From NCBI GenBank assembly GCA_037833965.1, contig AP031352.1, positions 28,708,501 through 28,772,500 of the forward strand: 64,000 nt of DNA. Reading direction: 5' to 3'. The notes under the pieces are model-generated. The model ran no database searches and was not told the DNA's origin. It saw nothing but the letters and a program-made list of their open reading frames with translations. The translations under genes were made by a program, and so were the position numbers. This document shows, piece after piece, positions 1 to 64,000 of the stretch. The stretch comes from Marchantia polymorpha subsp. ruderalis (taxonomy: Eukaryota; Streptophyta; Marchantiopsida; Marchantiales; Marchantiaceae). Each line of letters begins with the position of its first letter. Position 1 is the stretch's first letter.

Positions 1-3000
1 AACTTTCTGGAGATTGGGAGTCGCGGGCCTGGCCGTATCATGTTGGTGTGTGTAAGATGAGAGGACAGCTGGAATGTGGCGAGTGACGCTGAAAACCACG
101 TTCCTTACATTCTGAAGTGAATTGGCGGTCATGGGTTGTCTTTCCATATTGAGATGGGAAATAAAGCGGTCATTGACCGGGGGCAGAGATTAGCACGACC
201 CATTTGGCTTATCCCTTTTCGCCCACATTGGCCACAAGGTGGCCAAGCTCTTGTTGGCCAATGGGCAGCGCAAGGCAGAGTTGTGTCAAACAGGGCTACT
301 GAACAGATAGTTATTAGGACCTTTTTGACCGGGAGCTGCGACTTTTTTCTAATCTTTTTATTTCTATCCATGCATGTAGGGACAAACGGATGTGGGGGAA
401 GCTTTCGTGAAAGGATGAGGCAGTTGAAAACTTGAGATCTGGGGAACAAACACACTCTCGTCTTTTGCACCACCCCCACCCCCCAACCCCATGTATGGTC
501 TGGTTTATAGAGAGGAAGGTGATATGCAGGAATCAATCTCAACCCGTCTAAATCAATCCAGTTGCAAGCCCAGCGGGCCGAAGGCAATCCAAGCAAGGCA
601 AGTAAAGGCACCACCAGCCAGCCACTCGAACGAACGAGACAGACGGCCCGAGTTTCCGTTGAGAGGCAGACAGCTGAGAGAGAGAGAGATGATTGTAAAC
701 GAAAGTAATCTATTGTGGTATTTTCAACCATCCACAGTGTTTGTGGACATAACAGCCGAGAGGTCTCCCCCCCTCTCAATCACTTCTCTCTCTCTCTCTC
801 TCCTCCCTTATGTGCCCTCATGTGCCAACAATCCACTCATCTTCCGCGCACAGTTACTATATACAAAGATGGGGGCGTTGCAAATCATGTGGGGGAATAA
901 ACACCCGGGCAGATGCAGACTCGTGGGGTGGTACCAAAACATACCACTATAGACGAGAAAAGCATATTTGTTTACTGCAATTTATGGATCCAGAGAATCA
1001 GTCCCAACCACAACACGAGAAGATTAAATCTCCCAACTGTGGCCATGCTGGAGCCCTCCATGAATAGTCTTCCTTTACTCCTCCTCTCATACTACTGCAC
1101 CTGCAGCTGCCGCTGCCGCTGCATCCCCACTGTGTAATTCCTCCCCTCCCCCGGGAGGATCAATCCGACCATCATCGCTCCTCTCATCAGCCCCTTTCCA
1201 TATCCAATTTATTATTCTCTTCACGAGAAATCCCATCCCCTCTCAATCAACATCGACTCTGACCCCGGCCCCCGCCCCCGACTGACATTCCCGTGGTTCC
1301 GGCTAAGCCCAACTAACCCCCCCCACCCGATTTAACCCCGATTTAAGCCCGTCCTGCGAGACCCACCCCGAGATCTCTGTCCAGGCGACTAGTCCGGGGC
1401 AGCGAGTCAGGCTCGGCTAAAATTGTCGATCGTGGTAGCGGACGAGGACGCAGACGCAGACGCGGGACAGGGACGGGGACGGGGAAGGGACATCGGGGTT
1501 ACATGGGGGGAGAGGATTAAAAAGTGAGGGGCCCAAATTCGGGGAGCAGCGGATACCACCACTGGGGCCAAGGGCCTGGGGCCTGGGGCTGGTCGCATGT
1601 GGAGTAAAAGGGGCATAGTTGGTCGCATTGCCCGTGGGCACCGGGCGGGCCGACGGGGTGGGAGGACAGGTTTATCGCCAATGATTAGACCAGTTGAAGG
1701 TGTCCCCCGGGAGCCGACAGGATGACGTGGCGTGCACGTTATGGGAGTATGGCGACAACCGCAGCGCGATACGCAATCGGATCGGGATCGGGAACCATGG
1801 CCATGCCCTGGCATCGATCATGAGCCCATACCATGGCATTGGAGTCATTGACTCGGGCATGATGACTGCCGGCATCATTGTGCAAGTGCCCGCCATCATT
1901 TGTCTTGTCGGCCAGCGTGCGGCACTCTCTGCCACCATGTCCCTCTTATATTATCCCGCGTGGCAAGGTTGGCGCTCTCCGCCAATGGCATCGCTCCTCG
2001 CCCGCTTGCTCACGTGATGCTCACTTCGCCTTCGACATCCCACTTAGGTTTCCATCCACGTGGAATCCTTCCATTGGCCTGCCCAGAGCGCATGATTGTA
2101 ATGGCGGCGCTGTGTTGCTTTTTTGACGCCGTGTCAGACCCTCCCCCTAGCCCCTGCCATACGATCATTTGCCATACCCATCTCATGTCTCCCATGCAGC
2201 CACTCACTCCCTCACTCACTCACTCAAGCCCAAGCCCCCACCCCCACCCCGCGCTGCTCATGACCACATCTCCGCCCTCGGGCCCTCCCCGCAAGCGCAT
2301 CATCATCATCATCGTCGCGTCCCTGTCCCCGAGATGGCAGCCCCGAGGGAGTCCCGCCAGTTTGTAGCCGACTACTCGAGATAGTCGCGACTAATTTGGC
2401 GCTCCCGGAGGCGAGCGTGCGGCGCGGTGGAGTGACAGCAAAAGACCCCCAGTTTAGCCCTGCGCTCTGCGGGGCCACTGTTTTTAGAGATGAGGCGGAA
2501 TACGGTCACGACGGGCGACGAGGCCAACAGTGGCCCCATTCTCCAAGGGCCAACAGATCCCCGCACCCGCCATGTCGTCCCGCAACCCCATCAATGTCCC
2601 TCCACAGCCGAGCCGGGAGCACACGCCCGCGCCCTTCCTCCTGCACGCTGGACCATGTTTTCGCACGGCCCCGTCGATTCGCCAGTTGCCCCACGCCCCT
2701 CCCTTTGCCTAGCCCTTTGCCCGGGCCTGGCCTTTGCCCCGGCGCCAACCCTCCCCCTCTCCCTCTCCCTGGATTTCTCTCTACGGCTCTGCCCTCCCAA
2801 TCCTGCCTCCCAAGCCCAAGCCCAAGCCCAAGCCCGTACGCCGCTGCCCTCGTACTCTACGCGAGCACTGTGAATTACCCCCTCACCTCGTCCTCCGCTT
2901 GCTCGCTAGCTCCTCCTTACTTCGCTTCGCTGCTCTCGATTCTTTTGTACTCTACGCTCCTCCAGTTCCTCTATCTATCCATCTGTGTCTTATTAGAGCT

Positions 3001-3300
3001 CACCGTCTTCTTCTACTCGTGTCTAGTGGCAGTGGCTGAGCAGTGCAGTGCAGTGCAGAGGTGTGGAGTGAAGTGGACTGGACTGGACTCGCTCACTGAC
3101 TGACGCCACTGACTAACTCCCTGGCCCCGGCTCCGGCCCCCTGGCCCTCTAGCCCGGTCCGCCCGCCCGCCCGCTCGCCCCCCCGCCCGCCCGCTCGCCC
3201 GCCCCATCCCCCCACCATCATCCCCATCCCCTGGGGAAGAGGGCGCAGGAGGGCCACCCCGTAGCACCAGCAGCTGGTCTGAAATCCCCCACCTCCTTAC
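1..3300. other. Gene-free GC-rich, low-complexity upstream DNA
   Basis: No convincing coding gene is seen here. Open frames are present on both strands, but they overlap one another, are dominated by Pro/Arg/Ser low complexity, and have no recognisable domain. The stretch becomes strongly C- and CT-rich from about 1080 onward. It contains simple tracts such as CTCACTCA near 2205-2225, AAGCCC near 2810-2836, a GCAGT run near 3040-3060 and CCCGCC/CTCGCC repeats near 3160-3205. This is probably the distal promoter and flanking region of the downstream HD-Zip II gene, which is inferred from position only. Confidence 0.5.
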
Positions 3301-3329
3301 ATTCGAGCAACACAATTGGCATTCTAGTT

Positions 3330-4194
3330 TCTCTCGTGACCCGTCTCCCACTGCAAGTCGCTCTCACCTCCCTCTCTCTCTCACTCTCTCTCTTTCTCGG
3401 GTCTCCTCTCCTGCTCGCCTATCTCTATCTCGTCCGCTTTCCAGCTCCAGTCATTCTCTCATCCGCTTGCGTGCTCGCTCTCCCTTCCAATCTCTGTCAA
3501 TCTTTCTCCCTCTCTCTCTCTCTCACTCTCACTCTCTTCTCGGCCTGCCCCACTGGGCGAGTGCTGTGTTGCGCACACAAGTCGAACATTCCACTGTTAG
3601 TTTGTCTGTATGACTGTCCGGCTCTAGCAGGCAAGGCGAAGAAGGTTGGCCTGGCGGGCAGAGGCTGGAATTTGAAGAAGAAACCAGCAGTCGCGTTCCA
3701 TCGTCTTCTGCTTCTTCTTCTTCTTGCTCCGTGCTCGCTTTTCGAACGAGTTTCGTAGCGAGTGCCATTCGCTCGGCGTACAGACCAGCCCAGCTCTCTG
3801 TGGCAGGCAGGCAGGCAGGCAGGCAGGCCTTGCTCTCTCCTGCAGCTCTGGAACAGGAAGGCTCTCGAAAGACTGCGAGGTAACGCGCAGCTCCTTCTCG
3901 GCTTCGCTGTTCTCGGTTCTCTGCAATCTCTCATTCACGATCGGAGCTCGGCGGGTCGAGCATCACGGATTGCTCAGACGAACCATTTCGGCTGTGCGTG
4001 CCGGGAGGAACCCGTCGTCCGTCAATCAGTTGGTCTTTCATGCTGCTGACGTCGAGGATTTTCTCGTCTCAGAGCGTGGCGACGTGAGCCTGAGAAATAC
4101 GGACGGCTTGGCTTGGTTCTGGTGGTGGTGGTGGTGTCGGTGTCGGAGCCGGCTCTGAACACGACGAGGAAGCAAGACTTGACAATCAGTCTAG
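3330..4194 (+). promoter_or_regulatory. Putative promoter/long 5' leader of the HD-Zip II gene
   Basis: This is a pyrimidine-rich stretch with several CT microsatellite runs (about 3360-3400 and 3505-3540). It leads directly into the HD-Zip start codon, and an in-frame TAG sits immediately before that ATG at 4192-4194. CT-rich leaders are common in plant regulatory genes. The transcription start is not visible, so the split between promoter and leader is unknown. Confidence 0.4.
3802..3829. repeat. GGCA tetranucleotide microsatellite
   Basis: A perfect GGCA run of about seven units, lying in the presumed HD-Zip leader or promoter. Confidence 0.85.
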
Positions 4195-5763
4195 ATGATG
4201 CTCCTAGCGGAGGGGAAGGATAGATTACGGGAGGAGGTGCAGCGGCTTAGGGCGATGCAAGGCTCCGGAGCGAGCTTGAGCCTCAGCGTAGACTTGAGCA
4301 TGATGGTAGCGAGGAGCCAGGACGATTGCTCCACCGTAAGACGGCAGTGCCCCGTGCAACTGGATCTGCTGCCCATGCCCACTTTTCCATCGGCTGCAGC
4401 AGCCCCGCACCCTCCCACGCAGCAGTCGCAGTCGCAGTCCCACAATCCCTTCCCGTGGAAACCTCTCTTCAACAGATCCCGTTCCAACTCTGCCAGTGGT
4501 ATGCATTCTAGCGCCTCTACCTCTCGTGTCTTTTTGTTTTCGCTCCTCTGCTCGTGAAGCACTGTCATGCGTCTTCCATTTCATCTGTTGCCTCTGTTGG
4601 TTCTCTGTTGATTCTGTACGTCCTCGCTGCGCAATCGGCGCGCGTGTTGGGTGCAATTTGCTGTCCCTGACGTGCAATTGGTGCTCATTGTGCTCAGGTA
4701 ATGAAGACATCGAGGCGGCGGAAACTTACTCCTCGGGACACGGAGGATCACCTCGAGGAATCGACGTCAATCAAATCCCGTCTTCAGCCGATTGCGACGA
4801 CGTGGTGGTCTCGTCCCCCAACAGCATCAATCTGAAAAGGGAGAGGGAGAAAACGCACGATTTTGACCTGGAACGCGACCGCACGTGTGACATTTCCTCG
4901 AGAGGCAGCGACGAGGAAGAAGGGGGCACCACGAGGAAGAAGCTCAGACTGTCCAAGGAGCAGTCGGCTCTCCTCGAGGAAAGCTTCAAAGAGCACAGCA
5001 CCCTCAACCCGGTACTAATCTCACCCGCCTGCCTCTTCGTCCGTTTCCACCCTTGTGTCCTCTTCTTGCTCATGGCCTGCAAAGACTCTCTGGCCTTCTT
5101 CGTCCATTCTAACTCCATTGTTGTTCGGCTTTTCAGAAGCAAAAGAACGCACTCGCCAAGCAGTTGAACTTGCGGCCTCGCCAAGTCGAAGTTTGGTTCC
5201 AAAACAGAAGAGCAAGGTACTTTCACGATTCATTGGAATTGGTTCAGTTCGCAGCTGTCGTTGTTTGGCGTAGTGTTTGGTATAAGGGCCTGGCTCGGCT
5301 GGATTGGATGAAAGCGAGATCTTATTTACGATGATGGTGGTCGAGTGAGTCGGTAGAGGAAAGAGTCGTTCTGTCAGTATCTGGTATTTGTCAAGGGGCG
5401 GGCGGGGCTAGCGAGCGATGTGAGTGAAGGTCGGAAGGGCACGACTGGACCCGAGTCTGACGTGAAGGCTGATGATTGTGCAGGACCAAGCTGAAACAAA
5501 CCGAGGTCGATTGCGAGCTTCTGAAGCGATGCTGCGAGACTCTGACGGAGGAGAACCGGAGACTGCAGAAGGAGCTGCAGGAGCTGAGAGCGCTGAAGGT
5601 GGCTCCTCCGTGTGTCATTGCGCACGACTTCTACATGCCGCTACCTGCCGCCACCCTGACCATGTGCCCATCCTGTGAAAGAGTAACCACCATGGACAAC
5701 AAGACACTTGCCTTCGCCAAGCCCGGATTCTCCCACTACTCGCAATCCTCGGCCGCATGTTAG
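4195..5763 (+). CDS. HD-Zip class II homeodomain-leucine zipper transcription factor
   Basis: Four exons: 4195-4498, 4698-5011, 5137-5216 and 5484-5763, with consensus GT-AG introns and matching phases, giving 325 aa. An in-frame TAG directly upstream fixes the ATG. An EAR-like LSLSV motif lies at residues 28-32, followed by a Ser/Pro/Gln-rich and then an acidic linker. The homeodomain runs from about 181 to 237, with recognition helix [11 protein letters not shown] at 223-233. A leucine zipper follows directly, with Leu at 246, 253, 260 and 267 in perfect heptads. The CPSCE redox motif at 294-298 defines class II. The family consists of nuclear DNA-binding dimers, usually repressors through the EAR motif, acting in shade, auxin and developmental responses. 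Class is secure; the orthologue within class II cannot be named. Confidence 0.95.
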
Positions 5764-6358
5764 AGGCGGCCGGATCGAAGCACAGACAGGAAGGAAGGAT
5801 GGAGGGTGAAGAAGCCACAGGAAAGGTGGAACGAACGGTAGGTAGGTTGTATACATTCACATGACACACAGACAGACATCGAGGACTCTTAAAGGCCTCC
5901 TGTAATATTGTTACTCACTCACTCACTCACACTCAAGAGCTCAATGATCATTTGTGTATTTCTCAAGTTAGCATAGAATTCTTCCACACTGGAAGCTTGT
6001 AATTGACAACAATGTAGACATCATGTTAAAAACGGTCGCAGTGTACACGATCTAGATTTTTTAAAGATCTGAGCAGCTGCCCAAATTGAAGATCAGTGGT
6101 CTGATCGCACTCAATGCAGCGAGATGATAGTGCATGCAGGCAGCCAGCCATGTAAGTAGTTGGTAGGATAGAGGTATGGATGATCTTTGTGCAACCAGCA
6201 GTTCCATACATGAGTTTGACCCTGAGTGATTATACTGTCAATGTCTCAATTCTGCCGGCCCCTCGGCAGTCTGGCCCTGAGTGTTTCATTCTTGAGCAAA
6301 ATCGACGGAGCGAATCTACGATCAAACCCGGGTTCACATTTTTGTATGGCCTTGTTGA

Positions 6359-6364
6359 AATAAA
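6359..6364 (+). promoter_or_regulatory. Candidate poly(A) signal of the HD-Zip II gene
   Basis: AATAAA about 600 bp after the HD-Zip stop codon, in an otherwise non-coding stretch. The position is reasonable for the end of a plant 3' UTR, but this is weak evidence by itself. Confidence 0.35.
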
Positions 6365-7624
6365 GATGCTTTACTGGAAACTTCTCACACATATTCTCAC
6401 TCGACCGCGGCTTTGTCTCGTCGTCGTCGTCTTGTGTTCCTCTCTCTGCTTTATTTTCGCATTTCGCTTGCGCATGTCGAAAATCTCGCGACCCCCCGTT
6501 GTCCCTTCCCCTACTTTGGATCGACTTTCTCTCCTTCGTTTATTGACCGACTTTCTCGCGCCCGTGCTCTTTCCATGGATGCATTTTACACCTTTTGCAG
6601 ACCGAGTGGGGAAGAGGGCCTTCCAACGGTCACAATATGTGCAGTTTGGGAATTCTGAGCTGGGCTCGATTGCGTTTCCCCGAGAGGGAAGAGAGGAAAT
6701 ACGCTTCGAGAATTCATATTTTCATGCGCGCGGTCGAGAAATGTGTGGATCGCTCTCGCAATGGATAATGGCTACGATTGGGCCAGAGTATGAATTTCGT
6801 CATAAAGTTCGGTAGATGGATTGATTCTTTACTACATTTAGGCTCTAAAGGAGGGCACATATGTTGTGTCTAGATGTGGCCTCTTCTTCACCTTATCTTG
6901 GCTCTCAACGCGACTCCTTGAGCCAGCCATGACCAGGATGGATGATGATGGTGGGGGAAAGAGAACAGGGAACGTGAATCTGATGATGACAGGTCGGGTC
7001 GAGCATTTGACGCCGTCGCGAGCCCTTCAGACACGTGGATGCGATATTCGGAGATCGAGTAAGCTGTCGCACATTATATCAGCATGATGACGGTGGAACG
7101 CGATGATGGAAGAGCCCGATGCAATTGATTCGGCCGACTCGAGCATTCGAGCATTTCCGACTTATGGACTCATAATTCTACGTATTCTCGAGTACCGGTC
7201 TGGCGATCGGCCCCTCTGCCGCCTCCTCGAGCAAATCGCAACACTCCCCAGCCCGTCTCTTCCCCCGGCCCTTGCCTGACTGCTGCTGCTGCCGCCTCGG
7301 CGTCTGCAGTCGGTCAACTTCCTCCTTTGCGCCACTAAGGCAAAATTAGTGCTGAGTCGAGCGCTGCTGTTCATTCACAACGATTTGTACGGCAGCAAGC
7401 AAGAATTGTCACTTCGGCAAGAATTGTTCTGGTTTTAACGGACACTGCGAGGCTACTGAAGAGGCGGGGCGGGGCGGGGCGGGGCAGGTCAGGTCAGGTC
7501 GAGCACTTCCGAGCTGAGTCCATCTGAAACTGACGCCATGTCTTGTAAACAGAGATCGGCTGGGCTCGGGCGACGGTGGGTCGGTCGGTCACCTACAGAG
7601 GGGGGGAATTGTTCGAGCTCAGGT

Positions 7625-7646
7625 CTGCTGCTGCTGCTGCTGCTGC
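7625..7646. repeat. CTG trinucleotide microsatellite
   Basis: About seven CTG units. Related CAG/CTG runs occur near 7852-7868, 9180-9201 and 9530-9555; the last is a self-complementary CTG-to-CAG junction. Confidence 0.85.
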
Positions 7647-9034
7647 AGCGCAGGTGAGATGTACTCTGGAAAGTGAAAAGCTTTGAGGAGGGTTGCATTC
7701 AGTTCATGCAGTGAGCGAGCGAGAGAGAAAGAGAGAGATGGATGATCTGACTGACGACTGGGAGGGAGGGAGCAAGGGCCCCGAGGGCCCACGAGTTGTA
7801 GCATAGCTCGGATGCAAGCTTTTTACTACTCTTCGAGGGGACGTTGCGTTGCAGCAGCAGCAGCAGGAGCTGCTGAGTGAGTGAGTGAGTTAGTATGTTC
7901 GGCATGTTTTTCAAGCACCGACATTTCGAGACTGAGTTATGGCCAATTGACCCGAAGAGGCACTTGGTGTCAGTCGGTTCTTTTACCAGAAAGCAGCAGA
8001 AGCCATGTGAGAGACGACAGACGACGAGCGCTCGCTCGATAAAAGAATGTGATCGAGACCGCGGAGTGCCTAAACTGGGGCGGGCTGACTGGCGGACACA
8101 GGGCGCGTGGTGGGGAAGGAAGGGATGGAGGGAGGGGAGGAGGGGAGGGGAGGGATCGGAGGTTCTACGAGCGTTAAGCAATTGGCAGGCAGCTCAGAGA
8201 CCAGACCCGAATCTCGATTCGTGGATCTGGCCCCGCATCCATCTCTGGCATACCTCCCCTCCCTCTCGCCCTTCGCTCCGAGCCAACAATGTGCTCTGTT
8301 CGTTCAATCAAAGCGACCGACAACTCCCTCTGCACAAGAACGAATAAAAGGGCTGGCCCGTACCACTTTGATATCCTCATGGGATGTAATAATGCTGGGC
8401 TGCAGAGTTGGTAGGATCTAGATTTGGCTCGTCAAGAGAATAACAGAACTCCGGTACCACTGCTACCTCTTGATACACTGAAGAAACCCCCGGGGGGCGC
8501 TGTGTCTGTGCCCCATCGCTCTAAACTCTCCCCCTTTCTCTGCATTTACTTCTGAATGGACGATGGATCAGATGAACTTTCTGCCCCGGCTTGTTTTAGC
8601 TCTCTGCTTCGTACATTGTTGGTCCACCTTCACGTCGATGATGGATTCCAGGGGGGCCATGAGCGGAGGCACGAGCTCCTCTTCAACCGCAGAACTGAAC
8701 AACTGAGTCCGTGCTTAATTCACGCCATCGAAATAGTAAGGCGCGCGTAACATTTCCCAAAACGAGCTCGACGACCCATCCCAGAAAAGAATTCACGCAG
8801 TCTGCTTTGGCCTTTACCCACTGCGGTGAAGGTGGAGGTGCTTTCACCCTCATGAGTGCCACTCGACGAACTTGCAGTCATCTGACAGCGTAAAGCAACG
8901 GGAGCAGCGAGCCAGTGAGCCAGCCCGCCTGCCTGCTTGCCGACCGGTGCCAGGCCCTCTAGATTGGAATTTTGAGCAACAGACAGATCAGATTTGTAAA
9001 GTCGTCTCGGTGGTAAGGAGTTAAGTAAACGAGG

Positions 9035-9060
9035 AGTCGAGTCGAGTCGAGTCGAGTCAA
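9035..9060. repeat. GTCGA pentanucleotide microsatellite
   Basis: Tandem GTCGA units that decay into GTCAA at the 3' side. Confidence 0.8.
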
Positions 9061-9657
9061 GTCATGTCGTGAAATGTAGAATCGGGATTCACGGAAAGGA
9101 GCAGCACATTTTAGAAGGCGTTGAGAATCATTCCACTGGACTGGCACGAATACGAGACTGGGACTCGTCCCGTTCATCTGCAGCTGCTGCTGCTGCTGCT
9201 GCGTCTGGGGCCTCAAGCATGCAGAGAGAGGGCAGATATTTGACATGGTGGGTCGAAAAAGGTCGAAACGGTCAAGCGGCAAAGCAAAAGAAGCTCAGGT
9301 GGATGTACACATTCCACTGATGGAGCTAGGTACTGCATGCCCCGAGTTTGTAGGCGTAGTCGTAGAATTGGGGGTGGCAGTGGTAGTCGTGCAGTACACA
9401 CGTCTAGATCTGCTGGCATTCATGCAGGCCGGAGGAGGAGTAGAGAGGTGGATCGTATAGTTATCCGCTCGATCTCTCTTTCTCTCTCCCCGAGCCCAGA
9501 CCCTTCAACCACTCTTTTCTGGCGCCATAGCTGCTGCTGCTGCAGCAGCAGCGGCGGCACGGGCTGAAAGCGAGAGAGCACGAAATCGAAGACATGTCTT
9601 GGTTCAGGTCACCGGGCTTGTGACATTCCTAATATTTTGCATCTGCTGACTGACGGT

Positions 9658-9675
9658 GATAGATAGATAGATAGA
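9658..9675. repeat. GATA microsatellite
   Basis: Short perfect GATA run of about four units. A GAAC run lies about 35 bp downstream (near 9709-9724). Confidence 0.75.
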
Positions 9676-11870
9676 GTCGTGAGCATGCGTTCCGTATGCG
9701 CAGGTGAACGAACGAACGAACGAACCTTCCTGCATATGAGCCTCCAAGACTTTTTTCGTCCTACCTACCCATGACGACCATCGCTCTCATGCCGCAAAAT
9801 CTGTCATGATTCTAAATGCCAAATATCTGTCAGTCTGGCTAAAAACAAACCTCGTCAGATGCAGTTGTGTCTGCGATTCAATTTGGCAGCCCTCCCTTTG
9901 CGAGGGGCTCGACTGGAATCAATGGCCGCGGCCTGCCATCAGTGATCCGGTCCACAATTCGAAGCACGAACGTGTCCCATCATCACTTCGTTCGAGAAAA
10001 CCAAAAAAACTGCTGACGAGCACGCGAGTGGCAAGACATTCCCGTTCAACTGAAGCGAGCACCTCGCTCAGCTGAGTTTAAAGAACCCAGCTGCTAGCAG
10101 ACACTAGATCACTAGAGCTGCAGATTCGTCCATGTTCTTGGGCGCTGATTACGTCGGGCAAGCGAGCGGGGCAATGGTGTCCGTGTCTGGCAACCGAACG
10201 AGCGTTCCTCCATTAGCATGAGGTGATGCAGCTGAAAATCGGTCGTAATGTCTGACTGCATACGCTCCGAGGCTCATTCGAATTCCTCGTCGGAGCCTGC
10301 TGCACCGCTACTGCACTTTGGTAGCACGAGTCATCAAGGCCCTCGAGTGCTCCCTCAAACTCCAGTATGATCAGCCTGACTCACTGAATTCTCGATCCCT
10401 GATGTGCTTTCCGATTGAGCACCACGAATTTCTTCGACCTCATGGGTGCTCCACTGTCTATAAACCTTCAGACATCGATGTCCATTATTCCAATCCCCGA
10501 AGTGCTTGGACGAGTGCCCCGAAGAGCATTCTGCAAGCGCCCCACGATTGTCGAGGTTGTGGGGTTTCGATTCCGTCCTTGTTGTGTTTTCTAAGCCCAA
10601 GAGAGCGCTTTCGTTCAGCTGACTCCAAGTGCATCAATCCATGCGGTATTAGTGAGTTATTACGTACACAGTGTTTAGCAACCCACGACAAGATTTAGCA
10701 CCCGGTTGCAAATTTAAGGCTCTTCATGTCATAGACACCATCGTCAGGCAGTCACCCCTTCCGAGATTTTGTAGGGCAATTTCTAGAATGTTCCGCTTAA
10801 TAATCCCATCCGACTCGCGGGTCGGCAAATCAAGCTTCTGGGTCCGAGAGTCTTCGGCACTGACTTCGAGATTTCGATCGCTTTAGTTGTCTTGCGCTAA
10901 ATGGTCCCAGCGTTCCGGCTACTCAGGTTGCTGCTGGGCGCACTCGGTTCGAGGTGCGCTTGGGTGGGAGCTCTAGGCATTCAATTCGGCACCGGGCACT
11001 CGATTTTTCAAAGCTCTAATATCATCAAACCCCGTCGCGCAATCAGGGTCCCGAGTTGATGGGGGTTGTTCATATAATTATGCCTCGGGCCGAGTGTTGC
11101 GCTGCAGCCCCCGAGTCCCCCTTGCGGCCAGCCGACCGTTCGAAGGTGCTTCGAACCGTTCGAGCACCAGAAGTACATCTGTCTGTGTATCAATATCAAT
11201 TCCCACATCCGCGCAGCATCCATATGTTAATGCCCCCTGCCCCCTGCCCCCTACCCCCTACCCCGAGTCTGACATTGAATGCCTCGTCCAACTCGGTCAG
11301 AGTGCTTGCTCTCTCGCAAGCCCGCTCGAGACGATCGACCACCGATGGCTGGGTGGAGGACGAGGCCTCGACCGTCTGGAGGGCTGTGGTGCGCTTGGAT
11401 TATTTCGGGCAATCGATCGTGGAGTGCATGAGTCCACTTTTGGGCCGATACTCGAATGGGCAAGCCGGGCATGGCGCTGGCAAGCGCTTCACTGATTAGG
11501 CCGGCCGTCAGGGAAATTCGCCCTCGTCCGTCGCTCGTCATCATTTTTCTCGGTCCAGACGAGCCCATCGACATACATGTTCTGTGCTCTGCGTTTCTCG
11601 AGTCGATCATTCATCAATCGTTTCCACATTCGAAGATATTTACGTCCCTGGCAATGAATGCCTTTCCAAAGCGGAGAGCGCAGCTCGATAATCATCAGCT
11701 GAGCATCGCCCCACCCTCCATCCTTTAATTCCCACTGCCGAGTACACCTTCATAACCATCGAGAAACATTGTAAAAGAAACCAGTGGAATATGGCGACCA
11801 TCCCAAGTCCGGGTCGTACGAGAAAAACGCCTGCCAGGCCCAGAAATATTGCCGTAGAAACCTCTGATAT

Positions 11871-11912
11871 GAGCATGAGCATGAGCATGAGCCCGAGCCC
11901 GAGCCTGAGCCT
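11871..11912. repeat. Compound hexanucleotide repeat GAGCAT/GAGCCC/GAGCCT
   Basis: Seven consecutive 6-bp units, each starting GAGC, that shift from CAT to CCC to CCT endings. This is a short imperfect minisatellite in non-coding DNA. Confidence 0.8.
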
Positions 11913-12958
11913 GCGCCAGATTGCAATCATGGGGAAGTTGACTCTCCAGACGCATATGCTGTATGCATTCTTGGGTGAGGAGATGCACAGCTGACGGCCC
12001 GAGATTAGGTACGACACAACCGTCTGATGGGTTAGTTGGGATAGTTGAGACTTGATCAATGTAACCAAACTGCACATTGTTATCCATTGCGCACCAATTG
12101 TTCGAGCATAAGAGACCGAATAGATCTAGCGCCTGGCTTCTCCCCAGCTACTCGACTCCTCGGGTCATCATTCGCCTTCTGCCCTCATTCGCGAGCGAGT
12201 CTGGTCCAGATTATTTATGGACCCTGGTTAAACGAGTGCAGCTGAGACCAGAATGAGAGACCCAGTCCAGCAAAAGAGCGTCTCAGAAGACACGGCCAAT
12301 TTCTTTTTGGATTCTTAGCGATTCAAATGATGTTGATGTTGATGTCGATCATGATGGTGGCTACCGTAGCTCGGCTCCAGGAATCAGCTGTGATTCTCGG
12401 AAAGTTGGTGGGTTATGTCGAGAAAAAAATTTCGGCTTCAATGGCTCAAACCGGCGCCATGACAGCAGAACTTATCACAGATGGATGATACATGCCTTAA
12501 AGCGACAGCTGATGATATTTCTTCCCTTCGTCAATGATGGCGACATAAAAACTAGCTGGGCAGGCAGAAGACAATCAGATCTATGTAGCCTCTAAAGCTT
12601 TGGAAGTTGGTGTGTACCATGATTCCAGCATCAATTACATGCCCAGCTCCACTGGCTTAACCACTCATCACACGAAATTACATCGCTATGTAGCGATGCT
12701 TCATGCACAGCACATGATGAAGAGATCGGATTAGCTTGGCAGGTACCTGGGCTGGAAGAAGGACGCAGCCACTTCTATCCTGACTCTGGAGCAGACTAGA
12801 GCAGCTGGAGAGCTGAGAACTGGCGTACAGTCGAGAGGCAAGTCCACGACAACTTAAGCTCTTCATCAGCAGACGAGAAGTAAAATACTTGCTCACTTCT
12901 TTCCGGAGCAGCAAATGATGAAGAGATAAGATTAGCAGGCTCCGGGGCCCGGGTAGGT

Positions 12959-12983
12959 AGCAGGCAGGCAGGCAGGCAGGCAA
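12959..12983. repeat. CAGG tetranucleotide microsatellite
   Basis: CAGG/GCAG run, the same unit family as the repeat near 3802. Confidence 0.8.
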
Positions 12984-14089
12984 GCAGGCCTACAGATCTA
13001 TCCTGAGTCCACACTCTGAAGCTGGACAAATTGGCGTACCATCGAGCTCGAGTACATCAAACTAACCACCCGACTTATCAAACTGTAAATCTGCGTTTGG
13101 ATGTGTCGTACCAACCAAATCTTACAGTAGTAAGTCATCTCTCCTCTCATCCAACAATTCCTCTTTTAGACGGAAATATATAGTCATCTTCATCGTCCCA
13201 TGATTGCAATCCTGCTCATGTTCAAGTCATGCTTTTTGAATTTCCCAGCAGGTTCTGACATGCCCCCCTCCCCTCTCTCTCTCTCTCTCTCTCTAGTACA
13301 GCCCCAATTCCCAGCGTACTTGATTCAGTTAACAGTTTGCAATGATTTGTTTTTCACCCTTTCTCTTCTCCCTTCGATTGTGCATCGGTCTTGGCATCTA
13401 CTCCACCAAATTCTCTTTGTCAGTTGATCGGAGTACCGTCCATCGTCCATCCACAGCAAGACTCGAGAGCTGACGAACAAAGAAACCATTATGCGTACTG
13501 TATCGTGCGCCAAGTACTCCATGTACAATACTGCTCTGTCCCTCCCCATGGACGCATAATTTGCTAGATCTTGTTAACCAAGGTTACCAGTCCCATTAGA
13601 ATGAGCTTGACTGCCGAGCATGTACGCTCATAATGATGTATCAGAAATTCCGTCTCTGGTTGGTATCGCAAGTCCATGCAGCCCTCGACAAGCTGCGTGC
13701 CAAATTAAAGACGTGTTAAAGAGAAAAAGGATTTTGCGTACGAGGCCGGAAGACTACAAACCCGACAGCACCCTTCATTCCATGAAAGTTCCATCTCGGA
13801 GTGTGACTTGTCTGCTAAACGGTCAAAAGATACTGTATTCAGTTCATTGCTGTACGGTTCTTAACGGGAGTCCATGCGTAATTATCACAGGTTCGAGGTT
13901 CCGTGTGCTGTACTTTACCTGCTACATATTGTTATTATGTAACTCGAAATCTTATTTACTGAAGTTGGGGAAAATGAACTGTAAAACCTACAACTTAATC
14001 TTAACAAAAATATGTGCCGGGCCATTGTGTCGAGGTGACTTGAGTAGCGGAACTTCTCGTAAATTGGCCCGATGATGCTATTTTAGAGC

Positions 14090-16830
14090 TTTCCACCTAA
14101 ACAAAGAACACATCTCATTTATGTGGACATATTATCGTCAAATACAAAGTGCGTTATCTTCTCCGACCACATAATTCGTCTTGACGTGTTCCCTACATGT
14201 ACTGTAGTTCCGGTTACTTAGAGTGTTATTCTATCTATCTTGGCTGCATATCATCACATAGTAGATATGAAAGCCTCAAAATATGAAAGAATTTTATCAC
14301 CCTCTCAGGTTGATGTTTGATGTTGAGAACTCTTTACTGTTAATATTTTTAATTCACTTCACAAACCCACACCATTTTCGTTTGGGTTATCTAATTCTTA
14401 TCTGACAGAACAACATAGACAAAAGAGATCCTTCAAAATATTTGTTTCGTATATGATCTTCCAATCAGGATTTACAATAAAAAAAATTTTCTTAAAATAT
14501 ATCATAATACTGAGTTAGTATTTTAGCCTTATTTTCTATGATCATCATTTTCTAATAGTTTTTATTTGAAATAAATTACAAAGCCCTTCAAAGTCAAGAA
14601 TTTTTTTCCCCCATTTGAGCAAACTCACTGGAATTTATTTTTTATTTCTACCACTCGGAATATAAATCTCAGTGTATGAGTTTTTTCGTAGGTGCTTTTG
14701 AAATTAAGATGAAGATTGAATTCTGGTATTAAATATTTCTACTATGGAAAAAATATTTTATCAGAAACTTTCATGAGATTTTCTTAATGAGTTCAAAAAA
14801 GGGACTATGACAATGATATAAATTTACGATAATGAATTTCATAAACTATTTCACACGTTTTATATATATATATTTGAAGAGATTGCTTGAATCAATAAAT
14901 CAAATATTATATCAATTTTTATTTTTTTCAATCAAATTTATTTATTGTCTGCATTCTAGACATTGAAAGTATCAGTAAGTGAAAACTAGAAGAAGCTAAA
15001 TGTTCTTAAATCCAGCAAAATGATTTAGATTTAATCGTTATAACAATGAGATCCTATCAAACAGGAGTTTTTGTTATATCAGGGAACTAAAAAACCTAAG
15101 ATCGATACTGAAGACTGGTAAGATAATTCTTGTTTCATTGCACATCAAAATTAATCTGGACTTATATGTCAGTACTTATTATGAATATTATTTTTAAAAC
15201 TTACTGAATTAAATATGTGATTAATCATTTACCTTGGTGTCATTCATTGTCACTTGAGCGGAAAAGGTTTCTAACAAAACATTGGAATGTATGGTTCTCA
15301 TTCACTCTTAGTGAAAATTGTGGAACTCTGATGAGTTAGTGGAGATTGGAAAAAGTTGATGACACAAAAACATACAATACACAACTGAAGGGTACCAAGT
15401 GAATACAAAGAGAGTATGTAACTACCTTTTCTAGGTGTGCAAGGATAAATTCGAACCGCTAACCAATACCAAGACCTCAATATAATCACATTAAGAAGAA
15501 AAGTCTTACACATCCAGATAAAAAATCATCTAATGCTTGGTTTATTAGAATTTGGCTAGAAATTATAATAAATATATCTGAGTACATATATAAATATATA
15601 AATTTTATCGCAATAATACCAATTGTGATAATGTTGGACAACATAAGACATAATTCATAATTTCTAAAAAAACTATAAATGATATAAATGAAATTGAAAA
15701 AAAATTTTAATCTGATTTTGACTTTCAAAATAAAATGTGATGAAAAGCTCAAATTAAATTGATTAAGATTTTGAATTTGAATATCTCAAAAGTTATAGTT
15801 TTGCAATATCACTATAATGCAAATAAATAATTTTATATATAACTTTACATCAATTAATTACATTTCATATTCACATGATATGACCTATTGATGACTTTAA
15901 TATTTTTATACATGTTAGATTAATTCCTTTATTTATGAACATATTATATCAATGTTTTTTTATACTCAAATATTTTTTGAACACTACATTTCTCTCGGTT
16001 ATCAATATAATACCTTGGATTTAACATGCTTACAATGTAAATAAATATATGAAAATTTCACATTGAATTGCTATTCTACGTATAGCAATTAATAAACATT
16101 ATCTATCTTTTAACATAATTATTTGGCATGAGACGTCATTGAATTTTTAGTCGTCCCCAGACCTATTAGAAGTCCTATTAGCTTGGTACGTGACCGTATA
16201 GCAGCCTCAGATTCCCATATGTTCGCCCCGCCCGGAGTAGCCTTATGATGGGAAACTAGCTTTTCTTGAAAATCATCATCCAAAATGATTGTGTTTTACT
16301 TGACATATGACCTAACAGTTCTTCTATGTTTCAGTTTTTTTGGGTAATTGTTACATTTTTAACCACTTTTATCATTTTTTGATCTAATTAGTTGAAATTA
16401 ATTCTAAGATATATTAAAAAATTGATATTCACTGTAATCTGCTCATAAGTTGTAAGACATAAAAATTATTTATGGATTCAAATAGAACTGATTTTAAATA
16501 TCATGTGACAATCTTCTTGAAAAGTTTACATTATATGATTTTTGCATGTAGACGATTTGTAAAATTAGGGCATTTTTTAATGTAATTGAGCATAGTATCC
16601 ATGTGTTAACTGGATCATTCATATGTCATCTAACCACAATCATCTAGTTCTTTTTTCATTTATCCTGTTCAAAATTTAAAAGTTTTTTACATTTAAGTTT
16701 GTTATGATATTGTGGATCTTTGTACTTGATTAACTATTTGTCATGTTCGGTTGCACGGTATTGTTTGTTGTCTTTGGTTAGACAACTTCAACTTTCAAAA
16801 TCTACTAGTTCATGATGAGAGCTTTGATTG
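14090..16830. other. AT-rich gene-free island 1
   Basis: Base composition falls abruptly compared with the preceding 14 kb, CG dinucleotides become very rare, and every frame is broken by stops. No coding, tRNA or terminal-repeat structure is visible. A short segment of normal composition (about 16130-16260), containing several CG sites, interrupts it. Decayed, heavily methylated transposon DNA is a plausible origin, but no element boundary is seen. Confidence 0.55.
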
Positions 16831-18402
16831 ATGACTCATGCTATCACCCGTATTGAAGATGAGAGTGAATTATAAAATACTTTTCATGGAGAAAAGGATA
16901 GAGCTTGACTCTCTCAACTCCTTTTGGCCACTAAGTTGGATTTTATCTGGCAATTTTTGCCTTTTTCTTTGTATCTCAGTAGATGGGGTTGCATCAAGTT
17001 TTCAATTTCATACAATTCCATTCTGGTCTTTTCCTTAAGTCTGTATACCACCTGCCAATCACTTTGATAGTTTTGCACTTATCAGGTGATAATGAACCCT
17101 CAGAACCTATCAATTCAGCAAGCGAGGTGCGAACATTATTGTTTCACTGTCTGAGGAGCAGAGCCCAACATTGGGTGTCCATGCCCAAACCCACCCATTA
17201 TTGTTCCATGGGTGGGCACAAGTAATTCTAAGGGCAGTGTTTGTCAAGATTCAACCAAGAATTTGAGTAGCATGGGTGGGGTTAGGTCTCTGCTGATGGT
17301 TATGGTCTGGTCTGGGTGCAGATTTGAAGTAAAATGTTGGCCTCTGCTGAGGAGCTCCTTGATGTCGAGCTCCAGTCACAAAAACCGACTGTATACCCCT
17401 TTATTTTGCTAAGTACAGGCTTTACACGAAATGAAGTCGGGTGCATTTAAATGTCAACTCAATAATCGTCGCTACGGGTGTGTTAGTTCAGCATTGCCAG
17501 ACCTCAAGACTTTGTAGGGTAGTACAAAGGCATTATGTGGATGATTACAATCGATAAATGCGGCATAAGCGGAGATATCTTCAAGTTAGAGTTGGCCCAC
17601 AAGGTCACGAAGATGTAGGTATATCCTAAACAAACAATTGGTCCTGACTTTTCTGCGTTTGCCAATTCAAGAATATTGAACACATCTTAATATTAAGTCA
17701 ACTTCATGATCTTGACTTCTGATTTGAAAGATTTAGAGATCAGAAACTTTAACAGGTGCAGGAGACCGACTACGAAGATTCCTCCACTCAGACAATAGAT
17801 ATGGTGACGAGTAGAAACCAGTCTACATCCGTCCTTAATCGTCCTAAAGCGTGTACTGGCTTTGGGAGACTAGTTCCACTCTTCACTTTTTTGTCATGAT
17901 GTTTCAGTCCTTTAGTAGGCTTCTAAGCTTTTCTTTCTTAGTGATGCAAATATAGGCAGTACTGGTAAGCGTTGTGGCAACTGCTTGTAAATACATGGAC
18001 ACCTCAGCCTTTGAGGCTCTTCTCTTACATCTAAATATGGAAGAATGAGAATACAGAAGATACAGCGTGGTTACGAAACGTTTGGAAACACAATGAGAAT
18101 AATCGAACTAGATACACGCTCCGTCAGACTTGTTTTGGGAAAATTTCAAGGACCCAACCTCGTCCTATTGGGGGTAGCTACGTAATTCTACTACATTGTT
18201 TTGCACCTCTGTGGCTGCTCTCAAAGTACGTGAAAATACTGAAAGATTGTGTTCCACTTTGACGCCCGTGTTTAAGTGATCTAGTCAATTCAGTGGAAAA
18301 AGTAATGCTGTTTCTCGACAGATTCCACTTGGTTACAGTTTGTGTGACGTTGATAATATCAGCTCAACATAACAACTCGTCATACATTTACCACATCTTG
18401 AG
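16831..18402. other. Intergenic DNA downstream of delta-tubulin
   Basis: No gene is supported. Short open frames on the + strand near 16838-17412 show no domain. The part nearest 18402 probably holds the 3' UTR of the minus-strand delta-tubulin gene. Confidence 0.4.
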
Positions 18403-21254
18403 TTATAATAACGAGTATCTAGTCACCAGATCTTCGATTGAAGCAAAAGCACCATCGAAAGAGGCCGCTTCCATTCCATGCTCGAAATACTGATGCAAGA
18501 ACGCTTTCGATGCAAACATGTTGTAAGCTCTAGTCAAGGCTCTTGATGCCGGCAGTACTGATGATTGACAGTTGCTGAGAAGACCAGCAGCTATTTCGTA
18601 TCTTCCATAAGAAGTGGAGCAAGCTGCCACTGATAATGGATCCACCTGCCAGATAGGATACATTCTGACATCCGCAAAATCACTCACATCAGCGTTATCA
18701 CTCCCGCTGCCTCTTAATATGAGAAGGTTTGCAAGAGACCTGTTAATCTGATGATGACCATTCGTCGGGAAAACACCTCGTTTGTGCTCATGAACTGATG
18801 AGGTTGGAAGCTTAACATTCCAATCCATTTCAAGTTCCTTATGTGCTCCAGTGATGAGCATCTGTCGGAGGTGTTTTAATTGAGCGGCCCACGTGAAGTT
18901 AGTGAAATCCAATGACTGGGCTGGAACCTGCATAAGAGAAGACATAGAAATTATCACATAAGGTAGGGCCATGGCAACTTGTATCAGCATCTTTAAAAAG
19001 TCGGCTGTTGCAGCAGGATTATGCAGGACACCCTAACGGCTAAAGCAAGCACATGATACCTTCTATACAAAGTTGTGTCTTAAGTACTTTCCAATCATGT
19101 TTCCTTACACTCTCTTGCTCAATAATTGTGTCATGTAAGCATGTGACTGCAGCAACAACTATGACAACTTCGCAAACAATTTTTAATTTTGAGCGAAACT
19201 GCAATCCTGGGGTGGAGAGTTGAGATAAAGATGCGGTATTCTACAAAAAGTTGCCAAGTAGTGCAGGACGTCTCATCCGGAATGCTTCAAAACGCACTTG
19301 CCTGAGGAGTGAAACGCATGGTCATCATTCGATATCCCGGGTGAGAACATAAAACTGAAAGCAAGTCTGATAGGAGCCGAACTCCAGGCCTCGTAGACGA
19401 AGGGCCACCTCGTCTAATCTCGGGCCTACAGCTTACTACATCTGTCTGAATGGTTTGGGTACTCGGTTGGACTGTTCTCCAGTAAGAGGGCAGAAGAGCA
19501 CATCCTAGCGCTTCAACCGCCACTTCGTTAATGTCATCAAAAGATGGTCGCAGAACGCCAAGTAGAGTTCGGCATATAGCACTTAGCTGTTCATTCTGCA
19601 CAATGATTACACCATCAGCGAAACTTTGTAGATGAGACAGAGTGAGCAGTACATTGTAGTTTTGAACTATGACTTCTCCACTCTCATACGGCCAGATGCA
19701 GTGACTAAGAATGAAGGATGAAGGATACTCATCCCTCAATGCCTCCACCAAGTATGCTCCTGCACTTGTGAATGCTCCAATGTGTCAGAACTTGTTAAAT
19801 TTTATAACAACATTTGTTCTAGATCACATGTACTATTGATCGCGACCTCAGACGTGAAAACGGATTTCAACTGCGTTGTTCGAATAAACATTTAGTGTTG
19901 ATGTACAAGTGTGTGGGCTAGACTGCAATTCCCAGGTTCTCGTTATCGAAGTAGTTACAACCTCAGAGCTGCTCTAGATTCTTCATCATCTTCCACAATC
20001 TTTCCACCAATGAACAAGTCGTTAAAGCTGATATTAAACAATGATCTAAATTAAATGATGGCCTTAACAGTCGAGAGATTCATACCTAGTCCTGCTCCAG
20101 TACCACCTGCCAAACTTTGCAGTATGACGAAGCCTCCAAAAACATCACACTGCTCCACCTACAGTCATGACCCCAGATTTCTTTCTTAGGTAATTTACCC
20201 AAACAGTAGAGGCACAATTCACTTTCTTGCATTTCTTTATTTATTTTAAGAAATCTCTAGATATGAGGATAAAAAATACTCTCGGATGGCTCTCGTATGA
20301 GGATATTCAGAACCATCGGTGCACTGCAAAAGTAGTTGCTTTTGTCAACACCTAAAGAGAGCGCATCGACCAGAAAGAAGAGGGATGAGGTCTGGGTGGA
20401 AATTGAAAGGTTGAGATTGAGATTACCTCGAGACGTATGGCATCCAGGACCGAGTCAAGACATTGAGGACCGTGGCCATAGTATCCCCGAGCCCAGTTGT
20501 TACCAGAACCACTGTTCTGAGCGACTAGCCGTTGGGCATCATAAGTCCAAGCTGATCTGTGAGCTTGAACAGCAGCAGTTTTCGCACGCTTTACAATTCC
20601 CTGTATAACCTGATGACAAGTATAGACAATGAACAAAATCTCTAAGGGCTTATGCTTCATCTTCTTTTCTCCTTTGAGTATTATGGAGATTACTCTTCCT
20701 GTGATGATCGTACAGCGATGTCATTATTCTTATCATTATTTTTTTCCCCGCAATTCGTGTAGGAGTTTAAAAGTCCAGTTAGCATATGGAAGCCTGTGCA
20801 TGATCTTGCTCTTATTCTTCTGGAACTACATTTGCAGCTGGAAGTCTACAATCATCAGATGCTCGGATCATCAGCCTAACATACAAAGTCCACAAGCTGC
20901 AAACATCAGGCTGGAGTCACAACTTCACGAAACTTAATTAATTGATTTAGTCCTCATCAGTCAGCACCACAGAAGAAGGTAGCAATGATCAATAATTGGT
21001 CTACGAGAGTATTGGCAATGACCACAAGCAGAAGACGGGTGCAGGTGGATATTTAGCGGAGAAACACACAAAAATTACAGCACCTTCGGTTCCATGTCAA
21101 CCAGGACAGCACGGGCCTTGACAGCTGCGCTATGAGGCTGTGCTGATCGGAAAAACTCAGTTGGTGGCGAAACTGCCATCGAAGCCAGACATTCGAAGAG
21201 AGCATAACCCATTTGATTGCCTCCTTGGCCGATTTGTACCACCACGACTCCCAT
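18403..21254 (-). CDS. Delta-tubulin
   Basis: Five exons on the minus strand: 21254-21084, 20609-20427, 20158-20086, 19759-19302 and 18927-18403. All phases match, giving 469 aa (human delta-tubulin is about 453). The ATG gives MGVVVV followed by the nucleotide-binding turn QIGQGGNQMG at 7-16; the usual GQCGNQ has Gly for Cys here. SGSGNNWARGY lies at 90-100 and the tubulin signature GGTGAGLG at 136-143. The long FTWAAQLKHLRQML segment and overall spacing resemble delta- rather than alpha- or beta-tubulin. Delta-tubulin supports the C-tubule of triplet microtubules in centrioles and basal bodies, so in plants a role in sperm blepharoplast and flagella is expected. The fourth intron uses a GC donor (CAG|GCAAGT), and the gene looks intact. 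Confidence 0.9.
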
Positions 21255-23194
21255 GGATCAAGCAACTCGATGAAGTCCCAAAAGAATTTGCTTCCCTCGT
21301 GAAGTCACTCGAAATTCTATCACATAACCGGCCAGCTCGAGATTCTTTCTCGCATGCTGTCAACTTGGCACAGCTAACCTCCAGGCAGAGACATGTGGTA
21401 CCCAGAAAATAGCGTGATATAAATTTGTGATTCCCGATTACTGACCCAACACACTCAAAAGGCCAATCCTACAAAGAACAAGAGCCGATAGAGATAGAGA
21501 ATCATCGGCCGTTGGTCATGTAGCTAGAGGGCAGAAATCCTGAAATTACAAGAGGTTAAAGGCCTCGTGAGGACATTAAGCGCCATGCTCATAGTTCAAG
21601 TCATCGAAAAGAATCGGAAGAGCGGTCGGGCCTTCCTCTTAGATATCGCCTCTTCACAGAAGCGCACATAGCAATGCCAAGAATTGGATACTTCATCATT
21701 GCCAACAAACTCGTCATCCTCGGCCTGCATCACTTCTTGGGTGGAAGCATGACAAAAGAATGAAGGCCTACGGTGCACGAGCCCCATCAAGGGTTTAAAG
21801 CACCGTGGAGATGAGCCACTCTAATCGCAGCGATACTCCCAACGCAGCGAGAGGAAAAGGAAACTTGAGAGCTATATTCGATCAGCGTACAAGAAAAAGA
21901 AAAGAAGGAGTATCCATCAGAAAATGATGGAAGGGGATATTACCCAAATGATGGGACTGGTGATAGAGAATCATCGGCCAAAGTGCGTTAAGCAACATTG
22001 ATCAAGAAACGCCTCGTCTTTCCAATCTTCATTGAAGCTTCTTCGTAAGATGTCAACTCGATCGAAAACCACGTAGAATTTGAGGGAATTATTCAACCAG
22101 AAAAGTCTTCTTTTTGCATCATAAGTGAAGAGACGCATGATGTCCTACGCAGAAACGCTCGTGATGATAAAGAGAAAGGATGGAGTAAAAGACGGATGGC
22201 GATACAAAAAAATGGCTTCACAAGATACAGAAAAAAAAAGGATGACCAAGGCCTATGGAACCCAAGCACACCAAGGCCACTTTTCATTTTTGCTTCCATC
22301 ACTTTCTCTCCGATCTGTCAATTGATTTGCTGCTTGTTGTACCTGCGAATGCATTTGTTTACATACTTGAAAAATTAGCATATCAAAGATATAAAGGTAA
22401 AGTTCTTAAACGACACAACCGATGTACCTTGAATAAGATATCTCCATCGAATGATGAATAAGGATCTTAATTTGTAAGTTCTTTCTATGTCACTTCCAAA
22501 GAAGAGATATAATGGGATCAAATGGAAATGTTAGACTAGGAATGTTTATTGGGAAGACCATCCGAGGACACTGTAGAAAGTCACTCAGACAAGACTCTCT
22601 TTCCGGTGGGAAGAGTATATCAATCAATAAACCAACCATGCTTGGAATGACACATGTTTTACGAACACTTGGACACATCTGTGCAGACTTAAACACGTGG
22701 TACCTGAAAGCTTCGTTGGCAACCAGATGGTTAACTGTGAAATCTTGTATAAGTATTTAATCGAAGAAATTACATGTCTTGTCGATTCAGAACCTTACAG
22801 GTGATGACAAGAGGTATTGTGGCACTTTTTAGTCACGTCCATTGTTTTGAGCGGAGTAAATAAATATTAAATATATCTCTCCGTGCTTTTCCCTTCTTCC
22901 CCTGCTACCTGAGCACATGAATCCACCGGAGAATGGACCGAATAGGCAAGTCACCATTCGTACCTAGGGAGAGTGGAGTGCACACGCAAAAAATCCATGA
23001 CAATACTGGAAAGGGTACTCCTTTTAGGCAGATGAAGAATATGGCTTTTATACGGGCGATGCAAAAGGCTATCTCACAGACTTCCCATTCGGAATTGATT
23101 ATCACCCTGCACATTTTACTCCAGTTAGATAATAATGCGAAGCGCGATACTGCAAGGCAAATTACAAGTATGGCTTCTACACCGGTGTTCCATT
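21255..23194. other. Intergenic DNA upstream of delta-tubulin
   Basis: No gene is supported. The delta-tubulin promoter should lie in the part next to 21255. Short open frames near 22093-22760 and 22905-23196 lie on both strands, lack domains and are treated as chance. Confidence 0.4.
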
Positions 23195-23199
23195 AAAAA
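23195..23199 (-). terminator. RNA polymerase III terminator of tRNA-Arg
   Basis: A run of five T on the minus strand, 9 nt after the tRNA discriminator base. Confidence 0.75.
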
Positions 23200-23208
23200 G
23201 AATTAACC

Positions 23209-23281
23209 CGACCATGCTGGGGATCGAACCCAGAATCTCTAGCTCCGTAGGCTAGCGCCTTATCCATTGGGCCACACGGCC
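23209..23281 (-). tRNA. tRNA-Arg (anticodon ACG)
   Basis: 73-nt cloverleaf on the minus strand without an intron. The 7-bp acceptor stem is GGCCGTG with CATGGTC (two G-U pairs). The D arm is GGCCC...GGCGC, a 5-bp anticodon stem CTAGC/GCTAG encloses loop CTACGGA (anticodon ACG), and the T arm contains GGTTCGATCCC. It closely resembles angiosperm tRNA-Arg(ACG). The internal A and B boxes are intact and a T run follows, so it should be functional. A34 is expected to be deaminated to inosine to read CGU, CGC and CGA. Confidence 0.95.
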
Positions 23282-23952
23282 TTGTTGCATCTAAAGTGCA
23301 GGTTGTAATATAACATGTCAATTTTCAGGTTTTTCTCTGTCGCTTGATTCCCGTTTTGAACTGGCTTCTTTTCCTCTAAGTTGGCACAATCGGGGCAAGC
23401 TAAAGGCACTCCTGCGTTCATATTCTGACATATTCTTGCAGACAGCTCTCGACCGTGGAGTGAGGATCCAGTACCAAGGATAATTTACAATTCACATATC
23501 GCCATGTGTCACATCCTTACCTATCATTTGCGTACACCAAAATGTGCATCTCGCGAGTTTCTCGCGCTTTATTCTTTTCTCTCCGTTGAACGCAAGTTTA
23601 AGATAATATGCAACGATCAGATGTTGCTTGGTCTCGACCTTCCATGTCTGTGTATTCTAGACCACGAATCTGGCTTCGATAGTAAGCCAAGATCAATCCA
23701 TTCACAGCGGATACAGCATTGGACACGAGATTTGACAACATCTGCGTGATTTCGCAGTTCTTCTATTGATGCACTCATATGAGTCCTGAGTGAGATACAT
23801 TCTCGGTACTCCTTTGGGATACATTCGACCAGGAAACGAGGCGAGATGTCCTTTACTGTACTGTGTGGGCGTCTTGAATTCCATTGCCCTGTGTACACGA
23901 GAATCCTTGTCGAGGTTCGCCTTCTGCAGGATCGAATGGATGTGTACCTTCA
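23282..23952. other. Intergenic DNA between tRNA-Arg and DDX11
   Basis: No gene is supported. The end nearest 23952 probably contains the 3' UTR of the minus-strand helicase gene. Confidence 0.4.
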
Positions 23953-26900
23953 CTACGAGAAAACGGCGTGATCGTGGAATATGTTTGTTCGGGGCTGGAT
24001 GACTTTGTTTGGAAGTGCCATGTCCAGCTGCAAGTTGGCGTTTTGTTGGTCTCTCAATCGATTGTACTTGAAGAATTGATGTAACCGTTTGTGGACTTCA
24101 CCAAAGCTTCCAGTCACTTTCACCAACCTGTCTCCAATCCAGCCGGGCAACTTTGATGAAGGACCTGAAGATTCCGACGAATATCTGGCATCGACCAGCA
24201 GAATGGCAGCGTAATCCTTGATGTGTCGGATTGCCCGTCCGATGGATTGATTGACGGCCTTCATACACAAATTCTCGTAGTACTCTCTACTTTTCTTCCC
24301 ACCATGTGAACCCTGGCTGTCTGCAGATGCTAAGCTGTCGATGTATTTCATCCTCTCTACTAATTCCGGATCATTGGGACTTGGGTAAGGAAGTCCGACC
24401 ATCACGACACAACGTCCCATCCCGTCACTGAAATTGATTCCTTCGGACATTTTGCCCCCAACTACACACATCAACACAGCACCTGTTTTCTTCCCTTCCG
24501 GAGGTCTCGATATGCACTCTCTGTACTGCCTCAGAACATCTTCAAGTGCGGCTGCATCTCGAGGTTCTCGAAACAATGTTTTCTTGGCCTCGATGGCAGA
24601 AATTGTACCAGCGGACTGCCATGAATTAAAGACGTGGGCCTCATACTCAAACGACGGGAAAAACACCACAATTCCCTCAGGCACAACGGTGCATACGTTT
24701 TTCATTAGAATGCCTAGCTCTTCAACTACTGCTGGTGAGAAACGAGACTGATAGGTGAAGTCAAACGTACGGTTACTGGGCCCTTTGCCGATGGCTAGAG
24801 GAAGAATGCTCTCCGGAGGAACAATGTGACCACAACTGAATACATGCACCCGATCTTCGGGTAGATGAGGGAACAGACGGAGTCTCAGCTCTTCAACTGG
24901 CTGCAGCGTACCTCCTGCCAAAATGACCGCCCTTGCTTGCTCCAAAACCTCTGCAAAATACTTGGCAGCATTCAACATGACGAACTTGAGGGATCCACCG
25001 TCAGCGGCGTCAGACGAATGGCCTTTTGCTGGTCTTGGCATCAAAATTACTCGACCATCAGTATCAGCATTTGTAAGAGCCAATATGAATTCGGCCAGCA
25101 TGTGGAAGCCTGTCACTGAAGTCCTGGCAGACACTGCACTGGCCTTGCTTTCGGTCGATGCCTGATCTAGAAGTTTTTCTCCGTAACTGCTTACTTTGTG
25201 CACAATGTTGCTTTCTTTGATGTATCGCCGAATTTTGAACAAGTTGAGATTATCAATCCCGAGAGAAAAGACGAAGTCGTTGATGGTCATCATCCTTGCA
25301 TCTCCAGTTTCAGCTTGGGGTGTGCTGGACAGAAACCTAGTAATAGATCCAATTAGAACCAGCAGCATTTCAATGTAGCGCCTGTTACTGGCTGCCAAGC
25401 GCCTCCTAAACTTATCCAGATACTCGGAGAGCTGCGAGTTCACTTGCTTAATCTGGAGAGCAGTAACTTGGCAGCTGTGAATATCTGAAACAGTGTCCAC
25501 AAGGTTGTGGGCTTCATCAATAACCACTACGCAGTTTTTTAAGTTAATGCCAAGCGTTTCTCGAGTACCTGCATGTAGGAGAGATTGGTAAGGAAGCACT
25601 ACAAGGTCCGAAATGGGAACCATACGACGTGAGCCATAGTAAGGGCAGGTCCCAATCTTACTCCCAAGATGGAGCAAGTCTTCAATGTCAAGGGCCCCAG
25701 CCTCCAGAACTTCTTTTACATATCGTGTCTGCAGCTTCTGCTTGCTCATCATCGGACATCCTCCTTTAGTGGTGACCTTTTTCTGGCCTTTCTGGGGCAA
25801 GGAATGCAGCTTTCTACTAGAGCTTTTGCTTTGCTTCTCTTTCTGAAGTTCTAAGCATTTGTCATTGATTCTAGCCGAATTCCCCAATACCGCAACCGCT
25901 GATCCCTACCACAGTCAAATGGGCAACCGTGAATACATACATTAAACTCTGAGTACCTGAACCAGCGCGAGTCCAGACTTGAACGACCAGTTAGTTCTAA
26001 AGGATCGAACTAAATGAGTCCCGATCCAACTTCAGACGTTGAAAGCACGAATATCAGTTTCAAGGTTGACGACCCTCTAGGTCATGTAAACATACAATTC
26101 AGGAAAATGTTTGAATATTTATCTCGTTCTCTCAGATACTATATAGATCCAATACCCAAGGAAGGTCAAATCTGTGAACTTTAGGCCACTCTGCGATGGT
26201 GACGAAGGTGACGTACCAGGGTTTATGCAGAGGTTTTTACGAGAACCAAGGGAAACCGATCTCAGTGAGGATGAGAAGACGGTGCGCTGGAGCTCTCCGA
26301 CAAACTGGGAAAGTTGGGAATGTGTTCGACTACAGAAGAAAACCTTCAAAGGCTCCTCATCGTCACTGATCTCTCCACCACTGTCATCACTGCTGCTCGA
26401 GTCCACAGACGTCTGTTTCCTCTTCGCCTCCTTACAACCTTCCTCGTCACTGAAGTAGTCGTCTACAATTAAATCGTCGTCGTCATCTGGGCATGGCTTA
26501 TAGTTCAGGGGTTGATGAACTGCATCTCGGCCTTTCCTACCCTCCTTACTTGCTATCACGCTCCCAAAATGCATCACCGATCGATTTCCAGGAGTTCGAT
26601 TCAGGCTCTTTTCCGCCAATCTCGTCTTCAAAGTCCGCTTCCGGGCTTCCCTCCGCTTCTTTTCCTCCTCCTCCTTCTTTGCTTCGAAATTTGACATCCA
26701 ATCAGGTTCCTCTCCTACAGAATTGCACAGTTTTGCTACATCTCCAGCTAAATCACTGGAATCCTCGTGCTGATCAATAAGCCATTGCAACGTACTACAA
26801 ATCAAACTGAGAGTCTTCCCCGTTCCTGAATTAAATTCACGACACGGGCCTTCAGTCAAAAAATTACATTTTCTGGAAATCATGCACATCAATACCGTTT

Positions 26901-27260
26901 TTGAAGCAAGAGTGAAAACCAACGTCCTTCGAGAGTGCAATACCGTCACTGAAACGACCACCAAAACCAGGATGTATCTTTTATAACATGACAATTCAGC
27001 TCAAAGATTCGTACTTATTCCTCGCCACGTTCATCTACTTGCAGAAATTCAAAATCTCTCTCGGGTATCCGAAATGAGGCACAATCATGTCTCTGAAATA
27101 ACAAGCCGTTCATCGGGTAGGTACCTGTAGGGCTTTCAACGATCGTAACTCCGCCTTTCTGAATTCCGCTGTACACGGCTTTCATAAATTGCAACTGAAT
27201 TGGATACGGCTCGAAAGGAAACGCAGGAAATTGAACACCAGATTCCTCCGTCAGCTCCAT
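23953..27260 (-). CDS. DDX11/CHL1-type iron-sulfur DNA helicase
   Basis: Three exons on the minus strand: 27260-27125, 26825-26217 and 25898-23953, giving 896 aa (human DDX11 is about 906). Start MELTEES is the first in-frame ATG. Motifs in order: Q motif FPFEPYPIQ (14-22), Walker A SPTGTGKT (43-50), a charged insert of about 90-220 with acidic and Ser runs, motif Ia [13 protein letters not shown], four Fe-S cysteines at 245, 263, 296 and 333, DEAH box VVIDEAHN (373-380), and the C-terminal motif QSIGRAIRH. This is the XPD/FANCJ/RTEL1/DDX11 superfamily 2 class of 5'-3' helicases. The N-terminus and insert fit DDX11/CHL1, which acts in sister-chromatid cohesion and replication through structured DNA. 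No frameshift or missing core motif was noticed. Confidence 0.93.
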
Positions 27261-28392
27261 CGCAACGCCACTCCAATTTAGTTGGCACAATGCGCTACCC
27301 GACCTCGAAGCTGGAGAATGAAAATTGGCAGAGCAGGGGAGTCTCGGAGATACATGCACTCAGAAACATCCTGCTGTCTGCATCGAACACATTGTCACGA
27401 ATTGGCACAAAAACTCGCGACGGAAGACATCGGTAACAAACATAATCAGGGCTGGTGGTGCAAGCTGTAAAATCAGGGACTCAGTACTCGCTCGCGTGCG
27501 TCTCAGAATCCGTCTCCGAAAGAAATCGCGAGCTAATTCTCGCTCACGAAGCCCGGGGAAGTTGGCGGGAGCTCGAGGGGGCCAATCGAATGTTTTGAAC
27601 CACTCCACTCCATCTCCGCGCCTCTCATCACTTCACAGTACCGTCCCTAGACTACCACGTTAACCACGGCCGGCCGTATTGCTCCTAACATGGTTTCAAA
27701 AAAACCACGTAAATTATAACTACGTCCACCTTCTGTAGCCCGCGATGCTCATATTTGGTCAAGGTCGTGGCTCGTGGCAGTGTATCCCTAGACTACCACG
27801 TTAACCACGGCAGGCCGTAGTACTCCTAACAGGGATTCAAAAACCACGTAATTTACAACTACGTCTACCTTCTGTAGCCCGCGATGCTCACATTTGGTCA
27901 AGGTCGTGGCTCGTGGCAGGGTATCTCGAAACGAATCTTTCATTCTCATTCGTTCACCGGGAACCGGCTATCAGCTGTTCTCGCTTACCCGCTTACAGGT
28001 GTGATTGCTCCAATTAGTCAATGCGTGAAAGATGTTAACGAATGGATCAGCAGCTCGCGTCTGTCAGTGGCGAGATCGCCGAAGAGTTTTCGTCTTGTGG
28101 GCAATTTATTTAGTTCGAGGCAACGATTACGAAGGAAGAGGTACAACTTTTCAATTGAACCGGGTGGACATCGACAGTAGCTCCGGGTGCACGTGAGGGG
28201 TAGACGGGGATGTGACCGCCTCGGGTGAGTACATTTCTTCTACGGGTTCGTCACCTCCATAGGGCAATTCGTCGGGGTAGATGGAGTATGGCATGATGAA
28301 ACCGGCGAATACATTCGAACCTGATTTTCGTCTTGTTTTATGCGGCGCGAAACTCCGAGGTGGCAGTCGGATCGAAAATTCGGCCTCCGTTC
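27261..28392. other. Upstream region of DDX11; no secure gene
   Basis: Besides the 141-bp tandem repeat listed separately, nothing firm is seen. A minus-strand open frame at 28151-28501 begins with TTG rather than ATG. Its first in-frame ATG would give only about 46 aa (MPYSIYPDELPYGG...), and no family is recognised. It could be a small gene or an exon, but it is not called. Confidence 0.35.
27641..27922. repeat. Tandem repeat, two units of about 141 bp
   Basis: Two adjacent copies (about 27641-27780 and 27781-27922) share CCCTAGACTACCACGTTAAC near their starts and GGTCAAGGTCGTGGCTCGTG near their ends. The equivalent CCCTAG sites are 141 bp apart (27645 and 27786). They differ by scattered substitutions and small indels, so the duplication is not very recent. 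They lie about 0.4 kb upstream of the DDX11 start codon. Confidence 0.9.
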
Positions 28393-28468
28393 GGGGGGTA
28401 AGGTCAATTTGCTGAGAGCTCGCTCCGCGTGCGCGAGATACGAATTTCGAGTCCACGCGTCTTCTCCA
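28393..28468 (+). pseudogene. Degenerate tRNA-Ala-like sequence
   Basis: This aligns along its whole length with the intact tRNA-Ala(CGC) 285 bp downstream. Both have a GGGG start, followed by a TCAnnTTG / TCACCTGG D-loop match, GCTCGCTcCGCgTGCG against GCTCGCTTCGCATGCG, TTTCGAGTCCaCGC against GTTCGAGTCCCCGC, and a CTCCA end. Stem-disrupting changes and a small insertion near the 3' acceptor side mean it is unlikely to fold as a tRNA. The similarity was read by eye. Confidence 0.6.
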
Positions 28469-28677
28469 ACGCGTTCCTTTGAGTGCCGATTGCAATTGCA
28501 AGATTTGATCAAATTTGTCAAATTTGTCAAATCATCTACTTAGGCACTATTTATTGCACGAATGCGTAGGAAGAGCTTTTTATTTCGAGATGGTGGAGAG
28601 AATAGATGGTAAAGTCATTGATTGACATAGACATTTTCATAGACCATATACTTTTTACGAGAAACCGACAGCATCAA

Positions 28678-28750
28678 GGGGATGTAGCTCACCTGGTAGA
28701 GCGCTCGCTTCGCATGCGAGAGGTACGGAGTTCGAGTCCCCGCATCTCCA
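28678..28750 (+). tRNA. tRNA-Ala (anticodon CGC)
   Basis: 73-nt cloverleaf. The acceptor stem is GGGGATG with CATCTCC, and the D arm is GCTC...GAGC. Anticodon stem CTCGC/GCGAG encloses loop TTCGCAT (anticodon CGC). The T arm is CGGAG-TTCGAGT-CCCCG, followed by discriminator A. It is very close to angiosperm tRNA-Ala(CGC). One A-C mismatch lies in the T stem, where the usual plant sequence has GGGG. A TTTT terminator follows at 28753-28756. Confidence 0.93.
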
Positions 28751-28752
28751 CC

Positions 28753-28756
28753 TTTT
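28753..28756 (+). terminator. RNA polymerase III terminator of tRNA-Ala
   Basis: TTTT three bases after the tRNA 3' end. Confidence 0.7.
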
Positions 28757-29925
28757 ACTCGTTTCACCTCAATTTCCTGTGCAGTTCACTTCTCGAGCGA
28801 AGTCTTCCATTCCTCCCGAAGCAGCACCCTGAAAATCTTGTTGATGTTCTGGATTTCTGACGCTCGACCCATGTAATATGGTTTAGCGTGCGACATCTCT
28901 CCAGGATAGACAGTTGCTCTCTCTCCGTCTGTTTCTGCTCCTTAGCGTATAACATTTCTGTTCCTGCACTGATTCAGATTCAGATTATTCAGATTGTAGA
29001 ACGGAGGTCTTTATAGGGCGGAACGACGTGCTTCATGTAGGATTTATCAAAGAATTGGTGCACCGCTAACCTTCTAAGCTTCTTGCAGGAAGGTCAGTCA
29101 GCAAGTCCAAGCATCTGGCGAAATCTTTGAGGTTCTATACGTAAAGGTTTTAGAATTTGAAATAAATACCTCTATGATTCCAAGCTGTTTGTCATTCGAT
29201 GTAGGAGTTTTGGCCTGCAGACCTCTAGTAGCATGTGAGATTCTATGAACGACCTTATGTACCTGATATTACAGTTACTCTTCTGCCTCTCCCGCAATTT
29301 TTACTGCCAGAATCGCTGAGTTCTTCTCACGGTCTCCGGGAACGAAACTGAGCTACAGCTCAGACCTTGGTGTACCATCTTTGACTCAGAACAACGGATA
29401 GATTGAAAGGTGTTCTCCTTCTTGACACGAACTGGTAACATGTTCCCTCTCCTCTGTTATTTGTCCTTGCTTGGTGGTAAGCACATCCATCCTGAACTCC
29501 AGACTTCTTCTTCTTTGATGCACTAGTTTCTTGTCGGACAAAAACGGTCGATTCGATTGATCAAATCTGCTCTTCTTTATCAACCTCACGTGCAAGTTCG
29601 CAATTTCTGCGAATTAGAAGCCCGAAGTTTTTACTTGACTTGAGGCAATTGCCCCCGTTCTCTGATTGACTGAGCTGATCGATACGGAAGTTATTGTAGC
29701 TCATACCTGCTCTCCAAATTCTTAAATAGCTATCGACTTGGGAGGGAGGGAGGGAGGGAGGGAGCTTGACACATTCAGGTTCTCATACATCAGATTGCCT
29801 TCTGTAATTAGCTGACGACTGCATGACAAGGTAGTGTAGGTAAAGTTAGGTTTCAGGAAAATTCGTCTGTCACGGAGAGATGAAAGAAATATAGCAACTC
29901 TTGGAATCCGGTAAAGTTCTTCAAC
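28757..29925. other. Intergenic DNA before the 309-aa gene
   Basis: No gene is supported. It contains a GGGA microsatellite near 29740 and probably the promoter of the gene that starts at 29926. Confidence 0.4.
29740..29764. repeat. GGGA tetranucleotide microsatellite
   Basis: About six GGGA units upstream of the 309-aa gene. A complementary CCCT-rich tract lies within that gene's first exon near 30030. Confidence 0.85.
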
Positions 29926-31296
29926 ATGGATGGCAAACGCCAATACAGAACACTCGTTGGGGTGCCCACTAAAGAAAGCACTCGTCTTGCTCGGTCCGTC
30001 ATACAGTACAGTCTGAGACCCAGCTTGCCACCCTCCCTCCCCCCAGTTTCACTACCTCCACTCTGGTCTCCGGAGTCTCTTCCAAAATATCAATGGTTCA
30101 CTCGTCATCCTATAGTCGGGTACCCGCACTTGCAAATTCCGAAACGGGAGTTTCTGGAGAAAAAGAGGCTGCTGCATCAGAAGAAAAAAATCAAATCCTT
30201 CATTAGGGCTGAGCGAAGAGTCCCTCGTCAGAAGATCAGGCAATACGTCATAAATGAATACCTCCAAGAGTACCAGATTCCAACCAGGAAAAAAGGCTTC
30301 ACGAACAGGAAACTCCAGAAAGACTTACTGAAACCATGGTTCAAAGACGATCACAGATGGCTAACTCACCAGGTAAAGCACTCTCGATACATTATGGGCA
30401 GGGTAGACGACCCGACAGAGGCTGAACAGGGTCTGCACGACTCGAGACTGGGTGCCGATGGCATCCGAGCTGCCTCCTCCATGTGGAAGCAATGGTGTTT
30501 CTACCGGAATTTCCTGGCTGTGCAGAGGTACGTACTTCCACCTTCAACCAGTCTCTGTACAGTCCATAGTCACCACCTCATTCAATCAAGTGCACTGCAA
30601 TTTACATCTCACGACTTTGAGCCTTGCACATGCTTCTTTCTCAGAAATTTCCACACCTGATCCTCATCAATCAATGGAACCAACCTAAGACCATAAATAC
30701 CGTAATTTCACGAATTGCAGTACAGTAGCTAGACCAAAGACTGTCAGTACCCTCTGTTTTCACCGCTTCTTCTGGATCTCAATCGATTACATCTTCAAGC
30801 CCAGTGCGTGATTTTTCAATGGAGGTCAATCAATGGATTATTCAATTTTTCAGTGAGCTTGAATATCCCACTCAAGCTCACTGCAATCGCCATTTTCTCT
30901 TGATTTCCACTTTCATCCCTGCTATGCAAATGATTCCTGCCTGAGTGCCGTGGATCATGGACATGCAGAGCTCGACCCGGGTACAAGGGACTGGACTCCA
31001 TGACGATAACCTACAGGCTGCCATGGGAAGACAGACACTGCTGCTGGCCATATATCAAGGAAAGGCACGGCTGGCCATGGGCTGCGCTCATTCCCCAGGG
31101 ACCGTATGGCTGGTCTCCATTCTGGTGGGAGTTCCGCCAATTTGGCGACCTTCCTCTTTACTGCGCCAAGAAGCCCACGAAACCGCCAGAAGGACTCTTC
31201 AAGACTCAGATCGGCCCTTGTAAATCAAGAGGTGGCCCTGGATTCGATGCGGCTGGCTGCGACTACGCATTGCAAGACGCATATCATTGCAATTAA
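29926..31296 (+). CDS. Uncharacterised 309-aa basic/aromatic protein
   Basis: Two exons, 29926-30527 and 30969-31296, are joined in frame through a strong donor (AG|GTACGT) and acceptor (GCAG|A). The family is not recognised. The first part carries a Pro/Ser/Leu low-complexity stretch (about residues 32-50). A very basic helical region follows (about 75-140, with KKKIKSFIRAERR and RKLQKDLLKPWF). The C-terminal exon is rich in Trp, Tyr, Pro and Gly (RLPWEDRHCCWPYIKE, WPWAALIPQGPYGWSPFWW) and looks like a compact folded domain. No transmembrane segment is evident. A basic protein of this kind could bind RNA or belong to an organellar ribosome, but that is speculation. Two open exons joined by consensus splice sites support a real gene. 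The true start could be further 3' if the CCCT-rich tract marks an intron. Confidence 0.65.
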
Positions 31297-31600
31297 TTTA
31301 TTAATCGTCTGCACTGCCAGAAAATGTATTCTCGTGTTTGACTTCCGGGGACATTCTTCTTCCCCTCGTGCTTGAAACGGGATTTTCCGTTTTCTAGCTT
31401 CGGGAGCCTCCACCCTTCGCATTTGACAACAGCGGGAACGAGAATTTTACATCACTCCATGGGGAGCGATTCGCTCTCATCGGAGGGAAATCTCTAAACT
31501 TCAATCCGCCAACCGTTTTAGACACAAGGCACCAAATATCTTTTTGCAAGTATGTAGAAAATACATGTAAAATACATGTTGAAATTAAAATATTGATGCG
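31297..31600. other. 3' flank of the 309-aa gene
   Basis: Presumed 3' UTR and flank with no further gene. AATAAA-like sequences occur further on in AT-rich DNA and cannot be assigned. Confidence 0.35.
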
Positions 31601-34236
31601 CAAGGACTTCGCACTGGATTATGTGTTGGTTTTCTGAATCTTCGTACACCCTAATTCATGAACCAGAACGCGGGCCCAGTGGATGTTAAGCTCTTTTACT
31701 TATGCATCTGTATTTATCAGTCTGTTCGAGTCTTTATCTTTTTTGTTGCATGTTCTATTATTTATAAATATGAATAAAATGTACTTGTATGGATATTTAC
31801 ATACTACGTCTTCAAGTTATTCACCAACAAGCATGACACTAAACTGTTTTAAAAACGTCTGAAAGAATATAATCTCTTGTAACTTTCATTGCACCTTTTC
31901 AATTGCAGCTATTTATTCCAAATGGTCTCATCGAAATAAATATTTTCATTCTCTTTGAAATGTATAAAGTATTATATGAAATTTAATGTATCTTCTCTTG
32001 CTATTTAGAACTTTTATCACTCCAAGGCATTGGTTCAATGCAAGCAAGCTTTTGCGTTGAAAATGGAGATAAGTATTATCTTAACTCTTTGAAATATTGT
32101 AATATTTTTCAATAATTGTCTACATTAACAAAAAGACAATTGATTCACTAATAAGTGATTAGATTTCTTCAAACCTATATAATTAACTATTTATGAAATA
32201 AAATCCTTTTTTATAGATAGAGATTAAGAGACAAAATCTAAGTTCATCATCTATTAAGCATTGCATTAAATATTACATATGTGATGCATTAGAATATATA
32301 TATATCACAGATCAACTTACTGAAAACTTACTTACAACTTATTGATTTACATATCCTACATGACCAAGATTGCATCCATTGTCGCATCAATATTTTTAAA
32401 AATAACAAGATGCACATTTATACACAAAATTCTTTCAATTTTTATTATCTCATAATATCAATACCACAACAAAAAATTTTAATTTTTTACTGTTGAATAA
32501 CGCAATCATTTATAACATGTAATATGATTTGTTCACTATCTCTTGTTAATGATTTAATTGATATTTCAATTGAATGATAGCATAACACAATATCTATTAG
32601 ATTAGCCATATTACTATTTGTACCTTGATGATACCCTTGCGGAACACAAATAGCTCAATGGTACCCAACATGTATAGATTCATGCGATGAAAATTCATTA
32701 TTGTCACACCGTCATTCATGTTTTGAACAAAGTTCTTGTAACTATAGTATGCAGTGCGAGTAGTAATTGCAGCTAGCCCTATCTGCTATTCTCACTATCA
32801 CCGAGTGATTGCAACTCCAAAGTGACCTCTCTTGAAGCTAATGCTTGCAACGTTCTTGTCAGTTTGTCATGAAGTTTATCTATCGATGATTACAAGAGAT
32901 TGTCTCTCTACTCTTCTGATTTGTTATGCGTCACGTATTTGTTTTGTTATAGACTTAAGATTATGCTCAAGGAACCGATGTCTCATGTAAGCTCTTGGAA
33001 GCTCAAGATTACACACTGACTATCTCCACCCCTAAACCAATATGATCTCAAAATCACATTTTGGATTCATTCACATGACTTCCAAAGCGCCCAACTACCT
33101 TCCCTTAGCCTCCTCCTTACTCCCTCCACAAGCATCTTTTAAAACTTATTCAAGCATGCATTGTATAACACAATATGTTATGCAACAAATGAATACAAGA
33201 ATGTCAAAACTTGACCAAAATTTATAATTAATTTTATTCTTCCCAATTTCACACCAATATCTCGTACTATCCAAGTAACAATTGCATATGATGTCAATAT
33301 GTAAAAATTATTATAAATCTTTCTAAACAATTACTAGAACTCTACAACTCTTGTATCCATCTTTTAGCTACTGTTTTAACTTCAAATTTATACTAATGGT
33401 TTAAATAATAACTTTGATTATAAAATGATCTAATCATGCCATATGATTCTGTAAATATATTGGAAAAAAATTTCTCTTTCTGTTTTTCTTGATCATCAAA
33501 TTGTACTCATAATCTACTCTGTTAGTGAAAACCTTCAATACATTTTTCACATCTTGTTGAATATATTCCAAGATATTTTACAAATTTGCAAGTGATCTTT
33601 AATACAATTTTCAAACTTCATTGAATTTTTTTAAAATTTTCATCATGATCAGTGAATTTTATCAATTTAATTGGTACTTTAATATAATAAAAAATGATTC
33701 AAAGTGTTAATATAATAATTATGATATTTTAGAAATTAATAGTAACTTTTAATATCTAAACTAATATTCATCTTAAGCTCAATTTACATAGATTAAGAAA
33801 TAAAATTAGCTAAAAAAATATTATAAACATTTTCATAGAGATGCAATCTTAAGAAAAAATTTAAAAAAATCAAAATAATAATTAAAAAAATATCTTCACT
33901 TTTAATTCACAAAAATCTTGTGAATTGATTTTGATTTAATTTTATGAACATAGATGACAAATATAACGATCTTTTAGATTTTAAATTTAAAAAATATAAG
34001 ATAGTAATGTTTTGAATTTTTTTGATTCTCTATAATTTGATATTAAGAAATTATAAGATGTTTCTATAATCTATTATACAGTATTCATAAAATCTTAGAT
34101 CATTTTAGTTACTCTTGGAGTTTTGGCTTAAAAAAATTGTCATGATCTGATACATTTCCATCTTTAACGATAGATCAGTTTGAGATTATTGATTAAAATA
34201 ACAAGATGATCATTTGTTTTGTTGAACAAGAAGATT

Positions 34237-34318
34237 ATTTTTTCTCTCATTCAAGACCGTGCGTGAGCGCGCTACGCGTGTAGGGCGCTCATGCACGGTC
34301 TTGAATGAGAGAAAAAAT
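34237..34318. repeat. Near-perfect 34-bp inverted repeat (hairpin)
   Basis: Arms 34237-34270 and 34285-34318 pair at 33 of 34 positions around a 14-nt loop. The arm reads from ATTTTTTCTCTCATTCAAGA into CCGTGCGTGAGCGC. This segment contains CG sites in an otherwise CG-depleted island. Confidence 0.9.
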
Positions 34319-34357
34319 ATTTAGTCAGTGCTACGCTCGTAATAAATAACGTGCGCG

Positions 34358-34423
34358 TAAATCGTCAAACCATTTCTTGTCTTCGGCTCTTCTTACCTAG
34401 GGCGGAAATGGCTTGACAATTTA
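34358..34423. repeat. 18-bp imperfect inverted repeat (hairpin)
   Basis: Arms 34358-34375 (TAAATCGTCAAACCATTT) and 34406-34423 (AAATGGCTTGACAATTTA) pair at 16 of 18 positions around a 30-nt loop, 40 bp after the first hairpin. Confidence 0.75.
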
Positions 34424-36100
34424 CTTGCGGTAACAAGGTATGAAAATCCAAGAGAAGCTACTGGACATATTGTATGTGCTAATTTCCATTTAGCTAATCT
34501 CAGGCATCTGGGCTCTTCTCTATGCCATCACTCTAAACATCTATCTTAGAAAGTTGTTTGATATTAGAAAATAGTTGACTGTATGATGTTGTACCATTGT
34601 GTAGAACTATACTTGTTGGATCCAAATGTATCACATCAAATAATATTCTCATTGAAAACACAAACTAATTTAAACATCATGAATCTAACATTTTAACTTA
34701 CATATAAATATATAAGAACATAGTTTAGATATAATAACATAGTAGGTTGATGATCTGGTTGTTTGCCAATTAAATCAAGTTATTGATCATGATTTGAGTA
34801 TATTCATTTGATTAAAAAAATTCCAAATTTTCATAGTATGTTGATGATATTTTTGTAGTGTAATGATTGATTTCTCTTTTAACTTATTTGATGAAAATTA
34901 AGCTTTATCACAAAAAAATCAAAAATCAAAAACGTAGTATTAGATTTTGATGTATCATAAAATGAAATTTAAAATATTGTTAGTTCTTTTAGCTGTCAAT
35001 TTATGAGAACTCATCCCACTATATTAATGTTGTATCAAGTTCAAGATAAATTAGTCATATCTTATAATTAAGGTTTATATATATATTGTAAAATATGAAA
35101 CCCAAACATCAAAAATATCTGGCCCATAATAAATAATAGATAAAAATCAAACACAAAAGTTCAAAAGTGTGTAAGAATAAATCAAATAACAATTAAATTT
35201 TGAAAAATATTTGATAGAGTACATCAATTCGTTAAAATACCAATTTAAATAAAATATATTGATTTGTTTCATTCATATTAAAATTTTAATTCTATCTATA
35301 TGATCAATCTTCAAAATATGACTCTTTATTTTTTAATTTAATCAGTTACACAAAATAATTATATTCAATACTCTTTTCTTAATTACAAAATATTATGTGA
35401 AATTCATAATATTTTAAGCCTACATATGTCAATAAACGCATGAGCTGTACTCAATGTGTTTGAAAATGGGGTTTCTTGTTCCTTTTTTCTCTTTGTTGCC
35501 TGATTTGTAGCTAATTCAACTTGGAATTGTAATTTGTTCAAGATCATAAAAAATAATTATGGATCAATAAGAATAATTCTTTTGGAAAAAAACAGTCAAT
35601 TTTTCTCTTAACTCTTGAATAAACAAAGTCAATAACTGGAATATTGAGTCGGTTGTTTATGATAAATTTTTTGAGAAGTGCTAGCATTTTTTTATTAATT
35701 TTCTAAATTTACAGGTGATTTAAAATATATTTACATTTTCTTTAGATATATGCTTTCACGTCTCCTAGAAAGATTATTTATTTCACAATATTAGAGCAAA
35801 TTTCCGAAGAACCAATGAGATTCTCTTGTGCACTTTACTTCAAAAAGGTTCCAAATGAGTGGATATGGAGAGATTAGACAAATATTTAAATCATGGACTG
35901 CAAATCTACAAAACCCTATCTGTGGTGGCAAAGTCACACCAATCATCTACCAGAAAAGTTCATTTGAGATTTGGAATTTATATAGATATATAATTTAATT
36001 ATGTTAAAAAATTGGTGCTCTCTACAATCCATTAAGAGCTGAATCTAAACTTGTTAAACAAAGGTTATGATTCGGATATCATTTACGATGGTGGGATTGC

Positions 36101-37728
36101 AATGATAGCTCGGCGCAATGTATAGGATTAATTATATAGTTGTCTTCAAGTCCTGGATGTTTCTTACGATGAATGAGTTCCTTTTCTCCATATAAGCTTC
36201 CCACTGCTCGTGCGACACTAGATGTGTTAATTGATGAACCAAATTGAACCCAATCTTCCGTTCAATGCCAGGTTCATACATGATTCTATCCTTCAAATCC
36301 TTTTTGATTGAGACGATGATAGATATGGATAGAAACGAGGTCGTCTATTACAGTGTTGGGGTTCTTGAGCCTTAAACCTGAGCCTGCCATATCGCCAGGT
36401 TACAAAAATTGTTGGGACCCAAAAATGAGTTCTAGAAGGCACCACTGTTTGAAAACCAGTGGGGACTTCTAGAACAACCAAATCCATCATTAGACATGAG
36501 CGATCTGTAGAACAAATGAATGAAATACGACATATGAATAACTGAAAAGTCCTCGGGAACTGTATGGTTACTATTAGAACAATCATTTCGGAGAAAATAT
36601 GGAACGTGCAAGGAATTAAAAATAAGAGTCACCCCGACATGATTTCCCGTACAAATAGTATGCGTTATATGATGCTACCCATTTGGGTGCTGCATGCAGT
36701 ACTCCTATCAACTGCTGTGGAAACATATTCACGGTCTCAATTGACTTTACATATACATATACCAATACACTTGATCACATATACAAATGCTTCGGGAATC
36801 GTGGGTCAAATGGTTATTCCCACTCATCATGAGAGATCCCTACAAAAAGTCTGGGCCCTCCCCTGCTACTGCCTTCGTGCCGAAGAAAGAGAATCAAGCT
36901 TTGCCAGATACCCAAGAGACAGTGAGACAAAAAGATAACAATCTGCTGAAAATGAGGTCCTCGACATCTTTTGACCCTTGAATTATACTTGTGTTCCTCG
37001 GGCCAGCGATTGGAACGCACAAAAATACATACTTTACACTACTTGCGGCAGATGTTCTGGCAGAAAGAATGAATGATTGATTGACTTCACACATTTCTTT
37101 CTTCAACACAAAGTTCCTCTTTCAAAGGGAGCAGAGGAGACAAGAAGACGACCCCATGAGGAAGTCACCTAACACCGCCGTTATGTACATTCCGCACATT
37201 CTTACTTACTGCACTAGGGTGGCACTAATTGCTCACAATATGAATTCGGATCCAGAAGGAGAATCAGCGGTAATCTCTACTTCTGTCAAGAAACTTGAGT
37301 GCTACGTGGGAGGTCAGAGTCGAGCGAAATCGTAGTGCCTCTCAATGTCCTGGGATCGATTCAACTAAATTCCACTTTACGCTATACAGAGCTGATGTCT
37401 AGCAAGCTAAGCCTTCTGCAATGAACTAGATATTTAATTTTTGATCAAAACCTACCACCCAAATAAGGGTACGCTCTCAATTCATATCACAATCTGAAAT
37501 AGTCGTTGCTTGTGATCTTTACAGATCATCCATCGACGGCGCGTCGAACTGTCAAATACAAGTACTAATATCCAAGTACCTTCAGAATTGCTGGAAAGAT
37601 TTCACGGTCACGAGACATAACCGGATCACTGCGTGCGTTCGTGGCTTCATTCACCTCCCTTTTCTCAGATACGAGGTAAGACATAAGTGAAATATGTTAC
37701 AAATGTAAAATGACGGCTCAACAATCCA
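36101..37728. other. Intergenic DNA downstream of the J-domain gene
   Basis: Normal composition with no supported gene. Open frames near 36293-36938 and 37081-37335 show no domain. A small hairpin at 36429-36475 is listed separately. Confidence 0.4.
36429..36475. repeat. Short inverted repeat with 10-bp outer arms
   Basis: GTTCTAGAAG (36429-36438) pairs with CTTCTAGAAC (36466-36475). An inner CCACTG/CAGTGG pairing gives a compact 47-nt hairpin. Confidence 0.7.
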
Positions 37729-39093
37729 TCACTCCTGCACAACGCCCCGGTGCTTCTGCAATAGCAACTTCGTGATCTCTCCGCACAATGCAGTCCATTT
37801 ATCATCCCCGACTGTATTGTGATCGGGATGGTAATGCCGCAATGCCTTCCTTACAGCAATCCGGCTTTTGGTTCCACCATCAAGCTCACTTAAGCTAAAA
37901 CTCCCAGTGTTTCCTCGAGGTGGATGAGCTTTGTACAGAAATCTCAAGAATTCGTCAGTATTCAGTCGCTTGAACTCGTTCTCTAGCTTCTCGACGTCTC
38001 CCTTGATCTCCGGAAGAACACTGTAGGAGGTTTTAGGGCCTTCATGCCTTCGCTTGAACCATAAATTCACGGATGTCTTGGCCCTCTGGTACCAGTTGGC
38101 CGATTGCATGGTATCGGAATTTTGAGCTAGCTTCACCACCAGAGTATAGTAAGGCTGCGCCTGCTGCTCCTTTCTCAGAACCTCCGTGTACAGATCACCG
38201 ATACACGCCAGAGCTTCGGCCTCGCATTCCGCATCGAACCCTCTGGCATGAACCACTGCCTCTTTGAATTTATCGAGAGCGAAGATGGCGAATTCTTGTC
38301 GAGACGCTTCGTCCCTAGCCTTCATGGACTCCTGTCGGAAGCGCTTTCCCGCTTCTCTAGCCTGAATGGACTCGCAGGTTGCGCGACAGGAGTTGATCGA
38401 GCTCTTCAGGGTCTCAATCTTCGACACGGCTTCGGAATCATGCTTGGCGCGTTTCTGGGCCTCCTCAATTGGAGTACTGCAGCTGTGCAAGAGCGCAAGG
38501 CACTTGGAGTAGTTGGCGCCGGAGCTGGCCTGATCTCGACGCTTGAGCTCCTTCACAGCGTCATCGAATACGACCTGAATGTAACCCAGTTGTAGCTTCT
38601 CGAATGCTTGCGACCTGGCACCAGGTTGCAGTCCGCTCTGAAAGACCCAGCAGAGCTTCTCTAAGAAAGCGCGGTCGGCGACTGCAGCGTGCTCCTCCAC
38701 AAGGCATTTCACGACGCCTTCGAGAGTATTCTCGATGTCGTCCATCCACTCTCGACGCTGATGCGAAGCTCGCCCGTGCCGCAGGGCCGCAAGATAGTAC
38801 TCCACGCTCTTCTCCACGTAAAATGCCGGCGTCCTGTCGTTCAGGGCGGTCGCTCGGCAGTCCTCGTACAGCTCCAGCACCATCTTTGCGTGGTTCCAGT
38901 TCACAGCTCCCAGATTCTTGCTGCACTTGGCTCTTTCATCATCGCTTCTGCTAGCATCAAGAGCCTGCGTGTAAAAGGCACCTGCGTTGAGGAATCGACC
39001 TTTCCTCAGAACCGGGGCCAGACATTCCGAGCAAGCTTCTTTAAACACCTGGTTCCCTCGACTGCGCAGCTTCCTGCTGTTATCGAAAGCCAT
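37729..39093 (-). CDS. J-domain (DnaJ-like) protein with TPR-like N-terminus
   Basis: Single 454-aa open frame from an ATG at 39093 to a stop at 37729, without introns. The C-terminus (about 376-445) looks like a divergent J-domain. It has a helix around EFLRFLYKAHPP, a loop, then RKALRHYHPDHN with the HPD triad at 422-424, which in J-proteins stimulates Hsp70 ATPase. Upstream are Ala/Leu/Glu/Lys-rich helices. Residues from about 6 to 60 (RSRGNQVFKEA, FYTQALDAS, KCSKNLGAVNWNHA) resemble a tetratricopeptide repeat, and more TPR-like helices lie between 260 and 350. No signal peptide or membrane segment is evident, so a cytosolic or nuclear Hsp70 co-chaperone is the likely role. The exact family is not recognised. 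Confidence 0.85.
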   Translation of the reverse strand: MAFDNSRKLRSRGNQVFKEACSECLAPVLRKGRFLNAGAFYTQALDASRSDDERAKCSKNLGAVNWNHAKMVLELYEDCRATALNDRTPAFYVEKSVEYYLAALRHGRASHQRREWMDDIENTLEGVVKCLVEEHAAVADRAFLEKLCWVFQSGLQPGARSQAFEKLQLGYIQVVFDDAVKELKRRDQASSGANYSKCLALLHSCSTPIEEAQKRAKHDSEAVSKIETLKSSINSCRATCESIQAREAGKRFRQESMKARDEASRQEFAIFALDKFKEAVVHARGFDAECEAEALACIGDLYTEVLRKEQQAQPYYTLVVKLAQNSDTMQSANWYQRAKTSVNLWFKRRHEGPKTSYSVLPEIKGDVEKLENEFKRLNTDEFLRFLYKAHPPRGNTGSFSLSELDGGTKSRIAVRKALRHYHPDHNTVGDDKWTALCGEITKLLLQKHRGVVQE

Positions 39094-40570
39094 GTTTGCT
39101 CTGCGTCCTCTGTCTCAACTACCTACCATGCGGACAACCGACTCACAACATGAAAATTTGCCAAAATCGCAGCCTCCGAGGGAATTTCTCGCGATCCGTC
39201 TAATTACGAGTCAACACTTTCCCGATGAGAACATTAAACTTGATGAGCTTCACAATTGACAATCATCCACCCACACTCTTAGCTCTGGGCTCGTCGCATG
39301 TCAGTGCCACGAGAAATTCATCCAATCACCACTCCCATATGCACAGGACACAGGCGTATACACTCGGTACAGCAGCCTCCTCGTCGAATGGCGCAAATCC
39401 ACCGCACGAGAGATCCAAACCAAAACCCGTCACAATCAGGCACACACAAAAAACCAACCACCACCACCCACCGACCCCGTCTCAGAAATGTGCGGATGCC
39501 TTGCTTCCTAACGCAGGGGACGATGAGTGAGCTCCAGCATCGGATCAGTACCGGTTCATGCTGTCCGAGGGCGAGCGGAGTCCAATCATGCCCTCAACTC
39601 AGAATCCAAGCTCCGACAGTCGCATCCACTCCGGCGAATCGGCCACTATTGGAGAAATGCCCGGAACACTTAAGCACACAACGATCCTCGGACCACGACC
39701 AGAGCCCCCTCGGACGAAAGCAGGATGCAGATTCGCGCGGCGCCACTTCTTCGCCACTCCTGCCTGCGTGCTTGCCGGGCTGCCGTCAAGCCCGAGCGGC
39801 GAGCCCCACTCAGGCGGCAACGAGGACGAGGACGAGGACGAGGAGAGCATTCATTTGACCCCGGGTCCGGAACATTGGGAGAGCTGCCCGCGAGCCTGTT
39901 TGAAACGCTAAGCCCGTACAGACCAGGCAGACAGGCCCTGGGGGGGTTCAGGAGAGCAGGCCCAGCATCGACGACTACGGTGACACAACGCGCGCTCGAA
40001 GGGAAGCTCGCACCGTGGCAGCAGCCACCAGCTTGCAACGGCCGGAAGAAAGGTTCGACACGGGGGCAGGGGGCTAGGGGCGAGGGGTTGGGGTTGGGGC
40101 TGGGGCTGGGGACGGCAGCGGCAGCGGTAGCGAATGAGGGGGTGGCTCGACGACGAAGAGAAGCGCGACGCGCGAGCCGGCGAGTGACAAATCCGCTGCA
40201 TCGAATCGAATCGAAGGCATGAAGCAGAAGGTATCGACGAAGGGAGCGTAGACTGGGACGCTCGTCAACTCTCTTGCCACTTGTCGATCTACTATTGGCA
40301 CGCGTGGCGAGCCCTCTCCATGGCGCGGAGTCGACTTTTGGAGCTACCGGTCATTGCGGTACCCCTTGCCACCCCTTGCCGTATAATCATCCTTCCGAAG
40401 AGCAAATTTATATTAACAGTGCCGTACTTCGTACGTACCATCCACTACAAAGAATCACAAAGAGAGGAAGATGTGCGTAGGTCCATAAACCTTCGGATTG
40501 AAACATCCTCGTACTTAGATTTCGTGTACAGTGTTCACGTTGATTTTACTAACCTAACTTTCAAGCGGAG
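39094..40570. other. GC-rich upstream region of the J-domain gene
   Basis: No secure gene. The DNA is rich in CG sites and purine/pyrimidine simple repeats, including a GAGGAC run near 39822-39845 and GGGGCT/GGGGTT repeats near 40085-40112. Overlapping low-complexity frames exist on both strands. It probably holds the J-protein promoter and leader (minus strand). Confidence 0.4.
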
Positions 40571-40601
40571 CTGAAAACAAATTTTTAAAAAAAATTGATA
40601 G

Positions 40602-40761
40602 GGGTATGCCCAGAGGAAATTACTTTATGTGACCCGGGGAAACTCAATACGCTTGATGTGACCAACAGGTTTCATTTTACATGTAAAATCAAACCTGTTG
40701 GGTCCCTTCAAGACGATTGAGTTTCCAAGGGGTCCCATCGAGTAATTTCCTCGGTATTCCC
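40602..40761. repeat. Foldback element with long imperfect inverted arms
   Basis: The two halves of this 160-bp segment are inverted copies. The left arm starts GGGTATGCCCAGAGGAAATT. The right arm, read on the minus strand, starts GGGAATACCGAGGAAATTAC. Both continue through GGAAACTCAAT, a CTTGA segment, CAACAGGTTT and ATTTTACA to a very short centre near 40680. No target-site duplication could be recognised. It is probably a MITE or foldback transposon remnant. Confidence 0.8.
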
Positions 40762-40789
40762 AATATGTGAAATATGCATGGACTTTCTA

Positions 40790-42350
40790 GACCAAAAGGG
40801 TTACATTCATTTGAGTGTATGAAATACATGTAAAATATCAGTTACAGTAATGTGATTGAACGAATCGTAGGATTTCATTCCTATTGCTTTGTGTAGTTTT
40901 GTGTATACAAGCTTTGTAAAACAGCCCAGACAATCTGATACACAACGTGAAAATTATGTTGTCATGCGAATGTTAAAGCTCCATAAAAGTCCAAGTCTAG
41001 AGGTATAGCCTCTCATTATACTGCTAAGAGTGTGGTACAGTTCAGGAGTATTTTGTTTCACATGTGACATTTATGACCACAATGTCCCCAACGAATCGTT
41101 TGTACTCGGTCGCACTAAGTCAACTTTATGTCACCATAGTAACATAACGTACAATTGATGGTATACATATCAACTCAATGTATTAAAATTTCAATGATGA
41201 TCAATTCTTTGGAAAGGTTTTAACTAGAGAATTTAATTTAACTATATTGTAAAAAATCCTGATTTATCACATCGTTAAATAAAAAGTTTACAAAATGAAT
41301 CAGCTCCAAAGATAATATGACCATGAAAATCAAATGCTTAAATTATACTCGCCAAAATGTAAAATAAGAAATATTTATGAAAACATGTTTTGACTAACAA
41401 GTACATTTTTATATTTAAACCGTATAGAAAATATTAATTCTGACATAAATCTGTTGGAACTTTTATTTGTATGAAAATGATGAATATAAAATACATCAAG
41501 TTATAATTATGTGAGTTTCACACAACTGCCATGTGTTTTTATACCATGTGTTATTCCTTGTATAATATATTAAATTTGACATAAAATTGTGCATTATCAT
41601 TTATATTCATCACGTTCCGCCATATGTCATTTGAGAATTATTTGAAATCTGTGCTATTAGACTGACTCTTCGTTTATTATAAAATCTGAAAACATAGTAA
41701 CTCAATTAGACATAAAATTATGATCGGAGGTAGATTTTATTCAGGATATCTCTTTGGTAAATAGAAAATTAAGAATTATAAATGTCATGCTCAATAGAAA
41801 AGCATGTTTCCATCTATAGTTATTTACAGATTCTTTATGGATTTAAGCAGTATGAATTTTCTCAAGAACCCACGAATCTAAGGACATATTTGATTCATAA
41901 ATCTTAATTATATAAAAATAATTAAAATTTATTTCTATACATTTAAAATGATAGTCTAAAAAATTATAGTTAAAGAAAATTCACTCGATGAGAGTGCAAT
42001 TTTGACATGCTTACAATTATTTCGTTCCAAATCTATCTAGTTCAATTATTGGATTTTGTCAATGAAGAGCTAGTCAATAAAATCTCTACAAAAAGAAAAT
42101 TGAATTTCGTAATTCTCGTTGTACACAATTTCAGATTTCCATACATGTGTTGATTCTGATTTATGTTTAATCTAGACGGATGATAAATGAGATATGTGAT
42201 GTAACTCATTTAGATTGACATGTTACGACATGTACCTGTTGGAATTACATTAATATGACACTCCTCTAAATGTGCGTTGAATTTTTGAAAGTCATATTCC
42301 AAGTTTACATTCCAGAAAACAAGTAGACAGTCTGAACAAAAAACAGATTA
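40790..42350. other. AT-rich gene-free island 3
   Basis: Low GC, CG-depleted, with stops in all frames and no recognisable gene or element. Confidence 0.5.
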
Positions 42351-43156
42351 CTTCAACAGTTCAGAAAAAAGACTGCTTCAACTTATAAACCTTTGTGAGA
42401 GCTAAAATGAAGGTGCTGTTACGGTGGTGAACAAAGTCAATCCAACCATCCTTTGGTATCCACTCCAATGGACTCCAGTCTCCTCGAAACGTCGAAGTAT
42501 TAGAGACCTGTCTGAATGTCCTTAAGGTCGTATACTTCAGTTCAGCTTCCTTGGATTCCACTGATTTTTTTTCAGCTGCGTTCACAAGGCTACACAGATC
42601 TCCTTTCACAGATGGATTTCCCGTCACCGTTCTCGGCTATGGGTTTACCGTCAAAATTGTTCTTAAAATCTAATTTGGTGTCTTACCCACAGCTTATAGA
42701 ACTTCAACACTACCAGGTGGAAATCTGTCTCCCACTAAAGCGTTTTCATCACCTCCTCGCTTAAGGAGAAAAGTACATAAAAGTTTCTACCCGCCATAAC
42801 TTCTCCACAAAGCTTACTGGGCCCAAAATTGACCACGTTCACAACCTTTCCGCATGTAGGACTCAGAGTACTCTGCAACGAGAAAAGGTTGTTTAAGTAG
42901 TAAAACTTTCCGAGCGTCGTGAACTTCGTGGAGGGTACTAGGATTCTTTGTACAAATCTAGTGAAAAATTGGTATTATTGCATCTACACTGGACGAAATT
43001 AACTCGAACGTCTTACTTTGATTCTGATCTGACAGCAACCATGAACTACTAGAGTAAGCTCACCCATGTCAAAGTAGGCCAACAACAACACGGTTTTCAT
43101 GTACATAAGGCGTGGTACGAGGACTTCACTATCTTCTACGTGTAGAGAATGCAGTC
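42351..43156. other. Region 3' of the NSE3 gene
   Basis: A minus-strand open frame at 42361-42627 (about 88 codons, with FRGDWSPLEWIPKDGW) has no recognised family. It could be a further downstream exon of the NSE3 gene or a separate small gene. The NSE3 model contains a possible donor (CAC|GTAAGA) overlapping its proposed stop, which leaves that option open. Confidence 0.3.
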
Positions 43157-45778
43157 TTACGTGAACAAATTCCCCTCTTCGACCCTTTCTGCTCCTTCGG
43201 GGACTCGAGTTCTGTGATAGGTTGCTACCATGGAGAATACATATTCTTGCAACATGGTGTTGGAGTGAAGAATTGCATCTAAAGGCTCATGGACTGTCCA
43301 CTGAATAGACTGCAAAACAGGTAAGGCCTGTACGTTGTGCACGTCCGATTCTTTCTTTTCTCTTTGAATAGATGACTTCCCGTAGTTACATGTATACATC
43401 CAATGTTTTGTTTTCATAAACTCTTTCTCAACCAACAACAAAATTGCCGACAAACTTTTGAAGTAAACATTAATATATATATAATCCAATATTTTGTTCT
43501 CATAAACTCTTTCTCATGCAACAACAAAAATGCCGACACACTTTTGAAATAAACTTTACTATATATATATTCCAATATTTTGTTCTCATAAACTCTTTCT
43601 CAAGCAACAACAAAAATGCCGACACACTTTTGAAATAAACATTCATAGATATATATAATTACATGATACTCAGGTGATATGTCAAATATCAGCTTTCTTC
43701 TCTCTGGGCTTGATAATAAGATATTTTCCTTTCAGAGAAAATAATTAACTGTAATCATTCTCCTTGTCCCGCCAGCAACGCTTCAGGATTTCTCTGAACT
43801 ATCTGTACCCAATGGGAGATTAGTGTCAGTTTGATAAGCAGTAATAGAGCTCCATATCATGACATACAGTACAAGCCTTCGAGCATCGCGAAAAGCAACA
43901 AAGCCTCATTCTCCCGTGAGGTAACAACTGCGGATGAGCACACAAAGCAGGTGAAGTTAATCATTTGGCTCACCGAGTACATGAAAGCGTCCAAGCGGGC
44001 CAGACATGTCTCGTCGAGTGCTCTCTCTGCCAACTCGTAAACAAATCCATCTCCTTCACTATTGATCAGCTTCTCCTTTTGAATATACCTGAAGGACATA
44101 ATCATAATTATGTATCTTGCTCACAAGTTCCAAAGTGAGTCATAAAGACCAGAAGCTGTTTGGAACAGATAAAATGAGGCTCTTCTGTGCCGTATGGTAG
44201 AAAGAGAAGGGTCAAATACTTCGAATATTGATAAAAACACAACAGAAATCTGATCTGCTAACTATGCTCAACTTCAGTGGGTGGCCTGAATACAGGCAAA
44301 ACATACCACCAAACTCCTTCATCCTGAGCAAAAAGTGACACGAGTAAATCAATTGACGCACAAGAGAAAGATAAAGCTCAAATACCTTTGTTTGGCAAGC
44401 AACTCTACGGCGTGTTTTACATTGCCAAAAGTTGGATGATGCAAATCATCTTCTTTGATGTCGAGTCGTCTCAAGTTCTGCCACAGAACTTCTGCAACAC
44501 CAAGTCCAATTTCTATTAGATGGATGTTCAGATAGTGCCCACCTGTTAGTGAATTCCTCTGCACATCATTCTCGATCTACTTTGTACTCTATTGTAACGA
44601 ATTGTGACCCGTTTACTGCGGATTCAGATCCTTCATGCGGCCTTTTACAATCTGTTCAAGGGTTCTAGTAAACAATATAGAGAATGACTGAATCGCCTTG
44701 AAAGTTTAGGCACACTAAAAAGTTTACACCTTAAGCTTTGTACGTTCTTATATCACACGTTCCTCGTGTTCTGTAACATGATTCATAACTGCAAACAAAG
44801 CAAAGTCGTCCTCATGTATAGGCACTGGATGATACAAAGTGACGTGTTTTGTAACAATCAGTAACTTCAATTACCTTCAGGGCATGTTTCTCCGAAAGAT
44901 TTGATAATGCCAATGACTATTGTGGCCAAGCCGTACGTCGCTGCTGACTCTCGTGTGTCAATGTACTGTTTCCTAAGATCAGCTGGAATGACACTCCTGA
45001 GCACATACTCCTTCGTTTCCACTGCAAGGAGATCCGGCAACTGCTTTAGGTTTGAAGGCACAAACTTTTGAGATTAAAGAGCTGAAGAGGGTTAACGCTA
45101 TGGCCAAGAGTCTGCGCTCCTCGGGAATATACCTTGCTTCTCATTATTGATGCCACGTCCAGTTTTGGTCAGAGACCTTAATCGATTGTACTCCTTCATC
45201 TCCAGGCCAAAGATTTCGAGCAGTTTCTTTTGCGCCATGCTGATGACATGAGACGACAAGTACCGCTGTTTGTATGTTTTAGTAATAATTCCCGTAAGTT
45301 CAACCCTACTAACGGGAACTCCTGGTTGTTGATAATTCTTGAAGAGCATGTGTCTCATTACCTCTGCCACTAACTTGTTTGTTTCCTGTCAATGAACAAA
45401 ACCAGGTCTCGAAGGTCAGCAGCCCATATGATTCAATTCACGACGTCCTTTGGATATCTCCGAGCAGCAAAAGTCTCTGTGAAAACAATTACGGAATTAC
45501 AAGTAAAGCAACTGCGAGAGGTGCATCAGGTCCCATGAGCATCTGCAAGAATAACTGGTTACCGCAGGTGACAATTCTTCTCTTACCTCATCAGACAGAA
45601 TAGCTTGAGTTTGGGCAAAGTCCTCCTCGTTATTCCGGTATGAACCTTGATGACTGGAACCAGGCTCTGCACGATTGTGAGCAGGCTGTCGTTGTGATCC
45701 ATTCTGGGTACTTGTGTTCTGTCGAGAGGAGCCCATGTGACCATTCGCAGCTCGCGATCTGAGATCATCTCTGACCAT
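43157..45778 (-). CDS. NSE3-like MAGE-domain subunit of the SMC5/6 complex
   Basis: Minus-strand exons 45778-45587, 45385-45133, 45021-44875, 44491-44386, 44088-43974 and, less surely, 43309-43157. Phases agree throughout, giving 321 aa (human NSMCE3 is about 304). The first ATG gives MVRDDLRSR. A Gln/Asn/Ser-rich tail (1-64) precedes the MAGE homology domain. Its first winged helix holds LVAEVMRHMLFKN, VELTGIITKTYK and AQKKLLEIFGLEM. Its second holds ATYGLATIVIGII, LWQNLRRLDI, KHAVELLAKQRYIQKEK and YELAERALDE. In plants a single MAGE-type gene corresponds to NSE3, which with NSE1 and NSE4 bridges the SMC5/6 heads in DNA repair and chromosome maintenance. The last exon and stop are uncertain. 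An 86-bp triple tandem repeat lies in the last intron. Confidence 0.85.
43399..43657. repeat. Minisatellite, three units of about 86 bp
   Basis: Three adjacent copies begin with TCCAAT(A/G)TTTTGTT at 43399, 43485 and 43571. Each carries CTCTTTCTCA, CAACAACAAAA, GCCGACA and an ATATAT tract. Copies 2 and 3 are more alike. It lies in the last intron of the NSE3 model. Confidence 0.92.
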
Positions 45779-46735
45779 GTTTACACTTACTTTGAGATGC
45801 GCCTTCCCATGAGATATGAAATAATTCCCAACCACCCTTCCTTCAAAAGAAATGCTTCACCTTCTCTCCCTTCCTAGACGCTTCCCTGCAGTAATCAAGT
45901 CTCCCCAGTCATGTGAGACAGCTCGATACTTGGAACAATCACCTGGATGAGAGATGAGCCAACCCGCTCTTTTCTCGAGGAAACACCTCGTAGGGGATAC
46001 TTCGGCGATGAGCTCTCTTGCCAACAATGCCGCTCTGAACGCGGCGCGAGGACCAGCGCGCCGTTAAGTCGTCAAGACTCATCCCAAGCTCAGCTTGAAT
46101 CTCCAGCACCGCAGACATCCAACTCCCTACTCAAAGAATCCCGAAAGGAATGAACAGGAGACACGCCCCTGAAAGCAAATTGCCTCTGCAATTCTCCAAT
46201 GGACCGCTGATCTTCTACTTCCTCGCCTCTAATTTCCCTGCGACCCCCACCCCGTCCTCTCCTCAGCAAATTCGCTGCTCTGCCCCGCTCCCTCTCCTTG
46301 AAGCAGGAAATTGGTCTCCCGCTCGTTCCAGCTCCCTTGCAGTTCAAACAGATGTTGACAAAATCTGTCTCCGAAATCCTCTCGCAGGAATTCAACAATG
46401 TCCAGCACCCGTCGCTGACTGACAGTACCTCAGTTCTTCTCTCAGCTCTTCCGCAAATTTTTCTCTTCTCCGACCACAGTACAATGCAGACCCCTACCTC
46501 TTCACCGCCAACAGGCTCCGTACCTCCCGGTCTTCATGCCACTATCCCTCTCATACTCCTCAACCTCACTCTCTCTCTCCGCGAGATGCCAAAACTCGCT
46601 TCTTCGACTCCTCGCTGCTCGTCTGTCATGCCAACAAGCTACAATGCTGTTTTTCCCGCTCTTCCGCTGCTACTCGACCTACGACCCCCTCTCCCCCTCC
46701 GCCGCAAAACCCTTACTTCGGAGAAAAGACGGAAA
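45779..46735. other. NSE3 upstream region
   Basis: Pyrimidine-rich on the + strand, with overlapping open frames on both strands (for example 46298-46738 and 46090-46398) that show no domain. It is likely the NSE3 promoter and leader. A donor-like AAA|GTAAGT lies just upstream of the NSE3 ATG but has no obvious use. Confidence 0.35.
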
Positions 46736-46885
46736 TAGAGATTACTGAGTAACCACGCTCCTCAGCGTGGTTACTCATTATTTAGACCACGGTCATAAGC
46801 TACTCCAACGGAGATAGAGATTACTGAGTAACCACGCTCCTCAGCGTGGCTACTCATTATTTAGACCACGGTCATCAGCTACTCC
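46735..46885. repeat. Two tandem 79-bp units, each with a strong hairpin
   Basis: Units start at about 46741 and 46820. Each contains GAGTAACCACGCT-CCTC-AGCGTGG(T/C)TACTC. In the first unit the 13-bp arms pair perfectly; in the second one position mismatches. The remainder (ATTATTTAGACCACGGTCAT, AGCTACTCC) is also conserved. Confidence 0.9.
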
Positions 46886-47300
46886 GTCGCCTATCTCGTC
46901 TCCGCTGGGCTGGGAGGGCAGGCGGTTGCACCAGTGCTCGGGCTCCCGCTCCACTGTCCGGCCTTCCCTCACGGAACCCGGAGTGGGAAGGCGTCTGTCC
47001 AATCCAGTCCAGTCGCTTCGCTCGCCGGACCGAAACGGATCTGCCTGCCGGTTTCTTGGTCATCCCTCGCGGAGGAGTTTGAATCCTCCGACGGTCCTAC
47101 GCTCGTCGTTCGTTACGGACGCCCAACCCAAGGCCCGCTCCTCTACGACGCGGGGAATGATCCCCTACCGAACGCCATCCATCCTTCCGTAAACAGGAGT
47201 CCTCTTGTATACGTTATGCTACTGACACGCGCAGGGGGTTCCATTGATCTTTTAGTGACCTGGCACGATAACCTTCATTATGAAAACACTTGTATGTAGC
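46886..47300. other. GC-rich intergenic segment
   Basis: CG-rich DNA with overlapping open frames but no domain and no RNA gene recognised. Confidence 0.35.
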
Positions 47301-48137
47301 GAAGATGTAACGAGGAATACAGCAAAAAGGTTAGGATTATTTAATTAATAATAAGTAAATAAGCTCCAATCAATGGTACTCTGGTGAGATTAAATGGGTA
47401 ATACGTACCTAGACACGATAGCCTCTAATAATATAGAAATTTATTGGGACTAAAATATAAGATATATTTACAATTAATAACCTATATGTAATCCAAACAT
47501 GTGAGACATAATCATTCCACATGATTATTTTAGTATAGATTACACCAACAACTGCGTTTTATGAATCAACGGATACATTCATTCAGAACACAATATTAAA
47601 CACATAATATGATATATGTTATGTATAATGTTAAGTTCTTTCACACCCTCTCATAAACAGATTTAAGTAACTTTCATCATTCCGCGGTAGAGTAATGAAG
47701 AAATAAAATTCCAACTCTATGCAAACAAATTATTGTACTAATGCAGAGACAAATGCATCTTCATAATACTCAACACAATTACGTGGTTCATTTGTGCTAG
47801 TCTACGTCCATGCGAAGCGTAAATACTTACTGTATTTGCATTAGCTAGAGTCGACCGAGACCTCAGGTCACAAATATATAAATTCTGAAGATATATATAT
47901 TTTTAAATGTATTGTTTGTTGCAATATCCTAATTTGCATAATTTCTGTATGATGCCTAGATACAACAGACACATGTTCACTTTATATACGTCAAGACATG
48001 AGAACGTTATCTCAATATGGGAAAACATAAATTCGTACGACTCGTACGAGTATATGCATTCTATACTCCAATCAAGTATTTTTTACATGAAATTACATAA
48101 CTACCAAAATATCATCACATTTCAATCTTCATTACAA

Positions 48138-48571
48138 CTAAAATAGGGAGCCGCTAACCACCACTCACCCTGTCTATATAGAACCCCTAGGCTCGTTTTC
48201 GAGGCCTGTGATTGGCTGGAACCATTCAATATTATCATGGGAGGTGTGGATTTCAATCTCTTTGCAATGAACAACGTGAACAACTTGGAACTACTTGGAG
48301 AGCGTGTGTTTTGACTATCAAGCATACAAGGCGGGTGGGAAACAAAAAAAATGGTGACATCAAAGCAGTGGTTCTCTACTGTTCTTGTGGAGCACAACCG
48401 CCAGAGGCAGAAGCAGAACAGCAACAACGCAAACGCAAATTATTTTTTCATGATAATACTGAATGGTTCCAGCCAATCACAGGCCTCGAAAACGAGTCTA
48501 GGGGTTCTATATAGACAGGGTGAGTGGTGGTTAACCAAAGGTGAGTGCTGGTTAGCGGCTCCCCTAAAATA
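48138..48571. mobile_element. hAT-like MITE with 8-bp target-site duplication
   Basis: The element spans 48146-48563 (418 bp) and is flanked by the perfect 8-bp direct repeat CTAAAATA at 48138-48145 and 48564-48571. Long inverted arms occupy 48146-48239 and 48449-48563. They begin GGGAGCCGCTAACCA and share CCACTCACCCTGTCTATATA, CCTGTGATTGGCTGGAACCA and a TTCA(A/G)TATTATCATG inner end. The right arm has a 21-bp internal duplication of the AACCA-CACTCACC motif. No transposase frame is present. The 8-bp duplication fits the hAT superfamily, although the terminal bases are not the classic CA(G)GG. Near-identical arms imply fairly recent insertion. Confidence 0.88.
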
Positions 48572-50363
48572 ATACAACATTCACAAGCGATTGATGAACA
48601 TGCACATAAATGAAACACGGTTGGCGCAATTGCTCACTGTTGTAGACTATATAGATCATTTAAAGAAGTCAACAGTTTATTTTTAATACACAGCGAACAA
48701 AAGAAATAGACGCACGCACATTTGTCACAGCAAAGCAAAATGAAAAACTTGTAATACATGATATAATAATGAATATATCAAAATTATCTCATGATGAGTA
48801 CTTAATAAAACATATGACATAATATAAATTTAGTATGCGTTATAAATTTTATTTTCCATTAAAAATATTATATAACTTATAAAATTCATATGATATTTTT
48901 TGAAATATAAATAATAATCTGTTTATTAAATAATATTCTTAATTAACAAATAATTGTAATATTATACAAGTATGTAATTTAAGTCTCCAATGCACATCAA
49001 ACAAGTGACAAATTATAGATTTTGCATTAAAAACAATGTTTCGCATTTGATGTTTTTTAATTGAAATTTTTGTATAAAATTTTATTTATAATTTACTAAT
49101 ATGCACATTTTTATGATTAAACTTCAAAAAAAGTTACTTATATTCAATTATACGAATTGCTAACAAACTGATATTAACATAATATAACAAAATTTATATT
49201 TGGAAATTTATTTAATTGAAAATATATATAATATAACATTAATTTTTATCAAATACAAAAAATAATATTTGTATCACGAAAAAGCAATGTAGCATATACA
49301 TGCAGAAGATTACATTTAGTACACACGCATTCATTCGTTGGTTAATGTTATTGAGGCAAATTAATAAAATAAAAAACTTATTAAATGATTACAACATTGT
49401 AACATGTATGAGAACATCAAAGACTAATTTAATTTAGTAAATTACATGTCATTCAAATTGTTAAAAAAATTTACATTTTCAACTAAAAAAAGACATTATG
49501 ACAAAAATTTTGAATTATATTTGCCTGCTCATATAAATATATCACATGACATTCATACTTTAATTTAAGTCTACCAACAGTTCATGATATTCCATTTGAT
49601 GAGTTCATTCATTTATGTGTTTATAATATGTCACATAACATGAATGTCATTTTAATCAAATTAAATCACAATAAAATACTCAAAGTAAATACCGTTTTAA
49701 ATATATGTTACAATTAAATGATGGATCCGGTTCATGTGTATTTTTAAGAAGTGATCAAAGACATTATTTGATTTCATAGTATTTTGGATATCATATGTTA
49801 TTTTTTATAAGAAAAATATATTAAACGATTTGATTGAAAAAATACATTATTATCCAAGAATTTTTGAATTTTAAATTAGTAAAAATATTAATTTATATAT
49901 AAAAATGAATATTTATGGAATTTTATATTAGTGAAATCTAACCTCATTTTATATTTACATAAATGGTACCAACAAATATGCTCAACACTGATTTCAAAAC
50001 ATCTCACAAGTTACAATGAGATGTGTTTAAAGCCATAAAAATATAAAATACAAATGAATCACAATTGATATAGTCATAATAATTAGCACTGAGTTGATAA
50101 ATGCAGTTTTCTATTATAATCATTATTGAATATGTATGTCTGTTATATTGCAACAAGAAGTCATAATTCAATTGTGCATTAATGATAGTAATTTGTCTAT
50201 ATGTATATATACATATATATTATCTGAAAATTCTTTGTTCATGCAACATTTTGCAAAATAGCAAGTAAAAAATGATTAATAATGATAAATACCAGTAATA
50301 TGCTGTACTATAATTGATAAATATTGATTTAGATTCCATAATAGTATATGCATGAGCTTAATA

Positions 50364-50387
50364 ATATATATATATATATATATATAT
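50364..50387. repeat. TA dinucleotide microsatellite
   Basis: About twelve TA units inside AT-rich island 4. Confidence 0.85.
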
Positions 50388-50860
50388 GAAATCTGAAGTA
50401 AGTAAATGAATTTCATTACATTTACTTTGTCATTTAAAAAACATAAAATGTACATTTTAAAAAAAAGTATTTGAATTTGAACTTGTAATTTGTTTATAAA
50501 CTATTTGTGTGTATGATTACTTTGTTAACAAAAAATCCTCTTTGCAAGCATCATGTCATGCACTTAAACGGCTTATTAAAAGTCAATAACACCATGTTTC
50601 AATCTAAAGAAATTATACATTGATTCAGATTTGTTATAGTTATAAAATAAAATTTTAAACCCAAGAGATATCATGAAACATAGTTTCAAAAGAAATTCGA
50701 AATAAATTTGACTGTGGTTTGCACAATGTGGAGTAGATTTTTCAACATCGAAAGAGTATGTAGCAGATTTTGATATACTTCTATTTCATTTTTTTTTACA
50801 AAATGTTGACATTTAATTTAATTTAAATATTTATATTTTTCCATATACTTGGTCATAATT

Positions 50861-51355
50861 ATGAATTGTGCTCTCGGATTATAAAATTAAGAATACCAAA
50901 AAGATGTTTCATTCTGATTTATCTCAATAAACGTTGTGACGATGAAAACAAAAAGTATATCAAAACAAGTGGTTTTTCCTACCGTCGTATATGCAATTGC
51001 CCACTTTGCAGTAAAATAAATTCGTTTGTACAGTATCATCACTATTTCAAATACTGTAATTGTAAAAATAAATACTTTATCATATTATACAATTTGTATG
51101 ATATGTATTTCCAAAACTGCAGCACCACCGCAGTTCGCGAATATGTTTCGGCAACCGAAGTAAGCACAGTTGAGCTCAAGGGAACTCTTGCAGTTCACTG
51201 TGCCGTGTCTCCGGGATCAAACCCTAACTCGTCACGCATGAACCCTAAATATCGATATTCTACGCAGAAGACGATCTCTCTCGAATTCGCATTCCCGGGA
51301 TTCGTGTACGCTCTCGTAACTACCTCTGCTCTTCTCGCACCCCCGTCTCGAAACC
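50861..51355 (+). promoter_or_regulatory. eS30 promoter and 5' leader
   Basis: Composition changes from AT-rich to mixed as the gene is approached. Two telo-box-type motifs lie at 51219-51227 (AAACCCTAA) and 51241-51249 (AACCCTAAA), 100-140 bp before the start codon. The leader just upstream is pyrimidine-rich (CTCTGCTCTTCTCGCACCCC). Telo-boxes are an established feature of plant ribosomal-protein promoters. Confidence 0.75.
51219..51227 (+). promoter_or_regulatory. Telo-box (AAACCCTAA)
   Basis: Exact match to the plant interstitial telomere motif that is typical of promoters of translation-machinery genes. A second, offset copy lies at 51241-51249. Confidence 0.75.
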
Positions 51356-51860
51356 ATGAGTAAGTTTCGCTTAATCTGCTCGTAGAATCTCAAATTTTGC
51401 TTTCGTAGAATCCATTTCTCGAACCACCCTGTGAAATTCTTCCCGGTATGTTTTGGGATTTTAGTGGGAAAGTGGGACGATTTTCGGCATAAGCCAAAGA
51501 GTATGAATGCTTCGTAGTCGGACTCCTCTCATTCGTGACCTTGTCTAAATTGCGCAGGTAAGGTCCACGGATCCCTCGCCCGTGCGGGGAAGGTCAGAGG
51601 GCAAACCCCGAAAGTGCAAAAGCAGGATAAGAAGAAGCAGCCTAAGGGCCGTGCTCACAAACGTATCCAGTACAACCGCAGATTCGTCACTGCTGGTGAG
51701 TTACAGTTCTTGCTGTCAAATGCTTATGAATGTGTTATTTCTGAATATCCCGTCCAGTGGTTTCCTTTCTCCCGTGTCTCGAAATTGACTCCAGCTTCGT
51801 TCCCTACTTGCAGTTGTTGGCTTCGGCAAGAAGCGTGGTCCCAACTCTTCCGAGAAGTAG
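51356..51860 (+). CDS. RPS30: 40S ribosomal protein eS30
   Basis: Three coding exons, 51356-51359, 51558-51695 and 51814-51860, give 62 aa, the usual length of plant eS30. Exon 1 contributes only ATG plus one base, and the donor overlaps it (ATGA|GTAAGT). Joined to exon 2 it reads [20 protein letters not shown]. The rest contains the conserved [17 protein letters not shown] and ends [14 protein letters not shown]. The protein is highly basic and sits in the small ribosomal subunit. As in other plants there is no N-terminal ubiquitin-like fusion (animals encode eS30 as a FUBI fusion). Arabidopsis has G at residue 2 where this gene has S. The four snoRNAs downstream probably share its transcript. 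Confidence 0.96.
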
Positions 51861-52323
51861 ATGACCTTTTTTCGTGTGGAGGTCTGCGAATCCCGCTGCA
51901 TCTGGCCTGGGATGGCGATGTGCCTTCAAAGCTCCTGGGCCTCAACTCGCCTTATCGAGAAACTGCTGCAAAGCAGTCGATGTAAGTGCCTCCTTCAATC
52001 GACCATGTGACTTCTCCTACCTAGCAGATAGGTTTTAAAGAAGAGGTAAAATACTGGCCTTGCGTCGGACGCATCGGCTTCGTATCCTTCACGTTATTAA
52101 CCGAACGTTTAACTGGCCTCCGACCTCACTTAGTATTTCTGTTACTATGTGATGCAACTGCCATCTGTCTAGCGGGAAGTCTTTACTTTCCAGCCTGTAG
52201 TCGTAACATGTAGATGTGAACAAAGGAATATAGTTGTCGAGGTAGGTAATGTGTAATGTGTGTAGAACCTTTATGATATTTAAATGCACCTCACTACGCA
52301 CAGCCACACCATATTCAAGGGAT

Positions 52324-52396
52324 GCCAAACGATGATCAACTCATAGACCTGTTCTGAATCCTAATGTGGAATCAACATGCACTACCAACTGATGGC
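52324..52396 (+). ncRNA. Box C/D snoRNA, copy 1 (18S rRNA 2'-O-methylation guide)
   Basis: 73-nt unit with terminal stem GCCA...TGGC. It has box C ATGATCA (one change from RTGATGA), box D' CTGA, box C'-like ATGTGGA and box D CTGA next to the closing stem. The sequence before D' (CATAGACCTGTT) can pair along 12 nt, with one G-U, to AACAGGTCTGTG of 18S rRNA. By the D+5 rule it would methylate the G of AACAG. In human that residue is G1490 (SNORD25) and in yeast it is the snR56 site. No target was found for the guide before box D. Confidence 0.85.
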
Positions 52397-52452
52397 ACCC
52401 CGAGGATCGTTTAGTGTTCACTTCATGTTTCTATTTGTCTCACTCTGGAGAA

Positions 52453-52525
52453 GCCATACGATGATCAATACATAGACCTGTTCTGAATCCTAATGTGGAA
52501 TCAACATGCACTACCAACTGATGGC
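52453..52525 (+). ncRNA. Box C/D snoRNA, copy 2
   Basis: Same 73-nt structure as copy 1, differing at two positions near the 5' end (GCCATACG and CAATACAT). Guide and boxes D', C' and D are unchanged. Confidence 0.85.
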
Positions 52526-52581
52526 ATCTCGAAGATTGTGTAGTGTTCTCTTCATGTCTCGGTTCGTCTCACTCCGGTTAA

Positions 52582-52654
52582 GCCATACGATGATCAACAC
52601 ATAGACCTGTTCTGAATCCTAATGTGGAATCAACATGCACTACCAACTGATGGC
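52582..52654 (+). ncRNA. Box C/D snoRNA, copy 3
   Basis: Same 73-nt structure, with GCCATACG at the 5' end and CAACACAT before the guide. All boxes and the D' guide are conserved. Confidence 0.85.
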
Positions 52655-52708
52655 ATTTCGGAGAGTACCCGGTGTTAATTGTGTCTCTGTCTGTCTCATT
52701 CGGCACCA

Positions 52709-52781
52709 GCCAAACGATGATCAACTCATAGACCTGTTCTGAATCCTAATGTGGAATCAACATGCACTACCAACTGATGGC
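52709..52781 (+). ncRNA. Box C/D snoRNA, copy 4
   Basis: Identical in its core to copy 1 (GCCAAACGATGATCAACTCA...). Spacing from copy 3 (127 bp start to start) is like the other pairs (129 bp each), so the cluster arose by tandem duplication. Spacers have diverged much more than the snoRNA bodies. Confidence 0.85.
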
Positions 52782-53463
52782 TTGGTGTCTTGCTGCTGTG
52801 TCGAGTGTAGTATGACTGTAATTGTAAGTTACTGGTTTAGTCAGCCATCTACGTCTCTTTACAAACAGCGAAGTAGTTCAGAGGTATGGTCTCTAGACCT
52901 GGTTTGGGCGAGGATCTCTTAAGACTCACTATAATTAGTGTTTGGTGGAGTAAACTGTTCCTTGTGTTAGCTGGTTTTCACGAACAAGCGAGTACCGCCT
53001 TCTTTCTGTAGGGAGTTCAATGCTTGGAACTTCGGTTTCAAGTTATGTAACTTTCTTCAGGAGGTGGTCCAGATCAACCTCGAGATATCGTTTCTGTGCT
53101 CAAGGCCTGAAAGCCGGATGAGTGACTGATTGTTGCTCGAGAACAGTAGACATTAGTCGAAATATGACTGGTATCGCATATGTGGCTGTGTAAAAAACTC
53201 ATGAATACACTCCTCGATTTTGCAGGAACTTGTTGACGAGGGGAGCTGGAGCCATGTCGCTGTTGTTTTCCGGGCTGCTTGATATGGCTTTGTACTCTCC
53301 ATTAATTAATTTCAGGCTTTGAGAAATCCTTTCGGCGTAGTCACCGGCCCCTATCCCACAGTGATGAGAATTCTGAGTCTATTGCCCAAAGTTCTTTCCA
53401 ACTGTTCATGGTACAAATCCACGTCTTAATGTGACCGCACCACTCTTGAACTTTTCATTTTCG

Positions 53464-53469
53464 AATAAA
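53464..53469 (+). promoter_or_regulatory. Candidate poly(A) signal of the eS30/snoRNA host transcript
   Basis: AATAAA shortly before the composition change at about 53.5 kb. It fits as the end of the snoRNA host transcript. Confidence 0.45.
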
Positions 53470-53480
53470 CATCTATTGAG

Positions 53481-55202
53481 CGCCAGATTTGGATGTTTTC
53501 ATTCAACATTTATGTACTAAATGCCCCAGACCAGCTTTATGTAGTTCGGGATGATTTAAGATCAGGTTCGCATACAAGATTATCTGCTTCATTGGCGCAC
53601 GAAGCCCCTCAAGAACTTGTAGTACCTTCACTGACCAGCTTTTTGTAGGTCGGAATGATTTAAAATCTGGTTCGCATACAAGATTATTTGCTTCATTGCC
53701 GCACGAAGGCCCTCGAGAACTTTTAATACACTGCCAATCGTGCAAACGATGTTGAATCTTCTAAAGAAACATTAACTTCATCTCATTTTACGACGAAGTT
53801 ACGATGTAGAAAAAGTATGCGATATCGATCCGTATGTGTATATAGCAAAATTCAAGATGAATAGAGCACGAAAAGGAAGTTTTGTTTCCTCTTATCAGAG
53901 TGGAAAAATTATCTTCGAAGAAGAGGGAAAAAAGAAGCGGTGAACAGACGGAAAAAGAAAAATTAATAATTGCTTAAGAGCACAAAGTGAATTATGAAGA
54001 AAATACTTGTCCATGTGCAATCCTCTTTATCGTACACATTACCACATCTATGACAGGTACAATATCATTGTCGCCTGAATGCAACATACGATTCTCTAGT
54101 ACAATGGACTGTACATTGCAGCGGCAAAGGAAAGAGTAAGCAGCTATCATGATGAAAAACTAAACAATATTCTGACATACTACAATGTATATAACTATTA
54201 CTAAAGAAATAATCTGTGACGATCTGCAGTTACATAGAATGTGCACTTAAATTGAAAAAGAGCGCATACCAAAATTGAAAAAGAGCTCGTAGCCACCGGA
54301 GCGCAGCTAGATGTTGCTCCATATATTCTTATTGCCCACTACTCTCACAGTTGGGATGCGTAAACGATTGTAAAAAAACTTCACTATTCAAATATACAAT
54401 ATTTTTGAAAGTATTATGTGTGCCGACAGATAGAATGCACAATCTTTGCTACAACGATGTCATTAGAATTTGCTCGGTTTGATCAGACTTTCCTCTCTGC
54501 AGAAGCTACATTTGCAATGTCACTGTCTTCCTATTCCCCCTTCCTCTCCCTTCCTCATCTACTTCTGTTTTGACTGCGTCATACACATCACGGAAAATCG
54601 TACACATCATAGAAATCGTATACGGGTGTGAGAATTAGTACGGCTGTGGGGTAGAAGATTGCTGGCTTACAGATCTGTATGTACACTACTACCCATTATA
54701 ATATCGGCGGACATTTCCTCGAAGTTTCTCACCGTGTTGGCCCGATACAACGGAAAGGAGCTTTCATTGCTGGTGATCGGAATGAACGCTCCAGGACCAC
54801 TTCCAAAGTAGGTTTCCGAACAAAAACACATCCATCACAGATACAGGTGACAAATAGGTGGGTATACGAATTTCATATTTTAAGGTGCACTAAATCCAGA
54901 AAACGCATGAGTGAAGAGAGATCAGAAGTAAAGAATGTCCAACGAAGACCAGATGCAATCGGAAGTCAAATCTGTAATTGGGTGGAACATCAAATACAGT
55001 ACAGTACACGAGTTACACCCATCTTGTGAAGGCGAGATAGGGGCAAGTAGAAATGCACTACATTTCTACAAAATTATGTTTGACTAAAATAATGGAGTGC
55101 ATTAGAATGCGTGGGTCCTAAAGAGGTTATTCAATTTTGTATTTGTGACCTACGGTAGCTAACTTGTTTTCTTCCTCTTCATCTGTTTCATGAAGATGAA
55201 TC
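53481..55202. other. Intergenic DNA between the eS30 locus and the RAF2-like gene
   Basis: Holds a 104-bp tandem duplication (53529-53736), a short duplicated segment AATTGAAAAAGAGC near 54250-54285, and no supported gene. The open frame at 54679-55029 (+) has no recognisable domain. Confidence 0.4.
53529..53736. repeat. Tandem repeat, two units of about 104 bp
   Basis: Copies start GACCAGCTTT at 53529 and 53633 and share ATGATTTAA, GGTTCGCATACAAGATTAT, GCTTCATTG and GCACGAAG. It lies just after the presumed end of the snoRNA host transcript. No clear box C/D or H/ACA structure could be assigned. Confidence 0.85.
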
Positions 55203-56996
55203 TCAAGCCCAGAACCTGGTCTTCTTCACTAAATCCGAAGTTTGGATCTTGTCGATCTTGGCAGCCAGGATAAAGTCGTTCTCGCTCAGACCTCCTGGAT
55301 ACAACAGACATAACAAAATTCCGATCAATGAAAATTCAATATCGAGCAATGAATATATCCCTACACTATATCTTCACTACCGTACTTTGTCAAGAAACTC
55401 TGGAAGAAATTTTTCTACGGAGTTTCCAGTGTCAGTTACTGACAAAGCAAGCCTCCATAGGATTCAGTGATGTACAGTTTCAGTGAACTCAATTCGGCAT
55501 CCATCCAATCGCTGTGTACTATTTACTACACTAAACAACCTTTAAAACAGTTGACTACTTGGTATCATCAACTTACCGATGGACTGGGTGGAGATTTCGG
55601 CTCTGACTTTGTTTCCACGCTCGAGATGAAGTTCGGGATAATGCTCCTCGGAACTGGCTACAACTGCAATTCTGTCTATAAGGGTGACTCCTGATCCGAA
55701 ATCCTTTACATTCCACTCGCAAAAAATCTTCAAACCTTTCTCATTTGAGATAAGTCTCCAGCCAATTACCTGCTCACAGTTCAAGGTACAATCGAATATT
55801 AATCAATTTCTAACCATGTGAAAGAGTGAGAGTTGAATCGGGCAAATCAATTGAAACTATTACAGTCCGTAGGAAGCACAGAACGGAGATGACATGTGCA
55901 CGATTTCATCTCCGTACGGAAAGAGGGGGACTAAGGACTAAGGCAGTGACAAGCAAGTGGTGGCTTATTGTTTGTGCATCGCATTGCCAGATATCATCTT
56001 GTCACTGTGTCCAACTGCGAATAACTTAAGGTAGTACTAACCTGTCCAATTGCAAGTTACACATATAGTTCTATAACTACAAAGTGCGTAATAGCTCTTT
56101 GGATTCTTTCACCATATTGTTGAGTCTTCCAAGGCCCGTAACTCGACTTCAAGGACTACTGTAAGCTCCATCTGACTCCATTTGGGGGGATTTATAATGC
56201 AAGACTGTTCATTACGAACTCAAGACTGGATGGCATGTATGACTTCATTCCTGATTCCAGATGGAAGACATCGTCAAATCACTGAGTGTATCCAAACTAG
56301 CTGCGGGATTTTGCGTTTGACGAGTTTCCTACATTCCCCCATCTGAACCATGGATACAACATTCAAGCTGGACAGCAGAGCAACGGACCGGGAACTAACC
56401 TTTCGGAGCAGCGCTTTCGCTTCCACTTCCGATAGAGGCTGGGTCCCAGGCTCCAAAGGTTGGCAGCTCTTCTCCGACAGACCCAGAAGAGAGCTAGGAA
56501 TGAGGATAATGTGCTCGGTTCCTGCATGTCCCAGGACCTTGTCTCCGAAGTTGCTTTCAATCTCCTGCGGGAAAGGATCCCTTGCTCCGAAGTCCCCAAT
56601 TTCACCCGCATTTCTACAAGGCAGAACATTCTCGTCACTAGAAGGAAAATGCACACTTACAAGGCAATGAACCAAATCCATTCGACAATTTGAAATTCAA
56701 GGAAAAACCTTCCAGTACGAATCTACGAACGAAAGTCCATCGTCCACTCACGGAATTGCCACAGAAACTCCACGCATCAGAAATCAGAATCGAAGGAAGA
56801 AAAACACTCACATTCTAAAAACGAAATTGCCGCGCTGCGGTTCTCCAATTTGGGTGAAAGAAGAGCCATTTCTGAGCGCGATTTTGCAACGACTGAACGA
56901 GGCTCTGTGGGTCGAGAGAGACGAAGAATCAAGCGCCGAGGAGACGAACGCGGCCGGGGCAGGAGCCAAGCGGCAGACGCAAGCAGATGCAGCCAT
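55203..56996 (-). CDS. RAF2-like plastid protein with pterin-carbinolamine dehydratase fold
   Basis: Four minus-strand exons, 56996-56812, 56637-56400, 55769-55577 and 55294-55203, join in phase to 235 aa. The first ATG gives MAASACVCRLAP. A Ser/Ala/Arg-rich, acid-poor stretch (about 1-55) looks like a chloroplast transit peptide. A conserved linker (DFGARDPFPQEIESNFGDKV) precedes the PCD-like domain (from about 126: LSEVEAKALLRK, VIGWRL, EEHYPELHLERGNKV, STQSIGGLSENDFILAAKI). Domain order matches plant plastid PCD-like proteins such as maize RAF2, needed for Rubisco assembly. Two usual PCD catalytic-region histidines are changed (HHP to HYP at 184-186; TH to TQ at 202-203), so an assembly role is more likely than dehydratase activity. 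Confidence 0.88.
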
Positions 56997-57850
56997 GGCC
57001 GCAGAGAATCGCCTGCTTCTCTGTCTCTGATCTCTCGCAGTCTCCGACTCGCTCGCTCGCTCGCGCTCCACTCGTTGCGAACTTCGTATGGCGCTGGCGC
57101 TGGCCCTCGGACGCCTATCGCATGCCCGCCCGCGTGCTCACGCGCGGCCTCTTCTAAACTAGATAGCTCTGACTAGCGTCACCCCTTTGGCCTGATTCCG
57201 TGCCTTCATCGGAGCCAATGCGCAAGCCCACAAGACTATCTCCTATTGCTCGTAGGGTCGTGCTTTTCCTCTTCGGTTCTTCTCGTGAACCAGTTTGGAT
57301 AAGTTTTATATTCCAACATTCCGGCATGCTCCGCCGAATACCTCCTGGGGAAAGCTCAGGGGCTGCGTTTGTGGCCAAGAACCGTGCTATTTTCGAAAGA
57401 AAGACGCCAAAAAGTATGGGGCTGTAGTGCAATAGTTACTTTGTGACCGCGAGATGTGGATAAATAAGAATATTATTTATCTATCATCGCAATACTTTAG
57501 TGACGGCGATTTCCAGCCGTCCGTTTTCTTTTGGAAATATGTTCGGGAGACTCGAATTGAATATATGGCCGGATTTTAGGCGTCCGAAGGTTTGGAATAG
57601 GAAGTAAAATAAACAGAACGGATAGAGCTCTCCAGAAAAAAGAAGACGATAAAGGAGCTGCCACGTGGCGGTGCGGCATCTCGTGGGATTTTCCGTATGC
57701 CAGCTGTCACTGTGTTATTGGAATAAAAGTTTTGGAAGAAAATCTCGGACGTTCCGACCACAAAGTCGCATTCACATTCATGGCGGAAGTTACATGCGGC
57801 AATTGTCTGATGAAACTTTGTAACCTTTTCAGCATCATCCGGCTATATTC
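56997..57850. other. Upstream region of the RAF2-like gene
   Basis: GC-rich close to the gene, including GCTCGCTCGCTCGCGCTC near 57048-57066, then grading into AT-rich DNA. No gene is supported. Confidence 0.4.
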
Positions 57851-57977
57851 CATCATGCCGGGTTGCAAAAAGTTTCTTCACCTTATAGAATATCATGAAC
57901 ATTGTAATACTTCATCAGCTATTTTGAACATTCATCTATATACCATAGTTATAAAAGTATCGTCTTGTAGAAATAAT

Positions 57978-58024
57978 AATAATAATTTTACAGTAATCAT
58001 AATAATTACTGTAAAATTCTTATT
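57978..58024. repeat. 20-bp inverted repeat (hairpin)
   Basis: AATAATAATTTTACAGTAAT (57978-57997) pairs at 19 of 20 positions with ATTACTGTAAAATTCTTATT (58005-58024) around a 7-nt loop. Confidence 0.85.
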
Positions 58025-61000
58025 ATAAAACAATTCACTTGAAACTTCAATTCTTACAAGCAGATTTAAATTTACACCTTTGAATATAAATCGTTCAGCA
58101 ATATAAGTTATATTGATCAAATGAGAAAAATAATACTTCATTTGATCTTGATCATTATGGTGATTTTAATGAATGGTATTGTTGTAATTTAAGTTGTGAT
58201 ACATGCAATATTTTAAGAATTTATTACTCTTAGCATAAATTCAAATGAACAAAAATTCTAAGTTTGTAGTAATATAATTAACATTCAATCATTATCAACA
58301 ACACAAAATTGATGTAAAATAAAGTAAGTTTTATGTTTTATGATGATTTAAATCTCTTTGGGTAATATCTTTATGATTTGTAGTAAAGAGTATTTGTTGT
58401 GATAATATCATTTGTAAAGGCAATCAAACTCTTCATCATATTCTTTTTGAAACATATGCTTGAATGTCAGATGTCATCTATATCAAATATTTGCAACTAA
58501 TAAAGAAAATGATCAGTTATTTATATAAGGAGAATAGTACTGAAAGACTACTACTTACAAAATCACAAATCACCTTACTACTAATTGCACTTTTCATAGA
58601 TTAAAAGAAAGATGTTGACATGAAATGTGAGTTGTGCTATTAATATTGTAATCAATAAATTCAACAATGCAATGATGTTATCATCATGGTGTCAGAATGA
58701 CATGAATTTGTGATTGTGTGATAATATTTCAACAACATAGTTGATACATTTTTCATTGTCAATACAAAATATTCAACTTATGAATCACACATCCACTACT
58801 AATATGTTTCATTTAGTGAAAATATAGTATGAATTTGTAATTACTCAATAAAGTATTCTCACATGGAGAGAAGTTGACTTATATGTTTTATCATACTAGA
58901 CATTGTATAATTTTATAGCTCCACAATTCAACACTATGACTTTCATATTTACATTCACAAACAAAAAAACTAAAAACTTGATGATAACCTTAGCAATCGC
59001 AAAATATACAATACATTTTTTATGAAATGTGTCATATTTTGTTAATGATTGATGATTCACTTTAATTGAAATATGTAAGTTCTATTAGTAGTATCACAAT
59101 GTTCATCATAAAGTTTACAATCATATGATAATATATGTTTATTCTTACTTCATATGCAAACATATCTTTCAATATTCAAAGAATATAATAAAATGTTTCA
59201 AGCATATTAAAATTTGTGTGTTTGATCTAAGATTGTTATGACATGAATCAAATTAAAAATTTTAATATTTTATCACTAATTTTTGTTAATAATATTAAAA
59301 TTAAAATTATTTCTTTGCTTTACATTATAAATTAATATATATAAACAAAGTTTAAATTTTTTTCATAATTGTTAATTTATTTTTATATGAATCTTAAAAT
59401 ATCATTTTTTTGAACAAACAACACAAGAGACAATCTTCATAAGTTAATAACAAGATGTGTTTTTAATAAAAATTGAAAAGTTTGCACTTCACATAATTCA
59501 ATACAGTGCAATGTATGTGATTATTATCTAAAATATACAATAATATTTGAAAAGCAAATTGAAGAGAAAATTTTGAAGCATAAAAGCTTACTTGATAGTA
59601 TACTCTCATAACACAAATAGCTTACTAGTATCTATTAAGTATTGTTTTACACAGTGATATCCCATCGACGGCACACGTAATACATTTTTCACTATCCATC
59701 AACAATGCAGGATGAGTAATAGGAGAGGAGTATGAAAAAAGTCGGATGAAAAAAACATTTTTTTCATTGCAAAGAAATATTACTAGAGTTGTTCAATTCT
59801 ATTACGTTTTGTGCATAAAGGAGTGTCACTTACTCAAGAAGTGTTGAATCTTGATATTATTTCCGCATAAAAAACTCCACATCATTGAAGCTACAACATT
59901 CAAAAATTACTTCGCTACGTCTTAAATTTCAAAAGAGTGAACACTTCCGACTTCTGCTTAATACTTCCACAATGCAAAATTCATCCAACAATCTGATTTT
60001 TTTTTCTTCTCACAAATTTTTTTCCAAATTTGTGCACGCAACTTGATCAATATGCTGATAGTATTTAAACAAAACAACTAATTTTTTGAAAATTGTTTCT
60101 TTGATCAAAGGTCTATTCTCATCTTTTGCTCTTACTAGTTACTCTTTCAGTGTAGGTAGAATGTATAACATGGATGACGTGTGTCGCAAGTGGAGGTCCA
60201 TTATATAAAATGATACATGATTGATACTAGTAACCTACAAAGTGTTTCAATGGAATCCCATCAAGTAATTTCTTGAAACAAGATGTTGATATTCATATTG
60301 TTTCTTTGAATCACAAATAAATCTTTTTTTTTTTTTCAAAGCATGTTGAATATATTATTCTAGGAAGCGGATAGTTATAACTTATTTTTTGCTAAATCTT
60401 CCTCATACTAGTATACTTTTTTCTGTAGAATTCTGTGATTGATAAGATGGAAGTACAAGACAGGGATGTAGTTTTTGCGGGATGGATGGATGGATATTAC
60501 TTCTAAAATAAAGACTTTTTTGTGAATTGAGGAAGTTTTTTTTTCCACTCTGCCATTCTATCAAAAAACGTTTTCTGTTTGTGTTGGATTAAGAAGCACA
60601 AATGAAGTTATAATTTAAGTTTTATGAGGAAGTGGCTTTGACATTGCAGACGTCATGTCAAAGTCATGTATGCCACGTCACATCAAAGCCTTCTCCCTAG
60701 CTTTTTTTGAAAGCATTAGAATTTCTATAGAATTTATACAATGTTCACGGTGACGATTTTGTATGACATTCTCTGCACTTGTTTCATTTTAATACTGATT
60801 TTTAGACTTCTTTCACTTTCGATTTCAATTTCTAGCCTAATGTATCTTCACAACGAGCATGCACAACCCCACCATGGAATTTCACCTTCATGTTCATGGT
60901 TCCACGCCCATGCACTTTTTTCATTAGGAAACAATCCACATGCTAGCCATTTGAGCTTTGATCGGACTCAATTCTCGTGCAATGTCTGATTACAAGGTTG

Positions 61001-62677
61001 TAGTTGATTGAGTACTATGGCTGGCTTCTACGTTGTGTCTTTGATTCCGATAATCCGCTCCTGAAACTCTCTCTAGCTAGTCAAAGCAACACAAATCATT
61101 AACATACACCCATCACGTAAAAACTATATCTTGGTCAGTCCCTGCATTTGACTAATCACAAACCTCTCTAGAAGAGAGTATAATTGAATGAGGTATATTT
61201 AGTCAAAAATGAGGGAGAACTAATCTCTTCCTTATCATATAATATTTACAATGTTAAAATTAAAAAAAAAAACCTTTAAGTCTATTAATTATAATTTGAT
61301 GTTTGAGGTTTATAGGTAATAATTTGATTGAAAAAATATATATTTTAAATACAAATTTTTTCCATATCCAACAAATTTGTAAATATTGTTTTATATTTCA
61401 TCATACATTTAATTTTATATTTTGTTAAAACACATATATTTAAAAAATAGTATGAAATGTTACATAATGATGTAATTTAAAATTTAAAAAATATTTTATT
61501 AAAAAATGTAATTTAATTTTGTATAATAAAAAAACATATAATATATTTTCAAACAAGTTTATCATGCAAACTTTGTAAAATTTGAATGATAAAATTTATT
61601 CCAAAATTTCAAATGTATATCTGAAAAGTCAAACAACGCAATATAAAACTTGTACAAATTTAAAACATAACAATCAAAAATATAATTTAGAAAAAAACAG
61701 AAAAATGTTCATATTTTTTTCTATATGGTGGCAGAGAAAGGAGTTTGAATATAGATGAAATCAAAAATCATGCACTTAAGAATCAAATTAATTTTTTTGA
61801 AACTAGGAACTAAATTGAATTATACAAAATTAATAAAATAATATGTTGATCAATCTCAAGTATTTCATCAAAAAATGAAGATCCACAAAATAAATTTACA
61901 AAAATATTAGAAAATTTTATAGAAAGTTTTAAAATTTAGAAATATAACAAAAAATATATATTTTTACATTTAAATTATTGTATTTAATATAATCATGAAA
62001 TTGCATTGATAATGAATATTTTGTTGTTGACAAAAGCTTCATTTTAGAGTTGAAAAATATAAATTGTTGTATAACATGTTGTTAAGAAGCTTGTGATGCA
62101 ATTGCATGATGATGCTTGATTGAAAATTTAACATATTATTATTATACTTAAATAAAAATAAAAATAAAAAGTTAATTTAAATTGGAAAAAACCAAATATT
62201 GAAAGATAAAATTTTTTTGAAAATAAAGTTGAAAGATAATTATATAAATATAATTTTTTAATTTTAATTTTTTAAACTAAATCATATCTTTACATGTAAT
62301 TTTTTTGAAATCTCGTTCAATGAATGTATAACAATTGTCTTATGCTTTTTTGTATGTTTTTTGAACTAACAAATGTACATAACAACATACATTGGTTTTG
62401 AAAACACTACATGATAACATTTTTAATATATGATACAGCTATTTTTGTTCATAATTCAAATTATAAAAAAACATCAAGTTGAAGACGTTATTTTTGTATT
62501 TAATTTTGGAAATTTAAAAATTTGCTTGAAATGAAAAAATATATCAATTAACATTATTATTAACATCAAATGAATTTATATCATTTTACTTGATAGTTTT
62601 GCAAATCATAGCTTGCAAATGTGAGTTTTGCAATTTACAATTACAATCTTAAATCGTATATATGCAACTAAAAAAAC

Positions 62678-63021
62678 AAGGTTTTTTGCCTTTATTATAT
62701 AAATAAAAATTTCAATTTATATGACTGAAATAACATACATCTACAAATCGGCTTTCAAAATAGTGATAAGGTTATTTTATATAAACTATCAAACAAAATA
62801 TTTTAATTACATATGAATATAAAAATATAATTGATTATCTTTTTAAGGTTTTTTGCCTTTATTATATAAATAAAAATTTCAATTTATATGACTGAAATAA
62901 CATACATCTACAAATCGGCTTTCAAAATAGTGATAAGGTTTTTTTATATAAACTATCAAACAAAATATTTTAATTACATATGAATTTAAAAATATAATTG
63001 ATTATCTTTTTAAGGTTTTTG
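62678..63021. repeat. Tandem duplication of a 167-bp unit
   Basis: AAGGTTTTTTGCC starts at 62678 and again at 62845. The two full units are nearly identical; single-base differences are visible near GATAAGGTTA/T and GAATA/TTAAAAA. A truncated third start, AAGGTTTTTGATT, follows at 63012, so the period is 167 bp twice. Confidence 0.93.
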
Positions 63022-64000
63022 ATTAACAATATTAATTTTAAAAATTATAGATACTTACAAATTTAACTGTCTATCATACAATCATATTCTTAATTTATCT
63101 TAATCACTATAAGGAGACTTCTTAACATACTTGACATGCTCCATTTTTTGTATAATCAATTTATGATAAGTAAAATTAATCTGTGTTTTAAATAAAATAA
63201 CATCAAATTCTTTATGATTTTGTTGTAATTTTTATTTGTTTATTTTCTCTATTTTTGTTTTGAATTATTTTTTATTAATATATTTTTTTATTTTGTTCAG
63301 AAATAATTATGCATAATATATTTATAAATTATAAATTAAAATTTTAATATGTACATACAAAATGAATACAAACTTGAGGTTTTATATGGATATACTGATT
63401 CAAAATCATGAAATTTATTTTATTTCATAAGTATTGAAAAAATTTGTTATTGTTATATACTTGAATATAATTATTAAAATGTTTTTAAAATTTCTGGAAA
63501 AAAACTTATCAATTTAGCAAAAATAACAATCTCATTAAAAATTCATCTTGGACTTTACATGAAAAATTATGAAAACAAATTGATTACATATGTATTTGTG
63601 TAGAATTTGAGATCAATAAATCAAGGAATATAGCAAAGTACACGACGCCGAGCCAACATATACATGATTTATCATTTTGTGTTATGTTCATAAGAAAAAA
63701 TATAACTTTCTAAAAGTGTATAAAATATTCATTGCAAGTTATGGCTTGCGCTCTTAGATCTAATGGATAGTACAAATTATAATTTAATTCTATGCCAAAA
63801 AAATTTGAGTTTTAATTCAAATTCAACCACAACTCAGATTTAGCTAAGTAGAGCTAACATAGTAGTTCAATTAATACTTATAATATTCCACTTAACTTCT
63901 ATCTTGGAGACAAAAGGTTCCATAAGTCATATAATAACTTTGAGTAAAGTTATAGAAAGAAACATAACATAGAAACATGTCTATATAACACATACGCATG

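Follow-up and report, generated by a model that had tools for sequence, protein, structure and literature searches.

A four-copy box C/D snoRNA array beside an eS30 gene of Marchantia polymorpha appears to combine two 18S rRNA guides in one RNA

Introduction

Two methylated residues of the small-subunit rRNA are listed for Arabidopsis (Um1273 and Gm1434), human (1326 and 1490), and yeast (1269 and 1428), with predicted equivalents in O. tauri at 1240 and 1398, in the portion of PMC11542601 available (Table 2). In Arabidopsis, U33/SnoR34 is assigned to U1273 and SnoR19 to both G1434 and U1448, and U33 and SnoR34 are additionally listed for 25S G3292 and G2918 (PMC8053127, Table 1); AtsnoR34 has been assigned to Rfam family RF00133 (PMC3511168). 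Separate snoRNAs also serve the two sites in yeast and human, for which the guide partners are taken here from published tables and not from sequences (PMC3511168, PMC8817022), in Neurospora (CD34 for one site, CD19 and CD41 for the other; PMC2780460), in Dictyostelium (CD29 and CD1; PMC8817022), and in P. falciparum (PFS1 and PFS10, listed as homologues; PMC2656528). In the tables and passages available, separation is the arrangement in all six organisms that list both sites; for Entamoeba and the Guillardia nucleomorph, the published passages give the G site only.

The closest described case of guides changing company is chicken GGgCD18, presented as a "recombination of guiding function" (PMC2653536), which likewise unites on one RNA two guides that are carried by separate RNAs in another species. 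It differs in concerning other sites and another lineage, and the accessible part of that paper mentions neither a four-copy array nor a donor RNA left without its guide. Merging of guides between species is already known, and no report of the particular pair described below was found in the accessible literature searched, the scope of which excluded subscription papers, supplements, and snoRNA databases. The same search, with the same scope, returned no liverwort or moss snoRNA survey.

Here, a locus of Marchantia polymorpha subsp. ruderalis is analyzed that lies within a stretch of 64,000 nucleotides (the window; contig AP031352.1, positions 28,708,501 to 28,772,500 of the forward strand). 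Coordinates below are those of the window unless a contig is named.

Results

An Array of Four Box C/D Units

The array spans 52324-52781 on the plus strand and consists of four 73-nt units (52324-52396, 52453-52525, 52582-52654, and 52709-52781), exactly the tandem copies proposed in the initial annotation of this DNA; unit 4 is identical in sequence to unit 1. TRF detects it with a period of 129, 3.6 copies, and a score of 664. A copy search of the genome (241,466,482 bases in nine contigs), whose repeat counts are lower bounds, returned these four units and no fifth copy.

Each unit runs from GCCA through one base, ACGATGA (box C), a short linker, the guide CATAGACCTGTT, CTGA (box D'), a short loop, ATGTGGA (box C'), a second guide, ACATGCACTACCAA, and CTGA (box D) to TGGC. 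In unit 1, the two guides lie at 52342-52353 and 52375-52388 and the boxes D' and D at 52354-52357 and 52389-52392, all on the plus strand, and the guides keep the same offsets in the other units. GCCA/TGGC termini and CTGA at both D' and D recur in all four units, which bears out the box C/D anatomy with closing stems that had been suggested, and the order and spacing of the elements are, to judge from the sequence, those of a box C/D snoRNA. Box C reads ACGATGA throughout and departs from RTGATGA once, at the position of the consensus U, which the 15.5K/Snu13 protein holds. Box C' is degenerate, with two mismatches as judged by eye, and D' is perfect. Boxes C, D', C', and D thus sit where they had been placed, but the earlier list was generous for C and C' because of these one and two mismatches.

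Among the four units, 70 of 73 columns are invariant and the bodies are 96-100% alike; none of the three variable columns (5, 17, and 18) touches a box, the 12-nt D' guide, or the 14 nt leading up to box D. The spacers measure 56, 56, and 54 nt and are 58-77% identical at aligned positions: 43/56 for spacer 1 against 2, and 35/60 and 36/60 for the other two pairs, values at the top of the range of shuffled spacers (300 per pair; mean identity about 0.50, maximum about 0.6). Setting unit 1 against 2 (70/73) beside spacer 1 against 2 (43/56) gives a Fisher p of 0.002, in agreement with the faster-evolving spacers originally described, and the strictly conserved 12-nt guide before D' was also correctly noted, CATAGACCTGTT being identical in 4/4 units.

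It should be kept in mind that conservation was judged among the four paralogous units of one genome only, and that local gene conversion could be another cause of the likeness among the bodies. Bodies so alike inside one array would be expected of silent repeats that gene conversion keeps homogeneous and that have no function. The identity of the spacers is low enough, however, that the array is not recent, and no box or guide contains any of the three variable columns, so that functionless repeats appear highly improbable.

Family Resemblance

At gathering thresholds, Rfam finds no snoRNA in the whole window, its matches being two tRNAs only. In a permissive scan, SNORD33 (RF00133) is the top match of all four units, at 31.9-33.4 bits (33.4, 33.0, 31.9, and 32.6 for units 1 to 4) against a cut-off of 44, with E values of 0.0015-0.0036. 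The covariance search that had been named as a check on the annotation points to one family in 4/4 units, yet brings no unit to the gathering score. SNORD98 (26.4-26.9 bits against 50) and snR56 (RF01188; 24.1-25.5 against 54) follow. SNORD25 (RF00054) is absent from the permissive list for the units; it shares the snR56 clan, and since the table omits lower-scoring members of the same clan, an overlapping match of lower score could be missing from it.

The D guide of the SNORD33 consensus aligns letter for letter with the units over CAUGCACUACCA, and the consensus has no match to their D' half. In this comparison, the D guide is a stronger family signal than the D' guide. Since it is the D guide that forms the stretch aligning with SNORD33, each unit is best interpreted as encoding a double guide.

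Two Guides in Register on 18S rRNA

Pairing was scanned on a 1,539-nt 18S-like sequence of the same genome, with at least 9 bp, at most one G-U pair, and a start within three nucleotides of the box. The D' guide pairs with 18S AACAGGTCTGTG(A) over 13 bp in units 1 and 4 and over 12 bp in units 2 and 3, with one G-U; pairing starts directly beside box D', and the +5 residue is a G. The D guide, invariant in 4/4 units, pairs over 12 bp with 18S TGGTGGTGCATG, again with one G-U; the base beside the box is unpaired, and the +5 residue is a U. The G is the homologue of human Gm1490, yeast Gm1428, and Arabidopsis Gm1434, and the U that of human 1326, yeast 1269, and Arabidopsis 1273 (the SNORD33/snR55/U33-snoR34 site). 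In every unit, both guides are in +5 register on residues homologous to known methylated ones. For each guide of unit 1, the expected site is the single 18S match of at least 9 bp. Among 2000 shuffles of each guide, pairing of 12 bp anywhere on the 18S-like sequence arose 3 times for D' and 8 times for D, and pairing of 10 bp arose 59 and 55 times.

The 18S-like sequence used for these targets is a degenerate partial copy and was checked against the Rfam eukaryotic consensus; the two agree at every letter of both sites, where the consensus shows two letters in lower case. The 14-nt spacing from the G to the U1448-type site agrees with Arabidopsis numbering; the two target residues lie 162 nt apart, against 161 in Arabidopsis (1434 minus 1273), and an extra nucleotide in the degenerate copy is possible. 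A genome search with a 443-nt piece returned no intact 18S or rDNA: of six matches, one is the query and the rest are either partial or 81-93% identical. The contig of the window has a degenerate partial copy of 18S at C3:16632600-16642500 (L006).

The units thus share with SNORD33/U33-snoR34 an 18S U reached through the D guide, and differ from the SNORD33 consensus in the D' half. With SNORD25, SnoR19, and snR56 they share the 18S G, but the second guide of SNORD25/SnoR19, for U1448, is absent, and the D guide of the units matches the U1273-type site only (at least 9 bp, on 18S). The initial annotation had recognized a D' guide for the SNORD25/snR56 site, and this pairing is upheld; in naming a single target it missed the equally strong D guide for the SNORD33/snR55 site. 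If the D' guide alone worked, the units would be SNORD25-type single guides with an incidental complementarity on the D side. Pairing of 12-13 bp directly beside its box would suit such an RNA, but the D guide is in exact register over a length that shuffled guides seldom attain, does not vary between units, and is the very part that matches Rfam SNORD33, all of which makes a lone D' guide very unlikely.

SNORD25/snoR19-Like RNAs at Separate Loci

The pattern of the U1448 guide occurs at eight places in the genome (reversed control, two), and three of these, one on C2 and two on C5 at a distance of 2.5 kb, have a box C, internal CTGA words, and a box D. These SNORD25/snoR19-like RNAs lie at C2:27874174-27874258 (L038, 1437-1521) and near positions 29176669 and 29179134 of C5 (L042 and L043, about 1438-1521). 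The C2 copy has a perfect box C, a closing stem of 10 bp, and a SNORD25 score of 35.7 bits (cut-off 39, E 7e-5). The C5 copies have one mismatch in box C and stems recognized in the Rfam alignment and by visual inspection, and are weak SNORD25 members, neither being listed at E 0.05 (L043: 22.7 bits, E 0.28). A genome search with RF00054 gave one match, under the cut-off, and none among control genomes.

In the RF00054 consensus, D' is preceded by ACAGAccUGU and D by GAAcAUcUAAGGGA, the same arrangement as in SnoR19. The copies in this genome carry the GAAcAUcUAAGGGA-type guide, with 15 bp at U1448 as computed for L038 and L042, and not the ACAGAccUGU-type guide (L043 being compared with L042 by eye). 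At the internal CTGA of L038 and L042, no pairing was found at the G1434 residue, and just weak matches elsewhere on 18S. The array had been called the plant guide for the SNORD25/snR56 site: the target holds, but the identity does not, in that Arabidopsis uses SnoR19 and the SNORD25-like RNAs are separate loci here.

Other candidate guides for the two sites were sought in the genome with exact patterns, which guides with mismatches or other G-U pairs escape. The AGACCTGTT-type D' pattern has 18 matches, four of them in the cluster (reversed-pattern control, 35). A one-mismatch box-C-like word lies within 75 nt upstream in three of the other 14: L008, where it is 48 nt away and which was rejected as a G1434 guide; L020, rejected with no CTGA within 60 nt downstream; and L019, the closest alternative, with the word 25 nt upstream and CTGA 52 nt downstream, no stem against the boxes by eye, and a register off by one nucleotide, and likewise rejected. 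The ATGA-boxed form of the pattern has 13 matches (control, 18), three with a box-C-like word at most 40 nt upstream and none of the three with CTGA within 60 nt downstream. For the D guide followed by CTGA, four of nine matches are in the cluster and the other five have no box C (control, four); followed by other boxes, it has ten matches (control, ten), two of which have a box-C-like word, though their stems span 1-2 bp. Among the non-cluster matches, 14 and 13 of D' type and 5 and 10 of D type, this exact-pattern search contains no convincing C/D RNA. A search of the genome with RF00133 had no match and missed even the units of the window, and is uninformative because the model matched none of 14 control genomes.

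Because the SNORD25-like RNAs lack it and no other guide was found with exact patterns, the G1434 guide is apparently confined to the eS30 cluster, as the sequences suggest. If the D guide alone worked, the units would be SNORD33/U33 homologues whose D' half is in decay, and G1434 would need an unseen, diverged guide RNA. The degenerate C' and the guides that exact patterns miss leave some room for this, but neither the D' guide nor box D' varies among the four units while the nearby columns 17 and 18 do, and a genome whose SNORD25-like RNAs have no G1434 guide speaks against it as well; a lone D guide is judged improbable.

Expression Context

A complete eS30 coding region lies immediately upstream of the cluster (51356-51860, plus strand; exons 51356-51359, 51558-51695, and 51814-51860), which confirms the neighbor originally identified. 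It encodes MSKVHGS...SSEK (Pfam Ribosomal_S30, E = 1.3e-30), with its stop at 51860, and unit 1 starts 463 nt past the stop codon. The best PDB matches of the protein include entries that we take to be plant ribosomes. Upstream of eS30 are two telo-box motifs (51219-51248, plus strand), AAACCCTAA at 51219 and AACCCTAA at 51241, of a kind linked to plant ribosomal-protein promoters; these are the only two telo words of the window, and none lies between the eS30 stop and the cluster. Taken with the telo-box words and the snoR19-type RNAs, the eS30 protein points to a land plant.

Beyond adjacency, eS30 had been claimed as the host. Hosting is likely given a GTAAGT at 51982, acceptor-like words ending at 53011, 53060, or 53225, and an AATAAA at 53464-53469 that may be the poly(A) signal of the host transcript; the cluster would be enclosed in a 3'-UTR intron at 51982-53225 on the plus strand. 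The GTAAGT is 121 nt past the eS30 stop and one of 11 on the plus strand of the window, a second lying downstream of the cluster at 52824. Upstream of 51982 the A+T content is 0.45; downstream it is 0.57, a level also found in the eS30 coding introns (0.57 and 0.56). Beyond the last acceptor-like word it is 0.56, no lower than in the proposed intron. No CTRAY branch-point word occurs in the 60 nt before any of the three acceptor-like words.

Alternatively, and compatibly with the double guide, the cluster could be a polycistronic snoRNA gene in its own right, located downstream of eS30 and driven by a separate promoter. The site II word TGGGCY has a promoter role, and one copy is present at 51936, but the word is common in the window (21 on the plus strand and 29 on the minus). 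A second eS30 gene, at C9:11722306-11722443 (L048), has the same intron positions by eye and no snoRNA cluster downstream, and the splice signals of the proposed intron are weak. In plants, polycistronic snoRNA clusters are standard and few snoRNAs are intronic, according to the part of PMC5122169 available, and in some sponges an intron of eS30 (FAU) carries H/ACA SNORA62, an unrelated snoRNA (available part of PMC4515611). Set against an independent gene are the lack of a telo-box between the eS30 stop and the cluster and the donor word close past the stop, at which A+T rises to the level of the eS30 introns. An independent polycistron is possible but is held to be the less likely source; it is simplest to place the cluster in a 3'-UTR intron of one of the eS30 paralogues, which probably carries it.

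Discussion

We put at roughly 80% the probability that each unit is a double-guide box C/D snoRNA, most likely processed in four copies from the eS30 transcript, with the G1434 guide residing on a SNORD33-type RNA. The reading we favor is that two ancient guides have been newly paired and the RNA amplified in tandem. In such an RNA, a kink-turn that binds the C/D core proteins would be built from boxes C and D and the GCCA/TGGC stem; fibrillarin would be directed by the D' guide to the 18S G equivalent to human G1490 and Arabidopsis G1434, and by the D guide to the 18S U equivalent to human U1326 and Arabidopsis U1273. Transcription and splicing would be followed by excision of all four copies from a single eS30 primary transcript, most likely from the 3'-UTR intron, and this would raise dosage.

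As to history, the G1434 guide stands here on an RNA with a SNORD33/U33-type D guide, and the SNORD25/snoR19-like RNAs have the U1448 guide only. The chances appear about even that the guide has changed carriers, so that a SNORD33-type RNA, which serves 1326/1273 as well, is the sole guide for Gm1490/Gm1434, the old carrier keeps its other guide, and both methylations are coupled to a single four-copy locus and to the expression of one eS30 paralogue. More generally, rRNA methylation sites are deeply conserved but their guides shift from one RNA to another; this one genome may preserve the start and the end of such a shift, in an RNA without the guide and an RNA with it. If the cluster is the sole guide, its loss would abolish two widely conserved 18S methylations together, and a guide tied to a ribosomal-protein transcript may have its dosage set by that transcript.

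Other features of the window lie apart from the array. Just downstream of the proposed host transcript, at 53529-53729, is a 104-bp direct repeat in 1.9 copies, and two-copy tandem repeats occur at 62678-63020 (167 bp, 98% matches) and 27644-27925 (139 bp, 91%). Genes for tRNA-Arg(acg) and tRNA-Ala(cgc) are found at 23209-23281 on the minus strand and 28678-28752 on the plus strand. Open reading frames with DEAD_2 and Helicase_C_2 domains at 23953-26994 on the minus strand presumably belong to a RAD3/XPD-type DNA helicase gene.
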